64,000 nucleotides of DNA from Alphaproteobacteria bacterium (lineage in GTDB: Bacteria; Pseudomonadota; Alphaproteobacteria; Ferrovibrionales; Ferrovibrionaceae): the NCBI GenBank assembly GCA_017307375.1, contig JAFKFH010000004.1, positions 434,001 to 498,000 on the forward strand, given 5' to 3'. The notes below the pieces were generated by a model. It saw only the letters and a list, made by a program, of their open reading frames with translations. It did no database searches and had not been told where the DNA came from. A program made the position numbers and the translations under genes. Below are positions 1-64,000 of the stretch, piece by piece (positions within the stretch are counted from its first letter, which is position 1; each line of letters opens with the position of its first letter).

Positions 1-197
1 TCGCGCTGGCTAATGATCGGGCCGAGCTTGAGCGGCGGCGGGTCCGGCTTGCCGCGTTGCGCGACGGTGCGCCGCTGTTCGATCCGGGGCGCAGTGCCCG
101 CCATCTGGCCGCCGCCTTCGCCGAGATGGCGCGGCGGTCCCGCGCCGGGCTCGCCCCGGCGCCGTTCCGGATCGGCGAGGACGGGTCAGTCGGTTAG
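1..197 (+). CDS. C-terminal end of SPINDLY-type O-GlcNAc transferase (partial)
   Basis: The third forward frame is open from the window edge to a TAG at 195-197 and encodes the last 64 or so residues of a larger protein. The tail contains ALRDGAPLFDPGRSARHLA, followed by a stretch ending in APAPFRI. This is the usual end of the catalytic domain in bacterial TPR/SPINDLY O-linked N-acetylglucosamine transferases, where a loop reading like 'LFD..R..R.LE.AY..M' closes the second Rossmann lobe. The N-terminal TPRs and catalytic residues lie outside the window, so activity cannot be judged. The stop overlaps the end of the convergent gene by 12 bases. Confidence 0.7.
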   Translation, partial: ALANDRAELERRRVRLAALRDGAPLFDPGRSARHLAAAFAEMARRSRAGLAPAPFRIGEDGSVG

Positions 198-626
198 CGG
201 CTGCAGCGCGGTCGTCTTGCCGTCTGCGCGGGTTACCAGCCCGCCGACGAACCGGCCGCTGCCATAGGCATCCATCCGGCCGATGACGCGGATCCGGTCG
301 CCGACCCGGACCGCGGACTTGGCGGCCCAGCCGTGCCCGGCGTCGACGACGACCGAGGCGTGGCCGTCGGACAGGACGAAGTCGCCGGTATTGGCGGCGA
401 CCACCGTCCCCATGATCATCACGAAGCTGGATTGCGGGATTTCGCCGATCGGGGTCGGTACGGCGAGGCGGGCAGCCGCCTGGGCGGCCGGATCGGGCGC
501 AGCCGCCGGGGCGGGAGTGGCCGCGGCCGGCGGTGTCGTGGCGGCCGGGGTCTTGGCCGCCTGCTGGCCCTGGGCGGGCAGGGCCAGGACCATGGCCAGC
601 AGCAGAGTTGTCGATCGGACGAGCAT
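186..626 (-). CDS. Secreted OB-fold protein with Ala/Pro linker
   Basis: The 146-residue product begins with a clear Sec signal peptide: MLVRST, a hydrophobic core (LLLAMVLALPA) and a cut site near AQGQ. An Ala/Pro/Thr-rich linker follows at residues 24-52. The C-terminal 90 residues alternate short beta strands (SFVMIMGTVVAANTGDFVLS, SVVVDAGHGW, VGDRIRVIGRMDA) in the pattern of a small OB fold similar to the periplasmic YgiW/YdeI (BOF) family. It is therefore probably a periplasmic or surface-anchored ligand-binding protein. The fold assignment rests on pattern only and the ligand is unknown. The gene is convergent with the upstream O-GlcNAc transferase gene. A 238-base gap up to the next gene (627-864) holds no further convincing ORF. 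Confidence 0.6.
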   Translation of the reverse strand: MLVRSTTLLLAMVLALPAQGQQAAKTPAATTPPAAATPAPAAAPDPAAQAAARLAVPTPIGEIPQSSFVMIMGTVVAANTGDFVLSDGHASVVVDAGHGWAAKSAVRVGDRIRVIGRMDAYGSGRFVGGLVTRADGKTTALQPLTD

Positions 627-864
627 GGTCAGAAAATCACCCTGCTGGCCGCCCTGGGCAAGGGGAAACGCGCTTCCCGGCGACCCTAATTGCCCTGTAG
701 CGTGCGGGCCGCGGGCATGTCATTCTACCCGGCGTCGGTACGGGAGCCGGCCATTTCGCGATTCGCTCATGAATTCGCCGGCTTGACCTGTATCGTGGTG
801 GCGACCGATGCTGAGCGAACAACGCTCGGCGCGACGCGATGTATCAGCAGGGCGTGATCCGACC

Positions 865-1992
865 ATGACGGAGACGATGCAACTCAGCAAGGCCGACGTC
901 GAGCGTCTGATGCGCGATCCGTCACCGGATGCGCGCGTCGATGCCGCCTCCAAGGTCGCCAGCGCCTTCGCCGACGCGCATCTTACTGACAGCGAGCGTC
1001 AGCTTGCCCGCGAAATCATTGCCGCCTTCGCCCATGACGCCGTCGTCCGCGTCCGCCAGGCCCTGTCCGAGAACCTGAAGGACAGCCCGGATATCCCCCA
1101 CGAACTGGCGCTGAAGCTGGCCAAGGACGTCGCCGAGGTGGCGGCACCGATGCTGGCCTCGTCGTCGGTGCTGTCCGAAGCCGATCTGATCGAGATCGTC
1201 ACGGCCGGGTCGTCGGCGCATCAGACCGCCATCGCCTCGCGCCGCGAGGTTCCTGCGACGCTTGCCGGCGTGCTGGTCGAGAAGGGCTCCGAGGATGCCG
1301 TCTCGACGCTGATGAAGAACGACGGCGCCCAGGTCGACGAAGGCCAGATGGAAAAGGCCCTGACCCGGTTCGAGGGCAGCCAGAAGGTCGCCGACAACCT
1401 GGCGCTGCGCGCCAAGCTGCCGATCACGATCACCGAGCGTCTGGTGGCCGTGGTTTCCGACAAGATCCGCGAACATCTGGTTACCCATCACGAAATGCCG
1501 CCCGATCTCGCCGCCGATCTGCTGCTGCAGAGCCGGGAAAAGGCACTGGTCGGCCTGCTGGCCGAGAACGAGACGGTCGACGTCGAGGCGCTGGTGCGCG
1601 ACCTCAAGGCCAATGGCCGGCTGACCCCGACGCTGATCCTGCGGGCGCTCTGTACCGGCGATATCGATTTCTTCGAGCATGCGATGGCGGTGCTGGCCGG
1701 CATTCCCGTCCAGAATGCTCACCGGCTGATCAACGACCCGGGTCGGATCGGCCTGAAGACGCTCTATGACCGCTGCAGCCTGCCGCCGCAACTGTTCGAC
1801 ATGGTGCGGATCGCCATCGATGTGGTGCGCGAGACCCAGTACAATGGCCTGCCCGGCGATCGCCGCCGCTTTGTCGAGAGCGTGATCGAGCGCACGCTGA
1901 CCGCGTTTGACACGATCATGGAAGGCGACGATATCGACTGGCTGATCCGCAAGCTGTCCGGTTCGGCCTCGGCGCGCTCGCAGGCGGCCTGA
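865..1992 (+). CDS. DUF2336 domain protein
   Basis: The 375-residue product is all-helical and made of repeated helical pairs. It matches the alphaproteobacterial DUF2336 family: an early motif MQLSKADVERLMRDPSPDAR, then SERQLAREIIAAFAHDAVVRVR and DSPDIPHELALKLAKD. Related proteins look like HEAT-type scaffolds, some linked to motility or signalling, but no reaction is established. I place the start at the internal ATG at 865 because the family motif begins there and the 19 extra residues from 808 are arginine-rich and unlike the family. The gene is followed by a GC-rich hairpin and is convergent with the SDR gene. Confidence 0.75.
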   Translation: MTETMQLSKADVERLMRDPSPDARVDAASKVASAFADAHLTDSERQLAREIIAAFAHDAVVRVRQALSENLKDSPDIPHELALKLAKDVAEVAAPMLASSSVLSEADLIEIVTAGSSAHQTAIASRREVPATLAGVLVEKGSEDAVSTLMKNDGAQVDEGQMEKALTRFEGSQKVADNLALRAKLPITITERLVAVVSDKIREHLVTHHEMPPDLAADLLLQSREKALVGLLAENETVDVEALVRDLKANGRLTPTLILRALCTGDIDFFEHAMAVLAGIPVQNAHRLINDPGRIGLKTLYDRCSLPPQLFDMVRIAIDVVRETQYNGLPGDRRRFVESVIERTLTAFDTIMEGDDIDWLIRKLSGSASARSQAA

Positions 1993-2004
1993 CCCGCCGG
2001 GATG

Positions 2005-2026
2005 CGGCCGGGCCAGGGCCCGGCCG
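2005..2026. terminator. GC-rich hairpin between convergent genes
   Basis: Perfect 10-bp arms CGGCCGGGCC and GGCCCGGCCG are separated by a 2-base loop (AG). The hairpin lies 13 bases after the DUF2336 stop and 25 bases before the SDR stop, where a bidirectional terminator would sit. There is no T-run on either side, so it would be a weak or Rho-assisted stop. Confidence 0.45.
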
Positions 2027-2050
2027 TGCCTTCGGCCAGCCGGCGGATGC

Positions 2051-2809
2051 TCAGATGCAGCGGCCGCCGTCGACTTCCAGGATGACACCGGTGATGAACG
2101 AGGCTTCGTCCGACGCCAGGTAGAGCGCGGCGTTCGCGATGTCGCGCGGGGTCGACAGCCGGCCGATCGGAATCGACGAGACGAAGCGCTGATGCTGCTC
2201 GGGCGTCTCCTCGCCGCCCATGAACACCTTCAGCATCGGCGTGGTGCCGGCGACCGGCGCCAGCGCGTTGACGCGGATCTGCTCGGGCGCCAGCTCGACG
2301 GCCATCGCCTTGGTCAGCGTGATCGCCGCACCCTTCGAGCCGTTGTACCAGACGAGGCCCGGACGCGGCCGCAGCCCGGCGGTCGAGGCATTGTTGATGA
2401 TGGCGCCGCCGCCCCGCTTGCGCATCTCGGGGATTGCGTGCCGCGCGCCGAGATAGATGCTCTTGACGTTGACCGCGAACAGCTTGTCGAAGGTCGCCTC
2501 GTCGGTATCGAGCAGCGAGCCGTTCAGCTGCGGCATGCCGGCATTGTTGACGAGGATGTCGAGCCCGCCATAGGCCTTGACCGCGGCCGCCACCATGCCG
2601 GCCACGTCGGCATCTGCCGTGACGTCGGCCTTGACCCCCAGCGCCTTGCCACCCGCCTTGGCGATGTCGCCCGCCACCCGCTCGGCCGCCGCCAGGTTGA
2701 GGTCGGCGATCACCACGGCCGCGCCCTCCTCGGCGAAACGAAGCGCGATGCCCTCGCCGAAACCCGACCCGCCGCCGGTGACGATGGCGACCTTGTTGTG
2801 CAGACGCAT
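2051..2809 (-). CDS. SDR-family NAD(P)-dependent oxidoreductase
   Basis: The 252-residue product is a classical short-chain dehydrogenase. The cofactor motif TGGGSGFG is at residues 11-18, NNAG at 88-91, and the catalytic Ser142, Tyr155 and Lys159 (YNGSK) are all present; VDGG closes the protein. An Asp after the second strand (IADLN) favours NAD(H) over NADP(H). The substrate cannot be read from sequence; relatives are often named 3-oxoacyl-ACP reductase or glucose dehydrogenase. The gene is divergent from the dehalogenase-like hydrolase across a 131-base spacer that must hold both promoters. Confidence 0.85.
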   Translation of the reverse strand: MRLHNKVAIVTGGGSGFGEGIALRFAEEGAAVVIADLNLAAAERVAGDIAKAGGKALGVKADVTADADVAGMVAAAVKAYGGLDILVNNAGMPQLNGSLLDTDEATFDKLFAVNVKSIYLGARHAIPEMRKRGGGAIINNASTAGLRPRPGLVWYNGSKGAAITLTKAMAVELAPEQIRVNALAPVAGTTPMLKVFMGGEETPEQHQRFVSSIPIGRLSTPRDIANAALYLASDEASFITGVILEVDGGRCI

Positions 2810-2940
2810 ATCTTGGTTCCTTATTCCGACTCTATCCGAGAGGAGGGGAGTATACCGACGGGCCGACAGGTCGCCATGCGAAAGCGGTTTGCCTTGTCCC
2901 GGCTTGCCGATAGAGTGCCCCGCGAACGGGAGGGCACCCG

Positions 2941-3816
2941 ATGTTCGAGGGCTTCAGCGACCTTTCGGTCGATACTGGCGAAACCGAGATCTTCATCCGG
3001 CGGGGCGGCGAGGGGCCGCCGCTGCTGCTGTTGCACGGGTTTCCGCAGACCCATGCCATCTGGCATCTGGTCGCGCCCGATCTGGCGCGGCATTTTACCG
3101 TCATTGCCGCGGACCTGCGCGGCTATGGCCGGTCGGGCAAGCCCGCCTCGACCCCCGATCACGCGGCGCATTGCAAACGCACGATGGCGCGCGACATGGC
3201 GACGGTGATGACGCGCCTCGGGTTCGATCGCTTCGCCGTCGCCGGGCATGATCGCGGGGGCCGGGTGACGCACCGTCTCTGCCTCGACCATGCCGAACGG
3301 GTGACCAGGGCCGCCGTGCTCGACATCATCCCGACGCTAACCTGGTTCGAGCAGGTGACCGCCAAGCGCGCGCTCGACTATTACCACTGGCTCTTCCTGG
3401 CCCAGCCCTTCGACCTGCCCGAACGGCTGATCGGCGGCGATCCCGACTACTACATGCACCAGAAGCTCGGCTCCTGGGGGTCGGGTTTCGACCGGTTCGC
3501 GCCCGAGGCGATGGCGAGCTATCTCGATGCCTGGCGCCGGCCCGAAGTGGTTCATGCCGCCTGCGAGGATTACCGGGCGGCGGCCAGCATCGACCTCGAG
3601 CACGACCGCGCCGACCGCGATGCCCGCATCCGCTGTCCGCTGCTGGCGCTGTGGGGCGAGAAGGGGCGGATGCACGGCGAGTTCGACGTGCTGGCCACCT
3701 GGGCGGAGAAGGCGACCGACGTCACCGGGCGGTCCCTGCCCTGCGGCCACTACCTGCCCGAGGAGCAGCCGAAGATGGTGTTGGATGAATTCATGCGCTT
3801 CTTTGCCGGCGGCTGA
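2941..3816 (+). CDS. Alpha/beta hydrolase of the fluoroacetate dehalogenase type
   Basis: The 291-residue alpha/beta hydrolase has its nucleophile in the elbow GHDRGGR (Asp104), not a Ser. The surrounding residues match those of characterised fluoroacetate dehalogenases: Arg105 and Arg108, which bind the carboxylate; His149, Trp150 and Tyr211, which make the halide pocket; Asp128; and the general base His270 (CGHYLPEE). The oxyanion-loop motif HGFPQTHAIWH is also present. The expected reaction is hydrolysis of a haloacetate to glycolate plus halide. The residue set supports the family strongly; preference for fluoro- over chloroacetate is inferred. The start ATG follows GGGAGGGC. The divergent SDR may be a partner. 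Confidence 0.85.
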   Translation: MFEGFSDLSVDTGETEIFIRRGGEGPPLLLLHGFPQTHAIWHLVAPDLARHFTVIAADLRGYGRSGKPASTPDHAAHCKRTMARDMATVMTRLGFDRFAVAGHDRGGRVTHRLCLDHAERVTRAAVLDIIPTLTWFEQVTAKRALDYYHWLFLAQPFDLPERLIGGDPDYYMHQKLGSWGSGFDRFAPEAMASYLDAWRRPEVVHAACEDYRAAASIDLEHDRADRDARIRCPLLALWGEKGRMHGEFDVLATWAEKATDVTGRSLPCGHYLPEEQPKMVLDEFMRFFAGG

Positions 3817-3822
3817 CCGGCG

Positions 3823-4503
3823 ATGACCGACAAGCCCTTGCATCGCGGGCCGCTCGCCCGGCTGCGGAACTGGTTCCTGGCCGGCATCGTCGTCACCGCG
3901 CCGCTCGCCATTACCATCTATCTGACGATCTATTTCGTCGAGGCGGTCGACCGCAACGTCGATTCCCTGCTGCCGCCGGAACTGAAGCCGTCGACCTACC
4001 TGCCGTTCCAGGTGCCCGGGCTGGGGCTGATCATCGCGCTGGTCTCGCTGACGCTGATCGGTTTCCTGGCGACCAACTTCCTGGGCCGCAGCGTCATCGG
4101 CATCGGCGAGAGGATCGTCGCCCGGATGCCGCTGGTGCGCGGCATCTACGGCGCGCTGAAGCAGTTGTTCGAGACGCTGCTGTCGCAGACCGGTTCGAGC
4201 TATCGCCAGGTCGTGCTGGTGCCGTTTCCGCGCGAGGGATCCTGGGCGATCGCCTTCGTCACCACCGAACAGACCGGCGAGGTCGGCCGCGCCGTCGCGC
4301 AGGACGACCTGATCGGCGTCTACGTGCCGACGACACCCAATCCGACCGGCGGCTACCTGATCTATGTCCGCCGGGCCGACGTCATTCCGCTGAAGATGAC
4401 GGTCGAGGAGGGCATGAAGGTCGTGATCTCGACCGGCGTGGTCCAGGCGCCTGACGAGGTGGTGGCCCAGATCGACCGCAAGACGCCGAGCGAGGCGGCC
4501 TGA
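3823..4503 (+). CDS. DUF502 family membrane protein
   Basis: The 226-residue product has two N-terminal membrane segments (about 16-40 and 66-88). The conserved DUF502 block follows: RMPLVRGIYGALKQLFETLL, VVLVPFPREGSWAIAFVT and GVYVPTTPNPTGG. Members are inner-membrane proteins found widely in bacteria and plants, without a fixed biochemical role. The gene starts 6 bases after the dehalogenase gene and its TGA overlaps the next ATG (TGATG), so it is the first or second gene of an operon ending with mtgA. Confidence 0.85.
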   Translation: MTDKPLHRGPLARLRNWFLAGIVVTAPLAITIYLTIYFVEAVDRNVDSLLPPELKPSTYLPFQVPGLGLIIALVSLTLIGFLATNFLGRSVIGIGERIVARMPLVRGIYGALKQLFETLLSQTGSSYRQVVLVPFPREGSWAIAFVTTEQTGEVGRAVAQDDLIGVYVPTTPNPTGGYLIYVRRADVIPLKMTVEEGMKVVISTGVVQAPDEVVAQIDRKTPSEAA

Positions 4504-5297
4504 TGCTCGATGCCGTCGAGCTGGTGATCGACTGGCTGCACAAGCTGGATCTGGTCACGATGGCGGTCGTGGTCTACGGCTTCTGGTTCGCCGTTATGGG
4601 CCTGATCGGGGTGATCGTCGCCCTGCGCGCCCGCGGGCCGCGGCTCGACGCCTATCGCCGGATTTCGCAGAACCTGCTGGGCACGCTGATGGCGTCGTTC
4701 GCGCTGTACACCGCGCTGTTGATCAATTCGATCTGGCGCGATCGCAGCGACGCCCAGCATATCGTGGTGCAGGAGGCGCGGGCGATCGAACAGTCGATCC
4801 TGCTGTCACGCCATCTCTCCGTGCCGGATCGCGGCGAGCTCGAGGTGATGCTGCGCGACTATGTCCAGGTCGTCGTGGTGCGCGAATGGCCCGCTCTCGA
4901 CGAATCGATGGAACTGCCCTTCGCGGTGCCCGAACTGCGCGAGGCGATGGAATGGGTGCTGGCGCTCAAGCCGGCCACCCCCGAGGACAGCTTCCTGCGC
5001 GGCCAGCTCGTCGCCGAGATCGGCAGGATCGAGCAGGCGCGAACCCGGCGGATCGCCATCGCCGACCAGGAAATCTCGATCGTGGTCTGGATCACGCTGG
5101 TCCTCTCGGCGACCATCGTCGGCACCGCCGTCGCGATGGTGCATGTCGAGAACAAGCGCACCGAGGCGCTGACGCTCACCTTGCTATCGATCCTGATCGG
5201 CAGCGCCTTCTGGGTGTTGCTGTCGCACGACCAGCCGTTCGTCGGCACGCTGTCGGTGTCGCCCAAGCCGCTGATCGCGGCGGTCAATGCCCTCTGA
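4503..5297 (+). CDS. DUF4239-like membrane protein
   Basis: The 264-residue product has two N-terminal membrane helices (about 17-42 and 60-78), a central soluble helical part with EARAIEQSILLSR, and two C-terminal helices (about 198-216 and 225-242). This is the layout of the bestrophin-like DUF4239 family. No transport or enzyme function is assigned. Translation is coupled to the DUF502 gene through a TGATG overlap. Confidence 0.65.
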   Translation: MLDAVELVIDWLHKLDLVTMAVVVYGFWFAVMGLIGVIVALRARGPRLDAYRRISQNLLGTLMASFALYTALLINSIWRDRSDAQHIVVQEARAIEQSILLSRHLSVPDRGELEVMLRDYVQVVVVREWPALDESMELPFAVPELREAMEWVLALKPATPEDSFLRGQLVAEIGRIEQARTRRIAIADQEISIVVWITLVLSATIVGTAVAMVHVENKRTEALTLTLLSILIGSAFWVLLSHDQPFVGTLSVSPKPLIAAVNAL

Positions 5298-5306
5298 CGT
5301 CGGCCG

Positions 5307-5987
5307 ATGACGGCCGTTCGCCGGCTGCTACGCCTCGCCGGGCGTATCGGCGCGGGCATCGTCGGCGTCGTTCTGGCGTTGATCGTGATCTATCGCTGGG
5401 CCGGGCCGCCCGTCACCCCGCTGATGCTGCTGCGCCTGCCCGAGGCGGGGACGATCCGGCGTGACCCGGTGACGCTCGACGAGATCGCGGCCGCCCTGCC
5501 GCGTTCGGTCGTTGCCTCCGAGGACAACCGGTTCTGCCTGCATCACGGCATCGACTGGGATGCCGTGGCCGAGGCGATCGACGATTATGAGGAGGAGGGG
5601 CGCCTGCGCGGGGCCTCGACGATCACGATGCAGGTGGCCCGCAACCTGTTCCTGTGGCCTGGCGGCGGTTTCCTGCGCAAGGCCGTCGAAGCGCCGATCG
5701 CCCTCGCCATCGATCTGCTCTGGCCCAAGCGCCGGATCATCGAGGTCTATCTCAACATCGCCGAATGGGGCGAGGGCATCTATGGTGCCGAGGCGGCCGC
5801 CCAGGTCTATTTCCGCAAGCCGGCCAGGGCGCTGAGCGGCCGCGAGGCGGCGCTGATGGCCGCGGTGCTGCCCAATCCGCGGCGCTGGTCGCCGGCCAGC
5901 CCCAGCCGCTATATCGCCGGCCGTGCCGGCGTCATCCAGGGCCGCATCGGCCAGCTCGGACCGTTGCTCGGCTGCATCGCCGGCTGA
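5307..5987 (+). CDS. mtgA: Monofunctional biosynthetic peptidoglycan transglycosylase
   Basis: The 226-residue product has one N-terminal membrane anchor (about 9-28) and a single GT51 domain. The diagnostic motifs come in order: EDNRF with the catalytic Glu, RGASTITMQVARN, RKAVEAPIA and KRRIIEVYLNIAEWG. The enzyme polymerises lipid II into glycan strands on the periplasmic face. It lacks a transpeptidase domain, as expected for MtgA. The start ATG is 9 bases after the DUF4239 stop. Confidence 0.92.
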   Translation: MTAVRRLLRLAGRIGAGIVGVVLALIVIYRWAGPPVTPLMLLRLPEAGTIRRDPVTLDEIAAALPRSVVASEDNRFCLHHGIDWDAVAEAIDDYEEEGRLRGASTITMQVARNLFLWPGGGFLRKAVEAPIALAIDLLWPKRRIIEVYLNIAEWGEGIYGAEAAAQVYFRKPARALSGREAALMAAVLPNPRRWSPASPSRYIAGRAGVIQGRIGQLGPLLGCIAG

Positions 5988-6071
5988 GTAGCCATCTGGC
6001 TTAAGCCTCCTGGTCGGTTGACGAATCACCGGCCGGCAATGCCCAATGGCACCCGAGGCGAGCGAGGGAGA

Positions 6072-7796
6072 ATGCTGCAGGAAACCGCGTTGATTGCCAC
6101 GCTGGTGATCGGATTGGTCATGGCTTTCGGGCTCGGCCTGGTGGCGCTGCGCCTGCGGCTGTCGCCGCTGGTCGGCTATCTGCTGGCCGGCATGGCGGTG
6201 GGGCCGTTCACCACCGAGCTCATCGGCGACGACAGCCTCGCCATCCAGCTCGGCGATATCGGCCTGGTGCTGCTGATGTTCGGGGTGGGGCTGACCTTTT
6301 CGCTGCGCGACCTCATCGCGGTCCGCACGGTCGCCCTGTCCGGCGCGATCGTGCAGATGGCGATCACCACGTTGCTCGGCGCGCTGCTGGCGGTTGCCTG
6401 GGACTGGCGCTGGGCCGAGGCGCTCGTCTTCGGCCTGGCCCTGTCCGTCGCCTCGACGGTGGTGATGCGGCGGGCGCTGGAGGAACGCCGCGAGCTCGAC
6501 GGCAGCGACGGGCGGATCGCCGTCGGCTGGCTGGTTGCCGAAGATGTCGTCATCGTCCTGGTGCTGCTGCTGCTGCCGGCGGTGACCGATGCCACCGCGA
6601 CCGGCAGCGAGATCGGGATCAGCCTCGGTCTTGCCCTGGTCAAGGCGGCGGTGTTCTTCGCCGTGGCCCTGCTGATCGGCCGCCGGCTGGCGCCCTGGGC
6701 ACTGGCCCAGGCGGCGCGCACCGGCTCGCGCGAGCTCTATACGCTCGCCGTTCTCGTCCTCGGCCTCGGTCTTGCCTTCGGCGCCGCCTATCTCTTCGGT
6801 GTGACGGTGGCGCTCGGCGCCTTCCTGGCCGGCGTCGCCTTCGGCGAATCCGAACTCAGCCGCCGCGCCGCCAACGACACGCTGCCGCTCAAGCATGCCA
6901 TTGCCGTCCCCTTCTTCATCTCGCTCGGGCTGATGTTCGACTTCCACGCGGTGGCGGCGAGCCCGCTGGCCGTGATGGGGGTGCTGATCGTCGTGGTCGT
7001 GGCCAAGGCGGCAGTGGCGGCCGGTATCATGCTGGCCTTCCGCCGGCCGCTGCGCACGGCGCTGACCGTCTCGGCGTCGCTGGCCCAGATCGGCGAGTTC
7101 TCGTTCATCCTGGCCGGGCTCGGCGGCATGCTCGGCCTGCTGTCGGACGAGGCGCGCGACCTGATCATCGCCGGCGCCGTCCTGTCGATCGTCATCAACC
7201 CGCTGATGTTTGCCGCGGTGCGTCCGCTGTCGCGCTGGCTCGGCCGCAAGGCCTGGGTCGCGCGGCTGGCCCCCGTCGAGGCGGATGAACGGGATGATAA
7301 GGCCGCCGGCCGTGCCGCCCCGCAGGGGCACGTCGTGCTGGTCGGCTATGGGCGGATCGGGCGGCTGGTTGCCAGTGGGCTGAAGGATCGCGGGCGCCAG
7401 GTCGTGGTGATCGAACAGGACCCGACCATCGTCGAACGGCTGGCGGCCGAGGGCGAACCGGTGATCTATGGCAATGCCGCCGCCGCCGCGGTGATCGAGG
7501 CCGCCTGGCTGCGCCAGGCGCGGCTGGTGGTGGTGACGCTGTCGGACCCGTTGCAGGCCGGCGAGATCGCGGCGCTGGCGCATGCCGCCAACCCCGATTT
7601 GCAGGTGATCGCGCGTGCCGCCGGCGAGGTCGAGCGCAGCCATCTCGCCGCCCGCGGTGCCGACCGGGTCGTGGTCGACGACCGCGAGCTCGGCTTGGCC
7701 ATGACCCTCGAAAGCCTGCTGGCCGACGGGCTCGACGAACCGGCGGCGGTGGACGCGGTCAAGGATATCCGGCGCGGCCTGCTCGCCGGTCAATGA
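6072..7796 (+). CDS. Kef/YbaL-type cation:proton antiporter with TrkA-N domain
   Basis: The 574-residue product has about twelve membrane helices in the first 400 residues (CPA2 antiporter domain; GYLLAGMAVGPF near residue 35, GVTVALGAFLAGVAFGES in the middle). A cytosolic Rossmann RCK/TrkA-N domain begins near residue 420 (VVLVGYGRIGR). It probably exchanges potassium or sodium for protons and is gated by a nucleotide at the RCK domain. I chose the ATG at 6072, which follows GAGGGAG, over the in-frame ATG at 6018, whose extra 18 residues are polar and not family-like. Confidence 0.88.
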   Translation: MLQETALIATLVIGLVMAFGLGLVALRLRLSPLVGYLLAGMAVGPFTTELIGDDSLAIQLGDIGLVLLMFGVGLTFSLRDLIAVRTVALSGAIVQMAITTLLGALLAVAWDWRWAEALVFGLALSVASTVVMRRALEERRELDGSDGRIAVGWLVAEDVVIVLVLLLLPAVTDATATGSEIGISLGLALVKAAVFFAVALLIGRRLAPWALAQAARTGSRELYTLAVLVLGLGLAFGAAYLFGVTVALGAFLAGVAFGESELSRRAANDTLPLKHAIAVPFFISLGLMFDFHAVAASPLAVMGVLIVVVVAKAAVAAGIMLAFRRPLRTALTVSASLAQIGEFSFILAGLGGMLGLLSDEARDLIIAGAVLSIVINPLMFAAVRPLSRWLGRKAWVARLAPVEADERDDKAAGRAAPQGHVVLVGYGRIGRLVASGLKDRGRQVVVIEQDPTIVERLAAEGEPVIYGNAAAAAVIEAAWLRQARLVVVTLSDPLQAGEIAALAHAANPDLQVIARAAGEVERSHLAARGADRVVVDDRELGLAMTLESLLADGLDEPAAVDAVKDIRRGLLAGQ

Positions 7797-7875
7797 CGCC
7801 GGCCGACGGCACCGGAAGTCGTTGAGCGGCGCGCGAAAACTGGCAGGATGGCCGGCAACCAGGGAGGTTGCCAGC

Positions 7876-10068
7876 ATGCCGGCCAGCGAAGCCACCGTTC
7901 ACCGCATCTGCCCGTTCTGCGAAGCCTGCTGCGGGCTGGAGCTGAAGGTCGCCGATGGCCGCGTCACCGCGATCCGCGGTCATGACGCCGATGTCCTCAG
8001 CGCCGGCTACATGTGCCCGAAGGGCGTGGCGCTGCGCGACCTGCACGACGACCCGGACCGGCTGCGCCGGCCGCTGATCAGACGCGGCGGCCAGTTCGTG
8101 GAGGCTGGCTGGGACGAAGCCTTCGCCGAGATCGACCGCCGCCTGCCGCCGCTGATCGGCGCGCATGGCCGCAACGCGGTCGCCACGGTGCTGGGCAACC
8201 CTACCGCCCACAAGGCCGGGCTCTTGCTCTATGGCGCGCGGCTCGGGCGGGCGCTGGGCAGCCAGAACGTCTTTTCGGCCTCGACCCTCGACCAGATGCC
8301 GCGCCAGCTGGCCGCCGGGCTGATGTATGGCCATTGGCTGTCGATCCCGGTGCCCGACATCGACCGGTCGGACTACCTGCTGGTGATCGGCGCCAACCCG
8401 CTCGCCTCGAACGGGTCGATGTGGACGGTGCCCGATTTCCGCGGCCGGGCCCGCGCGCTGCAGGCGCGCGGCGGCCGGCTCGTCGTCGTCGACCCGCGGC
8501 GGACCGAAACCGCCGACGTCGCCGACCGCCACCTGTTCATCCGCCCGGGCGGCGACGTGTTCTTCCTGCTCGGTCTGGTCCACGCACTGTTCGACGAGGA
8601 TCTGGTGCGGCTCGGCCGGGCCGGGGCCTGCGTGGCCGGCCTCGACCAGGTGCGGCCTGCCGTCGCCGGCTTCGCGCCCGAGGCCGTGGCCGCGCGCTGC
8701 GGCATTGCCGCGGCCGATATCCGCGGCCTGGCGCGCGAGCTTGCCGCCGCGCCGCGCGCCGCCGTCTATGGCCGGATCGGCACCTGCACCCAGGAATACG
8801 GCACGCTGGCCAATTGGGCGATCGACCTGCTGAACGTGCTGACCGGCCGCCTCGACGAGGAGGGCGGCATCATGTTCCCGAAGGCGCCGGCCTTCGCGGC
8901 CAATACCGCCGGGGCGCCCGGCAGCGGGTGCGGCGTGACGACGGGCCGGCGCCGGTCGCGGGTATCCGGCGCGCCGGAAGTGTTCGGCGAGTTTCCGCTG
9001 ACCTGCCTGGCCGAGGAGATCGAGACACCGGGCGACGGGCAGGTCAGGGCGCTGATCGCGATTGCCGCCAATCCCGTCCTCTCGGCGCCGAATGGCGCGC
9101 GACTGGCCGCGGCACTCGACCGGCTCGACTTCATGGTCAGCCTCGACATCTACCTGAACGAAACCTCGCGCCATGCCGACGTGATCCTGCCCGGGCTGTC
9201 GCCGCTCGAGGACATCCACTACGACGTACCGTTTCCGCAGCTCGCCTGCCGCAACTACGCCCGCTTCAGCGAGGCGACGCTGCCGCGCGACCCGGACCGC
9301 CCGGCCGAGTGGGAGACATTGTTGCGCCTTGCCGCGATCGTCGAGGGGCGCGGGGCCGGGATCGACGTCCACGCCTATGACGACGAGCTGTTCAACGCCG
9401 AACTCGGCCGCCTCGCCGGGGACCGCGCCGCGGCGATCGCCGACGCGGTGGCGCCACGGCGCGGCCCGGAGCGGCTGATCGATCTCGCATTGCGCCAGGG
9501 CCCCTACGGCCTGACGCTCGACGCGGTGCGTAAGGCACCGGGCGGCATCGACCTCGGCCCGCTCAGCCCCCGCCTGCCCGAGGTGTTGCGCACGCCATCG
9601 GGCATGGTCGAACTGGCCCCGCCGCCGCTCCTCGCCGATCTGGCCCGTGCGGCGGCCGATCTCGGCCGGCCGGCGCCCGATCTCGTCATCATCGGCCGCC
9701 GCCATGTGCGCTCGAACAACTCCTGGATGCACAACCTGCCGGTACTGGCCAAGGGCCCGTTCCGCTGCACGGCGATGGTGCATCCCGCCGATGCCGGCCG
9801 CCTCGGCCTCACCGATGGCGGCCGGGCGCGAATCGCGCGCGCCGACCGGGCGATCGAGGTGATGGTGGAAGTTTCCGATGCGATGATGCCGGGCGTGGTC
9901 AGCCTGCCCCACGGCTGGGGCCACGACCTGCCGGGCATCCGCCTCGGCCTGGCGGCCCAGCGACCGGGGGCGAACCTGAATGCGCTGCTCGACGAAGATC
10001 TGCGCGATCCGCTGTCCGGCAACGCCGTGCTCGGCGGTGTCGAGGTGACGATGCAGCCCTTGGGCTGA
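7876..10068 (+). CDS. Molybdopterin-dependent oxidoreductase (formate-dehydrogenase-like)
   Basis: The 730-residue product starts with a [4Fe-4S] motif: Cys12, Cys15, Cys19 and Cys47 (CPFCEACC, then MCPKG). The MopB catalytic domain follows and a C-terminal molydopterin-binding domain (GRRHVRSNNSWMHNLP, then LPHGWGHDLPG) ends the protein. At the position where formate dehydrogenases carry Cys or Sec, the local sequence is STLDQMPRQ, with no Cys or Sec, so the substrate may not be formate. No beta subunit, chaperone or cofactor gene is adjacent. The start at 7876 follows AGGGAGG with a 9-base gap; the upstream ATG at 7822 has no such site. Confidence 0.8.
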   Translation: MPASEATVHRICPFCEACCGLELKVADGRVTAIRGHDADVLSAGYMCPKGVALRDLHDDPDRLRRPLIRRGGQFVEAGWDEAFAEIDRRLPPLIGAHGRNAVATVLGNPTAHKAGLLLYGARLGRALGSQNVFSASTLDQMPRQLAAGLMYGHWLSIPVPDIDRSDYLLVIGANPLASNGSMWTVPDFRGRARALQARGGRLVVVDPRRTETADVADRHLFIRPGGDVFFLLGLVHALFDEDLVRLGRAGACVAGLDQVRPAVAGFAPEAVAARCGIAAADIRGLARELAAAPRAAVYGRIGTCTQEYGTLANWAIDLLNVLTGRLDEEGGIMFPKAPAFAANTAGAPGSGCGVTTGRRRSRVSGAPEVFGEFPLTCLAEEIETPGDGQVRALIAIAANPVLSAPNGARLAAALDRLDFMVSLDIYLNETSRHADVILPGLSPLEDIHYDVPFPQLACRNYARFSEATLPRDPDRPAEWETLLRLAAIVEGRGAGIDVHAYDDELFNAELGRLAGDRAAAIADAVAPRRGPERLIDLALRQGPYGLTLDAVRKAPGGIDLGPLSPRLPEVLRTPSGMVELAPPPLLADLARAAADLGRPAPDLVIIGRRHVRSNNSWMHNLPVLAKGPFRCTAMVHPADAGRLGLTDGGRARIARADRAIEVMVEVSDAMMPGVVSLPHGWGHDLPGIRLGLAAQRPGANLNALLDEDLRDPLSGNAVLGGVEVTMQPLG

Positions 10069-10082
10069 AGACGGTGGAGAGT

Positions 10083-10156
10083 TGGAGGCCCGACCCGGAA
10101 TCGAACCGGGGTAAACGGATTTGCAGTCCGGTGCGTAGCCACTCCGCCATCGGGCC
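10083..10156 (-). tRNA. tRNA-Cys (GCA)
   Basis: On the minus strand the acceptor arms GGCCCGA and TCGGGCC pair fully, followed by discriminator U and an encoded CCA. The anticodon loop reads CTGCAAA with anticodon GCA, and the T loop GTTCGATTC is standard. U73 is the expected discriminator for tRNA-Cys. The 5' end faces the phage-derived element. Confidence 0.95.
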
Positions 10157-10161
10157 ACCGG

Positions 10162-10202
10162 GCCTCCGTGGGCGCTGGTTTTATGTGCCTCCGTCGGCGC
10201 TG
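10162..10202. repeat. Direct repeat of 16 bases upstream of tRNA-Cys
   Basis: GCCTCCGTGGGCGCTG (10162-10177) is repeated as GCCTCCGTCGGCGCTG (10187-10202), with one mismatch. The pair lies between the tRNA-Cys 5' end and the AT-rich DNA that opens the foreign region. It could be a remnant of an insertion junction or a promoter element for the tRNA. No third copy was seen at the other end of the element. Confidence 0.5.
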
Positions 10203-10325
10203 TCAAACAGATAACGCGTTGAGCCGCACCATTGAGCCCAAAATAGCTCGATTAAAATGATGTAATAAAGAAGTTAGCTATTGATAGTCAGAAATAAGTC
10301 TAATGCGAGAAACAAAAGCCATAAT

Positions 10326-11270
10326 TTAATACCGTGGTGATGGAAATATAAATAAATGAGTCGCTCCATCATGCCAGTGTATTTTTGGTCTGTCTCTGTG
10401 TGCCAATAAGTTCATACCACTATCAATAGAAAATTGCAGAATATCATAATTTGACCATGGTGTAGTTATGACGCCCTTGTCAGACATCTTGTTTCTCACA
10501 AGTGTTAGTTGCTTTTTTACGTGCTCTGAATTCGATAAGGTTTCATGGAAAAATAAATCAATCTTTTCTTCTATTTTGTCAATTTCATTGACCGAGTCCC
10601 CGAATAAAATAGTGCCAAATTTCGGCTTCACGCTTTCGATGAATAAAATGTTCTTATCTCTATTAATTTCGATCCCGAGATATCTACCAGGATAGCCCTC
10701 GCTTGCATTCCGCTGAAGGGCACGATCAATTATCAGGGCACCCAGGCCTCTGTCTACCCCGGCTTCGATAGTAAGTTGGGGACGTAGGGCGCGCACTAAT
10801 AGATAAAACTTCAGTCTTTTCCCAATCCTTAATACAGGATCATGGAAATATTTCTCGTTAGAATTTGAAATTCGCTCCATTATTTTAAATTTAATCTCAT
10901 CGTCTTCAGCAAGTTCATCCCTGTATGAAATAATTTCTTCGATTCTCCTATTAGAAATATTTGCTATAATGTAGCACAGTTCTATTTGGTTATCCGGCTC
11001 AGTGATATAATTAGATCCGCCATATTCTCGAGACTTAAAAATCCATAATATTATAGCACAGATCTTAGATATAATATTGGATGTATTGATAGCATTTATT
11101 AGCCGCAGTGGCATCAGTAGTGCTAGGCCAATTCCTGTAGATAGAATGAGATTTCTAAAATTGGACTTCATTCTTATATATCCAATATGCTTAGCTAATT
11201 GAAAAATCTGCCACAGATTTCGCTTTTGGTCTAGAGCCTTGCAGGGTGAAAATATGATAATGTTAATCAT
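10326..11270 (-). CDS. AT-rich class I SAM-dependent methyltransferase
   Basis: The ORF encodes up to 314 residues in DNA visibly richer in A+T than everything around it. The middle carries a class I methyltransferase motif I (TIEAGVDRGLGA), then a strand ending in GIEIN at the ribose-binding position, and GTILFGDS. The C-terminus HWHDGATHLFIF is compatible with the same fold. The N-terminus has hydrophobic stretches. The true start is uncertain: the ATG at 11171 (MKSNFRNLIL) is an alternative. The gene lies beyond the terminator of the tail operon, so it has its own promoter. It looks like cargo; a sugar or surface-polysaccharide target is possible but is a guess. Confidence 0.6.
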   Translation of the reverse strand: MINIIIFSPCKALDQKRNLWQIFQLAKHIGYIRMKSNFRNLILSTGIGLALLMPLRLINAINTSNIISKICAIILWIFKSREYGGSNYITEPDNQIELCYIIANISNRRIEEIISYRDELAEDDEIKFKIMERISNSNEKYFHDPVLRIGKRLKFYLLVRALRPQLTIEAGVDRGLGALIIDRALQRNASEGYPGRYLGIEINRDKNILFIESVKPKFGTILFGDSVNEIDKIEEKIDLFFHETLSNSEHVKKQLTLVRNKMSDKGVITTPWSNYDILQFSIDSGMNLLAHRDRPKIHWHDGATHLFIFPSPRY

Positions 11271-11331
11271 GTATCCAGCAACATGTTGGGCGAGTATGAA
11301 ATATTATCATAATATCTTTATGATTCTGAAA

Positions 11332-11364
11332 AACACCGATTTAAGCCAGCTAGTAATCGGTGTT
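11332..11364 (-). terminator. Rho-independent terminator after the tail-fibre gene
   Basis: Perfect 10-bp arms AACACCGATT (11332-11341) and AATCGGTGTT (11355-11364) flank a 13-base loop. Read on the minus strand, the stem is followed by TTTTT, a classical intrinsic terminator. It lies 29 bases past the tail-fibre stop and separates the late operon from the methyltransferase gene. Confidence 0.85.
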
Positions 11365-11392
11365 CTTTGCGGTAGTATTTTTGAATTTTTAT

Positions 11393-14134
11393 CTACACGA
11401 TTTTTAGTGTGCCATTGCTTGACCAAAGAGCTCCAATTGGCAAGCCGGAAGGACTGGTTGGTAAGTTCAAAAGAACTATACTTCCGGATGTTCCATCCGA
11501 TGAGCTGCCCGGAATTAAGTGAATATGCCCACCAGTCGAATATCCGGAAGAATTTCCAGCTTTAATTGTTATGGTTCCACCATACTGGTGCATTCCTGTA
11601 CCGTCGGAAGCTGAAATGTATATAGATCCACCTTTGCCGTTGCTAGAAGTTCCGCCTGAAAGGCTGATGCTCCCAGCATCGCCTGTGATCGAGCCGCCAT
11701 TTCCTCCCCTGATGGCTACATTCCCTGCCACCCCATTGGGACCTGCATCGCCCGCTGTAAGACGAACTGCTCCCCCTTCGCCAGTCAAATCGCCGCTACC
11801 TGCAACGATTGATACTGTGCCGCCCTCGCGCGCCGCTCCCGACGAGCTTCTTGCTAATCCACCCGCAATCAGCACATTTCCGCCGTTCCCGTCGTTGGTC
11901 GGAGCTCCGCCGACGATCCGGACAGTTCCCCCACTGCCGGATAGATCGCCGCCCGCTCCTCCGACAATCTCCGTGCTTCCTCCATTGCTGGTAGATGAGG
12001 CGGTGCCCCCAGCCAGCTTAATTTGTTTCGTCGTCGAGTTAGTCAGCGACAGCCCAGCGCCACCTCCACCAACGAAGCCAACGCTCGCTGTCCCAGCAAA
12101 GTCTGTAGCTGCACGAATTGCAGGTGCAACGATCGGGACTGAAAATTCAGCGTTGCCGCCATCTGCGAATGCTATTTGTTCTTGACCGGCGGAATTTTCG
12201 ACAACAAACACACCTTTTATTCTTGTTTGTCCATTTGTTCCTATTGCAGATTTTCCAGGCCTTAGCGTTATGTTGCCGCCATGTCCAGCACCCGTCGCAT
12301 CACCTGCCGTTATTAGGACATTCCCACCATCGTGATCGCTTCCGCTCGCTGCTGCACCAGAGATTACACAATTTCCCCCGTTTCCATCAGCAGGGGTGCC
12401 GCCAATAAGCTTTGCGTCCCCACCGGTTCCATGCGGCATGATTGCATCACCTCCGATAACTGAGGCGCTACCTGGCAACCCGCTTGAGCCGCTTTGACCG
12501 GCCTTAAGGACTAATGACCCACCAGAGCCACCAAGAACTCCGTTGCCCGCGACGAGTTCTATAGCTCCACCATCGCGACTTGTAGCTGCGATAGTCTGTC
12601 CGGCGGTTCCGCGGATGACAATACTCCCCCCATCCCCTTCCGCGGTATTGCCGCCGACGATCTGCACATTCCCGCCTGTGCCGGCGGTTGCGCTGCCGCC
12701 GCCGATGACGGCGTTGCCGCCGTTGCCGCCGACGGCCCCGCCGCTGCCGCCGACCAGGGAGGCGTTGCCGCCGTTTGCGGTCGTCGACGGGGTTCCCGCC
12801 TTCAGCCGAACGTGACGGGCGGCGGCGTTGACCAGGAACAGGCCGGTATCCGGGGCATTGGCGAAGGCTTGTGCCGGGGCCGATGCGCTGCCGTTCGGCA
12901 GCAGCAGGGGGCCGGTGAACGTGGCGCCGCTGGTGGCCGCAACACCCGAGAGATCGACCGATAGATCGATGTGCTCGTTGCCGCCGGGATTGATCACGGT
13001 CTTGGTGAGGGCGCCCGACACGGTGATCGCGGCGTCGAGCAGTTCCGGCGTCGTATCGGTCGGCGAGATCTTGATGCCGCCCCCGGAGGCCGCCTGGGCG
13101 GCGGCGGCGGCGTCCGCGGCGCTTTGTGCGGCCGCCGCCGCCGCGGCGACGGCCTGGCCCGCCTTCGCTGTCGCGGTGGTGGCCGCCTCGCCGATGCCTG
13201 CCGCCGCCGCCGTCGCCTCGTCCGCCCTGTCGGTGGCGGTCGTCGCGGCGGCCACGGCGGTCACGGCGTGGGTGGCCGCCGTATCGCGCGAGGCGATTGC
13301 CGCGGCCGCCGCCGTGCCGGCCGCGGATGCGGCGGTCGATGCCGTGGCGGCGTCGGTTGTCGCCGACCCGGCGGCACCGATTGCCGCCTGGGCGTGGCTC
13401 GCGGCGCCGTCTGCCTTGGTCGCGGCGATCGCGGCGGCAGTGCCGGCCGCGGTTGCCGAGGCCGCCGCCGCCGCCGCGGCGCCATCGGCGGCGGCAGCCT
13501 GGGCCGTTGCCGTGGTGGCCGCGCCGGCTGCCGCCGCCGCGCGTGCGATCGCCTCGTCGCGGGCGGCGCCGGCCGCCGTCGCGCTGCCGGCCGCCGCGTC
13601 GCGGGCCGACAGCGTTTCGTCACGGGCGGCCGTGGTGGTGGCGGCGGCGGCAGCGGCGGTTTCCGCCGCCGTCGCGGCCTGGCCGGCGCGGGTCGCGGTG
13701 GCCAGCGCATCGGCAGCGGCAGCTGCCGCCTTCTGCGCGGCGGTTGCCGTATCGGCTGCCGCCGAGGCCGCGGCGCTCGCCGCCGCCATGGCCGCATCGG
13801 CCGCGGTCTCGGCATCGGCGGCCACGCCCGCGGCCGCGGTGGCGACCTCGTCGCGCGCGATCTCGGCCGCGATGCGGGCGTCGCGGGCCGCCTGGGCATC
13901 GACCAGCGCGCCGGCCGACGCACCGGTGGCCGCGGTTGCCGCACCGGTCGCTGTCGCCGCTGCCTGGCTTGCGCTGTCGCGGGCGGCTTCGGTCGCTGCC
14001 CGCGCGGACTGGACCGCGGCCGTCGCGTCGACCACCGTCGTTGCCGCCTCGCGCGCGTCGGCCAGCAGATCGGCGACGGTCTCGACGGTCTCGGGCACGG
14101 GATTGATGCCGGTGAAGAAGCCGGAAGTGGTCAT
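11393..14134 (-). CDS. Large tail fibre: Ala-rich shaft plus Gly-Gly repeat tip
   Basis: The 913-residue product has three parts. Residues 1-30 (MTTSGFFTGINPVPETVETV) look like a particle-attachment end. Residues 30-345 are extremely Ala-rich with regular polar residues, as in a long coiled-coil shaft. From about 430 the chain is made of short strands separated by GG (VRIVGG, NVLIAGG, SIVAGSG), like a polyglycine or triple-beta-helix adhesin tip, and it ends GLPIGALWSSNGTLKIV, a common phage-fibre ending. Two halves of the tip (about 430-680 and 690-880) start alike (RLKAGTPSTTANGG, KLAGGTASSTSNGG). I start it at 14134, which has a TTGGAGC site, rather than at 14146. It probably recognises the recipient surface. 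Confidence 0.8.
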   Translation of the reverse strand: MTTSGFFTGINPVPETVETVADLLADAREAATTVVDATAAVQSARAATEAARDSASQAAATATGAATAATGASAGALVDAQAARDARIAAEIARDEVATAAAGVAADAETAADAAMAAASAAASAAADTATAAQKAAAAAADALATATRAGQAATAAETAAAAAATTTAARDETLSARDAAAGSATAAGAARDEAIARAAAAAGAATTATAQAAAADGAAAAAAASATAAGTAAAIAATKADGAASHAQAAIGAAGSATTDAATASTAASAAGTAAAAAIASRDTAATHAVTAVAAATTATDRADEATAAAAGIGEAATTATAKAGQAVAAAAAAAQSAADAAAAAQAASGGGIKISPTDTTPELLDAAITVSGALTKTVINPGGNEHIDLSVDLSGVAATSGATFTGPLLLPNGSASAPAQAFANAPDTGLFLVNAAARHVRLKAGTPSTTANGGNASLVGGSGGAVGGNGGNAVIGGGSATAGTGGNVQIVGGNTAEGDGGSIVIRGTAGQTIAATSRDGGAIELVAGNGVLGGSGGSLVLKAGQSGSSGLPGSASVIGGDAIMPHGTGGDAKLIGGTPADGNGGNCVISGAAASGSDHDGGNVLITAGDATGAGHGGNITLRPGKSAIGTNGQTRIKGVFVVENSAGQEQIAFADGGNAEFSVPIVAPAIRAATDFAGTASVGFVGGGGAGLSLTNSTTKQIKLAGGTASSTSNGGSTEIVGGAGGDLSGSGGTVRIVGGAPTNDGNGGNVLIAGGLARSSSGAAREGGTVSIVAGSGDLTGEGGAVRLTAGDAGPNGVAGNVAIRGGNGGSITGDAGSISLSGGTSSNGKGGSIYISASDGTGMHQYGGTITIKAGNSSGYSTGGHIHLIPGSSSDGTSGSIVLLNLPTSPSGLPIGALWSSNGTLKIV

Positions 14135-14173
14135 GCGATGCTCCAATGGAACGCCCGGCGGCGGCTGCCCCGG

Positions 14174-14404
14174 TCAGGTATGGAAGAGGAGCCTGCCGGC
14201 CATGCCGGCCAGCAGGCTGGTGCCGGCGCCGAGCAGGGTGGCGTAGGCCAGCAGGCGGGTGCGGGCTTCCTCGAGCCCGCGCAGGCGCTTTTCGTGATCC
14301 TTGAGATCGGCCGACAACGCGGTTGATTGCAGGCCGTACATGTCGAGCTTGCCTTCGAGCCGGGCCAGCGCGACGCGCAGCTCGGTCAATTCGTCGCCGC
14401 TCAT
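14174..14404 (-). CDS. Small coiled-coil plus membrane protein (holin candidate)
   Basis: The 76-residue product starts at an ATGA overlap with the adaptor gene. Residues 1-50 are helical and charged (LTELRVALARLEGKLDMYG) and residues 51-72 form one hydrophobic segment (LLAYATLLGAGTSLLAGMAG). This matches the layout of XhlA-type phage membrane proteins and some holins, with the coiled coil on one side of the membrane. It is the only possible lysis gene in the element. The holin role is inferred from size and topology only. Confidence 0.6.
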   Translation of the reverse strand: MSGDELTELRVALARLEGKLDMYGLQSTALSADLKDHEKRLRGLEEARTRLLAYATLLGAGTSLLAGMAGRLLFHT

Positions 14405-15009
14405 CGCACCGCCGCCCAGCCGGCGAGCGGCGCCACCGCCGCATCGTCGAGCACGAGCCGTGCGTTCTGTGCCTCGACGTCGGCCATCACCGCTTCGTAG
14501 CGCGCGGCCCAGCGTTCGCCGCGGGGATCCTCGAAATGCTCGGCGGCGAAGATCAGCGCCGCCCATTCGACGAGGTCGGGCATCGCCGCGAGCAGGCCGT
14601 TGCTGTCGCCGTCGGCGTTCAGCGCCGTCGCGTCGGCGTGATAGCTGTAGCGCAGCGTCGAACCGGCCGGCGGCCGCCCGGCCAGCAGGAAGCTGCCGCG
14701 GTCGCGGGTGTAGACCTGCGGCCGGGCGGCGGCCGGCACGGTGTCGAACGCGGCCCGGCCTACCGGTTCCAGCGCCCGGGGATCGCCGGCATGGTGCAGC
14801 GCGATCATGCCGAGGAAGTCGCCGGGAACGTCGAGCCCGCTGAAGTCGGCGCCGACCTCGACGACGACGGCCTGTTCCATGAACGGCAGGCGCGCGCGGC
14901 GCTGGATCAGGCGGATGCCCTTGTCGACGAAGGCGGCGGTCAGCGCGGGCGTGGTGTCGGTGCGGTTGAGCGTGGCCTCGATCGAGGCCTTGAGGTCGCC
15001 GTAGTTCAT
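14401..15009 (-). CDS. Head-tail adaptor protein (SU10 adaptor-like)
   Basis: The 202-residue product resembles phage adaptor proteins that form the ring beneath the portal. The N-terminus MNYGDLKASIEATLNR is followed by FVDKGIRLIQRRAR, and LRYSYHADATAL with a helical C-terminus (LIFAAEHFEDPRGERW) completes the usual pattern. It is expected to join portal and tail nozzle. Its position two genes after the capsid gene fits the role. The TGA overlaps the next ATG. Confidence 0.7.
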   Translation of the reverse strand: MNYGDLKASIEATLNRTDTTPALTAAFVDKGIRLIQRRARLPFMEQAVVVEVGADFSGLDVPGDFLGMIALHHAGDPRALEPVGRAAFDTVPAAARPQVYTRDRGSFLLAGRPPAGSTLRYSYHADATALNADGDSNGLLAAMPDLVEWAALIFAAEHFEDPRGERWAARYEAVMADVEAQNARLVLDDAAVAPLAGWAAVR

Positions 15010-15010
15010 G

Positions 15011-15307
15011 TCACACCCGCTTGGCCGTGGCGATCAACCGCCCCATGTCCTCGGCCCGCAGCCGGCGCAGGATGTCGGCGGCGCCGACGCGCTGGTCGAG
15101 GATGTTGAAGCCCTGGGCCGCCCAGCTGTCGACGATGGCCGCGGGGATGGAGGCGACCTTCATGAACATGCCTTCGCGGGTGACGGTCGAGGCCAGCCGC
15201 GTCTCGGCGAGATCGTCGAGGTAATGGGAATCTATGCTTTGGTGATGGCCGACCAGAAGCTTGCCGTCGACGAGGTCGAGGCTGGTGGTGACGTCCAGAA
15301 ACTGCAT
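15011..15307 (-). CDS. Small phage protein between capsid and adaptor
   Basis: The 98-residue product is not recognised by motif. It begins MQFLDVTTSLDLVDGKLLVG, has a mixed beta then helical composition and ends in a basic helix (LIATAKRV). A CGGAGG site precedes the ATG. Genes at this position in related podoviruses often encode head-decoration or head-completion proteins, but nothing in the sequence proves that here. It starts after the hairpin that follows the capsid gene. Confidence 0.6.
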   Translation of the reverse strand: MQFLDVTTSLDLVDGKLLVGHHQSIDSHYLDDLAETRLASTVTREGMFMKVASIPAAIVDSWAAQGFNILDQRVGAADILRRLRAEDMGRLIATAKRV

Positions 15308-15329
15308 CGTGGCCTCCGGCGGAATAGAG

Positions 15330-15359
15330 GCCGGGAGAGCGCCTGGCTGCTCTCCCGGC
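15330..15359 (-). terminator. Hairpin directly after the major capsid gene
   Basis: Perfect 11-bp arms GCCGGGAGAGC (15330-15340) and GCTCTCCCGGC (15349-15359) flank an 8-base loop, 14 bases beyond the capsid stop. Read on the minus strand the stem is followed by CTCTATTCC, a weak pyrimidine tract. T7 has its late terminator at the same place, just after gene 10, where partial termination makes the capsid the most abundant product. Confidence 0.65.
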
Positions 15360-15373
15360 GGGTGGCCACGGGA

Positions 15374-16285
15374 TCAGGCGAGGTTGCTGATCCGACCGGT
15401 GGCTTCCTGGTTGCGATGCTTCAGGCCGTATTCGCCGACCAGCATCCACTGGTTGTTGTCGCCGGTCTTGGCCAGCGGCGTCATCTTCCAGCCGCGCAGC
15501 TTCATCAGCTTCCACATCGAGGGATCGAGGATCAGGGCCTCGGTCGACTTGAGCTGGCGGTTGATCACGACCTTCAGCTCGCCGAACGGCGAAATGTAGA
15601 GATCGACCGCGTTGACCACCTTGCGCTGGGCGGCAATGTCGCGGGTGCGGCCCGAGGCCGCCGCGAAGCCCGAGACGATCAGGCTGTCGGCCGGCTTGAT
15701 CATCAGGGTGGTCACGTCCTCCGACCCCTTTTCGTAGAGGGTCTGGTGCAGGCCCAGGATGTCGCCCTCCTGCAGCGCGCGGGGCTGGTTGCCGGCGCTG
15801 CCGGCATCGCCGTCGACGATGCGCGTGACCGACGCTGCGATCTGCGACAGCGCCGAGGCGAAGCGGCGCGGGGTGGCGGCATCGCCGGTCACCGCCGCCT
15901 GCAACACGCCGACACAGGCGCGTTCGAGATCGCGCTTGATCTCCTTGCCCTTCTTGGCCGCCTGGTAGGAGCTTTCCTTGGCCCGGCCATGCGTCTGCAC
16001 CGCATCGGCCGTCTCCGACACCTTGACCGTCTTTTCGAAGATCTGGACGGTGTTGGTCCGCATTACCGTCGGGGTTACGCTGCCCGAGGCGGCATCGAAG
16101 CCTTCGACCCGGGCATTGTCGGCCGGGTCGGCCAGCGCGTCTTCCTGCCACTCGTAGACGCGCGCCTTGGTGGTCTCCTCGCCGATCGAGGAGATGAACG
16201 GCGTCGAGGTCGGCGAAAGATTGGAGATGACGTCGTCGACGTCCTCGGCAAGGCCGACCTGGTCGTAGGTGGTGATCTGTGACAT
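15374..16285 (-). CDS. Major capsid protein (SU10/DUF5309 type)
   Basis: The 303-residue product matches the DUF5309 major head protein family: the N-terminal TSTPFISSIGEETTKARVYEW and DALADPADNARVEG are the family's most recognisable stretch. Later blocks (LMIKPADSLIVSGFA, YISPFGELKVVINRQL) fit an HK97-fold shell protein. Length is usual for the family. An AAGGAAA site precedes the ATG. The gene follows the scaffold gene and precedes a strong hairpin, as in T7-like late operons. Confidence 0.88.
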   Translation of the reverse strand: MSQITTYDQVGLAEDVDDVISNLSPTSTPFISSIGEETTKARVYEWQEDALADPADNARVEGFDAASGSVTPTVMRTNTVQIFEKTVKVSETADAVQTHGRAKESSYQAAKKGKEIKRDLERACVGVLQAAVTGDAATPRRFASALSQIAASVTRIVDGDAGSAGNQPRALQEGDILGLHQTLYEKGSEDVTTLMIKPADSLIVSGFAAASGRTRDIAAQRKVVNAVDLYISPFGELKVVINRQLKSTEALILDPSMWKLMKLRGWKMTPLAKTGDNNQWMLVGEYGLKHRNQEATGRISNLA

Positions 16286-16324
16286 GGGTTTCCTTGAAGA
16301 TGGATGGGATGGGGTGACGAGGGG

Positions 16325-17308
16325 CTAGCCGCGCCGTGCCGTCATCCGGGCGAAGATCGCGGCTGCCGCGTCCTCGACGCTGCCGGTTTGTTTCAGCCGC
16401 GACATCGCCTTGTCGGCCGCGGCCGATCCGGGGCCGGCCTTGGCCGGCGCGCCGGTCGTCCTGACCGGACTGGCGCTGCGCGCCGCGGCCCGGGTCTTGA
16501 CCGGCCCCTGGGCCTTGATCGCATCGTAGCGGCTGGCCTTGTAGACCATCTGGATGATCGCCGGATTGACCCAGCCGTCGACCTCGTCCTGGGGGAAGCC
16601 CTGGGCCACGGCATAGGCCCTGATGCCGTCATAGGTCTCGGGCGACCAGCGGCCGCCGGCCTGGGCGATCCGCTCGCGGATCTCGGGCAGGGCCGCCACG
16701 GCCGCCTCGCGCAACGCCTCGACACGGCCGGCCTTGGCCCGGTCATGCAGGCGGACGGCTTCCTCGGTCAGGAAGTTGTAGTCCTCGTAATGCCGGCGGG
16801 CTTCGGCCCGCAGGGCCTGCAACTCGTCGGGCGACAGCTTCTGCGCCGCGACCAGCCAGTCGATCTGGGCATAGGGCTCGATGCGTTCCTGGGCGCGGCG
16901 GATCAGGGCGTCGAGGGTATAGGCGCTGGCCTCCTCGCGCTCGTCGGCCGCCTTGCGGCGGGCTGCGACTTCCTGCGATTTGCGGGTCAGCGCCGCTTCC
17001 TGGCCCGCCAGCCGCTTCAGGTCGCGGACGGTGACGCGGCGCACCTCGCCGTCGACCACGACCTCGACCTCGGCATCGTCGGCCGGCGGGGTGCGCTCGG
17101 GACCGGCATCTTCCGCCGGCGCATCCGGGCCGTCTTCGGTCTCGGCAAAGGTCTCGTCATCGGCATTGCCGATCTCGGCACCGTCGCCGGCGTCATCGGC
17201 TGGAGCGTCGGGCTCGGCCGTCATCCGGGCGAAGATGGCATCGGCAGCCTGATCCTGGGTCAGGCCGTCGCTGGTCTCCACGGTCCCGTCGGTGGGATTG
17301 GTGGTCAT
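16325..17308 (-). CDS. Capsid scaffolding protein
   Basis: The 327-residue product is acidic and disordered at the N-terminus (residues 20-75, rich in D, E, A and P), then helical through the middle (residues 95-235) and basic near the end. Scaffolds of podoviruses sit between portal and capsid and have this composition. Both ends carry the same short motif, AIFARMTA: once near residue 28 and once in the last 12 residues. The repeat is exact over 20 bases in the DNA (16340-16359 and 17219-17238). The start at 17308 follows CAGGAGTG and gives the acidic N-terminus; longer in-frame starts run back into the preceding gene. Confidence 0.7.
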   Translation of the reverse strand: MTTNPTDGTVETSDGLTQDQAADAIFARMTAEPDAPADDAGDGAEIGNADDETFAETEDGPDAPAEDAGPERTPPADDAEVEVVVDGEVRRVTVRDLKRLAGQEAALTRKSQEVAARRKAADEREEASAYTLDALIRRAQERIEPYAQIDWLVAAQKLSPDELQALRAEARRHYEDYNFLTEEAVRLHDRAKAGRVEALREAAVAALPEIRERIAQAGGRWSPETYDGIRAYAVAQGFPQDEVDGWVNPAIIQMVYKASRYDAIKAQGPVKTRAAARSASPVRTTGAPAKAGPGSAAADKAMSRLKQTGSVEDAAAAIFARMTARRG

Positions 17309-17316
17309 GGTGGGTA

Positions 17317-17589
17317 TCACTCCTGCGCCGTGGCGCCTTGTTCTTCGGGGTGGCCTTCGGCGTCCCAGGCCTTGAGCTGGCCCAGGATCAGTTGAAGACC
17401 GAGATGCTGGTGGAATAGGCTCTCGCGCGTGGCCTGCGCCTCGGGTGCCTGGGCCACGATCTGGTCGCGCAGATCGGTCATCACCGCCTCGAAGGCCTCG
17501 ATCACCGCCGGCTGGGCCAGCAGGATGCGGGCGCGCAAGGCGCGCTCGACGACCGCGATATGGGCATCGTCCGGCTGATGCACCGTCAT
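17317..17589 (-). CDS. Small helical protein after the portal gene
   Basis: The 90-residue product begins MTVHQPDDAHIAVVERALRA and is helical throughout (ESLFHQHLGLQLILGQLKAW). It starts at an ATGA that overlaps a stop codon at 17586-17588 in the frame expected for the portal C-terminus. As the sequence stands, this ORF is also in frame with the main portal ORF, so without a frameshift the two would be one fused chain. No function is recognised. Confidence 0.55.
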   Translation of the reverse strand: MTVHQPDDAHIAVVERALRARILLAQPAVIEAFEAVMTDLRDQIVAQAPEAQATRESLFHQHLGLQLILGQLKAWDAEGHPEEQGATAQE

Positions 17590-19560
17590 CGGCCGTCCCC
17601 CTGTATGGCTTCGGCCAACTCCAGCCCGATCTCGGCCTCGTCGATGCGCTCCTTGTGGTCCTGCTTGCGGGCATCGAGAGCCGCCCGCATCAGGCTCAGC
17701 ATGGTTCAGCGCGGCCATCTTCTCGACCTGGTCCTGCTGGCGCAGCATCACCTGATTCTGGATCTGCATCTGGCTGAGGGCCGCCCGCATGGTTTCGAGC
17801 TGGATGGCCTGGGCCGGATCCGGCGGCGGCGCCGGGGGTGGGGGTGGCGGATCGGCCGCGAGATAGGGGGATGGATCCTTGATCCCGAACCGCTTCAGAT
17901 ACTCGGCGACGAGGGCCTGTCGCTGGCCCGGCCCGTAGAGCGGCGACAGCACCGGGTCGCCGGCCAGCAGGCCGTGCAGCGCCAGGAACAGTTGCGCTTC
18001 CTTCTCCTGCTCGCCATAGCCGATGCGGGCGCTGGCCCGCACCTTGGTGCGGCCGCCCCACTCTGCCGGCGAGACCGCATTCCAGCCGCCGGCGACGTCG
18101 AACAGGCGGCCGCGATCCTCGTTGGCGATGACCACGGCATAGACCTTGAGGTACAGGCCCTTGAGGAAATCCTCGATGAAGTTGCGGGCCATGACTTTCG
18201 CCCGCTGCATCGACAACGTGGTCAGCTGGCCGACCAGGGCCGCCGAATTCTGCCTGGAGATCGCATCCTTGTTCAGGCCCTGGGCAAGCCGCGAGACGCC
18301 GGTCACGTCCTCCTTGTCGGCATCCATCAACTGGACCGTCTCGAACACGTAGGGATTGAGCGGCGCCTGGACCATCGGCGTGATCGCGTCCGGCCGGGTG
18401 ACGTTGACGATGCCGCCGAAGCGGTTGTCGATCAGCTCGCGCGGGTTGACCAGGCCGCCCTTGACCACGACAAAGCGCGGGTTGTTGGTCACCGCCGCGT
18501 GATTGAGGATCGATCGGGTCAGGACGGTCTTGGCGTTCTGCACCGCCACCACCTTGTCGGCATAGTTCGATCCGAAGGCGGCATGGGGACGGCGCAGCAG
18601 GTTGCAGGCGACGAACGGATCGTCGGCGACCTGATCGCAGCGCAGGACGCTTCGTCCTGACACCACGATGTTCCAGAGCTTGGGCCGCGTCGCGTCGAGA
18701 TTGGCCGTCAGATAGCAATCGTAGACCCATAGCCTGGCCGTGTCGGCGTCGCCCGGCATGTCGTCGCCGAACGGCCAGGCACCGGTGACCCTGTGCCGCT
18801 CCATGGTTTCGGCGGCGACGTCCCAGTCGCCGCCTTCCGCCGGAAGATCGTCGATCAGCCGGGCGGGAAATCCTTCCGCCTTCAGCTGGGCACGGGTCTT
18901 GCGCGTGCGGCGGCCCTTGAAGACGCCGCGTTCGTTGGCGTCGCGTTCGCCGGCGCGCAGCAGGAATTCCTCGGGCGGCACGTTCTCGATCCGGCATTGC
19001 GCGCGGGAAATGCGCCGGGTCAGCGTGCCGGCGAGCATGCCGCCCTCGTCGCGGTCGATGGTGAAATCGACAATGTCGTCCGCATCGCTCAGCGCGGCGG
19101 CCAACTGGTCGGCGCTGGCCTGCTCGAAGGTCTCGGTCCGCTCCTCGGTGGCGGCGTCCCAATAGATCTGGACGACGCCGAGCCGGGCGGTGAGGCTGTC
19201 GTGGATGACGTCGTGAAAGATGCGATAGCCCGGGTTCTGCCGGAAGACGACGAAGTCGGTGAATTCGGTCGCCTGGCGGGCCATTGCCACATCCTCCGGC
19301 CCCTGCGGCTCGAACTCGATCAGGTCATGGCTGCCGCCGAAGGTTTCGAGCAGATTGGCCTTGACGCCCTCCACCGCGTTGTAGACGTCCTGCGAGACAT
19401 AGCTGGCGCCGCCGCGATGCTGCGGCAGCGGCTTTTCGCCGTCGTAATAGGCCTGCACCTTCTCGCGCTCGGTGGCGAGCGTGCGGTCGAGATGGCCGAC
19501 GCTGTCGCGGATATGGGCGTCCAGCAAGGCGATGATCTCGTCGTCGCGCTTCTTTGTCAT
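17586..19560 (-). CDS. Portal protein, with apparent frameshift near 17703
   Basis: The product has about 655 residues. It starts with helical MTKKRDDEIIALLDAHIRDS and carries portal-family blocks (SYVSQDVYNAVEGVKANLLE, FVVFRQNPGYRIFHDVIHDS, NNPRFVVVKGGLVNP, QNSAALVGQL). It forms the dodecameric vertex through which DNA is packaged. Near residue 620 the frame appears to shift: the open frame continues as a Gly/Arg-rich stretch into the next gene, while the +1 frame gives a charged helix (LMRAALDARKQDHKERIDEA) ending in a stop that overlaps the next ATG. One extra base near 17703 would explain this. The start overlaps the TerL stop (ATGA). Confidence 0.8.
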
Positions 19561-21128
19561 ATCGCCTCGGTATAGAAGTCCTCGATGGGGGGAATGGGGT
19601 CGAAGGCGGCCTCGTGGATGTGGTTGGCCAGCGCCAGTGCCATCACCGCGTCGTCGTGGCAGCCGGCCTCGGCCGTCATCGCCCCGGCACGATTGACCAC
19701 GTAGGTCGTCAGTTCGCGGATCGTCGTCTTGTCGTTCAGCTCGATGGCGCCGTCGCGCAGGGCGGCGCGCAACTGGTCGATGATCAGCGGCTTGCTGCGC
19801 GTGGTCGTCAGGAAGCCGAGATGGGGCGAAACCCTCTCGGCCAGGGTGTCCAGGGCCTGTTCGGTATAGAAATCCGGATAGGCGAGGTCCTTGGCCAGCC
19901 GGGTGCAGGTCAGGATGCCGTGGTTGTTGCGCTCGACGATGATGCGGGCGGTGTTGTAGTGGAGCCCGAGATGGTAGAGCACCTCGGCGAAGTGGTCGGG
20001 GTGCACCCGCTCGCGCCAGACGGCGACCTGGCGCTTGCGGCTGTCGAGGACCTGGGCCACCGACCAGTCGCCGTTGCGCAGGCCCATGCCGACATCCGCA
20101 CCGATGTAGTAGCGCTCGCCCGGATCGTGCAGGCGATAGACGGCAAGCTCGCCGCGGCGATGCGGCTGCCAGACGCTGCCTTCCAGCGCCAGGCGATGCA
20201 GCAGGTCGGGCACGCCTCGCAGCCGCAGTTGCAGGCTTTCGGGGTTGAAGACCGGGCGGCCGGTGGTCAGGAAGGCTTCATCCGGCTCGGCCGGATATTC
20301 CTGGCGGAACAGGTCGAGGCCGTTCTGGGCCACCTTGCGCCGGCGCCACGCCAGTTGCCCGAGGTCGAGGCCGTGACGGTCGGCGAGGGCGGCCTCTTCG
20401 TCGGTCGGGCGGAAATCGGCGGCCGGCTCCTCGCGGTAGTCGGCACTGACGAACCACGGGATGAAGACCGGGACGAAGCCCGACCGGCCCTCGACCGCGT
20501 CCTGCCACAGCTGGTGGAACAGGCCGGTGACGCCGTTGGCGGTGCTCTCGACGTAGACTTCGGTGTCGCCGGCATCCGGCACTGCCTGCATCAGTCCGTT
20601 GAACGTGTCGCGGGCCCGGTGCGGGGGCCAGAACGCCAGCTCGGAGGCATGGACGTAGTTCAGGGTCTCGCCGCGACCGGCACCGTCGGATCCCGCGGTC
20701 GCCACCATGTAGGCGGAATCGAGGGCGGAAAACGACAGTTCGCGCCGCGAGGAATGCCGGGTCTCCGGCCGCAGCGGCGCCGGCATGTTGGCATGATAGC
20801 GCCGCGTCAGGTCGAACAGCGCCTTGGTCGAATCCGCCAGATGGGCGATCACCATCGTCTTGCGGGCGCGGCGCTGGTTGGTCAGCCAGTAGAGACGGGC
20901 GCCGATATAGGTCGACAATCCCTGCTGGCGTGCCTTCAGGACGATCGCGCGAACCCGGCCGGTACGCCGCCGCTGCGCCTCGGCCGCTTCGTGCAGCAGC
21001 CGCTGCGCGGCGTTGAGGCGCAGCGGCGCGATGTGCCCGTCCTTGGTCCGGACCTTCAGGGCGTGACGGGCATAGACCTCGAAGTCGTCGAACAGCAGGC
21101 GCCGGGCGCGGACATGCTCAGGCTTCAT
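19557..21128 (-). CDS. terL: Terminase large subunit
   Basis: The 523-residue product carries a Walker-A-like motif KARQQGLST (65-73), a Walker-B-type strand YVHASE with Glu163, and an RNase-H-fold nuclease with Asp345 (GADVGMG), Glu399 (IIVERNN) and Asp492/Asp493 (CHDDAVMAL). All nuclease acids are present, so both packaging ATPase and cleavage activity could be intact. I start it at MKPEHV (21128); the upstream in-frame start at 21146 adds six residues. It overlaps the previous small ORF by 11 bases and the portal gene by 4. Confidence 0.9.
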   Translation of the reverse strand: MKPEHVRARRLLFDDFEVYARHALKVRTKDGHIAPLRLNAAQRLLHEAAEAQRRRTGRVRAIVLKARQQGLSTYIGARLYWLTNQRRARKTMVIAHLADSTKALFDLTRRYHANMPAPLRPETRHSSRRELSFSALDSAYMVATAGSDGAGRGETLNYVHASELAFWPPHRARDTFNGLMQAVPDAGDTEVYVESTANGVTGLFHQLWQDAVEGRSGFVPVFIPWFVSADYREEPAADFRPTDEEAALADRHGLDLGQLAWRRRKVAQNGLDLFRQEYPAEPDEAFLTTGRPVFNPESLQLRLRGVPDLLHRLALEGSVWQPHRRGELAVYRLHDPGERYYIGADVGMGLRNGDWSVAQVLDSRKRQVAVWRERVHPDHFAEVLYHLGLHYNTARIIVERNNHGILTCTRLAKDLAYPDFYTEQALDTLAERVSPHLGFLTTTRSKPLIIDQLRAALRDGAIELNDKTTIRELTTYVVNRAGAMTAEAGCHDDAVMALALANHIHEAAFDPIPPIEDFYTEAI

Positions 21129-21318
21129 CACCGGCCAGTACGGCATCGAGCAGGGCCTCGGCCGCGGTCAGCGCGATCGCCGTCTTCTGCGTCGGCCTGG
21201 TGCGGGTGTACTCCATCACGGTACGGGCGGCCGCCAGCCGGACGCGATCCTCGGCCGGTGCCCGCATCAGGGCGACGGCCACGGCGAGCGCCTCGCGCGC
21301 CGCGGCATCGTCGGTCAT
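21118..21318 (-). CDS. Small helical protein before TerL (small terminase candidate)
   Basis: The 66-residue product is entirely helical and Ala-rich (AREALAVAVALMRAPAEDRV, RLAAARTVMEYTRTRPTQK). Short helical proteins with an 'RVAAARAVMEY' motif are often found just upstream of terL in prophages, and a small-terminase role is possible but unproven. I use the ATG at 21318, four bases past the previous stop; an upstream start at 21456 would overlap that gene by 134 bases. Confidence 0.5.
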   Translation of the reverse strand: MTDDAAAREALAVAVALMRAPAEDRVRLAAARTVMEYTRTRPTQKTAIALTAAEALLDAVLAGDEA

Positions 21319-21322
21319 CCCT

Positions 21323-21592
21323 TCAGGAGGCGCGAGGGCCGCGGCGGTTTCGCGGGGCGGGACCGGTTTCCGCCGCCGGGACTTCGGTGCCGCCGGCTCG
21401 GTCGCGGTGATATCGGATGCGTTCACGGATGTACTCGAAGGTTGCGGGCGCGGCACGCACCGACAGGCCGGTCGGCAGCGATTGCAGCAGTTCGGCGGCG
21501 ATCACGCGCCGGCGGTCCGCGTCCAGTGACGGATCGTTCAGGGCTGTCTCGATCCGCGGCAAGGCCGCGAGGAGGTCGAAGGCTTGGGTCAT
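21323..21592 (-). CDS. Small hypothetical phage protein
   Basis: The 89-residue product starts at an ATGA overlap with the preceding ORF, with GGAG upstream. Residues 1-60 are helical (FDLLAALPRIETALNDPS, RRRVIAAELLQSLPTGL) and include a tyrosine-rich helix (FEYIRERIRYHRD) similar in pattern to the next gene's VMEYTRTR; the tail is basic and probably disordered. No function is recognised; position suggests packaging. Confidence 0.5.
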   Translation of the reverse strand: MTQAFDLLAALPRIETALNDPSLDADRRRVIAAELLQSLPTGLSVRAAPATFEYIRERIRYHRDRAGGTEVPAAETGPAPRNRRGPRAS

Positions 21593-21798
21593 GGCATCTC
21601 CGGATGCGGCCTCTGATGTGGCTGCGGTCCCGTGGCCGGGGAACGATCAGGCTGACCGGTAGTCCGCGCGGCGTGTGGCAACTCGGCCAGGCGCTGTCCG
21701 GCAAATCCCAGTACGCCCGGGCCGAAGCGGTTGCCGGGCTGGGGCAACGAATCGGCCCCTGATCCGATCGAGGTCGGTCTGAGGTCGCTGTCGAACAT
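21589..21798 (-). CDS. Small Pro/Gly-rich phage protein
   Basis: The 69-residue product has no predicted domain and is rich in Pro, Gly, His and Arg, likely disordered. It is kept because a strong GGAGAGG site precedes the ATG at 21798, it begins 13 bases after the ejection-protein gene, and its stop overlaps the next start. Function unknown. Confidence 0.4.
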   Translation of the reverse strand: MFDSDLRPTSIGSGADSLPQPGNRFGPGVLGFAGQRLAELPHAARTTGQPDRSPATGPQPHQRPHPEMP

Positions 21799-21811
21799 CG
21801 GTGCCTCTCCT

Positions 21812-22897
21812 TCAGGGCGTCCCCCAGGATGGGCCGTAATAGGCCGGCCCCAGCGAGTTGGCCGAACGGGCGGCGGGCTTGCCGTCGCCGAACAGGCCGA
21901 TCAGATCGACGATCGTACCGCCGATCTGCTGGCCGAGCCTCGCGCCGTACGCCCCGTCCTTTGGGGCGGTGTTCGTGGTCTGGCTGCTGCCGCCCCAGTC
22001 GCGTGAGCCGACGATGCCCCAGTAGTTCTTCAGTTCGTCCCAGGGCCGCTGATCGTTGCGTTCCCAGCGCATCAGCTCGTCGTCGAGGCCCTTCTGTTCC
22101 CAGTCGCGCACGTGGCGGCCGGCCGCGGTCATCGCGTTGGCCGCGGTCAGGCCCGATTGGATGCCCTGGCTGGTCGAACTGTTGCCGAGGTCCCAGGCCT
22201 GGCCGAGCTGTCCGTTGGCGTTCAGCATCGCCGTCGTGTCGTTGTTGTACTGGCTCTGGGCGCGGGCCAGGCCTTCGTTCCAGGCGTTGAGCCGGGCCTG
22301 GGCCGAGAGGTCGGCAATCTTTTCCGCCGCCCCGCGCGTCGCAATGCCTTCCGCCACCCCGGCCCGGCTGGAGTTCAGGTTGCCCCCCGTTGCCGCACCG
22401 CGATCGATGCCGGTGAGCACGTCTTCCTTCAATGTCCGGGTGACGTCGCCGGCCGCGGCGTCGATCGCTGCCTGGAGATGCGGATTGTCGGCGTAGCGGG
22501 CCGCATTGTCGATCAGCAGCTGGGTCTTGTCGCCGGCTGCGCGTGCGTAGGTATCGTTGGCGTTCCTGACAAAATTGCCCGCGGCGCCCAGGCCGGTCGT
22601 GCCGGCATTGACCATCGCGGTCGCCGCGGGCATCGCCGTGCCGCGCACGAAGCCGGCGGTGAGATCCACGCCTTCACGTTCCAGCGGGTTGAACCCGGCG
22701 GTCAGGCGCCCCTGATACCACGGGGTGTTCTGGCGGCTGTCCAGCAGGTTCTGGGCATTGCGGAAGCCGCCGGTCAGATAGGGGATCTGGGCCGCCCAGG
22801 GTTCGTTGGTGGTCTGGGTCGACGACGTCTTGCTGCCGCGGCTGTTGATCAGGCTGCCGGCGACCGAGGCGACCGCCGGGATGATGGATGTCCACAT
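21812..22897 (-). CDS. Internal virion or DNA-ejection-type protein
   Basis: The 361-residue product starts with a hydrophobic N-terminus (MWTSIIPAVASVAGSLINS), then a low-complexity Ser/Thr/Asn region with EPWAAQIPYLTGGF, followed by long Ala/Asn-rich helices and a C-terminal segment GTIVDLIGLFGDG. Podovirus ejection proteins have this layout: a membrane-active end, a helical body and a position in the tail cluster. An AAGGAGAG site precedes the start. The role is inferred from pattern and position. Confidence 0.55.
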   Translation of the reverse strand: MWTSIIPAVASVAGSLINSRGSKTSSTQTTNEPWAAQIPYLTGGFRNAQNLLDSRQNTPWYQGRLTAGFNPLEREGVDLTAGFVRGTAMPAATAMVNAGTTGLGAAGNFVRNANDTYARAAGDKTQLLIDNAARYADNPHLQAAIDAAAGDVTRTLKEDVLTGIDRGAATGGNLNSSRAGVAEGIATRGAAEKIADLSAQARLNAWNEGLARAQSQYNNDTTAMLNANGQLGQAWDLGNSSTSQGIQSGLTAANAMTAAGRHVRDWEQKGLDDELMRWERNDQRPWDELKNYWGIVGSRDWGGSSQTTNTAPKDGAYGARLGQQIGGTIVDLIGLFGDGKPAARSANSLGPAYYGPSWGTP

Positions 22898-22912
22898 GGA
22901 TGACTGCTCTCC

Positions 22913-24586
22913 TTATCGGCGCAGCTCGATGGCGGCGATCATCGGTTCGAGAACGCCGGTGCCGCCGATCAGGCTGTAGCTGTAACTGCCGGTGCCGACA
23001 CCGTAGTCGACGTAGAAGAACGTGACGGTGCCCGCGCCGGTCTTGGTGTAGATGTTGGTGCCGTTGCGCTGCAGGTAGACCGTGACTTCCTGGATACCCT
23101 GGCCCTCGCCGACCACCACCATGGGCACCTTGCATGTCGCCATCACCAGCACGTAGCCGCCGTTCGTCTGCAGGTAAGGTGTGCTGGTGGTCGGGGTCGC
23201 GACGGCGTTGGAGACCGCGCCGGGGGCGATCTGCTGGGTATTGACCGAGCCGTCGATGACCTTCTTGCAATAGATGCTGCCGTCGATGGTCAGTGCCGCC
23301 TGCGGCACGCCGTTGATGATCGAGGTTTCGACCTTGAACGGCACCCAGCCGCCGACCCCCGGCTTGTGCAGCTCGAAGTCGTCGGCGGAGACGGCGAACT
23401 TCGCCGTGCCACTCGAGGAATTCAGGATCTCGATGCCGGCAATGTGGCCGTTCGCGTTCAGGCGGACGCCCCATTTGTTGGCGATTCCGTTCACCGTTGC
23501 GGCGGTGCTGGCATAGTTCTGGATCGATCCTTCGATGCCGTTGAACCGGGTGTTCAGCCTGGTCGAGAAGCTTGCCTCGGTACCGCCCGGCCCGGCGACC
23601 GTCCGCATCTCGGTTTCGATGGCGGCGATGCGGCTGCCCGAATCGATCGCCTGCAGAGCCGTGATCTGGCGGGCGAGCGAGCTCTGCCTGGTGACGTCGA
23701 CGGTGGCCTCGGTAAGCGTCGTGACGCTCGACGACAGCAGGTCGATCTTGCGATCGTAGACATCCTCCCAGAAGCTGCCGGTATAGCGCCGCGTCCGGTA
23801 GTTCTGGCTGGTATCGAACCAGAGGTCGCCCGTAGTCAGGAACGACCCCACGGGCTCGAAGCTCTGCACGAAGGTACGGTTCTTCGTTCCGGCTGTCGCC
23901 GAGACGGTCGAGATGTTCTGCGACAAGACCCCATCGGCACTGGCGCGGATCGCCGCCTCGCTGTCGATGCGGCCGCTGACGATGCCGAGCTGGCTGGCAA
24001 AGCTTGCTTCGGTGGTTTGCAGCCGTGTCGCCACCGCTTCGGTCTCGCTGGCGCGCACCTCTTCCTCGGTGGCGATGCGGGCGTTGGCATGGCTGGTTGC
24101 CGTGCTGAATGAAGCCGACAGGCTCTCGACATGGCGGGCCATCGCTTCGGCGGTACCGGCCCGCGCCGTCCGCTCGTCCTGAAGTTCGGCGCGCGACTGT
24201 ACCCGGGCATTGCGGATCTCGGCCCCGAGGTTTTCGGTGATGCTGGCAAAGGCCTCGTTTTCGGCGACGCGTACCTCCTCGATCCGCCGGACCTCGGCCT
24301 TGACCTTCGTCAACTCGCCCGTGATCTCGCGCATCAGCTCGCGTACCCGCTTGAGCACGCGATCTTCCGTCCTGTCCTGGGCCTCCGGCAGGGCGCCGGC
24401 GGCTTCCTTCAGGGCTGCCTTCAGGCCGGCGATCTCGTGGGCGACTTCGTCGAAGCCCGCGCGGGTCGCCTTTTCGATCGCCGACAGTTCGCCGTCGACG
24501 AACTGCCGCTGCGATTGCAGCTCGACCGGTGCCGTCGATCGCTTGTAGGAGGTGAAGACGCGGGTTTGATCGGTATCGTCGGTCAT
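22913..24586 (-). CDS. Tail tip / central fibre protein with DUF1983-like domain
   Basis: The 557-residue product has a coiled-coil N-terminal half (residues 20-240, Glu/Ala/Arg heptads such as LTKVKAEVRRIEEVRVAENE). A DUF1983-like block follows near residues 370-430 (WGVRLNANGHIAGIEILNSS, KFAVSADDFELH), as found at the end of lambda J-type host-specificity proteins. The C-terminal 120 residues are beta-rich. It probably forms a tail-tip spike or fibre stem. I start at MTDDTD (24586), just after the preceding gene with AAAGG upstream; the longer ORF overlaps that gene by 190 bases. Confidence 0.7.
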   Translation of the reverse strand: MTDDTDQTRVFTSYKRSTAPVELQSQRQFVDGELSAIEKATRAGFDEVAHEIAGLKAALKEAAGALPEAQDRTEDRVLKRVRELMREITGELTKVKAEVRRIEEVRVAENEAFASITENLGAEIRNARVQSRAELQDERTARAGTAEAMARHVESLSASFSTATSHANARIATEEEVRASETEAVATRLQTTEASFASQLGIVSGRIDSEAAIRASADGVLSQNISTVSATAGTKNRTFVQSFEPVGSFLTTGDLWFDTSQNYRTRRYTGSFWEDVYDRKIDLLSSSVTTLTEATVDVTRQSSLARQITALQAIDSGSRIAAIETEMRTVAGPGGTEASFSTRLNTRFNGIEGSIQNYASTAATVNGIANKWGVRLNANGHIAGIEILNSSSGTAKFAVSADDFELHKPGVGGWVPFKVETSIINGVPQAALTIDGSIYCKKVIDGSVNTQQIAPGAVSNAVATPTTSTPYLQTNGGYVLVMATCKVPMVVVGEGQGIQEVTVYLQRNGTNIYTKTGAGTVTFFYVDYGVGTGSYSYSLIGGTGVLEPMIAAIELRR

Positions 24587-24596
24587 TGCGCGCCTT

Positions 24597-26213
24597 TCAG
24601 CGCCGGCCAAGCGGCGCAGGGTCGAAGTCGAAGCCGATGATGCGAAACGGCCGCAGCGGATTGGCCGGGCGGATCTCGTAGGCCAGCAAGCGGCCGCCGA
24701 TCCGGGTATTGATCCGGCGCGACACCGCGGGGCGGTAGGGCATCTCGGCCGACCAGTCGGTCGCACCCGAAATCCACGGCGCGGCACCAAGCCGCAAGAC
24801 CATGCCGTCTTCCGGATCCTCGAGCTCGATCAGCGGCTGGATCTCGCGCCACAGCTTGTAGGCATCCGGGCCGGCCAGATCGGCAAGCGACAAACCCTCG
24901 CGGACGATTCGCGGGCCGGGGTTATGGGTTGCCGATGTCGCCAGTTGCGGCAGCACCGCGTTGCGCCCGGCTTCGTCCATCACCAGCAGTTCGCGGCTGG
25001 CCAGGAAGACCTGCTGCTTGTCGAAGCTGTCGCCTTTCTCGGCGTAGGACTGATCTTCCTGCGCGTAGGATCTGGTGGCGTCGGCGTAGGTTTCTGTGAA
25101 GGTCGCATTCATCGGCACCGCGGCGACCGTGTTGGGCAGGTCGACGAACGACCAGGCTTCGCTGTCGACGTGATAGACCGCTGCGACGTTGCAGCCGCCC
25201 TCGGTGGCGTCGAATGCCAGCCCCGGCTCGGTGCTGGGATAGCAGAAGTAGACGAGGCGCCGCGTCTGGTCCGTCGTGACGAAACAGCGGGCCTTCAGCC
25301 GCCGGTCGAGATGGCGAAAGATGCGGTTGCGGATCCTGTTGGTCACGATCGATCGGGCGGTGACGCCGTCATGCGTCCAGATATCCTGGTCGCCCAGGCA
25401 ATAATGCGCCCCGTCCATGTCCATCGCGGCATTGGTGCCGATGATGCCCCGGCGGTCGAACAGCAGGCGGAAGGCGAAGATGTCGCTGCCGCCCGTTGCC
25501 GTCATCGCCCAGGTGGCCTGGCTGGCATAGAGGATGCAGGCATCCCGCAACGCGACCGCGTCGACCAGCGGCGAGGCGAGGCCGGCCAGCATGTTCTCGC
25601 CGGCCAGGGTCTGGGGATCGTCCTTGTCCCAGGTCGTCGGCACCGGCCCCTTGTCGAGCCGCCAGTATCCCGACCATTTGACCATGTTGGAATACCGGGC
25701 ACCGCCCTTGGCGATGTCGACCGCGATCAGCATGTCCTTGTAGGCGCGCAGGGCGCCGCATCGCCAGGCATCCTGCCAGCCCGGCAGGGGTTTCAGCTGC
25801 ATGTCGCCCGACGACATGTAGACAGGCACGTCGACCTGGCGGTTGATGACGATCGCACCGGCCTGCGACACGCCCGAGATCGGGCCGTCCGATACCGGCG
25901 TCGTGCCGGCGGAATAGTCGGCCGGGCTGACCCAATAGGCATGGCCGTTGTCGATCGCGAGGTAGCTGCCGTCGATGCCGACGATCACCGTACGGTCGAA
26001 GCCGTTCGGCGGCGTCTGGCAGATCATGCCCTGAGGCCGCGGCGGCAGGTCCGGATGGGTAAGAAGCTGGCGGAACAGCGGCGACCGGGTAACCGCGCCG
26101 TCGCGGAAGACGACGTTACGGGCCTCGGTCAGTCCGGCGAGCGGCAGGTCGCTGGCCGGCAGGTCGCTGATCACGCCGACCGAGCCGAGGCCGCGCACGG
26201 CGACATTGGGCAT
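24597..26213 (-). CDS. Tail nozzle protein (beta-propeller type)
   Basis: The 538-residue product is almost entirely beta, with repeated strand patterns (GSYLAIDNGHAYWVSP, VYMSSGDMQLKPLPGW, VAAVYHVDSEAWSFVDLP). This fits a beta-propeller nozzle of the kind that ends the tail tube in P22- and SU10-like podoviruses. The N-terminus MPNVAVRGLGSVGVISDLPA begins with the short strand typical of such proteins. GGAAAGG precedes the ATG. It should attach to the adaptor and carry the fibres. Confidence 0.7.
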   Translation of the reverse strand: MPNVAVRGLGSVGVISDLPASDLPLAGLTEARNVVFRDGAVTRSPLFRQLLTHPDLPPRPQGMICQTPPNGFDRTVIVGIDGSYLAIDNGHAYWVSPADYSAGTTPVSDGPISGVSQAGAIVINRQVDVPVYMSSGDMQLKPLPGWQDAWRCGALRAYKDMLIAVDIAKGGARYSNMVKWSGYWRLDKGPVPTTWDKDDPQTLAGENMLAGLASPLVDAVALRDACILYASQATWAMTATGGSDIFAFRLLFDRRGIIGTNAAMDMDGAHYCLGDQDIWTHDGVTARSIVTNRIRNRIFRHLDRRLKARCFVTTDQTRRLVYFCYPSTEPGLAFDATEGGCNVAAVYHVDSEAWSFVDLPNTVAAVPMNATFTETYADATRSYAQEDQSYAEKGDSFDKQQVFLASRELLVMDEAGRNAVLPQLATSATHNPGPRIVREGLSLADLAGPDAYKLWREIQPLIELEDPEDGMVLRLGAAPWISGATDWSAEMPYRPAVSRRINTRIGGRLLAYEIRPANPLRPFRIIGFDFDPAPLGRR

Positions 26214-26227
26214 GGCTGCACCTTTCC

Positions 26228-26968
26228 TCAGACGACCTTGATGATGAAGGCCAGGGCGTAATACGGCGGCGGGGGCGTGCTCACCGTGCCGGTATGGGTG
26301 TGCCGCCCGTCGAGGGTGATGGCATGGGCATGCGGGTTACCGCCGCCGACCGTGGACGACGAGAATTCGGCGCCCGCCCCGCCCGGGGCCAGCAGATAGT
26401 TGTTGGTGTTGCCGTAGCTGTTGCCGCTGGCCTGGATCAGGGTGCCGCCGCTGCCGGTGCCCGCGGTGCCGTGGCTGTGCGCCGGAAGCTGGGCAACGGT
26501 CAGCGTGGTCTCGGCGGTGACGCCGGTATGGGTATGGCCGCCGGCCTCGGCAATCGTGATCGCGGCGTTGAACGAGCCGCCGGTCGTGCCGACCTCGTCG
26601 AGCGTCGCGGCGCCGGCGATGAACTTTTCGCGCAGATCCGGGGTGCCGTCGGTGCCGTCGCACAGTTTCCAGCCCACCGGGATGTCGGAGGCGGACTTGC
26701 CCGACCACATGACGATCGCGCCCTTGGGGACCAGATTGGCCCGCAGGCCGCCGACCTGGGTATTCAGCCCGGTGATGTCGGTCAGGATCTGGGCAAGCTT
26801 GTTGATGTCGGCATGGGACGCGGTCACCGCGCCGGCGATGTTGGGAAACGTCGCCTTGATCGCACCCTTGATCAGGCGCAGATGGTCGTCTGCCGCGCCG
26901 GTCGGGTCGGTCGGCACGGGGTTGGAAATGTTGAGTTGATGAATGAACTCGGCGCTTTCGAGCGGCAT
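26228..26968 (-). CDS. Tail-collar fibre tip with four HxH motifs
   Basis: The 246-residue product contains a tail-collar domain (residues 81-120, PKGAIVMWSG then IPVGWKLCDGTDGTPDLREK). Four His-x-His pairs follow: H145/H147, H164/H166, H213/H215 and H223/H225. In T4 gp37 such pairs in a trimer hold a row of iron ions along a needle-like tip. It is the first gene of the structural operon: one copy of the repeated phage promoter candidate ends 12 bases upstream of its ATG and the site AGGAGC lies between them. Confidence 0.8.
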   Translation of the reverse strand: MPLESAEFIHQLNISNPVPTDPTGAADDHLRLIKGAIKATFPNIAGAVTASHADINKLAQILTDITGLNTQVGGLRANLVPKGAIVMWSGKSASDIPVGWKLCDGTDGTPDLREKFIAGAATLDEVGTTGGSFNAAITIAEAGGHTHTGVTAETTLTVAQLPAHSHGTAGTGSGGTLIQASGNSYGNTNNYLLAPGGAGAEFSSSTVGGGNPHAHAITLDGRHTHTGTVSTPPPPYYALAFIIKVV

Positions 26969-26979
26969 CGGTTGCTCCT

Positions 26980-27007
26980 GTTCCGGCTAACATGTGGCTT
27001 TTAGCGT
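26980..27007 (-). promoter_or_regulatory. Candidate phage RNAP promoter, copy A
   Basis: This 28-base sequence matches 30633-30660 at 27 positions. Its core on the minus strand reads CTAAAAGCCACANGTTAGCC, where N is T here. It ends 12 bases before the collar-fibre ATG. Arms GCTAA and TTAGC, 10 bases apart, also give it partial dyad symmetry, so an operator is the alternative reading. Confidence 0.65.
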
Positions 27008-27039
27008 TCGAGTATCGCCAAGTTCATGATCTGCTTGGC

Positions 27040-27360
27040 TTATCGGTCGGCCAGCAGCGCCATCAGCCGCGGGTTGTCGCGGATCCAGCCCAGGATCTGC
27101 GGGGTGAGGGCGCGCACGATCACCTCTTCCGTCTGGTCGTCGACGGCCGGCATTGCCGTCGCAAACATCGCGTGCAGGCATTCGTGTACGGTGACCAGGC
27201 TGCGCATGCTGGCCTTGAGCCCCGCATTGATCTCGATGCGGTCCTCATGAACGTGATAGCAGCCGTATTCCGCCTGGTCGGCGAAGTCGCGGACAGCGAT
27301 AGGTACGTCGCGAAACCCGATGCGCACGCTGCGCGGCAGGCGGCTGCGCCGGCCCTTCAC
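27040..27360 (-). CDS. Small zincin-like protein with HExxH
   Basis: The 106-residue product begins at a GTG overlapping the previous stop (GTGA). A clear metal-site helix VHECLHAMF gives His59, Glu60 and His63, and an acidic pair (Glu78/Glu79) about 15 residues later could supply the third ligand. Before it lies a short sheet (YGCYHVHEDRIEINAG), as in minimal metallopeptidase folds. It ends with NPRLMALLADR. It could process a phage or host protein, but neither activity nor target is known. It is the last gene before promoter copy A. Confidence 0.6.
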   Translation of the reverse strand: MKGRRSRLPRSVRIGFRDVPIAVRDFADQAEYGCYHVHEDRIEINAGLKASMRSLVTVHECLHAMFATAMPAVDDQTEEVIVRALTPQILGWIRDNPRLMALLADR

Positions 27361-27578
27361 AGGCCGAACGCCTTCTCGCCCGTCCAGGTCGAGCGCCAGA
27401 AGGCGCCGTGCATGCCCGAGGCGTCGAGGGTGGTGATGTAACCCCGCAGCGCCGCTTCGGCGACGGCCGCGGCTTCCCGGCGGGCGAGATTCGATTTCAG
27501 CCGGAATGGCCGTTCGAAGGCGGCGCGCACGATCAGGGCGAGTTCGTCGGCAGGAGACGGCCGTGGCCGCGTCGGCAT
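27357..27578 (-). CDS. Small hypothetical phage protein
   Basis: The 73-residue product starts at an ATG that shares one base with the previous stop (TGATG) and ends at a GTGA overlap with the zincin-like gene. It is helical in the middle (LALIVRAAFERPFRLKSNLA) with an aromatic C-terminus (GAFWRSTWTGEKAFGL). The tight coupling supports a real gene. No function recognised. Confidence 0.5.
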   Translation of the reverse strand: MPTRPRPSPADELALIVRAAFERPFRLKSNLARREAAAVAEAALRGYITTLDASGMHGAFWRSTWTGEKAFGL

Positions 27579-27781
27579 CACTGGCCCTCCGTCGACCGGT
27601 CGCGGCTTGGCCCGGATGCGTCTGCGCCCAGACTGCCGACCAGCGCGTCACGCTGGCCGGCGAGGCGGCGTCGTTCGGCAACATCGCCCCCACGGCGGAG
27701 GGCATCGGCGAGCAGTCTGGCCAGGCGCCGCTTGTCGGCCTGGATGGCGTCGTCGGTCAGCAGGGGCATCAGGGCGTGCAT
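27578..27781 (-). CDS. Small hypothetical phage protein, helical and basic
   Basis: The 67-residue product (MHALMPLLTDDAIQADKRRL onward) is strongly helical and basic over residues 15-50 and ends in a polar tail. Start 27781 was preferred to 27847, which would add a Pro/His/Lys-rich stretch overlapping the next gene. The stop overlaps the next ATG. No function recognised. Confidence 0.45.
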   Translation of the reverse strand: MHALMPLLTDDAIQADKRRLARLLADALRRGGDVAERRRLAGQRDALVGSLGADASGPSRDRSTEGQ

Positions 27782-27815
27782 CGGTCGCGCTTTCTTGTCC
27801 GGATGGGAGTGACGT

Positions 27816-28040
27816 TCAGGTGGCGGCGTAGGTTTCCAGCACGGCACGGGCCAGCGTGATGGCGCTGTCGACCGTCAGCGAGACGACCGGGCGGTCGTCG
27901 GCATAGATGACGATGGCGTCCTCGTAGATGTCGGCCTCGGTGACCTGGGCGACCGGGGCGGGCGCCAATGGCACGGCGACATTCGCAAGCGGTACGCCGA
28001 AGCGGCAGGCGCCGCTCGGCACGGGGGCGGGGGCCGTCAT
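27816..28040 (-). CDS. Small hypothetical phage protein
   Basis: The 74-residue product (MTAPAPVPSG onward) has an N-terminal Pro/Ala stretch and a compact alpha/beta C-terminus (IYEDAIVIYADDRPVVSLTV, then ALARAVLETYAAT in outline). GGAGAT lies in front of the ATG at 28040, favouring it over the ATG at 28052. It is the first gene after the RNA polymerase. No function recognised. Confidence 0.45.
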   Translation of the reverse strand: MTAPAPVPSGACRFGVPLANVAVPLAPAPVAQVTEADIYEDAIVIYADDRPVVSLTVDSAITLARAVLETYAAT

Positions 28041-28066
28041 CGATATCTCCATGGATGTTCGAAGGA

Positions 28067-30598
28067 TCAGGCGAAGGCGTAGTCGGCCCGGAGGATGTTC
28101 CGCAGGTCGAGCGAACCGCGGGCCGGCGGCGGCGGCAGCTTGCCGCGCGCTTCAGGGCTCAGCACGGCGCTGGCGGCATGATGGACGACGGCGTAGGGAT
28201 CGAACGTCTCGTAGAGGTCGAACAGCGCCTTGCGGACGGTGACCACCCATTTGCCCGACCGCGCCGCGTGGGTTGCGAAGCTGTCGTGGATCAGGGCGAA
28301 GTCGGCGATACCCTCGCCGGCCGCGGCCAGCACGGCGAGCATCAGATGGCTGGCATCCATCGAATGGATCACGTTCGGGGCAATGGCGGATTTCTGCTTG
28401 GCCCGATCGAGCACGTCGGTCGCCTCGGTGCGCAGCAAGGCCATGACCCGGACATGTACCTGGCCGCCGGTGATGCGGTCATGGGAAGTCGCCGCGGCGA
28501 CCGGAACGGAACGGTCGAGAAAGTGCAGCTTGATGCGCCGCTCGTCCCACTTGCGATAGTCGTGGGCGATCGGCAGGCCGATTGCACTTTGCCAGTGCAG
28601 TCCGTGACCTTCCGAGGCCAACAGGCCGGCAACCTGCTTGAACCACGCCATGCCCGTGCCGGCGCCCGCCACCGCGTCGTTGACCGTCTGCCACAGCAGA
28701 TGGGCCAGATAGCCGGCAGCCGGCCAGCCGCCATCCGTGAACGGGTGTGCCTGCAGGTCGCCGGCCGTGACCCGGTCGGCCAGCGGCTTCATCGTGTCGG
28801 CCATCAATTGCCGGCGAAAGCCGAACTCCTCGGACGAATAGGCGAAGGTCATGACCGATCGCTTGACGGTCGCGCGGGTCACGCCGAACCCCTGCCATTC
28901 GCGGGCCTGGGCGTCGCCTGCGGTCGCGTCGCGCTCGACGCGGTCGGCGACGATCCGTGCCACCTGGCCGTAGATGTCGGTCGGTCGCTCGGCCGGCAGC
29001 AGGTTGACCAGCGCCGCGCCCATGCCGTCGCGCAGCGACGCCGCATAGTGCTGCAGGCCCGAGCAGGAACCGTCCAGCGCTACCGGCAGATGCGAGACGT
29101 GGGCCGCCGGATCGGCGGCCGTGATCGCGCGGGCATAGTCCTGGCAGGCGGCGACGAACTGGAAGGGACTGTCGGCGGCCGACCACCAGCGGATCGTCCC
29201 GATCGGGTCCTCGGCCGTCGCGACGATCCGGTCGAGATGGCGGCCGACCCAGGCGACGCGGTCGTCGAACGATGCCTTCGATATCTTGTCGAAGTCGCCG
29301 GCATTGGCGAGGTGGACGGCAAGCCAGAAGAGGCCGGCGGGGCCGAGCGGAACACCGTCGGCGAATTCCAGCATTCCCCGTACGTGATCGCCGCGCTGCG
29401 GATTGAACGCCGGCACCGGATAGGCGCGGCCGCGAAAATCCAGGCTCTGGGGCATCCAGAACCGATTGCCGCAATCGATCATCAGCTGCGCGGTGGCCAG
29501 ATCCTGCGCGACGACGATGCGGGCGCTGTCGATCGCCCGGTTATGGGCATGGCGTCGCGCCGCTTCGGCCCGCCAGGCCTTGCGCTGTGCCGGCCCCATG
29601 TCCGCCCAGGCCGCCGGGCGCTCCGGGGCGGCGAGGCGCGGGCCGGGCAGGGTCGAACCCTGGGCCAGCAGCCTGCCGCGATGGCAGGTGTCGACCAGTT
29701 CCAGGATCCGTTCGTTGACCCGCCAGGCGGTAGCCTGGATCGCGTTGACCGCCGCGAAAAGCCGTTCGCGGCCCGGCTGTCGCAACCGGGTCCGCATTGC
29801 CTGCCGCTGGCGCCGATCGCGCAGGCGCACCAGCTTGACCTGCCTGGCGGCTTCGGGCGTCAGGTAGGCGCCGGTGTCGAAATCGGTCCATGGCCGCGGC
29901 GGCACGATCATCGGATAATGGGCGGGGCGCGCGAACAGGCCGCCGCGGCGTGTCATCGTCTCGGACGCCTCCGCCGTCAGCCCTAGAAACAGGGTGTCCT
30001 GCGCCGTATAGGTCTCGAACATCCCAGGGCAGGCATGCAGGACGGCGTTGACGAGTGTCTCGCCGACCCGGGCGCGCATCGCGCGGGACCACCCGGTCCA
30101 CGCGAACCCGGCGCGGCGCGCCGCAGCGCGTGCCGCCTTGGCGCGATAGCGCGGATGGCCGTGCCGCTGGCGCACCCGTGTATCGATCCGGCCATGCAGT
30201 TCGGGCGATGCGGCGCGCAGGGCCAGGCTCCAGGCCTCGGTCTCCACCAGTTCGCCGGTTGCTTCGGCAAGGGTTGCGATGGGTCGCTCGGCACCGATGC
30301 CGTTCAGGCAGCCGACCAGGGCTGCCAAGGCCAGCAGGTCGGGCGGCAGCACCCTCAGCCGTGCCACTGACGCATGGGTCTTGCCTCGACCGCCGTTTCC
30401 CAAGGCGTCGAGGTAGTGGCAGATCGCCGTCGCGACCGCGGGCAGGGCGGTGGCGATCAGATGGTCGGACGTCCGGCTGGTGCCGAGGCCGGCTTGCCGC
30501 AGGATCCGCCCGTCCTGCAGGGTCTGGCGCTGCTGACCCAACCTGGCGGATAGCTGCTCCAGTTCGATCTCGAGCGCTGCCTTGTCTGCATGGTTCAT
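28067..30598 (-). CDS. T7-type single-subunit DNA-directed RNA polymerase
   Basis: The 843-residue product matches phage T7 RNA polymerase (883 residues) block by block. DFRGRAYP is at 387-394; motif A LDGSCSGLQHYAASLRD contains Asp509; motif B TVKRSVMTFAYSSEEFGFR contains Lys579 and Tyr587; IAPNVIHSMDASHL is at 739-752; motif C FALIHDSFAT contains Asp772. These equal T7 Asp537, Lys631, Tyr639 and Asp812. Even the C-terminal 'foot' is kept (ADYAFA). The gene looks fully functional. The promoter-contacting loop (about 688-720) differs from T7, so its promoters should differ too. The ATG at 30598 follows GAGGGA; the longer open frame upstream crosses the promoter copy and is not used. Confidence 0.95.
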   Translation of the reverse strand: MNHADKAALEIELEQLSARLGQQRQTLQDGRILRQAGLGTSRTSDHLIATALPAVATAICHYLDALGNGGRGKTHASVARLRVLPPDLLALAALVGCLNGIGAERPIATLAEATGELVETEAWSLALRAASPELHGRIDTRVRQRHGHPRYRAKAARAAARRAGFAWTGWSRAMRARVGETLVNAVLHACPGMFETYTAQDTLFLGLTAEASETMTRRGGLFARPAHYPMIVPPRPWTDFDTGAYLTPEAARQVKLVRLRDRRQRQAMRTRLRQPGRERLFAAVNAIQATAWRVNERILELVDTCHRGRLLAQGSTLPGPRLAAPERPAAWADMGPAQRKAWRAEAARRHAHNRAIDSARIVVAQDLATAQLMIDCGNRFWMPQSLDFRGRAYPVPAFNPQRGDHVRGMLEFADGVPLGPAGLFWLAVHLANAGDFDKISKASFDDRVAWVGRHLDRIVATAEDPIGTIRWWSAADSPFQFVAACQDYARAITAADPAAHVSHLPVALDGSCSGLQHYAASLRDGMGAALVNLLPAERPTDIYGQVARIVADRVERDATAGDAQAREWQGFGVTRATVKRSVMTFAYSSEEFGFRRQLMADTMKPLADRVTAGDLQAHPFTDGGWPAAGYLAHLLWQTVNDAVAGAGTGMAWFKQVAGLLASEGHGLHWQSAIGLPIAHDYRKWDERRIKLHFLDRSVPVAAATSHDRITGGQVHVRVMALLRTEATDVLDRAKQKSAIAPNVIHSMDASHLMLAVLAAAGEGIADFALIHDSFATHAARSGKWVVTVRKALFDLYETFDPYAVVHHAASAVLSPEARGKLPPPPARGSLDLRNILRADYAFA

Positions 30599-30632
30599 GG
30601 GGATCCCTCGTTCGCGCCGCTGGCCAGACCGG

Positions 30633-30660
30633 GTTCCGGCTAACCTGTGGCTTTTAGCGT
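30633..30660 (-). promoter_or_regulatory. Candidate phage RNAP promoter, copy B
   Basis: Second copy of the 28-base element, with G at the variable base of the minus-strand core CTAAAAGCCACANGTTAGCC. It ends 34 bases upstream of the polymerase ATG, so the polymerase would transcribe its own gene. The A-rich block followed by CC loosely resembles promoters of T7-like phages such as gh-1. Confidence 0.65.
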
Positions 30661-30921
30661 CGCGAACGATGAGTTCCCTATTTGTTCCAGTAGTTTGAGC
30701 GATCCGATTGAGGCGTCCTGGCAGCTGCCCGCTCGCACTCGCCGAAGACGTCCGGGGCCGTTGCAATGCTGTGCAACAAAAGCCCCGTTGCCGAAGCAGC
30801 CGGGGGGCGATATAAGCCAGTGTACGAGGGCTTACAGTACCGTGTCGGTCTTGCGACCGTGCCGTGGCTCCGCTCGGGGAACTAGAATTCACGCGACGAA
30901 CGACAGTGGAGGTTTCAGCGC
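30661..30921. other. Intergenic control region between phage RNAP and pcm
   Basis: There is no gene here. The stretch holds several short inverted repeats: GTTGCA/TGCAAC (30760-30777) and TAAGCC/GGCTTA (30813-30834). On the minus strand GGAAC (30688-30684) and GTT (30667-30665) are 16 bases apart, resembling the general-stress sigma factor (EcfG) promoter of alphaproteobacteria, next to promoter copy B. The pcm promoter must also lie here. The right edge of the phage-derived DNA falls within this stretch. Confidence 0.45.
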
Positions 30922-31578
30922 ATGGCATCCGTCGATAGCCACGCCGCCGCTCGGCAGAACATGATCGATTGTCAGATCCTGCCCAACCGGGTCACCGACC
31001 CGACGGTGCTGCGTGCCTTTGCCGACGTGCCGCGCGAGCGTTTCGTGCCGGCCTCCCATCAGGGCGTCGCCTATCTCGACAAGGACCTGGCGCTGGGTGG
31101 CGGGCGGGTGCTGATGGAGCCGATGGTTGCCGCCCGCCTGCTGCAGGCGGCCGAGCTGTCCGGGTCGGAAAAGGCGCTCGTCGCCGGTGCCGGGTCGGGC
31201 TATCTCGCGGCGCTGCTCAGCCATATCGTCCGCTCGGTCGTCGCGGTGGAGAACCGGGCCGACCTGCTGGCCCTGGCGCGCGACGCGCTGGCCGACGCGG
31301 CGTCGATCACGCTGGTCGAGGGGGCGCCCGCCGACGGCGCCAAGGCATCGGGCCCCTACGACCTGATCATCCTGGGCGGTGCGGCCGAACAGGTGCCTGC
31401 CGCGCTGTTCGACCAGTTGGCGCCGGAAGGCAAGCTGATCGCGGTCGTTCGCCAGGGCGGCGTCGGCAAGGCCACGCTGTTCACCCGTCCCGGCGGGGTT
31501 CAGGCCGCCCGCATCCTGTTCGACGCGGCGACGCCGGCATTGCCCGAATTCGCCGCACCGAAGGCCTTTGCGCTGTAG
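30922..31578 (+). CDS. pcm: Protein-L-isoaspartate O-methyltransferase
   Basis: The 218-residue product has the Pcm fold: NMIDCQILPNRVTDP near the start, DVPRERFVP, and the SAM motif ALVAGAGSGYLAALLS. The enzyme methylates isoaspartate in damaged proteins. In many alphaproteobacteria this form of Pcm is encoded upstream of tolC, popZ and valS, as here. A GTGGAGG site precedes the ATG. It is the first host gene beyond the phage-derived element. Confidence 0.85.
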   Translation: MASVDSHAAARQNMIDCQILPNRVTDPTVLRAFADVPRERFVPASHQGVAYLDKDLALGGGRVLMEPMVAARLLQAAELSGSEKALVAGAGSGYLAALLSHIVRSVVAVENRADLLALARDALADAASITLVEGAPADGAKASGPYDLIILGGAAEQVPAALFDQLAPEGKLIAVVRQGGVGKATLFTRPGGVQAARILFDAATPALPEFAAPKAFAL

Positions 31579-31604
31579 GCGCCCCGGGCCGGTCGGAGAG
31601 GACC

Positions 31605-31937
31605 ATGACGGACGGATCCGGTTTCGAGATCACTGTCGCCGACCTCGCGGCCTGGCGCCGGGACGGCGTGCCCCATGATCTCGTCGACATCCGCGAGCCA
31701 TGGGAATTCGATCTCGTCTCGGTCGAAGGCAGCCTGAAGATTCCGATGGGGCAGATCGCCGGCCGTACGGCGGAACTGGCCCAGGATCGGCCCCTCGTCG
31801 TGATGTGCCACCATGGCGGGCGCAGCGCGCGCGTGACCATGTGGCTGCGTGCCAACGGCTTCCCGCAGGCGGTCAATCTGGCCGGCGGTATCGATGATTG
31901 GGCGGCGTCGGTCGACCCGGCGTTGCCCCGCTACTGA
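31605..31937 (+). CDS. Rhodanese-domain protein
   Basis: The 110-residue product is a single rhodanese domain: VDIREPWEFD at residues 27-36 and an active-site loop CHHGGRS with a Cys nucleophile near residue 69, ending in NLAGGIDDWA. It probably moves sulfane sulfur to an unknown acceptor. It lies between pcm and tolC, with 26 bases before it and GGAGAGG ahead of the ATG. Confidence 0.85.
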   Translation: MTDGSGFEITVADLAAWRRDGVPHDLVDIREPWEFDLVSVEGSLKIPMGQIAGRTAELAQDRPLVVMCHHGGRSARVTMWLRANGFPQAVNLAGGIDDWAASVDPALPRY

Positions 31938-31978
31938 TTTCACGCGGCCTGCGTGGTGGCGGGCCAGGGAGTTTGGGG

Positions 31979-33376
31979 ATGATCCAGTCGACCAGGCGTA
32001 TCCGGGGGCTTGCCGCGACCGTTGCGGTGTTCGCATTGGCGTTGGCGGCGGCACCCGCTTCGGCGCAGTCGCTGCAGGAGGCGCTGGCCGCCGCCTATGC
32101 CTCCAACCCGACGCTGACCGGGCAGCGCGCCTCGCAGCGGGCCACCGACGAAAATGTTCCCCAGGCCCTGGCCGGCTGGCGTCCCTCGGTGTCGTTCACT
32201 GGCAATGCCGGCTATCAGAGCATCGATACCGAGACTTCGGGCCGCACGGCCCTGCGCACGCCGAGCAACACGGCCGAGACCAATCCCTACCAGGTGACGC
32301 TGCAGGCGACGCAGCCGCTCTACAAGTTCACGACCAATCCCCAGATCGATTCGGCCGAGGCGACGGTGCTGGCGGGGCGTGCCACGCTGACCGCGACCGA
32401 ACAGACCGTGCTGCTGAACGGCACCACCGCCTATCTCACCGTCTTGCGCGACGGCGCCGTGCTCGAGCTGAACCGCAACAACGAGCAGGTGCTGCGCCGC
32501 CAGCTCGAGGCGACGCAGGATCGCTTCCGGGTCGGCGAGGTGACGCGCACGGACGTTGCGCAGGCCGAAGCCGCGCTGGCCGGCGCGGTCGCCAGCCGGA
32601 TCCAGGCCGAGGGCAACCTCGTCACCAGCCGCGCGAACTTCGAACAGGTCTTCGGCTTCCCGCCGGGCACCCTGACCCAGCCGCCGCTGCCGAGCGATCT
32701 GCCCCGCTCGGAAGACGAGGCCTGGGCCCAGGCGCAGGACCAGAACCCGGACTATGCCGCCGCCCGCTATCGCGAGATCGCGTCGAAATACGATATCGAT
32801 GCCACCACCGGCCAGCTGCTGCCGCAGTTCAACCTTGTTGGCCAGCTGAATCGCTCGAACGAGACGACGACGCCGGATCTGACCACCAACTCCGCCCAGA
32901 TTCTCGGGCAGGTCACGATGCCGCTGTACGAAGCCGGCAGCGTCTACAGCCAGGTGCGCCAGCGCAAGCAGGTCAACAGCCAGCGCAAGCTGCAGATCGA
33001 CGAGACCGGCCGCCAGGTCCGCCGCAACGCGGTGTCGACCTGGGAGAACCTGCTGACCGCCCGGGCCAACATCGAATCGCTGCAGGCCCAGGTGAACGCC
33101 AACCGCATCGCGCTGGACGGCATCCAGCAGGAAGCGGCCGTCGGCTCGCGCACCGTGCTCGACGTCCTGATCACCGAGCAGAACCTGCTGAATTCGGAAG
33201 TCGCGCTGGTGCGCGCCCGCTATGACGAAGCGGTCGCCTCCTATTCGCTGAAGGCAGTTGTCGGCACGATGACCGCGCCCGGCATGAAGTTGCCGGTCGA
33301 ACTCTACGATCCGACCGAGAACTACAAGCGCGTGCGCAACAAGTGGCTGGGCCTCGGTATCGGCAACGGCGACTAA
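31979..33376 (+). CDS. tolC: TolC-family outer membrane channel protein
   Basis: The 465-residue product has a Sec signal peptide (cut near ASAQS, residue 29) and two repeated TolC halves beginning SLQEALAAAYASNPTLTGQR, with NEQVLRRQLEATQDRFRVGE and AGSVYSQVRQRKQ as typical coiled-coil barrel blocks. It forms the outer-membrane exit duct of type I secretion and efflux systems. AGGGAG precedes the ATG at 31979. Downstream, a short stem followed by TTTTT (around 33403-33420) may end transcription. Confidence 0.88.
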   Translation: MIQSTRRIRGLAATVAVFALALAAAPASAQSLQEALAAAYASNPTLTGQRASQRATDENVPQALAGWRPSVSFTGNAGYQSIDTETSGRTALRTPSNTAETNPYQVTLQATQPLYKFTTNPQIDSAEATVLAGRATLTATEQTVLLNGTTAYLTVLRDGAVLELNRNNEQVLRRQLEATQDRFRVGEVTRTDVAQAEAALAGAVASRIQAEGNLVTSRANFEQVFGFPPGTLTQPPLPSDLPRSEDEAWAQAQDQNPDYAAARYREIASKYDIDATTGQLLPQFNLVGQLNRSNETTTPDLTTNSAQILGQVTMPLYEAGSVYSQVRQRKQVNSQRKLQIDETGRQVRRNAVSTWENLLTARANIESLQAQVNANRIALDGIQQEAAVGSRTVLDVLITEQNLLNSEVALVRARYDEAVASYSLKAVVGTMTAPGMKLPVELYDPTENYKRVRNKWLGLGIGNGD

Positions 33377-33549
33377 GATCCTGTATTAGCGGGGTTCTCG
33401 GCCAATCCGGCTGGCTTTTTGGCGGGACGTGGCTTAGCGTTGCCGCAACTTGTGCGGGGCAGGCCGATTCGTAATGGCGCCGTCCCGCATATTCGTACAG
33501 GCGTTCAGCCGGGCTTCAAGCCCCTGGAAATGGATCGAAACGGGCAGGG

Positions 33550-34185
33550 ATGAGCGACCCCAAGGGAGGTGGGCAGGAACCGACGATGGAGGAGATCCTC
33601 GCCTCCATCCGGCGGATCATTTCCGAAGATGGGGCCGAACCGGAGCCGGCCAAGGAGCCGGAACCGCCGCCACCGCCTCCGCCGCCACCCCCGCCGCCGC
33701 CTCCGCCACCTCCACCCCCGCCGCCCGAACCGGAGCCGGAACCCGAGCCTGAGCCGGAACCCGAACCGGAGCCCGAGCCCGAATGGGAACTCGAGCCCGA
33801 ACCGGAACCCGAGCCGCCACCGCCGCCACCGCCACCGCGTCCCAGGCCGCCACCGCCACCGCCACCGCCGCCTCCCCCGCCGCGCTATCAGCCGGTGGAG
33901 GACGTGCTTGAGCTGACGCACGAATTGCCTGAGCACCTGGTGTCGGAGCCGATCGCCCATCAGGCGGCCAGCCACTTCAACAACCTGTTCGCGGCGGTTC
34001 AGGACTCGCGCGGCATGCCGCTCGGTTCGGCGCATCGCACGCTGGAGGACCTGGTCAAGGAACTCCTCAAGCCGTTGCTGCGCGACTGGCTCGACCAGCA
34101 TCTCGCCTCGATCGTGCAGCGCGCGGTCGAGCGTGAGGTCGGCCGCCTGACCAGCCGCGGCGAGGACGACCCGCCCCGCTACTGA
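33550..34185 (+). CDS. popZ: PopZ-like polar organising protein (DUF2497)
   Basis: The 211-residue product has the PopZ plan: a short N-terminal helix (MEEILASIRRIISED, residues 13-27), a disordered Pro/Glu-rich middle (30-112) and a C-terminal oligomerisation helix set (LEDLVKELLKPLLRDWLDQH, then REVGRL). In Caulobacter PopZ builds pole microdomains that tether the chromosome origin. The middle is extreme: one run of about 21 prolines, a long (Glu-Pro)n tract and a second proline block. The neighbour valS is usual for this family. Confidence 0.82.
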   Translation: MSDPKGGGQEPTMEEILASIRRIISEDGAEPEPAKEPEPPPPPPPPPPPPPPPPPPPPPEPEPEPEPEPEPEPEPEPEWELEPEPEPEPPPPPPPPRPRPPPPPPPPPPPPRYQPVEDVLELTHELPEHLVSEPIAHQAASHFNNLFAAVQDSRGMPLGSAHRTLEDLVKELLKPLLRDWLDQHLASIVQRAVEREVGRLTSRGEDDPPRY

Positions 34186-34278
34186 GCCGGCGGGTCATTC
34201 CCTCCTTGCCAGGGCCGGGCCGCTGGCTTATCCAGCATGGTTCTGCCTTTAGCCATGCTTAGCGATGCGGATTTGACC

Positions 34279-36921
34279 ATGCTCGACAAGACGTACCGGC
34301 CCGAGGAGGTGGAGACCCGCCTCTATGCCGCGTGGGAAGACGCCGGGGCCTTCGCCTGCGGCCAGAACGACAACAAGCCGTTCTCGATCGTCATCCCGCC
34401 GCCGAACGTCACCGGCAGCCTGCATATGGGCCATGCGCTCAACAATACGCTGCAGGACATCCTGATCCGGTTCGAGCGCATGCGTGGCCGCGACGTGCTG
34501 TGGCAGCCCGGGACCGACCATGCCGGCATCGCCACCCAGATGGTGGTCGAACGCCAGCTGGAGCAGTTCCAGCAGACCCGGCGCAGCCTCGGCCGCGAGA
34601 AGTTTCTCGAGAAGGTCTGGGAATGGAAGGCCGAAAGCGGCGGCACCATCACCCGCCAGCTGCGCCGCCTCGGCGCGTCCTGCGACTGGAGCCGCGAGCG
34701 TTTCACGATGGACGAGGGCCTGTCGGCCGCCGTCCGCAAGGTCTTCGTCGAGCTTTACCGGCAGGGCCTGATCTACAAGGACAAGCGGCTGGTCAACTGG
34801 GACATCAAGTTCCAGACAGCCATCTCCGACCTCGAGGTCGAGGCGCGCGAGGTCAAGGGCAATCTGTGGCACATCGCCTATCCGATCGAAGGCTCGGATG
34901 AGCGGATCACGGTCGCGACCACCCGCCCGGAAACCATGCTGGGCGATACCGGCATCGCCGTGCATCCCGACGACGAACGCTTCAAGCACCTGGTCGGCCG
35001 CCATGCGATCCTGCCGCTGGTCGGTCGCCGCATCCCGATCGTGGCCGACAGCTATTCGGACCCCGAGAAGGGCACCGGCGCGGTCAAGATGACGCCGGCC
35101 CACGACTTCAACGATTTCGAGGTCGGCCGCCGCCATGGCCTCGACATGATCGTGGTCCTCGACCGCGAAGGCCATATCAACGAGAACGGGCCGGAAGCCT
35201 ATCGCGGGCTGAAGCGCGAGGACGCGCGCAAGCGCATCGTCGCCGACCTCGAGGAGCAGGGCTACCTCGTCAAGGTCGAGCCCCATGTCCACACCGTGCC
35301 CCACGGCGACCGCTCGGGCCTCGTCATCGAGCCCTACCTGACCGACCAGTGGTATGTCGACGCGGCCACGCTTGCCAAGCCGGCGATCGAGGCCGTCGAG
35401 ACCGGCGCGATGACCTTCGTGCCGCGCCAGTGGGAAAAGACCTATTTCGAGTGGATGCGCAACATCCAGCCCTGGTGCATCTCGCGCCAGCTGTGGTGGG
35501 GCCACCAGATCCCGGCCTGGTATGCGCCCGACGGCAAGGTGTTCGTCGCCGAGACCGAGGCCGATGCCCAGGCCCAGGCCGATGCCCATTATGGCCAGCC
35601 GACCGCGCTGGCGCGCGACGAGGATGTGCTCGACACCTGGTTCTCGTCCGCCTTGTGGCCGTTCTCGACGCTGGGCTGGCCCGAGAAAACGCCCGAGCTG
35701 GCGCGCTACTACCAGACCGACGTGGTCGTCACCGGCTTCGACATCATCTTTTTCTGGGTTGCCCGCATGGCCATGATGGGCCTGCATTTCATGGGCGAGG
35801 CCCCGTTCCACACGATCTACATCCACGCCCTGGTCCGCGACGAGAAGGGCCAGAAGATGTCGAAGTCGAAGGGGAACGTCATCGATCCCCTGGTGCTGAT
35901 CGACAAGTACGGCGCCGATGCGATGCGCTTCACCCTGACCGCGATGGCGGCCCAGGGCCGCGACATCAAGCTCGCCGAAAGCCGGGTCGAAGGTTATCGC
36001 AACTTCTGTACCAAGCTGTGGAACGCTTCGCGGTTTGCCGAGATGAACGGCTGCGACCCGGTCGCGGGCTTCGACCCGGCGAAGGTGGCCCAGACCGTCA
36101 ATCGCTGGATCGTCGGTGCGACGGTGCGCTGCGGCGCGGCGGTGACCCAGGCGATCGAGGCCTATCGCTATAACGAGGCCGCGGGCGCGCTGTATCAGTT
36201 CGCCTGGGGCACCTATTGCGACTGGTATCTCGAATTCATCAAGCCCGTGCTGATGGGGGCCGACGGCCCGGCCAAGGACGAGACCCGCGCCACTTGCGCC
36301 TGGGTGCTCGAGCGGCTTCTGGAATTGATGCACCCGATCATGCCGTTCGTGACCGAGGAGTTGTGGCAGCGCCGCTACCAGCCGGTCACCGGGGGCAAGT
36401 TCCTGATGCAGCGGCCATGGCCCGATTTCTCCAGCCTGCCGGTCGATCAGGCGGCCTTCGACGAGATGGAATGGGTGATCCGGCTGATCTCGGAAGTGCG
36501 GACGACGCGCAACGAGATGAACGTGCCGGCCGCGGCCAAGATCCCGCTGTTCCTGAACGGTGCCTCGGGCCTCAGCCAGTCGCGGCTTGCCACCCATCGC
36601 GACGCGATTCTGCGCCTCGCCCGTCTGGAAGATGCGGCCATCGATGGCACTGTCGGCCAGGGTGCGGTGCAGATCGTGCTGGACGAGGCGACCGTGGTGC
36701 TGCCGCTGGCCGACGTCATCGACATCGCCAAGGAGCGCGAGCGGCTGGCCAAGGAGAAGGCCAAGGCCGAGGCCGAGATCGCCAAGATCGACGGTCGCAT
36801 GGCCAATGCCGACTTCGTCGCCAAGGCACCGGCCCATGTGCTCGAGGAGAACAACGAGCGCAAGGTCAATTTCTCGGCCACCATCGCCCGCCTCGACGAA
36901 GCGCTGAAGCGTCTGGCCTGA
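34279..36921 (+). CDS. valS: Valyl-tRNA synthetase
   Basis: The 880-residue class I synthetase has its HIGH-type signature as HMGH at residues 49-52 ([15 protein letters not shown]) and KMSKS at 526-530, with the CP1 editing domain between ([17 protein letters not shown]). The C-terminal coiled-coil arm (about 815-880, Lys/Glu/Ala-rich) is present. I choose the ATG at 34279 because [12 protein letters not shown] matches the family N-terminus; starts at 34237 and 34258 are possible. Confidence 0.95.
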
Positions 36922-36923
36922 CG

Positions 36924-37361
36924 ATGACGATGCAGGCCGAACCGGTCACGGCTGACGACGAAGCCCTCGTCGCCGCCGCGCGCGATCTGATCAACGCGCG
37001 GTTTCGCGAGAATCGCCACCACATCGCGGCGGCGGTGCGCACGACCGACGGCCGGATCTATCTCGGCCTGCATCTCGACACCTATGTCGGCCGCGCCTCG
37101 GTCTGCGCCGAGGCGGTGGCCGTCGGCGCGGCCATGGCCGACGGCGCGACCGGCATCACCGCGATCGTTTCGGTCCGCCATCCGAAGCCGACCGACCCGA
37201 TCGACGGGGTGCAGATCGTGTCGCCCTGCGGCATCTGCCGCGAGATGCTGACCGATTTCGCACCGGATGCCCGCGTCATCATGCGGCAGGGCGGGGAACT
37301 CGGACGCTTCAAGGCGACCGAGTTGCTGCCCGAGAAATACCGCCGCAAGACCGCGCCTTAG
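36924..37361 (+). CDS. Cytidine-deaminase-fold protein
   Basis: The 145-residue product contains the zinc site of cytidine deaminases: Cys61-Ala-Glu63 and Pro-Cys102-x2-Cys105. Length equals that of homotetrameric CDAs, but the chain also resembles blasticidin-S-deaminase relatives, so the substrate may be cytidine or another aminated nucleoside. It begins 2 bases after the valS stop and ends overlapping the convergent transporter gene by 4 bases. Confidence 0.8.
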   Translation: MTMQAEPVTADDEALVAAARDLINARFRENRHHIAAAVRTTDGRIYLGLHLDTYVGRASVCAEAVAVGAAMADGATGITAIVSVRHPKPTDPIDGVQIVSPCGICREMLTDFAPDARVIMRQGGELGRFKATELLPEKYRRKTAP

Positions 37362-38254
37362 CCCTTTCGCGTCACCAGCGCGATGCCGATGGCGACGGGC
37401 ACGATGCCGATGAGGTCGAACAGGGCCACAGGCTCCCCCAGGACCAGCCAGCCCAGCAGCAGGCCGAGCGGCGGCATCAGGAAATGCCAGGCCGAGGCCT
37501 CGGTCGCCGAATAGCGGCCGAGCAGCCAAAGCCACAGCAGGTAGGCCGCGACCGAGGCCGCCAGGACGAGGAACAGGAAGGCCGTGACGAACGATGCCGT
37601 CCAGCGGATCGCGCCGGCATCCTCCAGCCCGAAGGCGAACGGGATCAGTACCAGCCCCGAGGCCATCACCTGGATGCCGTTGGCGACCAGGAGATCGCCG
37701 CGCGGTTTCAGCCGCTTGTAGGCCACGGCGCTGGCCGACAGCGCCGCCAGGGCGGCCAGCACCAGCAGCACGCCGTTCAGGTCCTCGGCTCCGGTACCGA
37801 TCCGATGCCGCAGGATCAGCGCGACGCCCCCGAGGCCCAGCGCCAGCCCGATCAGCGTGCGCCGCCCCAGCGGTTCGCCCAGCAGCGGGCGGGCGAGAAG
37901 TGCGGTGAGGATCGGGTTGGCCGAGATGATCAGGGCGGTCAGGCCTGAAGACACCGTGACCAACCCCGAATAGCTCAAGCCGAGGTAGACTGCATTCCCC
38001 AGCAGCCCGACCAGCAGATGGGCTGCAAGGTCGCGTCCGCGTGGCCACGCTCCCCGCTGCACCAGGCGGGCGACGCCGAGCATCAACCCGCCTGCGACCA
38101 GGAAGCGCAGGCACAGCAGCAGCAGCGGCGGGCAATCGGCCAGCGCGATCTTGCCGGCGGCGAAGGCCGAACTCCAGGTCAGGCAGAACACGGAGACGGC
38201 CAGCGGCAGGCCGAGCCTGCCGGGGGTGTGGGTATCGCTGGTGCATTGGGTCAT
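37358..38254 (-). CDS. EamA/DMT-family transporter
   Basis: The 298-residue product has ten predicted membrane helices in two EamA repeats (FCLTWSSAFAAGKIALADCP near the start; WHFLMPPLGLLLGWLVLGEP near the end). Members usually export amino acids or small metabolites. It is divergent from a LysR gene across a 66-base spacer carrying a possible LysR site, so that regulator probably controls it. Confidence 0.85.
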   Translation of the reverse strand: MTQCTSDTHTPGRLGLPLAVSVFCLTWSSAFAAGKIALADCPPLLLLCLRFLVAGGLMLGVARLVQRGAWPRGRDLAAHLLVGLLGNAVYLGLSYSGLVTVSSGLTALIISANPILTALLARPLLGEPLGRRTLIGLALGLGGVALILRHRIGTGAEDLNGVLLVLAALAALSASAVAYKRLKPRGDLLVANGIQVMASGLVLIPFAFGLEDAGAIRWTASFVTAFLFLVLAASVAAYLLWLWLLGRYSATEASAWHFLMPPLGLLLGWLVLGEPVALFDLIGIVPVAIGIALVTRKG

Positions 38255-38292
38255 GCCAGGAAACTAGGGCGGCGCTCTTGCATCGGGAAATT

Positions 38293-38306
38293 AGATGTTT
38301 AAATCT
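38293..38306. promoter_or_regulatory. Possible LysR-type operator
   Basis: AGATGTTTAAATCT is an imperfect palindrome (five complementary pairs, arms AGAT/ATCT) in an AT-rich patch between the divergent DMT transporter and LysR genes. Position and symmetry fit a LysR box; nothing further proves it. Confidence 0.35.
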
Positions 38307-38320
38307 CTTTCATTGGAATT

Positions 38321-39196
38321 ATGGATGAAAAAAACGCGATGACCGGCGCACCCCTGGAAATCGATCTGTTGCGTACTTTCGTGTCGGCGGCCGATTCCGG
38401 CGGGTTTACGCGGGCGGGCGAGCGCGTCCACCGTACCCAGTCGACCGTCAGCCAGCAGATCCAGCGGCTGGAGGCCGCGGCAGGGCATGTGCTGTTCCAC
38501 CGCGAAGGCCGCAAGATCCGCCTGACCGAGGAGGGGGATCTGCTGCTCGGCTATGCCCGGCGTCTGCTCGATCTGCATGACGAGGCCAAGGCGGTGCTGG
38601 GGCAGGGGCCTGGTGCGGGTGCGTTGCGTCTCGGCGTCACCGAGGATTTTGCCAGCCGGCGGCTGGCCGAGGTCCTGAGCCGCTTTGCCGCCGTGCCGCG
38701 CCGGCGGCTCGAAGTGCGCTGCGACCTCAGCGTCACCCTGCGGCGCGATCTCGCCCGCGGCGACCTCGACCTGGCCCTGGTCAAGCAGCCGTCGGGCCAG
38801 CCCGGAACGCTGCACAGCTGGAACGAACAACTGTTCTGGATCGCCGCAGACGGCTGGCGGCCCGATCCCGACAAACCCTTGCCGCTGGTCCTGTTCTCGC
38901 CGGGTTGCCTCTACCGCCAATACGCGCTCGAGGGGCTGGACCGCGCCCGCCGGCCCTGGCACGTCGCCTATGTCTCGCCAAGCCTGGCGGGGGTGCAGGC
39001 CGCGTTGCAGAGCGGTCTCGGCGTCTCGGCGCTCGGCCGTTCGGCGCTGGCCGACGGGCTGGCGGTCGTCGATGGCCTGCCGCCCTTGCCGGTAGCCGAG
39101 CTGGGATTGGTGATCGGCGAGACCAGGCCGCCGGGCCTCGACGATCTGATCGGGGCGATCGTCGGCGCCATCGATCCGGTGATGGCGGCGGCCTAG
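38321..39196 (+). CDS. LysR-family transcriptional regulator
   Basis: The 291-residue product has a winged helix at residues 9-68 (IDLLRTFVSAADSGGFTRAG, QSTVSQQIQRLE) and a periplasmic-binding-like effector domain (GALRLGVTEDFASRRLAEVL onward). It probably controls the divergent DMT transporter and its own gene. It is convergent with the cupin gene, overlapping by 4 bases. Confidence 0.85.
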   Translation: MDEKNAMTGAPLEIDLLRTFVSAADSGGFTRAGERVHRTQSTVSQQIQRLEAAAGHVLFHREGRKIRLTEEGDLLLGYARRLLDLHDEAKAVLGQGPGAGALRLGVTEDFASRRLAEVLSRFAAVPRRRLEVRCDLSVTLRRDLARGDLDLALVKQPSGQPGTLHSWNEQLFWIAADGWRPDPDKPLPLVLFSPGCLYRQYALEGLDRARRPWHVAYVSPSLAGVQAALQSGLGVSALGRSALADGLAVVDGLPPLPVAELGLVIGETRPPGLDDLIGAIVGAIDPVMAAA

Positions 39197-39537
39197 GCGC
39201 TTTCGGCGTTTTGCCGGTCGCCCAGCGTCGTCGGGTGGGCGATCGCGAGGAACTCGGTTTCGCTGTCGGACAGGTTGCGCACCTTGTGGATCGCGCCGGG
39301 CGGGACTTCGAGCCCCTCATGCCGGCCGAGCGGATGGTCGATGCCGTCCACCGTGATGACCAGGCTGCCTGACAGCACGAAGAAGAATTGCCGCGCGACG
39401 GCGTGGTGATGCGCCAGTTCGGCGGTTCCCGGCGGCATGCGTTCGTGAAAGATCGCCATGTCGGGCCGGGCGAGCAATTCCCAGGTCAGGCAACCCTGGC
39501 CCCATGGGCGCGGTATGACAGTCTCGGTGCTCTTCAT
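39193..39537 (-). CDS. Cupin-domain protein
   Basis: The 114-residue product is a single cupin barrel. The metal-site motif is AHHHAVARQFFFVLSG with an HH pair, and the second half reads PPGAIHKVRNLS. It begins at the ATGA overlap with the LacI gene, so the two are co-transcribed. Small cupins bind sugars or act as isomerases or oxygenases; the role here is unknown. Confidence 0.75.
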   Translation of the reverse strand: MKSTETVIPRPWGQGCLTWELLARPDMAIFHERMPPGTAELAHHHAVARQFFFVLSGSLVITVDGIDHPLGRHEGLEVPPGAIHKVRNLSDSETEFLAIAHPTTLGDRQNAESA

Positions 39538-40571
39538 AGCGGTGCTGCTGTCGACTTTCTGATCATCAGGGTCGGCGAAAGGACGATATTCAGCCGCGCG
39601 CCGGCATCGCGGTTGATCGCGCGCATCAGCAGTTGCGCCGCCTCATGCCCCATCTCGCGATGCCCGATGCGGACCGTGGTCAAGGGCGGTGCGACCATAT
39701 CTACCAGCGGCATGTCGTTGTGGCCGACGACCGACAGGTCCCGGGGGCAGGCAAGTCCCCGCTCGTTCAGCAGGTCGTACAGCCCCAGCGCCAGCAGGTC
39801 GTTGGCCGCGGCGACGGCAGTGAGATCGGGGCGGCGGTCGAGCAGGGCGCGGGCGGCGACCACGCCGTCCTCGCGGCTGTAGCTTGACGCGGTCTCGATC
39901 GCGGCATCGTCAACCTCAAGCCCATGGGCCGCCATCGCCGCGACGAAGCCGCGGCGCCGCAGATGCCCGGTCGAGATCTGCGGCGGCCCCGCCAGATGGC
40001 CGATGGCGCGATGGCCCAGCCCGATCAGATGATCGACCGCCAGCGCCATCCCGGCCATGTCGTCGGAGACGACCGCCGATACCCGCGCGCTGGCTTCGGC
40101 GCGGTTGACCAGCACGACCGGCAGCGCCCGTTCGAGGCAGCGGGCGACCACCGGGTCGTCGCGCGCCACCGTCGCCAGGACGAGGCCGTCGACCCGGCGG
40201 GCCATCAGCGATTCGGCCAGGTCGATCTGGCGGGCGCGGTCGTTGCCGGCATCGGCGACGATCGTCGAATAGCCGTGCGCCGACAGCGCCTCCGCGATAC
40301 CGCCCAGGATCGGCGAGAACACGGGGTTGGCGATATCTGGAACCAGCACCCCGACCATGTGCGACCTGCCCGTCCGCAGCGACGCGGCGACCGGGTCTGG
40401 GCGATAGCCGAGGCCTGCCGCCGCCGCCGCAACCCGGGCCGCGACATCGTCGGCCACCAGATGGCGTGTCCCGGCGCTGAGGGCGCGCGAGACGGTGGAG
40501 GGATGCACGCCGGCCGCGGCGGCGACCTCCTTCAGGGTGACGGGCTTTTGTGTCGGACGGGGTCGGGTCAT
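39534..40571 (-). CDS. LacI-family transcriptional regulator
   Basis: The 345-residue product has an N-terminal helix-turn-helix (VTLKEVAAAAGVHPSTVSRA, residues 11-30), the hinge and a periplasmic-binding-like effector domain (HMVGVLVPDIANPVFSPILG onward). It is divergent from the intradiol dioxygenase gene. Three TTGCAAACGATT-type sites in this region and upstream of the ABC importer are its likely operators. The ligand is probably a pathway substrate or intermediate. Confidence 0.88.
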   Translation of the reverse strand: MTRPRPTQKPVTLKEVAAAAGVHPSTVSRALSAGTRHLVADDVAARVAAAAAGLGYRPDPVAASLRTGRSHMVGVLVPDIANPVFSPILGGIAEALSAHGYSTIVADAGNDRARQIDLAESLMARRVDGLVLATVARDDPVVARCLERALPVVLVNRAEASARVSAVVSDDMAGMALAVDHLIGLGHRAIGHLAGPPQISTGHLRRRGFVAAMAAHGLEVDDAAIETASSYSREDGVVAARALLDRRPDLTAVAAANDLLALGLYDLLNERGLACPRDLSVVGHNDMPLVDMVAPPLTTVRIGHREMGHEAAQLLMRAINRDAGARLNIVLSPTLMIRKSTAAPL

Positions 40572-40587
40572 GTCGGCGCACTATAGC

Positions 40588-40669
40588 TTGCAAACGATTC
40601 CCGTCCAAACGATCTATTGGATTTTCAATTGACAGAATACCAGCGAATAATCCTACAATCGTTTGCATA
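40588..40669. promoter_or_regulatory. LacI operators and promoter of the dioxygenase operon
   Basis: TTGCAAACGATT lies at 40588-40599 and its inverted form CAATCGTTTGCA at 40656-40667. A promoter for the rightward operon can be drawn with TTGACA at 40629-40634 and TACAAT at 40654-40659 (19-base spacer). The second operator covers this -10 box, as expected for repression. The first operator lies just upstream of the LacI gene and could give autoregulation. Confidence 0.7.
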
Positions 40670-40690
40670 AGAGCAGTCGAGCGGGGCGAC

Positions 40691-41572
40691 ATGATCATCT
40701 CGGGACAGGAAACGGTGACAGCGGCGGTGCAGGAGGCGATGGCCGCGACGCCCGATCCACGCCTGCGCGAAGTGATGGCGGCCGTCGTCCGGCACCTGCA
40801 CGCGCTGATCCGTGAGGTGCGGCCGACCGACGAAGAATTCATGGCCGCGCTGGGTTTCCTGACCGAAATGGGGAAGACCTGCACCGCCACCCATAACGAG
40901 GCGGTGCTGTTCGCCGACGTCCTCGGTGCTTCGACCCTGGTCGCGCTGCAGAACCATGGCACCGCCGACGGCGACGCCGCGTTGCTGGGGCCGTTCTGGC
41001 GCGACCGGTCGCCAGTGACGCCAAACGGCGGGTCGCTCGTCCGCTCGGTCACGCCGGGGCCGGCCCTGTTCGTGCGCGGCAGTGTTGCCGATGCCGCGGG
41101 CCTGCCGCTCGCCGGGGTGCGCGTCGACGTCTGGCAGGCATCGCCGGTCGGGCTCTACGAGAATCAGGATGACGAGCAGGCCGACATGAACCTGCGCGGC
41201 TGCCTGACCACCGATGCCGACGGCCGTTTCTGGTTCCGCAGCGTGCTGCCTGCCGGCTATCCGGTGCCGACCCACGGTCCGGTCGGCGGCTTGCTGCGAG
41301 CCCAGCGCCGCCGCCCGATGCGTCCGGCGCATCTGCATTTCCTGCTGCATCGCGACGGCTACGACACGCTGATCTCGCAGGTTTTCGTCGCCGACGATCC
41401 CGACCTGGAAACCGATGTCGTGTTCGGCGTCACCCGGGCACTGGTCGGCGACTACCGCCGTGAGAGCGGCCCGGCGCCCGCGGCCGACGTCGCGGGCCCC
41501 TGGTACAGCCTGGAAACCCGCTTCGTCCTGCAGCCCGGCGCCGCCGTGCTGCCGCAGCCGCCGATCGACTGA
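40691..41572 (+). CDS. Intradiol ring-cleavage dioxygenase (hydroxyquinol 1,2-dioxygenase type)
   Basis: The 293-residue product has the N-terminal dimerisation helices and a catalytic beta domain of catechol-type intradiol dioxygenases. All four Fe(III) ligands are visible: Tyr156 (VGLYENQ), Tyr190 (LPAGYPVPTHGP), His214 and His216 (RPAHLHF). The segment PVPTHGPVGGLLRA and the ending LETDVVFGV favour the hydroxyquinol subgroup over catechol 1,2-dioxygenase. The product would be a maleylacetate- or muconate-type acid. The start at 40691 excludes the operator region contained in the longer ORF. First gene of the LacI-controlled operon. Confidence 0.85.
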   Translation: MIISGQETVTAAVQEAMAATPDPRLREVMAAVVRHLHALIREVRPTDEEFMAALGFLTEMGKTCTATHNEAVLFADVLGASTLVALQNHGTADGDAALLGPFWRDRSPVTPNGGSLVRSVTPGPALFVRGSVADAAGLPLAGVRVDVWQASPVGLYENQDDEQADMNLRGCLTTDADGRFWFRSVLPAGYPVPTHGPVGGLLRAQRRRPMRPAHLHFLLHRDGYDTLISQVFVADDPDLETDVVFGVTRALVGDYRRESGPAPAADVAGPWYSLETRFVLQPGAAVLPQPPID

Positions 41573-41573
41573 C

Positions 41574-42320
41574 ATGGCATACACGCTCGAAAACAAGGTG
41601 GCGGTCGTCGTCGGGGGCTCGGGTGGCATCGGTGCGGCCACCGCCCTTGCCCTGGCCGGGGCCGGCGCCCGTGTGGTCGTGACCTGGCGCGCCGATCGCG
41701 CCGGCGCCGAGGCGCTGGCTGCCCGGCTGCCGGGGGTGGGGCATCTCGCCCTGCAAGCCGACGTGGCGGACAGTACGACCCTGAACGTGCTGGCCGGCAC
41801 GGTCGCCGAACGCTGCGGCCGTGCCGACATGCTGGTCAATGCCGCGGGGTTCACCGCCGCGGTGCCGGCCCACGATCTCGACGCGCTCGACGACGACCTG
41901 ATCGACCGGTTGTTCCAGGTCAACTGGCGCGGCTGCTTTGCAACCATCCGCGCGTTCCGCCCCTTGCTGGCGGCCAGCGGCGACGGGTTGATCGTCAACA
42001 TCTCGTCGATCGCCGGCATGACGGGTGCAGGCTCCAACCTCGCCTATGCCGCCGCCAAGGCCGGTATCGATGCGCTGACCAAGGGGCTGGCCCGCGCCCT
42101 GGCGCCGGCAATCCGGGTCGTTGCCGTCTCGCCCGGCATGGTCGATACGGCCTTCGTGCCCGGGCGCGATGCCGCCGCCAATGCCAAGGCCGCCCAGACC
42201 ATCCCGCTGCGCCGCGTTGCCGACCCGGCGGACGTCGCCGACGCGGTGCTCGCCTGCGCCACCTTGCTGCGCTACTCGACCGGCACGATCGTCGTCTCCG
42301 ACGGCGGCCGGTCGCTCTAG
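41574..42320 (+). CDS. SDR-family oxidoreductase
   Basis: The 248-residue product has a cofactor motif GGSGGIG at residues 14-20, VNAAG, and the catalytic Ser145, Tyr158 and Lys162 (YAAAK). Its ATG follows the dioxygenase stop by one base. It probably reduces or oxidises an intermediate of the same pathway. Arg in the second strand (VTWRADRAG) suggests NADP(H). Confidence 0.85.
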   Translation: MAYTLENKVAVVVGGSGGIGAATALALAGAGARVVVTWRADRAGAEALAARLPGVGHLALQADVADSTTLNVLAGTVAERCGRADMLVNAAGFTAAVPAHDLDALDDDLIDRLFQVNWRGCFATIRAFRPLLAASGDGLIVNISSIAGMTGAGSNLAYAAAKAGIDALTKGLARALAPAIRVVAVSPGMVDTAFVPGRDAAANAKAAQTIPLRRVADPADVADAVLACATLLRYSTGTIVVSDGGRSL

Positions 42321-42329
42321 GGGACATTC

Positions 42330-43217
42330 ATGCACGACCGCGTCGTCATCACCTGCGCCGTCACCGGGAACCTGACCACCCGCGACCAGCATCCCGACCT
42401 GCCGGTGACGCCGGAAGAAATCGCCGACGCCTCGCTTGCCGCGGCCGAGGCAGGGGCGGCCGTCGTGCATATCCATGTCCGCGATCCCGCGACCGGCAGG
42501 CCGTCGATGGCGCTGGAATACTACCGGGACGTCGTCGAACGCATCCGCGCGCGCAATACCCAGCTGATCCTGAACCTGACCACCGGACCCGGCGGGCGCT
42601 TCGTGCCGTCGGACGCGGATCCGAAGATCGCGGGGCCGGGCACGACCCTGACGCAGCCGGAGATTCGCGTCGCCCATATTCCAGTGCTCAAGCCCGATAT
42701 CTGCACCCTCGATCTCAACACGATGAATTCCGGGCAGGAGGTCGTGATCAACACGCCCAAGACCGTCCGGCGCATGGCGGCAGTCATCCGCGAGGCCGGT
42801 GTGTTGCCCGAAATCGAACTGTTCGATTCCGGCGACATCGCCTTTGCCCGCGATCTGCTGGCCGACGGCACGCTGGCCGGACCGATGCTGTGCTCGATCG
42901 TGATGGGCGTGCGCTACGGCTTTCAGCCCGGGCCGGAAACCGTGCTCTACGCGCGCGGCCAGTTGCCTCCGGGCGCTGTCTGGACGGCCTTCGGCACCGG
43001 GCGTTCGGCGTTCCCGATGGTCGGGCAGTCCTATCTGGCCGGCGGCCATGTCCGCATCGGGCTCGAGGACGCCGTGTTCATCGAGCGCGGCGTGCTGGCG
43101 CCGTCGAATGCCGCGATGGTCGAGAAGGCGCGGGCGATCGTCCAGGCGTTGGGGGCCGAGATCGCCAGTCCGCGCGCCGCCCGCGATCTGCTCGGCCTGC
43201 CGACCCGCCTGGCCTGA
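42330..43217 (+). CDS. BKACE enzyme (beta-keto acid cleavage, DUF849)
   Basis: The 295-residue product is a TIM barrel of the 3-keto-5-aminohexanoate cleavage family. The zinc site begins with His47 and His49 (VVHIHVRDPATGRPSM); LILNLTTGPGG and ELFDSGDI are further signatures. These enzymes react a beta-keto acid with acetyl-CoA to give acetoacetate and a new acyl-CoA; substrates vary widely. Here the substrate is presumably made by the neighbouring oxidoreductases. Confidence 0.85.
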   Translation: MHDRVVITCAVTGNLTTRDQHPDLPVTPEEIADASLAAAEAGAAVVHIHVRDPATGRPSMALEYYRDVVERIRARNTQLILNLTTGPGGRFVPSDADPKIAGPGTTLTQPEIRVAHIPVLKPDICTLDLNTMNSGQEVVINTPKTVRRMAAVIREAGVLPEIELFDSGDIAFARDLLADGTLAGPMLCSIVMGVRYGFQPGPETVLYARGQLPPGAVWTAFGTGRSAFPMVGQSYLAGGHVRIGLEDAVFIERGVLAPSNAAMVEKARAIVQALGAEIASPRAARDLLGLPTRLA

Positions 43218-43251
43218 ACATGCCCGTCATTTGCAGCAGGAAGCAGTTTCC

Positions 43252-44289
43252 ATGACCCTCATGGTCGATCCCACGCCGGCCGTCGCAACGGGCGGCGGCG
43301 CCGTCGCCCGCCGCCTGCGGCTGATGGCCAAGGCGCCCGATCTCGCCTCGCTGGCCTTCGCCACCGAGACGGCGCCGCTGCGGCGCGAACGCGCCGATCA
43401 GGTTCTGGTCGACATTCACGCCGCCGGCGTCAATCCGTCGGACGTCAAGGCGGCGTTGGGCCAGATGCCTTATGCCGTGTGGCCGCGCACGCCGGGTCGC
43501 GATTTCGCCGGCGTGGTGGTCGAAGGGCCGTCGGCCCTGGTCGGCCAGGAGGTCTGGGGTTCGGGCGGCGAACTCGGCATCCGCCGCGACGGCACCCATG
43601 CCAGCCATATCGTGCTCGAGGCGGCTTCGGTGCGCCCGAAACCCGCAGCGCTCAGCATGGCCGAGGCGGCAGGCATCGGCGTCCCCTTCGTCACGGCGAT
43701 CGACGGCTACCGCCGTGCCGGCACGCCCGGACCGGGCGACACGGTGCTGATCTGCGGCCTGAACGGCAAGGTCGGGCAGGCGGCCGCGCAGCTGGCAAGC
43801 CTGCGCGGCGCCCGTGTCATCGGCGTCGTTCGCCGGGACGAGCCCTATGTCGGCCACGCTTCGGGACCAGTCGAGGTGATCGATGCGTCCGGCGGCGACG
43901 CGGCCGCGCGCATCCGCGACCTCACCGGCGGGCGTGGTGTCGATCTCGTCTTCAACACCGTCGGCAGCCCGTATTTCGAACTGGCACATCGGTCGCTGGC
44001 GCTGCAAGGCCGGCAGATCATCATCGCCACCATCGAAAAGATCGTACCCTTCAACCTGTTCGAATTCTTTCGCGGACGACATTCCTATGTCGGCGTCGAT
44101 ACGCTGGCTCTCGATTCGCCGGTCTGCGCCGAGCTCCTGGAGACGCTCCGAGCCGATTTCGACGCCGGCCTTTTGCGGCCGTTCGCCGTGGAACAGGGAT
44201 TGCATGGATTCGACGACGCGGCGAAGGCCTATCAGGCCGTGCTCGGCTCAACCCGGCCGCGGGTCGTGCTGGTGCCGCCGGAACGCTGA
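43252..44289 (+). CDS. MDR-family quinone oxidoreductase-like protein
   Basis: The 345-residue product is a zinc-independent medium-chain reductase. The N-terminal GroES-like part contains HAAGVNPSDVKAALG and PGRDFAGVV; the Rossmann part contains VLICGLNGKVGQAAAQLA. No zinc-binding Cys/His set is present. It probably reduces an enone or quinone with NADPH. The ATG at 43252 follows AGGAAG. Confidence 0.82.
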   Translation: MTLMVDPTPAVATGGGAVARRLRLMAKAPDLASLAFATETAPLRRERADQVLVDIHAAGVNPSDVKAALGQMPYAVWPRTPGRDFAGVVVEGPSALVGQEVWGSGGELGIRRDGTHASHIVLEAASVRPKPAALSMAEAAGIGVPFVTAIDGYRRAGTPGPGDTVLICGLNGKVGQAAAQLASLRGARVIGVVRRDEPYVGHASGPVEVIDASGGDAAARIRDLTGGRGVDLVFNTVGSPYFELAHRSLALQGRQIIIATIEKIVPFNLFEFFRGRHSYVGVDTLALDSPVCAELLETLRADFDAGLLRPFAVEQGLHGFDDAAKAYQAVLGSTRPRVVLVPPER

Positions 44290-44302
44290 ACGGGAGAAAT
44301 CG

Positions 44303-44647
44303 ATGCACGTCACCCGCCGCGATGAAGCGCCGCGCTACGAGGCGCCCGGCCACGACCGCATGACGATGTGTCGCCTGCAGGGGCGTGAGGCCGGGCCGAG
44401 TTCGGCCATGTGGCTCGGCCTGTCGGTGATCGAACCCGGCGGTGGAACCACACTCGACGCCTCGGCGCAGGAAAAGATGTACGTGGTGCTGGAGGGCGAG
44501 GTGACGATGATGTCGGAGACTGGCGAGGCGTTGCTGCGCCCGCTCGATTCCTGCCGCTTCGCACCCGGCGAGGGCCGCCGCCTGCTCAACCGCTCCACCC
44601 GTCCGGCGACCGTGCTGCTGGCCATGTCGCTGGCGGCAATACGATGA
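44303..44647 (+). CDS. Cupin-domain protein
   Basis: The 114-residue product is one cupin barrel: LSVIEPGGGTTLDASAQEKM and YVVLEGEVTMMSETGE, then RFAPGEGRRLLNRS. The usual His pair of the metal site is replaced (TTLDASAQEK), so metal binding is doubtful and it may be a non-catalytic sensor or binding protein. The sequence is distinct from the cupin on the other side of the LacI gene. GGGAG precedes the ATG. Confidence 0.75.
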   Translation: MHVTRRDEAPRYEAPGHDRMTMCRLQGREAGPSSAMWLGLSVIEPGGGTTLDASAQEKMYVVLEGEVTMMSETGEALLRPLDSCRFAPGEGRRLLNRSTRPATVLLAMSLAAIR

Positions 44648-44677
44648 CCTGCCCATTGGTTTGGCCTTCATTGCAAA

Positions 44678-44693
44678 TTGCAAACGATTGCAA
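44678..44693. promoter_or_regulatory. LacI operator upstream of ABC importer
   Basis: TTGCAAACGATTGCAA is a near-perfect LacI-type palindrome with central CG, preceded by a further TTGCAAA half-site. It shares 12 consecutive bases with the operator at 40588 and 12 with the inverted one at 40656. It lies 113 bases upstream of the solute-binding-protein gene, so the transporter and amidohydrolases are probably in the same regulon. Confidence 0.75.
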
Positions 44694-44805
44694 TGCTGCA
44701 TCCCTATTCGCGCCCGAAGAATAAGCGGCAAAGCCGCATTTCCAGGCTTCACCGGATCCGCGCCGGCACGACCCCGGCCCGGATCGACCAGACAGGAGAT
44801 GACAG

Positions 44806-45873
44806 ATGACCAGAGTGTCCCGCCGCCGCATGCTGGCCGCTGCCGGCGCAGGCATTGCCGCCGCCGCGACCTTTCCCAGCCCGCGCCTGTGGGCGCAAGG
44901 CAACTTCATGGCACCGGCCAAGCTGCGCGCGGGGCTGACGCCCTATATCTCGTCCGGCCCGGCGATGATCGCCGAGGCGAAGGGCTACTTCGCCAAGATG
45001 AACCTGACGGTCGAGACCACCAGCTATGTCGACGGCAGCCTGTCGATGCCCTCGCTGGCGGCCGGCGAACTCGACATCGCCGGAGCGACGATCTCGGCCG
45101 GGCTGTTCAACCTGGTTGCCAAGGGCACCGGCATCAAGCTGTTCATGGAACGCGGGCGCGAGGCGCCGGGCTGGGGATCGAACGCGATCCTGGTATCGAA
45201 TGCGCTCTACGAGAAGGGCTTCACCAATCTGGCCGGGTACAAATTCGCCAAGGGCCAGAAGATCGGCATCTCGTCGCGCGGTTCGGTCGCTCATTACCTG
45301 CACACCATCGCGCTGCAGAAGGCTGGACTGACCGTCGACGACGTCGACTGGCAGTGGGGGATGGAGCCGCGGGTCAGCCTGCCGCTGATGAAGCAGAATT
45401 CGATCGGCATCATCAACCTGCCGCTGCCCGGCGCTTACGCGGCGGAAAAGCAGGGCATCGGCCGGGTCGTCACCTGGTCGGACGAGATCGATCCGAACTT
45501 CGTCCTGGCCTGTTCGGCGGCGTCGGCCAAGCTGCTGACCGAGCGCAACGATGCCGTCGTCCGCTTCGTCATGGCGATCATGCAGGCCAACAAGGACTAC
45601 ATGGACTGCGCCAAGAACGGCGATCCGGAAATCCTCAAGATCATGGCCGAGGGGACCAAGCTGCCGATCGCGGTGATCGACGAGACCCGGCCGCGCTGGA
45701 CCTTCATGGTGCCCGACGGCCAGCCCAACATCCCGTCGATCATGGCCCAGCAGAAATACTGGCACGAGAAGACCGACCTGCTGGTCAAGCCGGTGACCGA
45801 GCCGCAGCTGTTCGATCTCAAGGCGATCGCCGAGGCCCGCAAGCGCCTCGACGACAAGAACCCGTTCATTTGA
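44806..45873 (+). CDS. ABC importer solute-binding protein (NMT1/THI5-like)
   Basis: The 355-residue product has a twin-arginine signal peptide (SRRRMLAAAGAGIAAAATF, cut after LWAQG). The mature part matches NMT1/SsuA-type binding proteins: LTPYISSGPAMIAEAKGYFA, then GELDIAGATIS. Such proteins bind sulfonates, pyrimidine precursors or aromatic acids. Together with the next two genes it makes a complete importer. Confidence 0.85.
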   Translation: MTRVSRRRMLAAAGAGIAAAATFPSPRLWAQGNFMAPAKLRAGLTPYISSGPAMIAEAKGYFAKMNLTVETTSYVDGSLSMPSLAAGELDIAGATISAGLFNLVAKGTGIKLFMERGREAPGWGSNAILVSNALYEKGFTNLAGYKFAKGQKIGISSRGSVAHYLHTIALQKAGLTVDDVDWQWGMEPRVSLPLMKQNSIGIINLPLPGAYAAEKQGIGRVVTWSDEIDPNFVLACSAASAKLLTERNDAVVRFVMAIMQANKDYMDCAKNGDPEILKIMAEGTKLPIAVIDETRPRWTFMVPDGQPNIPSIMAQQKYWHEKTDLLVKPVTEPQLFDLKAIAEARKRLDDKNPFI

Positions 45874-45878
45874 GCACG

Positions 45879-46691
45879 ATGGCGACCATGCAATTCGAAC
45901 AGATCGCCGTCGACCGGGTCTCGCATCGCTGGCTGTCGAAGACGCGCAAGCCGACCACGGCGCTGGCCCAGACGACCTGCGACTTCGCCGCCGGCAAGAT
46001 CACTGCGCTGGTCGGCCCCTCCGGTTGCGGCAAGTCGACGCTGCTGCTGATCCTGCGCGGCCTGCTGCAACCGTCGTCGGGCGAGGTTAGGTTCATGTAC
46101 GGCGACGGTTCTGGCAGGCTGCAGCCCGGGCCGAAGCCTGGGATGGCGACGGTCTGGCAGTCGTTCAACCTGCTGCCCTGGCGCACGGTGCTCGACAACG
46201 TCGCCTTCGGGCTGGAACTGGCCGGGGTCGCGAAGGACGAGCGCTACGCCCGCGCCGAGGAGGCGATCCGTTCGGTCGAGCTGGGCGGTTTCGAGCGGCA
46301 TTTCCCCGCGCAGCTGTCGGGTGGCATGCGCCAGCGTGTCGGCCTTGCCCGCGGCCTCGTGATGATGCCGGACATCCTGTTCCTCGATGAACCGTTCGGG
46401 GCGCTCGACGCCCAGACGCGCCTCTACCTCCAGGAGCAGCTGGCCGCGGTGGTCGAGCGGTCGGGCAAGACCGTCATCCTCGTCACCCATTCGATCGAAG
46501 AGGCGATCTTCCTGTCCGACACGGTGCTGGTGATGACCGCGCGGCCGGGCCGGGTCGCCGCCCGGCTCGACATCGATCTGCCGCGCCCGCGCGGCTTCGA
46601 CATGCAGAACGACCCGCGTTTCGGCGAACTGTTCAACGAGATCTACGGCCTGCTGCGCGACGAGGTCCGCAAATCGATGCTGTCGGCCTGA
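45879..46691 (+). CDS. ABC importer ATP-binding protein (SsuB/TauB type)
   Basis: The 270-residue product has Walker A GPSGCGKST, the Q-loop VWQSFNLLPWRT, signature LSGGMRQRVGLARG and Walker B ILFLDEPFGALD, followed by VTHSIEEAIFLSD. It energises import with the neighbouring permease. The ATG at 45879 is 5 bases after the previous stop; MATMQFEQ is the natural N-terminus. Confidence 0.9.
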   Translation: MATMQFEQIAVDRVSHRWLSKTRKPTTALAQTTCDFAAGKITALVGPSGCGKSTLLLILRGLLQPSSGEVRFMYGDGSGRLQPGPKPGMATVWQSFNLLPWRTVLDNVAFGLELAGVAKDERYARAEEAIRSVELGGFERHFPAQLSGGMRQRVGLARGLVMMPDILFLDEPFGALDAQTRLYLQEQLAAVVERSGKTVILVTHSIEEAIFLSDTVLVMTARPGRVAARLDIDLPRPRGFDMQNDPRFGELFNEIYGLLRDEVRKSMLSA

Positions 46692-46700
46692 GGGGCGAAA

Positions 46701-47519
46701 ATGAGCGAGCACTCCATCACGGCGGCCGAGGCCGCCAAGACCGACGATGCCCACGACGACGAGCGGTTGCGCGACGACACCTGGTGGTACGGGCCGGTGG
46801 CGATGGTCGCCTTCCTGCTGTTCTGGGAGGCGGCCGTCTATTTCGCCGACATTCCCGAACTCTACCTGCCGCGGCCGTCGGTCATCGCGATCACGCTGTA
46901 CGACCTGTTCGTCCACAAGAACCTGGCCTACGACCTGATGCTGACGCTCTATCGCATCTTCGGCGGCTTCTTCCTCGCGGCGTTGGTCGGAATCGCCCTT
47001 GGCATCGCCATGGGGACCTCGAAGCGCATCCATGCGATCTGCGACATCTTCGTCGCCGCGATCTATCCGGTGCCCAAGATCTCGCTGGTGCCGCTGCTGG
47101 TCATCTGGCTCGGCTCGGGCAATATCTTCCAGATCGTCCTCTCGGCGCTCGGCTGCGTGTTTCCGATCCTGGTCAACACCATCATCGGCGTCAGGCAATG
47201 CGACGAAGGGCTGATCCTCGCCGCGCGTGACCTCGGCGCGACCCGCTCGCAGATCCAGCGCAAGGTCGTGCTGCCGGCGGCGGTGCCGGCCATCTTCGGC
47301 GGCCTGCGCCTGGCACTCGGCATCTCGATCATCCTGATCGTGGCCGCCGAGATGCAGACGGCGAAATACGGCCTGGGCGCCCGGCTGCAGCTGGCCGGCC
47401 AGATCCTCGAGACCGGCCAGGTCTTCGCCATCCTGCTGCTGCTCGCCATCCTCGGCATCCTGTTGACCAAGGGCCAGAACCAGCTCGACCGGCTGGTCAG
47501 CCGCTGGCGCACCACCTGA
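46701..47519 (+). CDS. ABC importer permease (SsuC/TauC type)
   Basis: The 272-residue product has six predicted membrane helices and the EAA-type loop (ILAARDLGATRSQIQRKVVL, then PAAVPAIFGGLR). It starts 9 bases after the ATPase stop. It is the single permease of the importer and would work as a homodimer. Confidence 0.9.
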   Translation: MSEHSITAAEAAKTDDAHDDERLRDDTWWYGPVAMVAFLLFWEAAVYFADIPELYLPRPSVIAITLYDLFVHKNLAYDLMLTLYRIFGGFFLAALVGIALGIAMGTSKRIHAICDIFVAAIYPVPKISLVPLLVIWLGSGNIFQIVLSALGCVFPILVNTIIGVRQCDEGLILAARDLGATRSQIQRKVVLPAAVPAIFGGLRLALGISIILIVAAEMQTAKYGLGARLQLAGQILETGQVFAILLLLAILGILLTKGQNQLDRLVSRWRTT

Positions 47520-47540
47520 TAGAAGAACCCGGAGGCAGAC

Positions 47541-48914
47541 ATGACCCGCGTATTGATCAAGGCCGGCTGGGCCGTCACGATGGACGAGAAGATCGGCGAT
47601 GTGAGGAACGCCGAGATCCTGGTCGAGGGCGAGAAGATCCTGGCCGTCGGCCATGATCTGAACGCCACGGCGGACGAGGTGGTGGACGCCTCCGAGATGA
47701 TCGTGATGCCCGGCCTGGTGAACGCCCATATCCACGTCTGGCAATGCGGGCTGCGCGGCATCGGCTCGGAATGGATGGGACCGGACTACCACACGCACAT
47801 CCATGGCAACATCGCGACCTTCTACCGGCCCGAGGACAACTACCTCGGCAACCTCATCGGCTCGCTGACCCAGATCGACGGCGGCGTCACCACCGTGCTC
47901 GACTGGAGCCACAACCTCACCTCGCTGGAGCAGGCCGAGCGGTCGATCGACGCGCTGGAGGAAACCGGCATCCGTGCCGTCTTCGCCCATGGCACCGCCA
48001 AGCCGCCGACGGCGCCGGGCGGGGTGCCCTACACCCACATTCCGCATCCGCGCGATCGCATCGAGGCGCTGCGCCGCGGCCGCCTGGCGTCCGACGATGC
48101 CCGCGTCACCCTGGCAATGGCGATCCTGGGGCCGCATTATTCGATCTACGACGTCTGCCAGCAGGACATCCGGCTGGCCCGCGAGCTCGGTTTGCTGTCG
48201 ACCTCGCATGCCACCCGCAAGCCGGCCGACTGCATTACCGCCGAAGGCTATCTGCGCCTGGCGGCCGAAGGGCTGCTGGGGCCGGACCACAATATCGTCC
48301 ATGCCAACTACATCTCCGACGAGGAGCTCCGGGCGATCGTCGATTCCGGCGCCTCGATCTCGGCCACCGTGCTGACCGAGCTGCACGGGATGACCTCGGA
48401 CCCTTTGACCCTGCGGGTCCGCGCGCTGGGCGCCGTGCCTTCGATCGGTATCGACGTCGAACCGATCGTCACCGGCGAATTCATCCGCGAGATGCAGGCA
48501 GCTCTCGTCCACGCCCGCCTCGCACTGCATCGGGACAATTTCCTCGCCGGCAACCCGCCCTACAAGACCATGCCGATCCGCTCGCGCGAGGCGCTGGCCT
48601 GGGCGACGATCGGCGGTGCCCGGGCGATGCGGCTGGAAGATCGCATCGGGTCGCTGGTGCCGGGCAAGCAGGCCGACATCGTCATGCTGCGCGCGACCGA
48701 CCTGAACCTGTTCCCGGTGCACGATCCCGTCTTTTCGATCACCGAGCAGGCCCATGCCGGCAATGTCGACAGCGTCATGATCGCAGGGGTCTTCCGCAAG
48801 CGCGATGGCCGGCTTCTGTTCCCGCGGGATGTCCTGCGCCGGCGTCAGGGCGAACTGGCCCAGTCGGTGGCCCGCATCCTGCGCGACGCGAAGTTCGAGC
48901 TGCAGGTGGCATGA
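47541..48914 (+). CDS. Amidohydrolase-superfamily enzyme, copy 1
   Basis: The 457-residue product belongs to the cytosine deaminase/ATZ-TRZ group. Metal ligands are visible as His-x-His in VNAHIHVWQCGLRG, then STSHATRKPAD, IVHANY and the Asp of GIDVEP. The beta-sandwich ends (MTRVLIKAGWAVTMDEKI at the start, PGKQADIVMLRATDLN near the end) are complete. It would remove an amino, halo or similar group from a heterocycle brought in by the adjacent importer. GGAGGC precedes the ATG. Confidence 0.85.
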   Translation: MTRVLIKAGWAVTMDEKIGDVRNAEILVEGEKILAVGHDLNATADEVVDASEMIVMPGLVNAHIHVWQCGLRGIGSEWMGPDYHTHIHGNIATFYRPEDNYLGNLIGSLTQIDGGVTTVLDWSHNLTSLEQAERSIDALEETGIRAVFAHGTAKPPTAPGGVPYTHIPHPRDRIEALRRGRLASDDARVTLAMAILGPHYSIYDVCQQDIRLARELGLLSTSHATRKPADCITAEGYLRLAAEGLLGPDHNIVHANYISDEELRAIVDSGASISATVLTELHGMTSDPLTLRVRALGAVPSIGIDVEPIVTGEFIREMQAALVHARLALHRDNFLAGNPPYKTMPIRSREALAWATIGGARAMRLEDRIGSLVPGKQADIVMLRATDLNLFPVHDPVFSITEQAHAGNVDSVMIAGVFRKRDGRLLFPRDVLRRRQGELAQSVARILRDAKFELQVA

Positions 48915-50296
48915 CCATGAGCAGGACCCTGATCAAGTGCGGCTGGCTGATCACGATGGACGATCAGCTCGGCGACCACCTGCGGGATGCCGAGATCCTG
49001 GTCGACGGCGACCGCATCGCCGCGGTCGGCCACGCGCTCGGCGCCACCGCCGACGAGACGATCGATGCCTCCGACATGATCGTGATGCCGGGCCTGGTCA
49101 ATGCCCATATGCACACCTGGCAGGCGGGCTTGCGCGGCATCGGCTCGGAATGGATCTACAACGACTATTTCAAGTACGTCCATGCCAACATGGCGACGCT
49201 GTACGGACCAGAGGACAACTACCTCGGCAATATCGTCGGTGCGCTGAACCAGATCGACAACGGCGTGACCACGCTGTTCGACTACTGCCACAACATCACC
49301 TCGCTGGAGCAGGCCGAGCGCTCGATCGATGCGCTGGAGGAGAGTGGCATCCGCGCCCTGTTCGGCCTGGGGGCCGGCAAGATGCGGCCGGAAATCGAGG
49401 CGGTGACGCCGTTCGAGCAGCGGTCGCATCCGCGCGAGCGGATCGAGCATCTGCGCAAGGGGCGGCTGGCGTCCGACGACCGGCTGGTGACGATGGCGCT
49501 GGCGGCGGCGGGGCCGCACTGGGCAAGCTACGAGGCGTCGCTGGCCAATTTCCGGCTCGCACGCGAATTCGGGCTGATCTCGTCGTCGCATGCGACCAAG
49601 CGGCCCGCTGACGCGATTGCGCCGGACGGCTACTGGCAACTTGGCCGGGAAGGGTTGCTGGGGCCCTGGCATTCGATCGTCCATGGCAACTATCTCGGTG
49701 ACGACGAACTCAAGATGATGGTCGATCATGGCGTCGCCATCATCGCGACCGTGCAGACCGAATTCCGCGGCTACGGGGCCGACCCGCTGGTTGCCCGCAC
49801 CCGCGCCCTCGGCGGGCTGCCTGCGCTCGGTGTCGACGTCGAACCGAAAGTCTCGGGCGAGATGTTCCGGGAGATGCAGGCGGCGTTGATCAACGTGCTG
49901 TCGATCGCGGTGCGCGACAATCGTCTTGCCGGGCGTCCGCCGCTCGACATGCCGCCGGTCCGTACGCGCGAGGTGCTGGCCTGGGCGACGCTGGGCGGCG
50001 CCCGGGCGATGGGGCTGGAGGATCGGGTCGGGTCGCTCACGCCCGGCAAGCAGGCCGATATCGTCATGCTCCGCGCCGACGACCTCAACCTGTTCCCCGT
50101 GCACGACCCGGTCTTCAGCGTGGTCGAGATGGCCAATGGCGGCAATGTCGACACGGTGATGATCGCCGGCCGCCTTGCCAAGCGGGCAGGGCAGCTCACC
50201 TATCCGCGCGCGCTGCTGCAGCAGAAGATGACCGCGCTGCGCGAATCAGTCGATCGCCTGATGGTCGAGGGCAAGTATCCGCGGCGTGCGGCGTGA
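48911..50296 (+). CDS. Amidohydrolase-superfamily enzyme, copy 2
   Basis: The 461-residue product is a close relative of the preceding gene; both share long blocks (NLTSLEQAERSIDALEE against NITSLEQAERSIDALEE; PGLVNAHxHxWQxGLRGIGS). Metal ligands are again complete: NAHMHTW, SSHATKRPAD, VHGNY, GVDVEP. The active-site region differs (IYNDYFKYVHAN instead of MGPDYHTHIHGN), so it may act on a different intermediate. It starts at an ATGA overlapping the copy 1 stop; ATG 48917 is an alternative. Confidence 0.85.
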   Translation: MTMSRTLIKCGWLITMDDQLGDHLRDAEILVDGDRIAAVGHALGATADETIDASDMIVMPGLVNAHMHTWQAGLRGIGSEWIYNDYFKYVHANMATLYGPEDNYLGNIVGALNQIDNGVTTLFDYCHNITSLEQAERSIDALEESGIRALFGLGAGKMRPEIEAVTPFEQRSHPRERIEHLRKGRLASDDRLVTMALAAAGPHWASYEASLANFRLAREFGLISSSHATKRPADAIAPDGYWQLGREGLLGPWHSIVHGNYLGDDELKMMVDHGVAIIATVQTEFRGYGADPLVARTRALGGLPALGVDVEPKVSGEMFREMQAALINVLSIAVRDNRLAGRPPLDMPPVRTREVLAWATLGGARAMGLEDRVGSLTPGKQADIVMLRADDLNLFPVHDPVFSVVEMANGGNVDTVMIAGRLAKRAGQLTYPRALLQQKMTALRESVDRLMVEGKYPRRAA

Positions 50297-50338
50297 CCGA
50301 GCGGTCGGCCTGACGATCGCTCGATCGCGAGTGCGCGC

Positions 50339-50959
50339 CTAGGAGGCGCGCAATCTCGGCCTGGACGTCCGTACTATTGCCAGGTTGGGCCGCGCGATGG
50401 CATTCCAGCACATCTCGGCGATGCGCGCGCGGTCGGCCGGTGTCAGTTCGGTACCGGCCACCCGCCGCCATTTCAGCGTATTGCGGATGCCGCCGCCGAT
50501 GAACCCGCCCATGTCCTCGATCGAGGTGCCGCGCAGCAGGCCGGCCGCCATCGCGTCGCCGATGATGCGGTTGGTGTAGTCGGTGAGGGGGCTGAAGGCC
50601 TGGCGCAGGTCGCGGCCGGGGATCAGCGGCACGTTCGCCAAGTACTCGAACAGGATCGCCCGCTCGGCGTCGCTCCAGATGAAGGTGATGTAGTCGTCGA
50701 TATAGGCGCGGATCCGCGCCTCCGCCGTCATGGCGGGATCCTGCGGCCGGATCAGCGCCGCCGCGGCTTCGTCGCGCAGGCGGTCGTAGACGCCCGAGAC
50801 CATTTCGTCCTTCGACTTGAAGTAGAGATAGATGGTGCCGGCCGCCACGCCGGCCAGCTCGGCGATCTTCGCCATCGGGCATTGCAGCCCGTTCTGCACG
50901 ATCAGCACCGACGCCGCCTGCAGGATCCGCTCCCGGAAACCGAATGAACGTTCATTCAT
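50339..50959 (-). CDS. TetR-family transcriptional regulator
   Basis: The 206-residue product has an N-terminal helix-turn-helix (RERILQAASVLIVQNGLQCP, AELAGVAAGTIYLYFKSKDE) and a helical ligand domain. A perfect 16-bp palindrome overlaps codons 2-7, which would let the protein repress itself and the divergent metallophosphoesterase-ABC operon. The start is taken at 50959 because the HTH then sits at the normal distance; no strong ribosome-binding site is seen. Confidence 0.85.
   Translation of the reverse strand: MNERSFGFRERILQAASVLIVQNGLQCPMAKIAELAGVAAGTIYLYFKSKDEMVSGVYDRLRDEAAAALIRPQDPAMTAEARIRAYIDDYITFIWSDAERAILFEYLANVPLIPGRDLRQAFSPLTDYTNRIIGDAMAAGLLRGTSIEDMGGFIGGGIRNTLKWRRVAGTELTPADRARIAEMCWNAIARPNLAIVRTSRPRLRAS
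50942..50957. promoter_or_regulatory. TetR operator palindrome
   Basis: GAATGAACGTTCATTC is a perfect 16-bp palindrome typical of TetR/AcrR operators. It lies inside the first codons of the tetR gene and 70 bases before the divergent metallophosphoesterase start. Confidence 0.75.
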
Positions 50960-51027
50960 TTGTCATGTTGGAGGAGTACACCTCGGCCCCACGAAGCGCA
51001 AGCCCAGAAGCGACAGGATCCGAAGCG

Positions 51028-51915
51028 ATGTCCCAGCCCGTGACGTTCGTCCACATCACCGACCTGCATGTCGGCAATCCCGCGGTGGCCGACGACCATC
51101 TCTATTCCGATACGACGACGACGCTGCGTGCGATCCTCGCCAACGTCAAGCAGGTCCAGCCGAAGCCGAGCTTCATCCTCGCCACCGGCGACCTGACCAA
51201 TCGCGGCGATGCCGGCAGCTTCATGCAGCTGAAGGCGCTGATGGACGAGGCCGCGCTGGACGTGCCGGTGCTCTATACGCTCGGCAACCACGATACCCGC
51301 GCCGGCTTTTATTCCGTCATGCTCGATCAGGCCGGCGATCTCGATCGGCCCTACGATCATTCGGCCGTGATCGACGGTATCCACATCGTCGCGATCGACA
51401 CGTCGACGCCGTTCAAGGTCGGCGGTCATTTCGATCCGGGCCAGGTCGAATGGCTGGCGGCCGAGTTGGACCGGCATCCCGACCTGCCCAAGCTGATCGC
51501 GATGCATCATCCGCCGGCGCTCGACGACAGCCATGCCGAGCTTGAATGGGAATCGCTGTCGTTTGCGGATTCGGCACGCCTCGCCGATCTGCTGGCCGGG
51601 CGCAACGTGGTCGGCATCATGTGCGGCCACATGCATCTCGACCGGGTTTCCAGCTGGCATGGCATCCCGGTCGTGGTCGGCATCGGTCAGCACGCGGCAA
51701 CCGACGTGCTGTTCCTGCAGCAGGGCGGTTTCCGCATGCTGTCGGGCGCATCCTTTGCCATCGGCACCATTCGCCCGTCGGGCCTGACCGTCACCTTCGC
51801 GCCGCAGCCCGCCGAACGGCGCGAGCTGAAATCCTACGGCAGCCTTGCCGAGATGGCCGCGTTGATCCGCCAGTACGAAGCCACCGCCGCCATCAACGGC
51901 GCCGCCGCCGAATAA
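51028..51915 (+). CDS. Calcineurin-like metallophosphoesterase (CpdA/GpdQ type)
   Basis: The 295-residue product has all metal-site motifs in order: DLH (Asp12, His14), GD (residues 54-55), GNHD (86-89), MHHPP and GHMH. Class III phosphodiesterases of this kind hydrolyse cyclic nucleotides or glycerophosphodiesters in the cytoplasm. Neighbouring genes form a Ugp-like importer, which makes an imported organic phosphodiester the more likely substrate. I choose the ATG at 51028 (MSQPVTFVHIT); a longer start at 50944 would read through the TetR operator. Confidence 0.82.
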   Translation: MSQPVTFVHITDLHVGNPAVADDHLYSDTTTTLRAILANVKQVQPKPSFILATGDLTNRGDAGSFMQLKALMDEAALDVPVLYTLGNHDTRAGFYSVMLDQAGDLDRPYDHSAVIDGIHIVAIDTSTPFKVGGHFDPGQVEWLAAELDRHPDLPKLIAMHHPPALDDSHAELEWESLSFADSARLADLLAGRNVVGIMCGHMHLDRVSSWHGIPVVVGIGQHAATDVLFLQQGGFRMLSGASFAIGTIRPSGLTVTFAPQPAERRELKSYGSLAEMAALIRQYEATAAINGAAAE

Positions 51916-51930
51916 ACGGGGAACATCCTG

Positions 51931-53235
51931 ATGAACCGCAAGACCTTCCTGCTCGGCACGTTGGCCAGCCTCGGCGTCGCCTTTGCCGCACCAGCCCTGT
52001 CCCAGTCGACGCCCCGCACCGTCGACCAGAAGGTGACGATCAGCTACTACAACTACAACCTCGCCTCGGCCGGCAACGGTGCCGACGCAACCAAGCGCCT
52101 GATCGCCCAGTTCGAGGCGGCCAATCCCAATATCAAGGTCGACGGTGTCGGCGCGGCGCCCAACGACCTCACCGCCCGCGTGCAGGCCGACATCGCTGCC
52201 AACCGGGTGCCCGACGTCGTCCAGATGGTGTTCTCCGATCTCGATTTCTCGGTCACCAATCTCGGCGCCGTGGCGCTCGAGAGCTTCGTGCCGCCCGACG
52301 AACTCGCCGCGCATTTCGACGGAATCTCGCCGAACGGCCGCAAGCTCGGCGTGATCGACGGCAAGACCTATGGCCTTGCCTATACGTTCTCGACCCCGGT
52401 GCTGTTCTACAACGCCGACATCTTCAAGGCCGCCGGTCTCGATCCGGACAAGCCGCCCAAGACCTGGGCCGAGGTCAAGGCCGCGGCGCTCGCCATCACC
52501 AAGAAGACCAAGGCCGACGGTCTCCTGACCGGCATCTTCGGCCCGTCGGCGGGTGACTGGCTGTTCCAGGGCGTCGTCCGCTCCAACAACGGCGGGGTCA
52601 TGTCGGCCGATCGCCGCAAGCTGGTCTTTGCCGAGCCGGCGGCGGTCGAGGCCGTCGCCATGCTGCGCGACCTCTACGACAGTGGCGCCTACACCAATCT
52701 CGACGTCACCGCGGCGATGGAGACGATGGCGGCGGGCAAGGCCGGCATGTATCTCCAGACGTCGGCGGTTCAGGGCTTCCTGGTCAAGGGAGCGACCGGC
52801 AAGTTCGATCTGCGCGCCTCGACCATGCCGCGTTTCGGCGACAAGCCGCAGCGGCCCAACAATTCGGGCTCGGCGCTGGTGATCCTCAGCCGCGACCCGC
52901 TGAAGCGCCGCGCGGCCTGGGAGTTGATGAAGTTCATGACCTCCAAGGAGGCCTATACCGTCATCACCCGCGACATCGGCTACCTGCCGCTGCGCACCGA
53001 CATCGTCAACGATCCGCAGTATCTCGGCGACTGGGTCAAGAAGCATCCGTTGCTGCAGCCGAACCTGGAGCAGCTTGCCATTCTCGAACCCTGGGAATCC
53101 TTCCCCGGCCCGAACTACCGCCAGATCCAGAAGATGATGATGGACGGCGCCGAGCAGGCCGTGTTCGGCGGCGGCGATCCGGCCAAGGCGATGAAGCAGG
53201 CCCAGGATTCCGCCCAGGCACTGATGCCCAAATAA
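51931..53235 (+). CDS. UgpB-like ABC solute-binding protein
   Basis: The 434-residue product has a Sec signal peptide (cut near ALSQS, residue 25) and the fold of family 1 sugar/glycerol-3-phosphate-binding proteins: ISYYNYNLASAGNGADATKR, YGLAYTFSTPVLFYNADIFK, FMTSKEAYTVIT. It is the periplasmic receptor of the following two-permease importer. Ugp proteins bind glycerol-3-phosphate and its diesters; specificity here is inferred from the enzymes beside it. Confidence 0.85.
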   Translation: MNRKTFLLGTLASLGVAFAAPALSQSTPRTVDQKVTISYYNYNLASAGNGADATKRLIAQFEAANPNIKVDGVGAAPNDLTARVQADIAANRVPDVVQMVFSDLDFSVTNLGAVALESFVPPDELAAHFDGISPNGRKLGVIDGKTYGLAYTFSTPVLFYNADIFKAAGLDPDKPPKTWAEVKAAALAITKKTKADGLLTGIFGPSAGDWLFQGVVRSNNGGVMSADRRKLVFAEPAAVEAVAMLRDLYDSGAYTNLDVTAAMETMAAGKAGMYLQTSAVQGFLVKGATGKFDLRASTMPRFGDKPQRPNNSGSALVILSRDPLKRRAAWELMKFMTSKEAYTVITRDIGYLPLRTDIVNDPQYLGDWVKKHPLLQPNLEQLAILEPWESFPGPNYRQIQKMMMDGAEQAVFGGGDPAKAMKQAQDSAQALMPK

Positions 53236-53254
53236 GACGCGCGGGGAGGTGCCG

Positions 53255-54172
53255 ATGTCCGATCTGGCGATGACCGCATCCGTGCCGCCGCCACGGCGTC
53301 GGCACCTCCTGCCGTGGCTTTACCTGGCGCCCGCCATTCTGACCCTGGGCCTGTGGATCTACTGGCCGCTGATCGATGCCTTCAGGCTGTCGTTCTACGA
53401 ATGGAACATGCTGCCGACAGCCGAGCCGAAGTTCGTCGGCTGGCAGAATTACGAGAACATCTTCGCGCTGCAGAAGTTCTGGCAGTCGCTGAACAACACG
53501 GTGATCTATGTCGTCGGCCTGTGGCCGCTCGCCGTGCTGCTGCCGCTGGCCATCGCGATCTACACCCATGACCTGCCGCGGCGGTCGCGCAACGTCTATC
53601 GTGCGATCATCTTCGTGCCGCTGATCATCGCGCCGGTCGTCGCCGCGGCGGTATGGCGCTGGCTGCTCGATCCGCGCTACGGGCTCGTCAACGAAGGCAT
53701 CGGCACACTTGGCTATCGCGCCGTCCGGTTCCTGCAGGATCCCAAGATCGCGATCTGGACCATCATCGTGCTGACCGGGTGGAAGCTGATCGGCTTCTCG
53801 ACGCTGATCCTCTCGGCGGCCAACGCCAATATCAATCCGTCGCTGATCGAGGCCGCGCGGATGGACGGCGCCACCCGCTGGGCCGTCATCCGTGACGTTC
53901 GGCTGCCGCTGCTGCGCTCGACCGTCCTGTTCCTGACCCTGATGACCATCCTGCTCGGCGCACAGTGGTCGTTCTCCTACATCCAGGTGCTGACCGGCGG
54001 CGGCCCGCTCGGCGCGACCACGAACATCTTCTACATCCTGTGGGACTTCGGCTTCTCCAGCCTCTCGGTCGGGTGGAGCTCGGCTGCTGCGGTGATCCTG
54101 TTCCTGGGCTTCGGGCTTCTCGCCTTCATCCTGTTCCGGCTGATCGACAGGTACTCGTTCCATGACAATTGA
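53255..54172 (+). CDS. ABC importer permease (UgpA/MalF type)
   Basis: The 305-residue product has six predicted membrane helices and the EAA loop (SLIEAARMDGATRWAVIRDV). GGGGAGG precedes the ATG at 53255, which I prefer to the in-frame GTG at 53249. It ends overlapping the next permease by 11 bases, so the two are coupled and would pair as a heterodimer. Confidence 0.88.
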   Translation: MSDLAMTASVPPPRRRHLLPWLYLAPAILTLGLWIYWPLIDAFRLSFYEWNMLPTAEPKFVGWQNYENIFALQKFWQSLNNTVIYVVGLWPLAVLLPLAIAIYTHDLPRRSRNVYRAIIFVPLIIAPVVAAAVWRWLLDPRYGLVNEGIGTLGYRAVRFLQDPKIAIWTIIVLTGWKLIGFSTLILSAANANINPSLIEAARMDGATRWAVIRDVRLPLLRSTVLFLTLMTILLGAQWSFSYIQVLTGGGPLGATTNIFYILWDFGFSSLSVGWSSAAAVILFLGFGLLAFILFRLIDRYSFHDN

Positions 54173-55046
54173 CAGCGCCGTCTCCGCCCCGCTGCGCTCG
54201 ATGCCCGCCGCCTCGCCCCGCGCGCGGGCGAAAGGCAAGGGCCGGGCCACGACCGCCATCGCCCATCTGGTCATGGTGATCCTGTCGATCTTCTGCCTGT
54301 TTCCGGTCTACTGGATGGTCGTATCCTCGCTGCGTCCGCCCAACGAGATCTACGATACCTCGCTATGGCCGACCGGCGCGTCGCTCGACAACTATGCCTA
54401 TGCGCTGAAGGCGATCCCGATCGTCCGGATGCTCGGCAATACCCTGGTCGTCTCCACGGTCGTGACGATCGCCCAGCTGATCACCGGCCTGCTTGCCGCC
54501 TATGCGTTCGCCCGCTGGCGCTTTCGCGGCGACAAGTTCGTCTACACGCTGGTCGCTCTCACCTGGCTCGTTCCGTTCCAGGTGGTGATGATCCCGGACT
54601 ACCTGCTGGTATCGAACCTGGGGCTGCTCGACAGTCTGTCCGCGCTGATCCTGCCGCATCTCGCCGGCGCCCTGGCAATCCTGATGCTGGCCCAGGCGAT
54701 GCGGTCGTTCCCGCGCGAGGTGATCGAGGCGGCGCGAATGGATGGCGCCCGAAGCTGGCGCATCCTGTGGGAGGTGATCATGCCCAACCTGCGCGGCACC
54801 ATCGCCTCGCTCGCCATCCTTGTTTTCATCTCGACATGGAACGAGTATTTCTGGCCGCTGCTCCTGTCGCGCAGCCCCGAGAACAGCGTGATCCAGATCG
54901 GCATCCAGATGTTCATGACGTCCGAGGGCACGGCCTGGGGTCCGCTGATGGCCGCCTCGACGATGGCCAGCCTGCCGATCCTGTTCATCTACATCGTCCT
55001 GCAGCGCCAGGTCGTCCAGTCCTTCATGAAGTCGGGAATTCGTTGA
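54162..55046 (+). CDS. ABC importer permease (UgpE/MalG type)
   Basis: The 294-residue product has six predicted membrane helices; the EAA loop reads EVIEAARMDGARSWRILWEV. The N-terminal 30 residues are basic and cytoplasmic. It shares its last base pair with the start of the phosphatase gene (TGATG). Confidence 0.88.
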   Translation: MTIDSAVSAPLRSMPAASPRARAKGKGRATTAIAHLVMVILSIFCLFPVYWMVVSSLRPPNEIYDTSLWPTGASLDNYAYALKAIPIVRMLGNTLVVSTVVTIAQLITGLLAAYAFARWRFRGDKFVYTLVALTWLVPFQVVMIPDYLLVSNLGLLDSLSALILPHLAGALAILMLAQAMRSFPREVIEAARMDGARSWRILWEVIMPNLRGTIASLAILVFISTWNEYFWPLLLSRSPENSVIQIGIQMFMTSEGTAWGPLMAASTMASLPILFIYIVLQRQVVQSFMKSGIR

Positions 55047-55783
55047 TGCAGCCTGCCCCCGAACGCCTCCTGCCGATCGACGGCGCCTTTAACGTCCGCG
55101 ACCTCGGCGGCTACGTCCATCCGGCCGGCGAGACGCGCTGGCGCCGCGTGCTGCGAGCCGATGGGCTGCACCGGCTGACCGAGAGGGGCATTGCCGATCT
55201 CGTTGCGGCCGGCGTCACGACCGTCGTCGACCTGCGCCACGACAACGAACTGGCCAGCCATCCCAATCCGTTTCGCGATCACCCGGCGGTGACCTATCGC
55301 CACCTGTCGCTGTTCGAGGACCTGGCCCCGGCGGCGATGTCGGGTGGGGACGTGCTGCTCGATCTCTATATCGAGGCGCTGGAGCGGCGCGGTGGCGCGA
55401 TCGTCGCCGTGCTCGAGGCGCTTGCCGAAGCACCCGACGGCGCCGTCCTGTTCCATTGCACGGCGGGCAAGGATCGGACCGGGCTGATCGCCGCGCTGGT
55501 GCTGGCGTTGGTCGGCGTCGATGCCGAGACGATCGTCGACGACTATGCCCGTACCGGCATCCATATCGCCCCCCTCCTGTCGACCATCATGGCCGAGGCC
55601 ACCGCCCGCGGCATGGATCCGGAGGCGCTGCGGCCGCTGCTTGCCTGCGAACCGGTGACCATGGCCAGCACGCTTGACCATGTTCAGCGCCGTTGGGGTT
55701 CGGTCGACGCCTATCTCGCTGCGATCGGCCTGGCCCCGGCCGCCGCCGCGCGGCTGCGCGCCCGTCTGCTGGAGGATTGCTGA
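55046..55783 (+). CDS. Protein-tyrosine-phosphatase-fold enzyme
   Basis: The 245-residue product carries the phosphatase loop HCTAGKDRTG, giving the nucleophile Cys138 and Arg144, and the family-specific N-terminus FNVRDLGGYV (Tyr_phosphatase3 group). Such enzymes remove phosphate from proteins, phosphoinositides or small metabolites. Encoded between the permease and ATPase of an importer and coupled to both, it more likely acts on the imported phosphorylated compound than on proteins; this is inference. Confidence 0.85.
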   Translation: MQPAPERLLPIDGAFNVRDLGGYVHPAGETRWRRVLRADGLHRLTERGIADLVAAGVTTVVDLRHDNELASHPNPFRDHPAVTYRHLSLFEDLAPAAMSGGDVLLDLYIEALERRGGAIVAVLEALAEAPDGAVLFHCTAGKDRTGLIAALVLALVGVDAETIVDDYARTGIHIAPLLSTIMAEATARGMDPEALRPLLACEPVTMASTLDHVQRRWGSVDAYLAAIGLAPAAAARLRARLLEDC

Positions 55784-56859
55784 TGGCCTATCTGTCGCTC
55801 AAGCACCTGAAGAAGCGTTACGAGGGCAAGCAGGTGCTGCACGGCGTCGATATCGACATCGCGCACCGGGCATTCGTCGTCATCGTCGGGCCGTCGGGCT
55901 GCGGCAAGTCGACGCTGTTGCGGATGATCGCGGGGCTGGAGGAGGTGAGCGAGGGTTCGATCGCGCTGGATGGGCGGGAAATCGCGGGTCTCGATCCCGC
56001 CGACCGCGGCTGCGCCATGGTGTTCCAGAACTACGCCCTCTATCCCCACATGACCGTGCGCGAAAACATCGGCTATCCGCTGAAGCTTGCCGGCATGCCG
56101 CGGGAGGAGCGGGTGCGGAAGGTCGAGGAGGCGGCACGCATCCTGGACCTCGGCGACTATCTCGACCGTCGCCCCGCCCAGCTTTCGGGCGGCCAACGCC
56201 AGCGTGTGGCGATGGGCAGGGCGATCGTGCGCGAACCCAAGCTGTTCCTGTTCGACGAGCCGCTGTCGAACCTCGATGCCAAGCTGCGCGTGACCATGCG
56301 CATCGAGATCAAGCGGCTACACCGCCGGCTCGACGCGACGTCGATCTTCGTCACCCACGATCAGGTCGAGGCGATGACGCTCGCCGATCTGCTCGTGGTG
56401 ATGAACGCCGGGCGGGTCGAGCAGATCGGCACGCCGACCGAAATCTATGGCCGCCCGGCTTCGACCTTCGTTGCCGGTTTTCTCGGCGCCCCGGCCATGA
56501 ACCTGATCCCGGCGCAGGCGATCGACGGGCAGGTACGGCTCGACGGCGCTGCCGATATCGCGTTCGACCTGGCGGCCGCAGCCTGGGGCAGGGTGACGCT
56601 GGGCATCCGGCCCGAGGATATCGAGCTGTCGCCGGAGGGGACTCCGGTCAAGGTCGATCTGGTCGAGGAACTGGGCGGCAGCCGTATCGCCTATGCCGTG
56701 CTGGCCGGTCAGGAAATATCGATCGTCTTGCCGCGTGGTGCGACGGCAATGGCGGGCGACATCCTGCGCATCGACCTGCCGAAGGCGGCGCTGCATCTCT
56801 TCGATGGCGACACCGGCCGGCGGATCGAGTGGTCCGTGCCTCAGGCGCTGGTGGCCTGA
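55783..56859 (+). CDS. ABC importer ATP-binding protein (UgpC/MalK type)
   Basis: The 358-residue product has Walker A GPSGCGKST, Q-loop VFQNYALYPHMTV, signature LSGGQRQRVAMGRA, Walker B LFLFDEPLSNLD and a C-terminal TOBE/regulatory domain (about 240-358; LGIRPEDIELS). It completes the importer. It starts at a TGATG overlap with the phosphatase gene. Confidence 0.9.
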   Translation: MAYLSLKHLKKRYEGKQVLHGVDIDIAHRAFVVIVGPSGCGKSTLLRMIAGLEEVSEGSIALDGREIAGLDPADRGCAMVFQNYALYPHMTVRENIGYPLKLAGMPREERVRKVEEAARILDLGDYLDRRPAQLSGGQRQRVAMGRAIVREPKLFLFDEPLSNLDAKLRVTMRIEIKRLHRRLDATSIFVTHDQVEAMTLADLLVVMNAGRVEQIGTPTEIYGRPASTFVAGFLGAPAMNLIPAQAIDGQVRLDGAADIAFDLAAAAWGRVTLGIRPEDIELSPEGTPVKVDLVEELGGSRIAYAVLAGQEISIVLPRGATAMAGDILRIDLPKAALHLFDGDTGRRIEWSVPQALVA

Positions 56860-57731
56860 CGGCCGGGAAGCCTGGCGAAGATCACCAGGTTGCCCGCGAG
56901 GATCAGCGGCAGGCCGATGATCGCGGACGCGGTCCAGACATAGCCCTCGGCCAGCGTCGATACCGTCAATGCGACCAGCGGGAACAGGACGGTGACGTAG
57001 GCGGCCCGCGCCGGACCGGACCGGGCCACCAGCGCCAGATAGGCGAGGAAGCCGAGGATCGAGCCCGGCACGGCGAGATAGACCAGCCCGCCCAGATAGC
57101 GCCAGGACAGTTCCGGCGCGAAGTTCTGGCCCCTGAGCAGCGCGAAGGTGCCGAGGAAGAACGCCCCCCAGCACATGCCGCGCAGGGTGACGTTGGGCAG
57201 GTCGGTGCCGTCGGCCGCGGCCCGTACCGAAGCGAGGTTGCCGAGCGAGAAGGCATAGGTCCCGCCCAGCGCCAGCACGATGCCTAGGGCTGACTCGGGC
57301 CGTCCGGCGACACCAGCCCATTCCGAGGCGAACAGCAGGCCGATGCCGCTCATCCCGCAGGCTGCGCCGACGATCACCCGGGCCTGCGGCCGCACCCCGA
57401 AGAAAATCCACTGGTTGACGGCGTTGAAGATGGTCGCGGCGGTGAAGACCACCGAAACCACGCCGCTGGCGACATGCTGCGTGGCGAAATAGATCAGCAG
57501 GAAGTTCAGGCCGAACAGCGTCGCCCCCAATACGGCGAAGCGCCGATGCTGCGCCAGGCGGGCCGGGCGGAAGCGCCTGGTGACGGCAAGGCCGAGGCCA
57601 AGCAGCGCGGCCGCCAGGACAAAGCGGTGAAAGATCGCCACCTCGGGCGGCACGCTGCCGAGTTGCAGCTTGATCGCAAACCAGGAGAAGCCCCAGGCGA
57701 GAATGACGAGAACGAAAAGCAGCAAGGTCAT
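56841..57731 (-). CDS. EamA/DMT-family transporter
   Basis: The 296-residue product has ten predicted membrane helices in two EamA halves (ILAWGFSWFAIKLQLGSVPP; later LAYLALVARSGPARAAYVTV). It is likely an exporter of small metabolites, similar in layout to the one at 37.4 kb. It ends 19 bases inside the end of the convergent ATPase gene and is divergent from an AraC gene, its probable regulator. Confidence 0.85.
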   Translation of the reverse strand: MTLLLFVLVILAWGFSWFAIKLQLGSVPPEVAIFHRFVLAAALLGLGLAVTRRFRPARLAQHRRFAVLGATLFGLNFLLIYFATQHVASGVVSVVFTAATIFNAVNQWIFFGVRPQARVIVGAACGMSGIGLLFASEWAGVAGRPESALGIVLALGGTYAFSLGNLASVRAAADGTDLPNVTLRGMCWGAFFLGTFALLRGQNFAPELSWRYLGGLVYLAVPGSILGFLAYLALVARSGPARAAYVTVLFPLVALTVSTLAEGYVWTASAIIGLPLILAGNLVIFARLPGRQATSA

Positions 57732-57816
57732 GCGTGCGATCCTGCCGCGGCGCCGTGCCGGCCGATGTCACGATCTTGCGGTAAAGTCATCGCCCGGGCT
57801 TGCATGCCGGCAGGCC

Positions 57817-58710
57817 ATGGGCTGTGCTGTCGGCATGGTCCTGCGCGGTTTCAGTGTCTTCGATCACCTGCACGGCGAAGGCGTGCCGTTGCGCGCCGCG
57901 GCCACTTTTGGCGACCGCATCAGCGCGGCCTTGTGGGGCCGGCACGACCGGGCCGACACCTGCTATCAGGCGCCCGGTCATCACACGCTCAGCCTCTATC
58001 TCGCAGGTGGCGAAGCGATCAGACGGCGGCGCGCCGGCGCCTGGATCGGCGACGGCGGGGCCGGCCGGTTCTGCCTGATGCCGGCCGGGCTGTCGACCGA
58101 GTGGGAGGTGGCCAGCGCCGTGCTGATGCTGCATCTCTACATCCCGACGGCAGCCTTTGGTCGTGCGGTGGCCGAGATGCTCGGCGCCGATCCGGCGGCG
58201 GTCGGTCTGCAGGATCGAACGTTTTTTGTCGATCCGGGGCTGGAAGCACTGGTGCGCAGGGTGCTGTTGCCCCTCGACTGGAACGCCCCGTCGGATCGTC
58301 TCGCTGCCGCCCAGGCGGCGCAGGCGATCCTGGCGCGGCTGGTCGCCGGCTATACCGACCGCGGCCCCAGGGCCCTGGTCGCCCGCGGCGGTCTGAGCCC
58401 GCGCGCGCTGCGCCAGGCGATCGATCGGATCGAGGCCGGGCTGGATGGACCGATCGGTCTTGACGAGCTGGCAGGCACCGCCGGTCTGTCGACTTTTCAT
58501 TTTGCGCGCATGTTCAAGCATTCGACCGGTCAGACGCCGCAGGGCTTCGTGCTGCGGCGTCGCATCGAGCGCGCGCGCCAGCTGCTCGCCGACGACCGGC
58601 TCGGCCTGGCCGAGATCGCACTGGCCTGCGGCTTCAGCGGGCAGAGCCATTTCACTGCCCGCTTCCGCGCGGTGACCGGGCTGACGCCCGGTCAGTATCG
58701 CCGGACGTGA
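57817..58710 (+). CDS. AraC-family transcriptional regulator
   Basis: The 297-residue product ends in two helix-turn-helix motifs (LDELAGTAGLSTFHFARMFK and LAEIALACGFSGQSHFTARF, then TPGQYRR). The N-terminal 150 residues are a variable sensor domain. The start is uncertain: MGCAVG (57817) has GGCAGG upstream; MVLRGF (57835) is equally plausible. It probably controls the divergent DMT exporter. Confidence 0.82.
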   Translation: MGCAVGMVLRGFSVFDHLHGEGVPLRAAATFGDRISAALWGRHDRADTCYQAPGHHTLSLYLAGGEAIRRRRAGAWIGDGGAGRFCLMPAGLSTEWEVASAVLMLHLYIPTAAFGRAVAEMLGADPAAVGLQDRTFFVDPGLEALVRRVLLPLDWNAPSDRLAAAQAAQAILARLVAGYTDRGPRALVARGGLSPRALRQAIDRIEAGLDGPIGLDELAGTAGLSTFHFARMFKHSTGQTPQGFVLRRRIERARQLLADDRLGLAEIALACGFSGQSHFTARFRAVTGLTPGQYRRT

Positions 58711-58827
58711 TGCCGGTCATACCCGGCTACGCCCGATTTCGGCCAAGATCCTGTCGCCAAGCCGCCACGGCGTTCAGGAATTGTTAGGGCTCGGTCCTTA
58801 GCCTGACCGATAGGGAGATTACGAGAC

Positions 58828-59028
58828 ATGAGCCGCCAGCGTCGTTCCGCCTATATCGCCAAGCTTCAGGTGCCGTTGCCGCCGGGCCCGGCCACCGGCA
58901 TGCGCAGCGGCGCCAGCGTGGTCAGCTACAACGTCGCCGCCGCCCTCGACAGCCTGCGCGACGATCCGCGGATGTATCAGGCCGTCGCCGCGATGCTCGG
59001 CGCCTCGCTGCGCTTCAACGACGATTAG
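58828..59028 (+). CDS. Small conserved-looking protein, function unknown
   Basis: The 66-residue product begins with basic MSRQRRSAYIAKL and continues with a helix (NVAAALDSLRDDPRMYQAVA). TAGGGAG stands 10 bases before the ATG and the composition fits a coding frame, which makes it credible in spite of its size. It is convergent with the TauE gene, overlapping by 4 bases. Confidence 0.5.
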   Translation: MSRQRRSAYIAKLQVPLPPGPATGMRSGASVVSYNVAAALDSLRDDPRMYQAVAAMLGASLRFNDD

Positions 59029-59774
59029 GCGATCGACCGCACCAGCAATTGCGCCCCGAGGCCGGCAAGGCAGATCAGGAACCAGCGCCGGAAGGCTCGG
59101 GCGGAGATGACCGCCCGGAGACGCTGGCCCAGTACCATCCCGATGATCGCTGGGCCTAGGGCCATGCCACTGGCCAGCAACTGGTCGGCGGCCAGTACGC
59201 CGCTGTCGGCCAGCCCCACGGCCAGGGCCACGGTCGAAACCGTGAACGAAAGCCCCAATGCCTGTACGAGATCGTCGCGGTCGAGGCCGAGTGCCTGCAG
59301 ATAGGGTACTGCCGGAATCACGAACACGCCGGTCGCGCCGGTAATAGCGCCTGTAGCGATCCCGATCGGCAGCGACAGCCAGCGCTCGACCGGCGGAGTA
59401 ACCCGCCAGTTCCAGGAGGCCAGGCTGACCAGCGCGTACAGGCAAAGCGCCGTGCCCAGCGTCGCGGCGGTCCAGCGTGTCGCCCCGCCGGTCAGCAGTC
59501 CCGCGCAGACGACCGTGCCGATGACGATGCCGACCATCATCGGCCATAGCCGGTTGGCCTGGCGGCGAAACGACGGGCCGGCGCCCAGTTGCCAGAAATT
59601 GGTCACGAAGGAGGGGACCACCAGCAGCGAGGCGGCAAGCGGCGGCGGCATCAGGCTCCCCAGCAGGCCCATCGCGACTGTCGGCAGGCCCATGCCGGTC
59701 ACGCCCTTGACCATGCCGGCCAGCAGGAAGATCAGGGCGATCAGGGTGAGGTGGCTGGCATCGGCGGCGATCAT
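59025..59774 (-). CDS. TauE/SafE-family exporter
   Basis: The 249-residue product has about eight membrane helices and the two-fold repeat of TauE/SafE proteins (LIFLLAGMVKGVTGMGLPTV; LPIGIATGAITGATGVFVIP). The family exports sulfonates, sulfite or other anions. I use the ATG at 59774 because the longer ORF runs through the divergent LysR gene. Confidence 0.85.
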   Translation of the reverse strand: MIAADASHLTLIALIFLLAGMVKGVTGMGLPTVAMGLLGSLMPPPLAASLLVVPSFVTNFWQLGAGPSFRRQANRLWPMMVGIVIGTVVCAGLLTGGATRWTAATLGTALCLYALVSLASWNWRVTPPVERWLSLPIGIATGAITGATGVFVIPAVPYLQALGLDRDDLVQALGLSFTVSTVALAVGLADSGVLAADQLLASGMALGPAIIGMVLGQRLRAVISARAFRRWFLICLAGLGAQLLVRSIA

Positions 59775-59825
59775 GCCGCCATTGCGCCGCCCGGGCGTGC
59801 CGACGGCAATGCGGATCTTGCGCAG

Positions 59826-59852
59826 CCAGCCTTCGGATTTGCCGAAGGCTGG
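59826..59852. promoter_or_regulatory. 27-bp perfect palindrome between TauE and LysR genes
   Basis: Arms CCAGCCTTCGG (59826-59836) and CCGAAGGCTGG (59842-59852) are perfectly complementary around a 5-base centre (ATTTG). TTCGG-N5-CCGAA contains the T-N11-A form of a LysR box. It lies 17 bases before the LysR start and 52 before the TauE start, so it is the likely operator. Confidence 0.75.
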
Positions 59853-59868
59853 TGCTAGGATCCCGGCC

Positions 59869-60750
59869 ATGCGTTTCGACCTGACCGATCTGCGACTGTT
59901 TCTGTGCATCGTCGAGGCCGGCAGCATCACCAGGGGCGCCGAGATGGCCAACCTGGCGCTGCCCTCGGCCAGCGGGCGGTTGCGCGGCATGGAGGAGGTT
60001 GCCGGGGTGACGCTGCTCGAACGCGGCCGCCGCGGCGTCAGCCCCACACCGGCCGGCAGCGCGCTGGCCCACCATGCCAGGCTGGTCCTGGCCCAGATCG
60101 ATCGCATGCGGGGCGAATTGGGCGAGTTCGCCGGGGGGATGCGCGGCCGCGTTCGCATTCTCGCCAATACCGCGGCAATGACCGAGTTTCTGCCGGAGGT
60201 GCTGGCACCTTGGCTGGCCGCGCATCCTAAGATCGACATCGACCTGCGCGAGCGCCAATCGACCGACATCGTGGCAGCCATTTCCGGTGGGCATGCCGAT
60301 ATCGGCATCGTTTCCGATGCGGTCGATCACGGTGGGCTGAAGACCCTGCCGTTCGCGGTCGACCGCATGGTGGTGGTCGCGCCGCCCGACAGCCCGCTGG
60401 CCGGGCGGCGCCAGATCGCCTTCACCGAAACCCTCGATCACGGGTTCGTCGGGTTGGGAGCCGGCAGCGCGCTGCAGGACTATCTCGGCGGTCATGCTGC
60501 CCGCGCCGGACGACGGATTGCGTTCCGCATCCGCATGCGCGGCTTCGACGGCCTCTGCCGGATGGTCGCGGCCGGCGTCGGCATCGGCATCGTGCCCGAG
60601 ACTGCGGCGGCGCGGGGCCGGCGGTTGTGGGATATCGCAACGATCCCGCTCAGCGACGGCTGGGCCGCCCGGCGCCTGCTGCTGTGCCTGCGCGACCCCG
60701 GCGCCTTGGCGCCGCCGGCGCGCGCCCTGGTTCAGGCCCTGACGGCGTAG
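59869..60750 (+). CDS. LysR-family transcriptional regulator
   Basis: The 293-residue product has an N-terminal winged helix (LRLFLCIVEAGSITRGAEMA, ASGRLRGMEEVAGVTLLERG) and an effector domain (GRVRILANTAAMTEFLPEVL onward). The recognition helix departs slightly from the classical 'SAVSxQI' pattern (ALPSASGRLRGME). It probably controls the divergent TauE exporter through the 27-bp palindrome. It overlaps the convergent glycosyltransferase gene by 19 bases. Confidence 0.85.
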   Translation: MRFDLTDLRLFLCIVEAGSITRGAEMANLALPSASGRLRGMEEVAGVTLLERGRRGVSPTPAGSALAHHARLVLAQIDRMRGELGEFAGGMRGRVRILANTAAMTEFLPEVLAPWLAAHPKIDIDLRERQSTDIVAAISGGHADIGIVSDAVDHGGLKTLPFAVDRMVVVAPPDSPLAGRRQIAFTETLDHGFVGLGAGSALQDYLGGHAARAGRRIAFRIRMRGFDGLCRMVAAGVGIGIVPETAAARGRRLWDIATIPLSDGWAARRLLLCLRDPGALAPPARALVQALTA

Positions 60751-62549
60751 AGCTTCAGCGCATTGCCCCGCGTGCGCTGGGAGCGCCAGGCGGTCGGCGG
60801 CACTTCCTCGCCGTGACGGTCGAGCCAGTCGCGGAATGCCTGGGCCCGCCGGTGCCCTTCCGGCCCGGGGCCGAAACCGCCGGCCGCGCCGACCAGCACG
60901 TAGCGCACCTCGCCGGCGGCGACGCGGGCGGCGAAGTCGTCAAGGCCGAGGATCGGATCCGAGCCCATGTATCCGCCGATTGCCATGACCGGTTCGCCGG
61001 TCGCGATGATCAGCGGTGCGGCCAGCCGGGCATTTGGCGTGGCAAGCAGGTAACGGGCATCGCCGCGATTGGCGATGAGAAATGCGGCCAGCGCCGGGTC
61101 GTCGGGCGCATAGCGCCGCACCAGGGCTGCACGGCGCCTGGTCTCGTCGTCGGCGCGGCCGTCCAGGCGGTCGGCGCTGGCTGACGGCAGCATGATCACG
61201 CCCGGCGCGAGGATTGCCGAGGCCGACCAGATCGCGGGCGCGGCCAGCAGCGCTGCAAGCCCCACGGCGAGGGTCGCGAAGCGCGGGCCGGAACGCTGCC
61301 CGATGATCGTGACGAGGACGCCGATGGCGATCCCGGCGGCCAGCCACGTCCGCCAGCCGCCGGTGTCGGCGATGTAGACCTGCCAGGCCGCGGTCAGTAC
61401 CAGCGCAGCAGCCAGCCATCGTGCCCGCGGCCACAGCGCAACGATGCCGATCCCGACCAGTGCGGCCAGCGGCGGGGCCAGCAGGACCAGGTAGTAGGCG
61501 TGGAAAATGCCCCCCGCCGCGCTGAACACCGCGATGTAGGATAGGGCCCAGACGACCCACAGCATGATGGTCGGTCGTGCCGGGCCACGCCACATGGCGG
61601 CAAGCGCGATGACGGTGCCTATCACCGCCAGCGGCCACAGCCAGGCGACCTGCGCGGCGAGATGGCGGTCGGCCAGGCGCAGCGGCCCGACAGGCACGTC
61701 GTCATAGGTCTCCAGCGGCGGCGGCGCGTCGGGGCGTGGCGGCTGGGCCGGACGCGGCAGCAGGCGCACCAGCCGCTCGATCCCGTTGTGACCGACGGCG
61801 AGTTCCAGCATGGAATTGCCCTGGCTGGACCCGACATAGGGCCGTTCGGCGGCCGGGACGACATCGTAGGCGGCGGCCCAGGAAAGCGCCACGCTGGCCA
61901 GCACGATGCCCGATGCCGCGAGATGGACCAGCCGGCGCCGCCATTCGGCCGGTGCCGCCAGCCAGTAGACCAGCGCGAAGCCGGGCACTACGACCAGTGC
62001 CGCCATCATCTTGACGTTGAAGCCGATCCCGACCAGCGCCATGGCCAGCACCAGCAGGCGCCACGATCCACGCTCCGCCGCGACGATCATCGCCCAGGCC
62101 GCGAGCAGCAGGACAAGGACGAGGCAACTGTCGGTGTTCGACGAGCGGTCGACCGCGACGCTGATCGGCGTCATCGCCAGGAACAGCGCGGCCGCGAGAC
62201 CGGCAAGCCGCCCGCAGCGCCGGGCGACGAGGTGGTTGAGCAGGGCGATCGCCGCAACACCTTCGATTACCTGTGGCAGCAGGACCGCGAAGCCATTGAA
62301 GCCGAACAGTTTGGTGGACAGCACCTGCAGCCAGAACGCGACCGGCGGCTTGTCGAGCGAGACGAAGCCCGCGGGGTCGAAGGCGTTGAACAGGAAATTG
62401 TGCCAGCTTTCGGCCATGCTGCGCACGCCTGCGGAATAATAATCGGTGCCGAAGCGGTTACGGTCGAGCTGCCACAGCCGCAACGCGGTGCCCAGCGCCA
62501 GGATCGCTCCGAGCCCGAGCCGCCCCCATGTTATCCCGCTGAATCGCAT
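60732..62549 (-). CDS. PMT/YkcB-type membrane glycosyltransferase
   Basis: The 605-residue product has 11-13 membrane helices and the GT-C signatures of the PMT_2/YkcB group: DYYSAGVRSMAESWHNFLFN and SLDKPPVAFWLQVLSTKLFG, with acidic residues in the first periplasmic loop (TDYY). The C-terminal 150 residues are periplasmic (VMAIGGYMGSDPILGLDDFA). It should transfer a sugar from a polyprenyl-phosphate donor to lipid A, a cell-wall polymer or protein. The acceptor is unknown. Confidence 0.8.
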   Translation of the reverse strand: MRFSGITWGRLGLGAILALGTALRLWQLDRNRFGTDYYSAGVRSMAESWHNFLFNAFDPAGFVSLDKPPVAFWLQVLSTKLFGFNGFAVLLPQVIEGVAAIALLNHLVARRCGRLAGLAAALFLAMTPISVAVDRSSNTDSCLVLVLLLAAWAMIVAAERGSWRLLVLAMALVGIGFNVKMMAALVVVPGFALVYWLAAPAEWRRRLVHLAASGIVLASVALSWAAAYDVVPAAERPYVGSSQGNSMLELAVGHNGIERLVRLLPRPAQPPRPDAPPPLETYDDVPVGPLRLADRHLAAQVAWLWPLAVIGTVIALAAMWRGPARPTIMLWVVWALSYIAVFSAAGGIFHAYYLVLLAPPLAALVGIGIVALWPRARWLAAALVLTAAWQVYIADTGGWRTWLAAGIAIGVLVTIIGQRSGPRFATLAVGLAALLAAPAIWSASAILAPGVIMLPSASADRLDGRADDETRRRAALVRRYAPDDPALAAFLIANRGDARYLLATPNARLAAPLIIATGEPVMAIGGYMGSDPILGLDDFAARVAAGEVRYVLVGAAGGFGPGPEGHRRAQAFRDWLDRHGEEVPPTAWRSQRTRGNALKLYAVRA

Positions 62550-62625
62550 CGCCCGAGTCTCCGCGCCCGCCGCCGAAGTCTACGTCGCCCCGGCGCGGTT
62601 GACCATTGGTAGGTCCCGGCACAGC

Positions 62626-63405
62626 ATGGCGTTTCACGCGTTGCCAGAGTCGCCGATGCCGGATGCCCCGCCCGAGTTCCCCGCTGCCTATTCGTCCGTC
62701 CGGGCCGCCGCCTTCGGCGGGATGCGCGATGCGATCGCCGCGCCTTCCCTCGTCCTCGGTGCCAGCTATGTCGGCTTCGGCTCGCTGATCCGGGAAAGCG
62801 GGCTCGGGCTCGGCTGGGGCATGGCGTCGACGTTTGGGGCCTGGGCGCTGCCCGGGCAGATCGTCGCACTGGAGATGGTGATGGTCGGCGGCTCGCTGGC
62901 CGCACTGTTCCTGGCAGTGGCCGCCACGAACTTCCGCCTGCTGCCGATGACGGTCTCGCTGGTGCCGCATCTGCGGGCGCCCGGCCGGCCGGCCTGGGTC
63001 TACTATCTCGCCGCGCATCTGATCGCGGTCACCGGCTGGGCGATGGGCATGCTGCGCTGTCCCAGCCTGCCGCCCGAGCAGCGGTTGCCCTATTTTGCCG
63101 CTGCCTCCGGCACGCTGTGGATCGCGTCGCTGGCCGGCACGGCGCTGGGCTTTCTGGCGGCAGGCAGCGTGCCGCATGTCGTGTCGCTGGCACTGCTGTT
63201 TCTCAACCCGCTCTATTTCCTGCTGGTTTTTCTCGGCGATCTGCGCCAGCGCTGGCGGCCGATCGCGCTGGCGATCGGTTTTGCCATGGGGCCGCTGATG
63301 CATCTGGCCGAACCCTCATGGGGGCTCGTCATCACCGGTCTGGTCGGCGGCACGGCGGCCTTCCTGCTCGATCGCAGCCTGACGGCTTTGCGGGGCGGCC
63401 GGTGA
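62626..63405 (+). CDS. azlC: AzlC-family amino-acid exporter subunit
   Basis: The 259-residue product has the AzlC core (GMRDAIAAPSLVLGASYVGF, ATNFRLLPMTVSLVPHLR) and about six membrane helices. With AzlD it exports branched-chain amino acids or analogues. ATG 62656 (MPDAPPEF) is an alternative start that matches usual family length better; neither has a strong site. The stop overlaps the azlD start (GTGA). Confidence 0.82.
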   Translation: MAFHALPESPMPDAPPEFPAAYSSVRAAAFGGMRDAIAAPSLVLGASYVGFGSLIRESGLGLGWGMASTFGAWALPGQIVALEMVMVGGSLAALFLAVAATNFRLLPMTVSLVPHLRAPGRPAWVYYLAAHLIAVTGWAMGMLRCPSLPPEQRLPYFAAASGTLWIASLAGTALGFLAAGSVPHVVSLALLFLNPLYFLLVFLGDLRQRWRPIALAIGFAMGPLMHLAEPSWGLVITGLVGGTAAFLLDRSLTALRGGR

Positions 63406-63728
63406 GCGCGGCAGGCCTGCCATGGATCGCCCTGCTGCTGGGGATCGTCGCGACCTATTTCTGGCGCGGCCTCGGCGTGGCGCTCGCACGGCGGATGAAG
63501 GCGGAGGGAGCGCTGATCGATTGGGTCGGTTGCGTGGCCTATGCGCTGCTGGCCGGGTTGATTGCCCGCATGATCATTCTGCCGGTCGGGCCGATCGCCG
63601 ATATTCCGCTGACCCAGCGTGGCATTGCCGTCGCCTGTGGAATCGCGGCTTATTTCATTTCCCGTAAGAATATTCTCGTCGGCGTGCTGACAGGAACGGC
63701 AATGGTGGCGTTGCTGGTTACACTCTAG
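63402..63728 (+). CDS. azlD: AzlD-family exporter subunit
   Basis: The 108-residue product has four membrane segments and the AzlD pattern (IVATYFWRGLGVALARRMKA; YALLAGLIARMIILPVGP). It starts with GTG overlapping the azlC stop. AzlC and AzlD work as a pair. Confidence 0.82.
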   Translation: MSAAGLPWIALLLGIVATYFWRGLGVALARRMKAEGALIDWVGCVAYALLAGLIARMIILPVGPIADIPLTQRGIAVACGIAAYFISRKNILVGVLTGTAMVALLVTL

Positions 63729-64000
63729 AAAAGCTGGCCATTTCGCGGCTGGGCGCGCGAATATGGTGAATGCTTTGTTGCTCTACGATATCTTGCGGAC
63801 AATTTGGCGATGTTCTCGTCGGAGCGCCCAATTTGCGGGATTCGACTACCTTCCGTTCGCGATACGATCCCCCGGCAGAACTTGCCGACACCATGTCTGG
63901 CGTGGCGGTCCAAATTCGTTCCGGATCCAAATCCAAGATCGGGGATTCGTCGCCGGTTCGTTCTGGCGGCGTCGAAACGACAGGGCAGGGCTGAGGAGAT
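63729..64000 (+). other. Right-end stretch with no convincing gene
   Basis: The last 272 bases are less GC-rich than the rest and hold only short ORFs on both strands (for example 63770-63994 +) with no recognisable protein and no clear ribosome-binding site. A gene starting beyond the window may have its promoter here. Confidence 0.4.

Follow-up and report, generated by a model that had tools for sequence, protein, structure and literature searches.

Pseudogenes that arise in prophages by small indels are ordinary. The portal gene described here likewise carries a single small indel in a conserved late gene, with no feature to distinguish it from that class. SU10, the closest described particle system, is a phage with a 77-kb genome (PMC9509320, PMC4281155); the element considered here is a 20.8-kb chromosomal insert. 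Its portal belongs to the same family as that of SU10 over residues 9-593, and its capsid and adaptor proteins also match SU10 families. Unlike the SU10 portal, the window gene is without a normal C-terminus from codon 621. (The window is the whole 64,000-nucleotide stretch of DNA that was analyzed; coordinates refer to it unless otherwise indicated.) The portal gene of what is best read as a cut-down prophage has probably undergone a real, recent and damaging frameshift. This would be gene damage of an ordinary kind; a sequencing slip is the less likely alternative, and the window portal does not represent a new kind of protein.

The SU10-type insert

The insert (10157-30921, ends approximate) lies between tRNA-Cys (10083-10156) and pcm (30922). 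The interval between these divergent genes is 73-289 bases long in 17 of 19 relatives, as against 20,765 bases here. The gene content comprises terminase, portal, scaffold, capsid, adaptor, ejection-like and tail genes together with a T7-like RNA polymerase. All of the following are encoded on the minus strand: the terminase large subunit (TerL; 19557-21146; phrog_2, E 1.4e-29, and others, with no Pfam match), the head scaffolding protein (16325-17311; phrog_3927, E 1.6e-24), the major capsid protein (15374-16285; PF17236 SU10_MCP, 1.6e-82), the head-tail adaptor (14401-15009; PF24175 SU10_adaptor, 7.7e-21) and the T7-like single-subunit RNA polymerase (28067-30598, start codon assigned by eye; PF00940, 5.8e-96; phrog_414, 4.4e-196).

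The features by which an intact temperate prophage would be recognized (an integrase with attachment repeats, and replication genes) were not recognized in the insert. The PF00589 integrase profile has no match within it, and on contig C38, of which the window is 434001-498000, matches only at 19,542 and 316,335. No direct repeats of at least 18 bases join the insert ends, and no 11-mer is common to 9901-11450 and 30551-31050. No replication gene was recognized among the insert ORFs scanned; the only DNA_pol_A gene of the genome lies elsewhere. The insert lacks the T7-type replication block that a related element in another genome (G228) carries, located there between the collar and polymerase genes. 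Since it has neither a PF00589 integrase match nor a recognized replication gene, the insert is best read, judging from gene content, as a cut-down prophage, where breakage of a late gene would carry no penalty. The missing block and the otherwise empty insertion site fit a non-propagating remnant.

A pair of 28-base sites that differ at a single position is located at 26980-27007, just ahead of the late operon, and at 30633-30660, just ahead of the T7-like RNA polymerase gene; they are the only two such sites in the genome when 3 mismatches are allowed. These are candidate promoters of the T7-like RNA polymerase. The window's genome (G000) also has another T7-like RNA polymerase gene with an open frame (L086; G000:C16:746,959-749,193), ~60% identical in its main part. 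It stands alone, in that no other insert gene was matched in the surrounding 80 kb.

Reading frames at the portal end

A frame of 747 codons is open on the minus strand from 19560 to 17317, so that the portal ORF takes in the whole of the ORF with its ATG at 17589. The part that is in frame with relatives (17701-19560, minus strand; 620 codons) is assigned to phrog_1216 (portal), and its PF23899 SU10_portal match scores 477 bits over residues 9-593 (curated cut-off 30). Residues 621-657 in the same frame are Gly/Arg/Pro-rich (Gly or Pro at 13 of 37 positions; pI 11.6), and residue 658 of the fused ORF is the ATG of the downstream 90-residue ORF (17317-17589, minus strand), for which there is no Pfam or PHROG match.

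A different product is specified by the alternative frame of the same DNA (17699-17589, minus strand): 37 residues, of which 15 are charged and only 3 are Gly or Pro. The stop codon of this frame (17588-17586) overlaps the ATG at 17589, and the overlap is of the same ATGA type as that joining TerL to the portal at 19560-19557. The true portal C-terminus (17586-17699, minus strand; 37 codons and stop) accordingly lies in a frame other than that of the portal start, and the C-terminal helical region that is complete in PF23899-type relatives is not complete in the window protein. Codon usage points the same way: in a direct three-frame score of the 37-codon stretch the helix frame is given +13.8 nats, the fused frame -7.4 and the third frame -43.2, and the preference changes at the junction itself. 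The preliminary description, which had reported the open frame, its Gly/Arg/Pro-rich stretch and fusion, the charged helix in another frame and an overlap like those of neighboring genes, is borne out on all of these points.

The decisive comparison is with L011, a metagenome contig (IMG/VR IMGVR_UViG_3300006450_000014) found by a scan of viral_contigs and the sole near-identical relative known. L011 is 99.1% identical to the window over its full length of 6,202 bases, which extends from the small-terminase region to beyond the capsid gene, with 51 substitutions and a single indel. That indel falls at the portal junction (17699-17700, minus strand), where the window is shorter by two bases, a difference that is not divisible by three and thus of the kind that breaks a gene by frameshift. 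L011 has an intact portal of 658 residues, 99% identical to the in-frame part of the window portal, which ends in the conserved tail and is followed, after an ATGA overlap, by a separate 90-residue ORF. L011 portal residues 622-658 are 100% identical to the alternative frame of the window (E 9.9e-15), a match that places the conservation of the tail frame beyond chance. When searched against G000, the L011 portal matches in one frame over residues 1-621 and in another over residues 622-658; the frame change therefore belongs to the window. On this alignment a frame difference from a near-identical intact relative is shown, as is a conserved tail that has been left out of frame. The preliminary description had placed a single extra base at the C-C of a minus-strand AACCATG. 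Its removal would restore the right frame, but L011 is two bases longer at 17700/17699 and encodes an additional residue compared with the product expected from a one-base change, so that a one-base insertion is unsupported by the comparison.

Might ribosomes switch frame at the junction, so that the normal tail is made at some rate? The tail frame does remain intact downstream of the junction, but L011 reads straight through and needs no frame change. No programmed frameshift signal is therefore ancestral, and inspection by eye recognized no known slippery sequence at the junction. Programmed frameshifting is extremely unlikely, the least probable of the explanations considered.

An assembly error, in which the strain is intact and two bases were dropped from its assembled sequence, is the main rival but is still unlikely. 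It would account for the fact that the sole indel in 6,202 bases falls inside a gene otherwise kept by selection, and L011 has a short tandem repeat at the junction, the kind of place in which slippage can happen. On the other hand, the junction is neither a homopolymer nor a whole repeat unit, and the contig (760 kb) is part of an assembly of 41 contigs with 100% completeness. The usual sequencing error is, moreover, a single-base one, for which a two-base drop is atypical. A codon-usage Viterbi analysis over 458 kb flagged 16 of 150 same-strand frame changes, most of them with a proper boundary stop. The method is too noisy to bear on assembly quality (it confuses strands at this G+C, assigning a section of the capsid gene to the opposite strand) and it missed the 37-codon portal switch, which only the direct three-frame score detected. 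A real mutation is more likely than a sequence error.

The portion of the protein that is lost can be placed on a model. The L011 portal matches PDB 7z44 (E 4.4e-61), the portal of Escherichia phage SU10, and a profile made from L011 and L012 (a more distant relative, below) aligns with this solved portal through profile position 671 of 676. An AlphaFold model of the L011 portal, weak overall with a mean pLDDT of 62, has a single helix at residues 582-653, with block-mean pLDDT of 67-76 over residues 601-650. Placed on this model, the window protein has its helix cut at residue 620, with the Pfam portal domain (residues 9-593) untouched. The consulted parts of the SU10 paper (PMC9509320) give no residue limits for the portal C-terminus, and a role for the lost part of the helix is for that reason inferred. 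The two-base loss would shift the frame at codon 621 in the portal gene of a chromosomal SU10-portal-type element, and the end of the long C-terminal helix would be swapped for an unselected Gly/Arg-rich stretch, followed by the 90-residue product. Translation of the 90-residue protein may nevertheless start at its own ATG, upstream of which lies a purine-rich stretch. The change presumably sits in the living genome, is recent, and would impair or abolish particle assembly.

Portal ends in relatives

Portal ends were inspected at 16 loci, including L011; one (L020) is unreadable, leaving 15. (Repeat fetches of the same places are excluded from this count, as are L027-L031, which are weak, partial or own-genome matches). 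The portal is fused to the following small protein at none of the 15. In one set of 11 readable loci, which does not include L011, the next ORF encodes 68-96 residues and starts no more than 21 bases from the portal stop at 8; only in L012 is it recognizably homologous to the 90-residue ORF of the window. The L012 portal (683 residues, 54-56% identical) ends in an ATGA overlap with a separate next ORF whose product is 56.9% identical to that of the window (E 3.5e-23), and its tail shares the pattern R-QDH-E-ID-AE with that of L011. The alignment with related portal C-termini that the preliminary description proposed has thus found conserved tails, each followed by a separate next ORF, in L011 and L012.

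These comparisons bear most directly on the proposal that the extension is functional, the portal being deliberately joined to the 90-residue protein through a Gly/Arg linker. In its favor, the fused frame is open over 747 residues and the 90-residue protein is kept in frame. However, the chance of 37 stop-free codons at the local G+C is P ~0.44, so that a shifted frame open into the 90-residue ORF is unremarkable, being expected 44% of the time. The linker, moreover, is an out-of-frame reading of a conserved helix, with poor codon scores. No relative among the 15 keeps a fused frame with a conserved Gly/Arg-rich linker, and a functional extension is therefore very unlikely. It drops out of the options originally listed in the preliminary description, and mutation and sequence error remain.

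The locus that comes closest to a precedent for fusion is L016, which has a portal of 833 residues with a Gly/Pro/Ala-rich end, but this portal has its own stop, overlapping a different, 165-residue ORF. A genome of the same family as the window's has a portal gene (L007; G009:C78) in which similarity ends after residue 519 and a His/Arg-rich tail reaches the next ORF. That ORF starts just upstream of the portal stop, and the capsid gene is only ~440 bases away. There is no room between the portal match and the capsid gene for the missing portal end, the small gene and the scaffold gene, and L007 therefore looks like a deletion of all three, a damage event separate from that of the window.

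Phage records contain no DNA match to the window locus, and by protein only portals of <60% identity. No further close relatives were found in genome_contigs. Scans of viral_contigs returned L011 and L012 (L012 and L013 being one contig), and scans of the same collection with other insert genes yielded one weak polymerase relative and nothing else.

Selection, timing and consequence

Codon differences between the window and L011 comprise 35 synonymous and 15 nonsynonymous changes. The nonsynonymous share expected without selection is 71%, and the observed deficit (P 3e-9) corresponds to a dN/dS-like ratio of 0.18. As far as codon comparison can tell, this 35:15 ratio shows that the genes were under selection until recently. 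Most of the divergence arose while the genes worked, and the frameshift is therefore either recent or absent from the living genome. Relaxed selection on the portal alone was not detected in the same set of differences (5 synonymous and 5 nonsynonymous, as against 30 and 10 elsewhere; P 0.14, not significant). Of five portal changes polarized by eye against L012, 2 are derived in the window, 1 is derived in L011 and 2 are ambiguous.

That the damage is real is supported by the absence of a G228-type replication block from the remnant and by the otherwise empty insertion site, by the damaged-looking portal end of L007, whose genome (G009) belongs to the same family, and by the lack of any second portal copy, none having been found in G000. 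Counting against it, the rest of the window portal and the neighboring genes are well kept, and the element has no other visible decay.

In another account the insert would be a domesticated gene-transfer-agent-like cluster for an SU10-type particle, turned on by its own T7-like polymerase acting at two private promoters, one ahead of the polymerase gene and the other ahead of the late operon. The frameshift would then be a strain-specific off-switch of particle production, and L011-like metagenome relatives would have kept a working version. The gene content, a head-tail cluster without recognized replication or integration genes, fits a gene-transfer agent and the dN/dS-like ratio is 0.18, but the cluster is absent from this site in relatives. 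This account is improbable; if it were true, the window and L011 alleles would constitute a natural on/off pair.

If the portal of a cut-down prophage has been damaged, as is favored here, the finding has little significance as such, frameshifted late genes being ordinary in phage remnants, and its relevance is to annotation. The 747-residue fusion does not warrant an entry of its own as a novel portal architecture, and the true portal C-terminus and the 90-residue gene call for separate annotation.

Several other features of these elements can be recorded. The left end of the insert has an AT-rich ORF of 314 residues (10326-11270, minus strand) without a PHROG match. In the G228 element a group I intron (L052:8306-8543, minus strand; RF00028, 73.8 bits, gathering threshold 50) splits the capsid gene. 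The scaffold gene of the window contains a repeat, present near its start (17217-17248) and at its end (16338-16369), by which each end of the protein has a similar AAxAIFARMTA motif, and the L012 scaffold also has a motif of this type at both ends.
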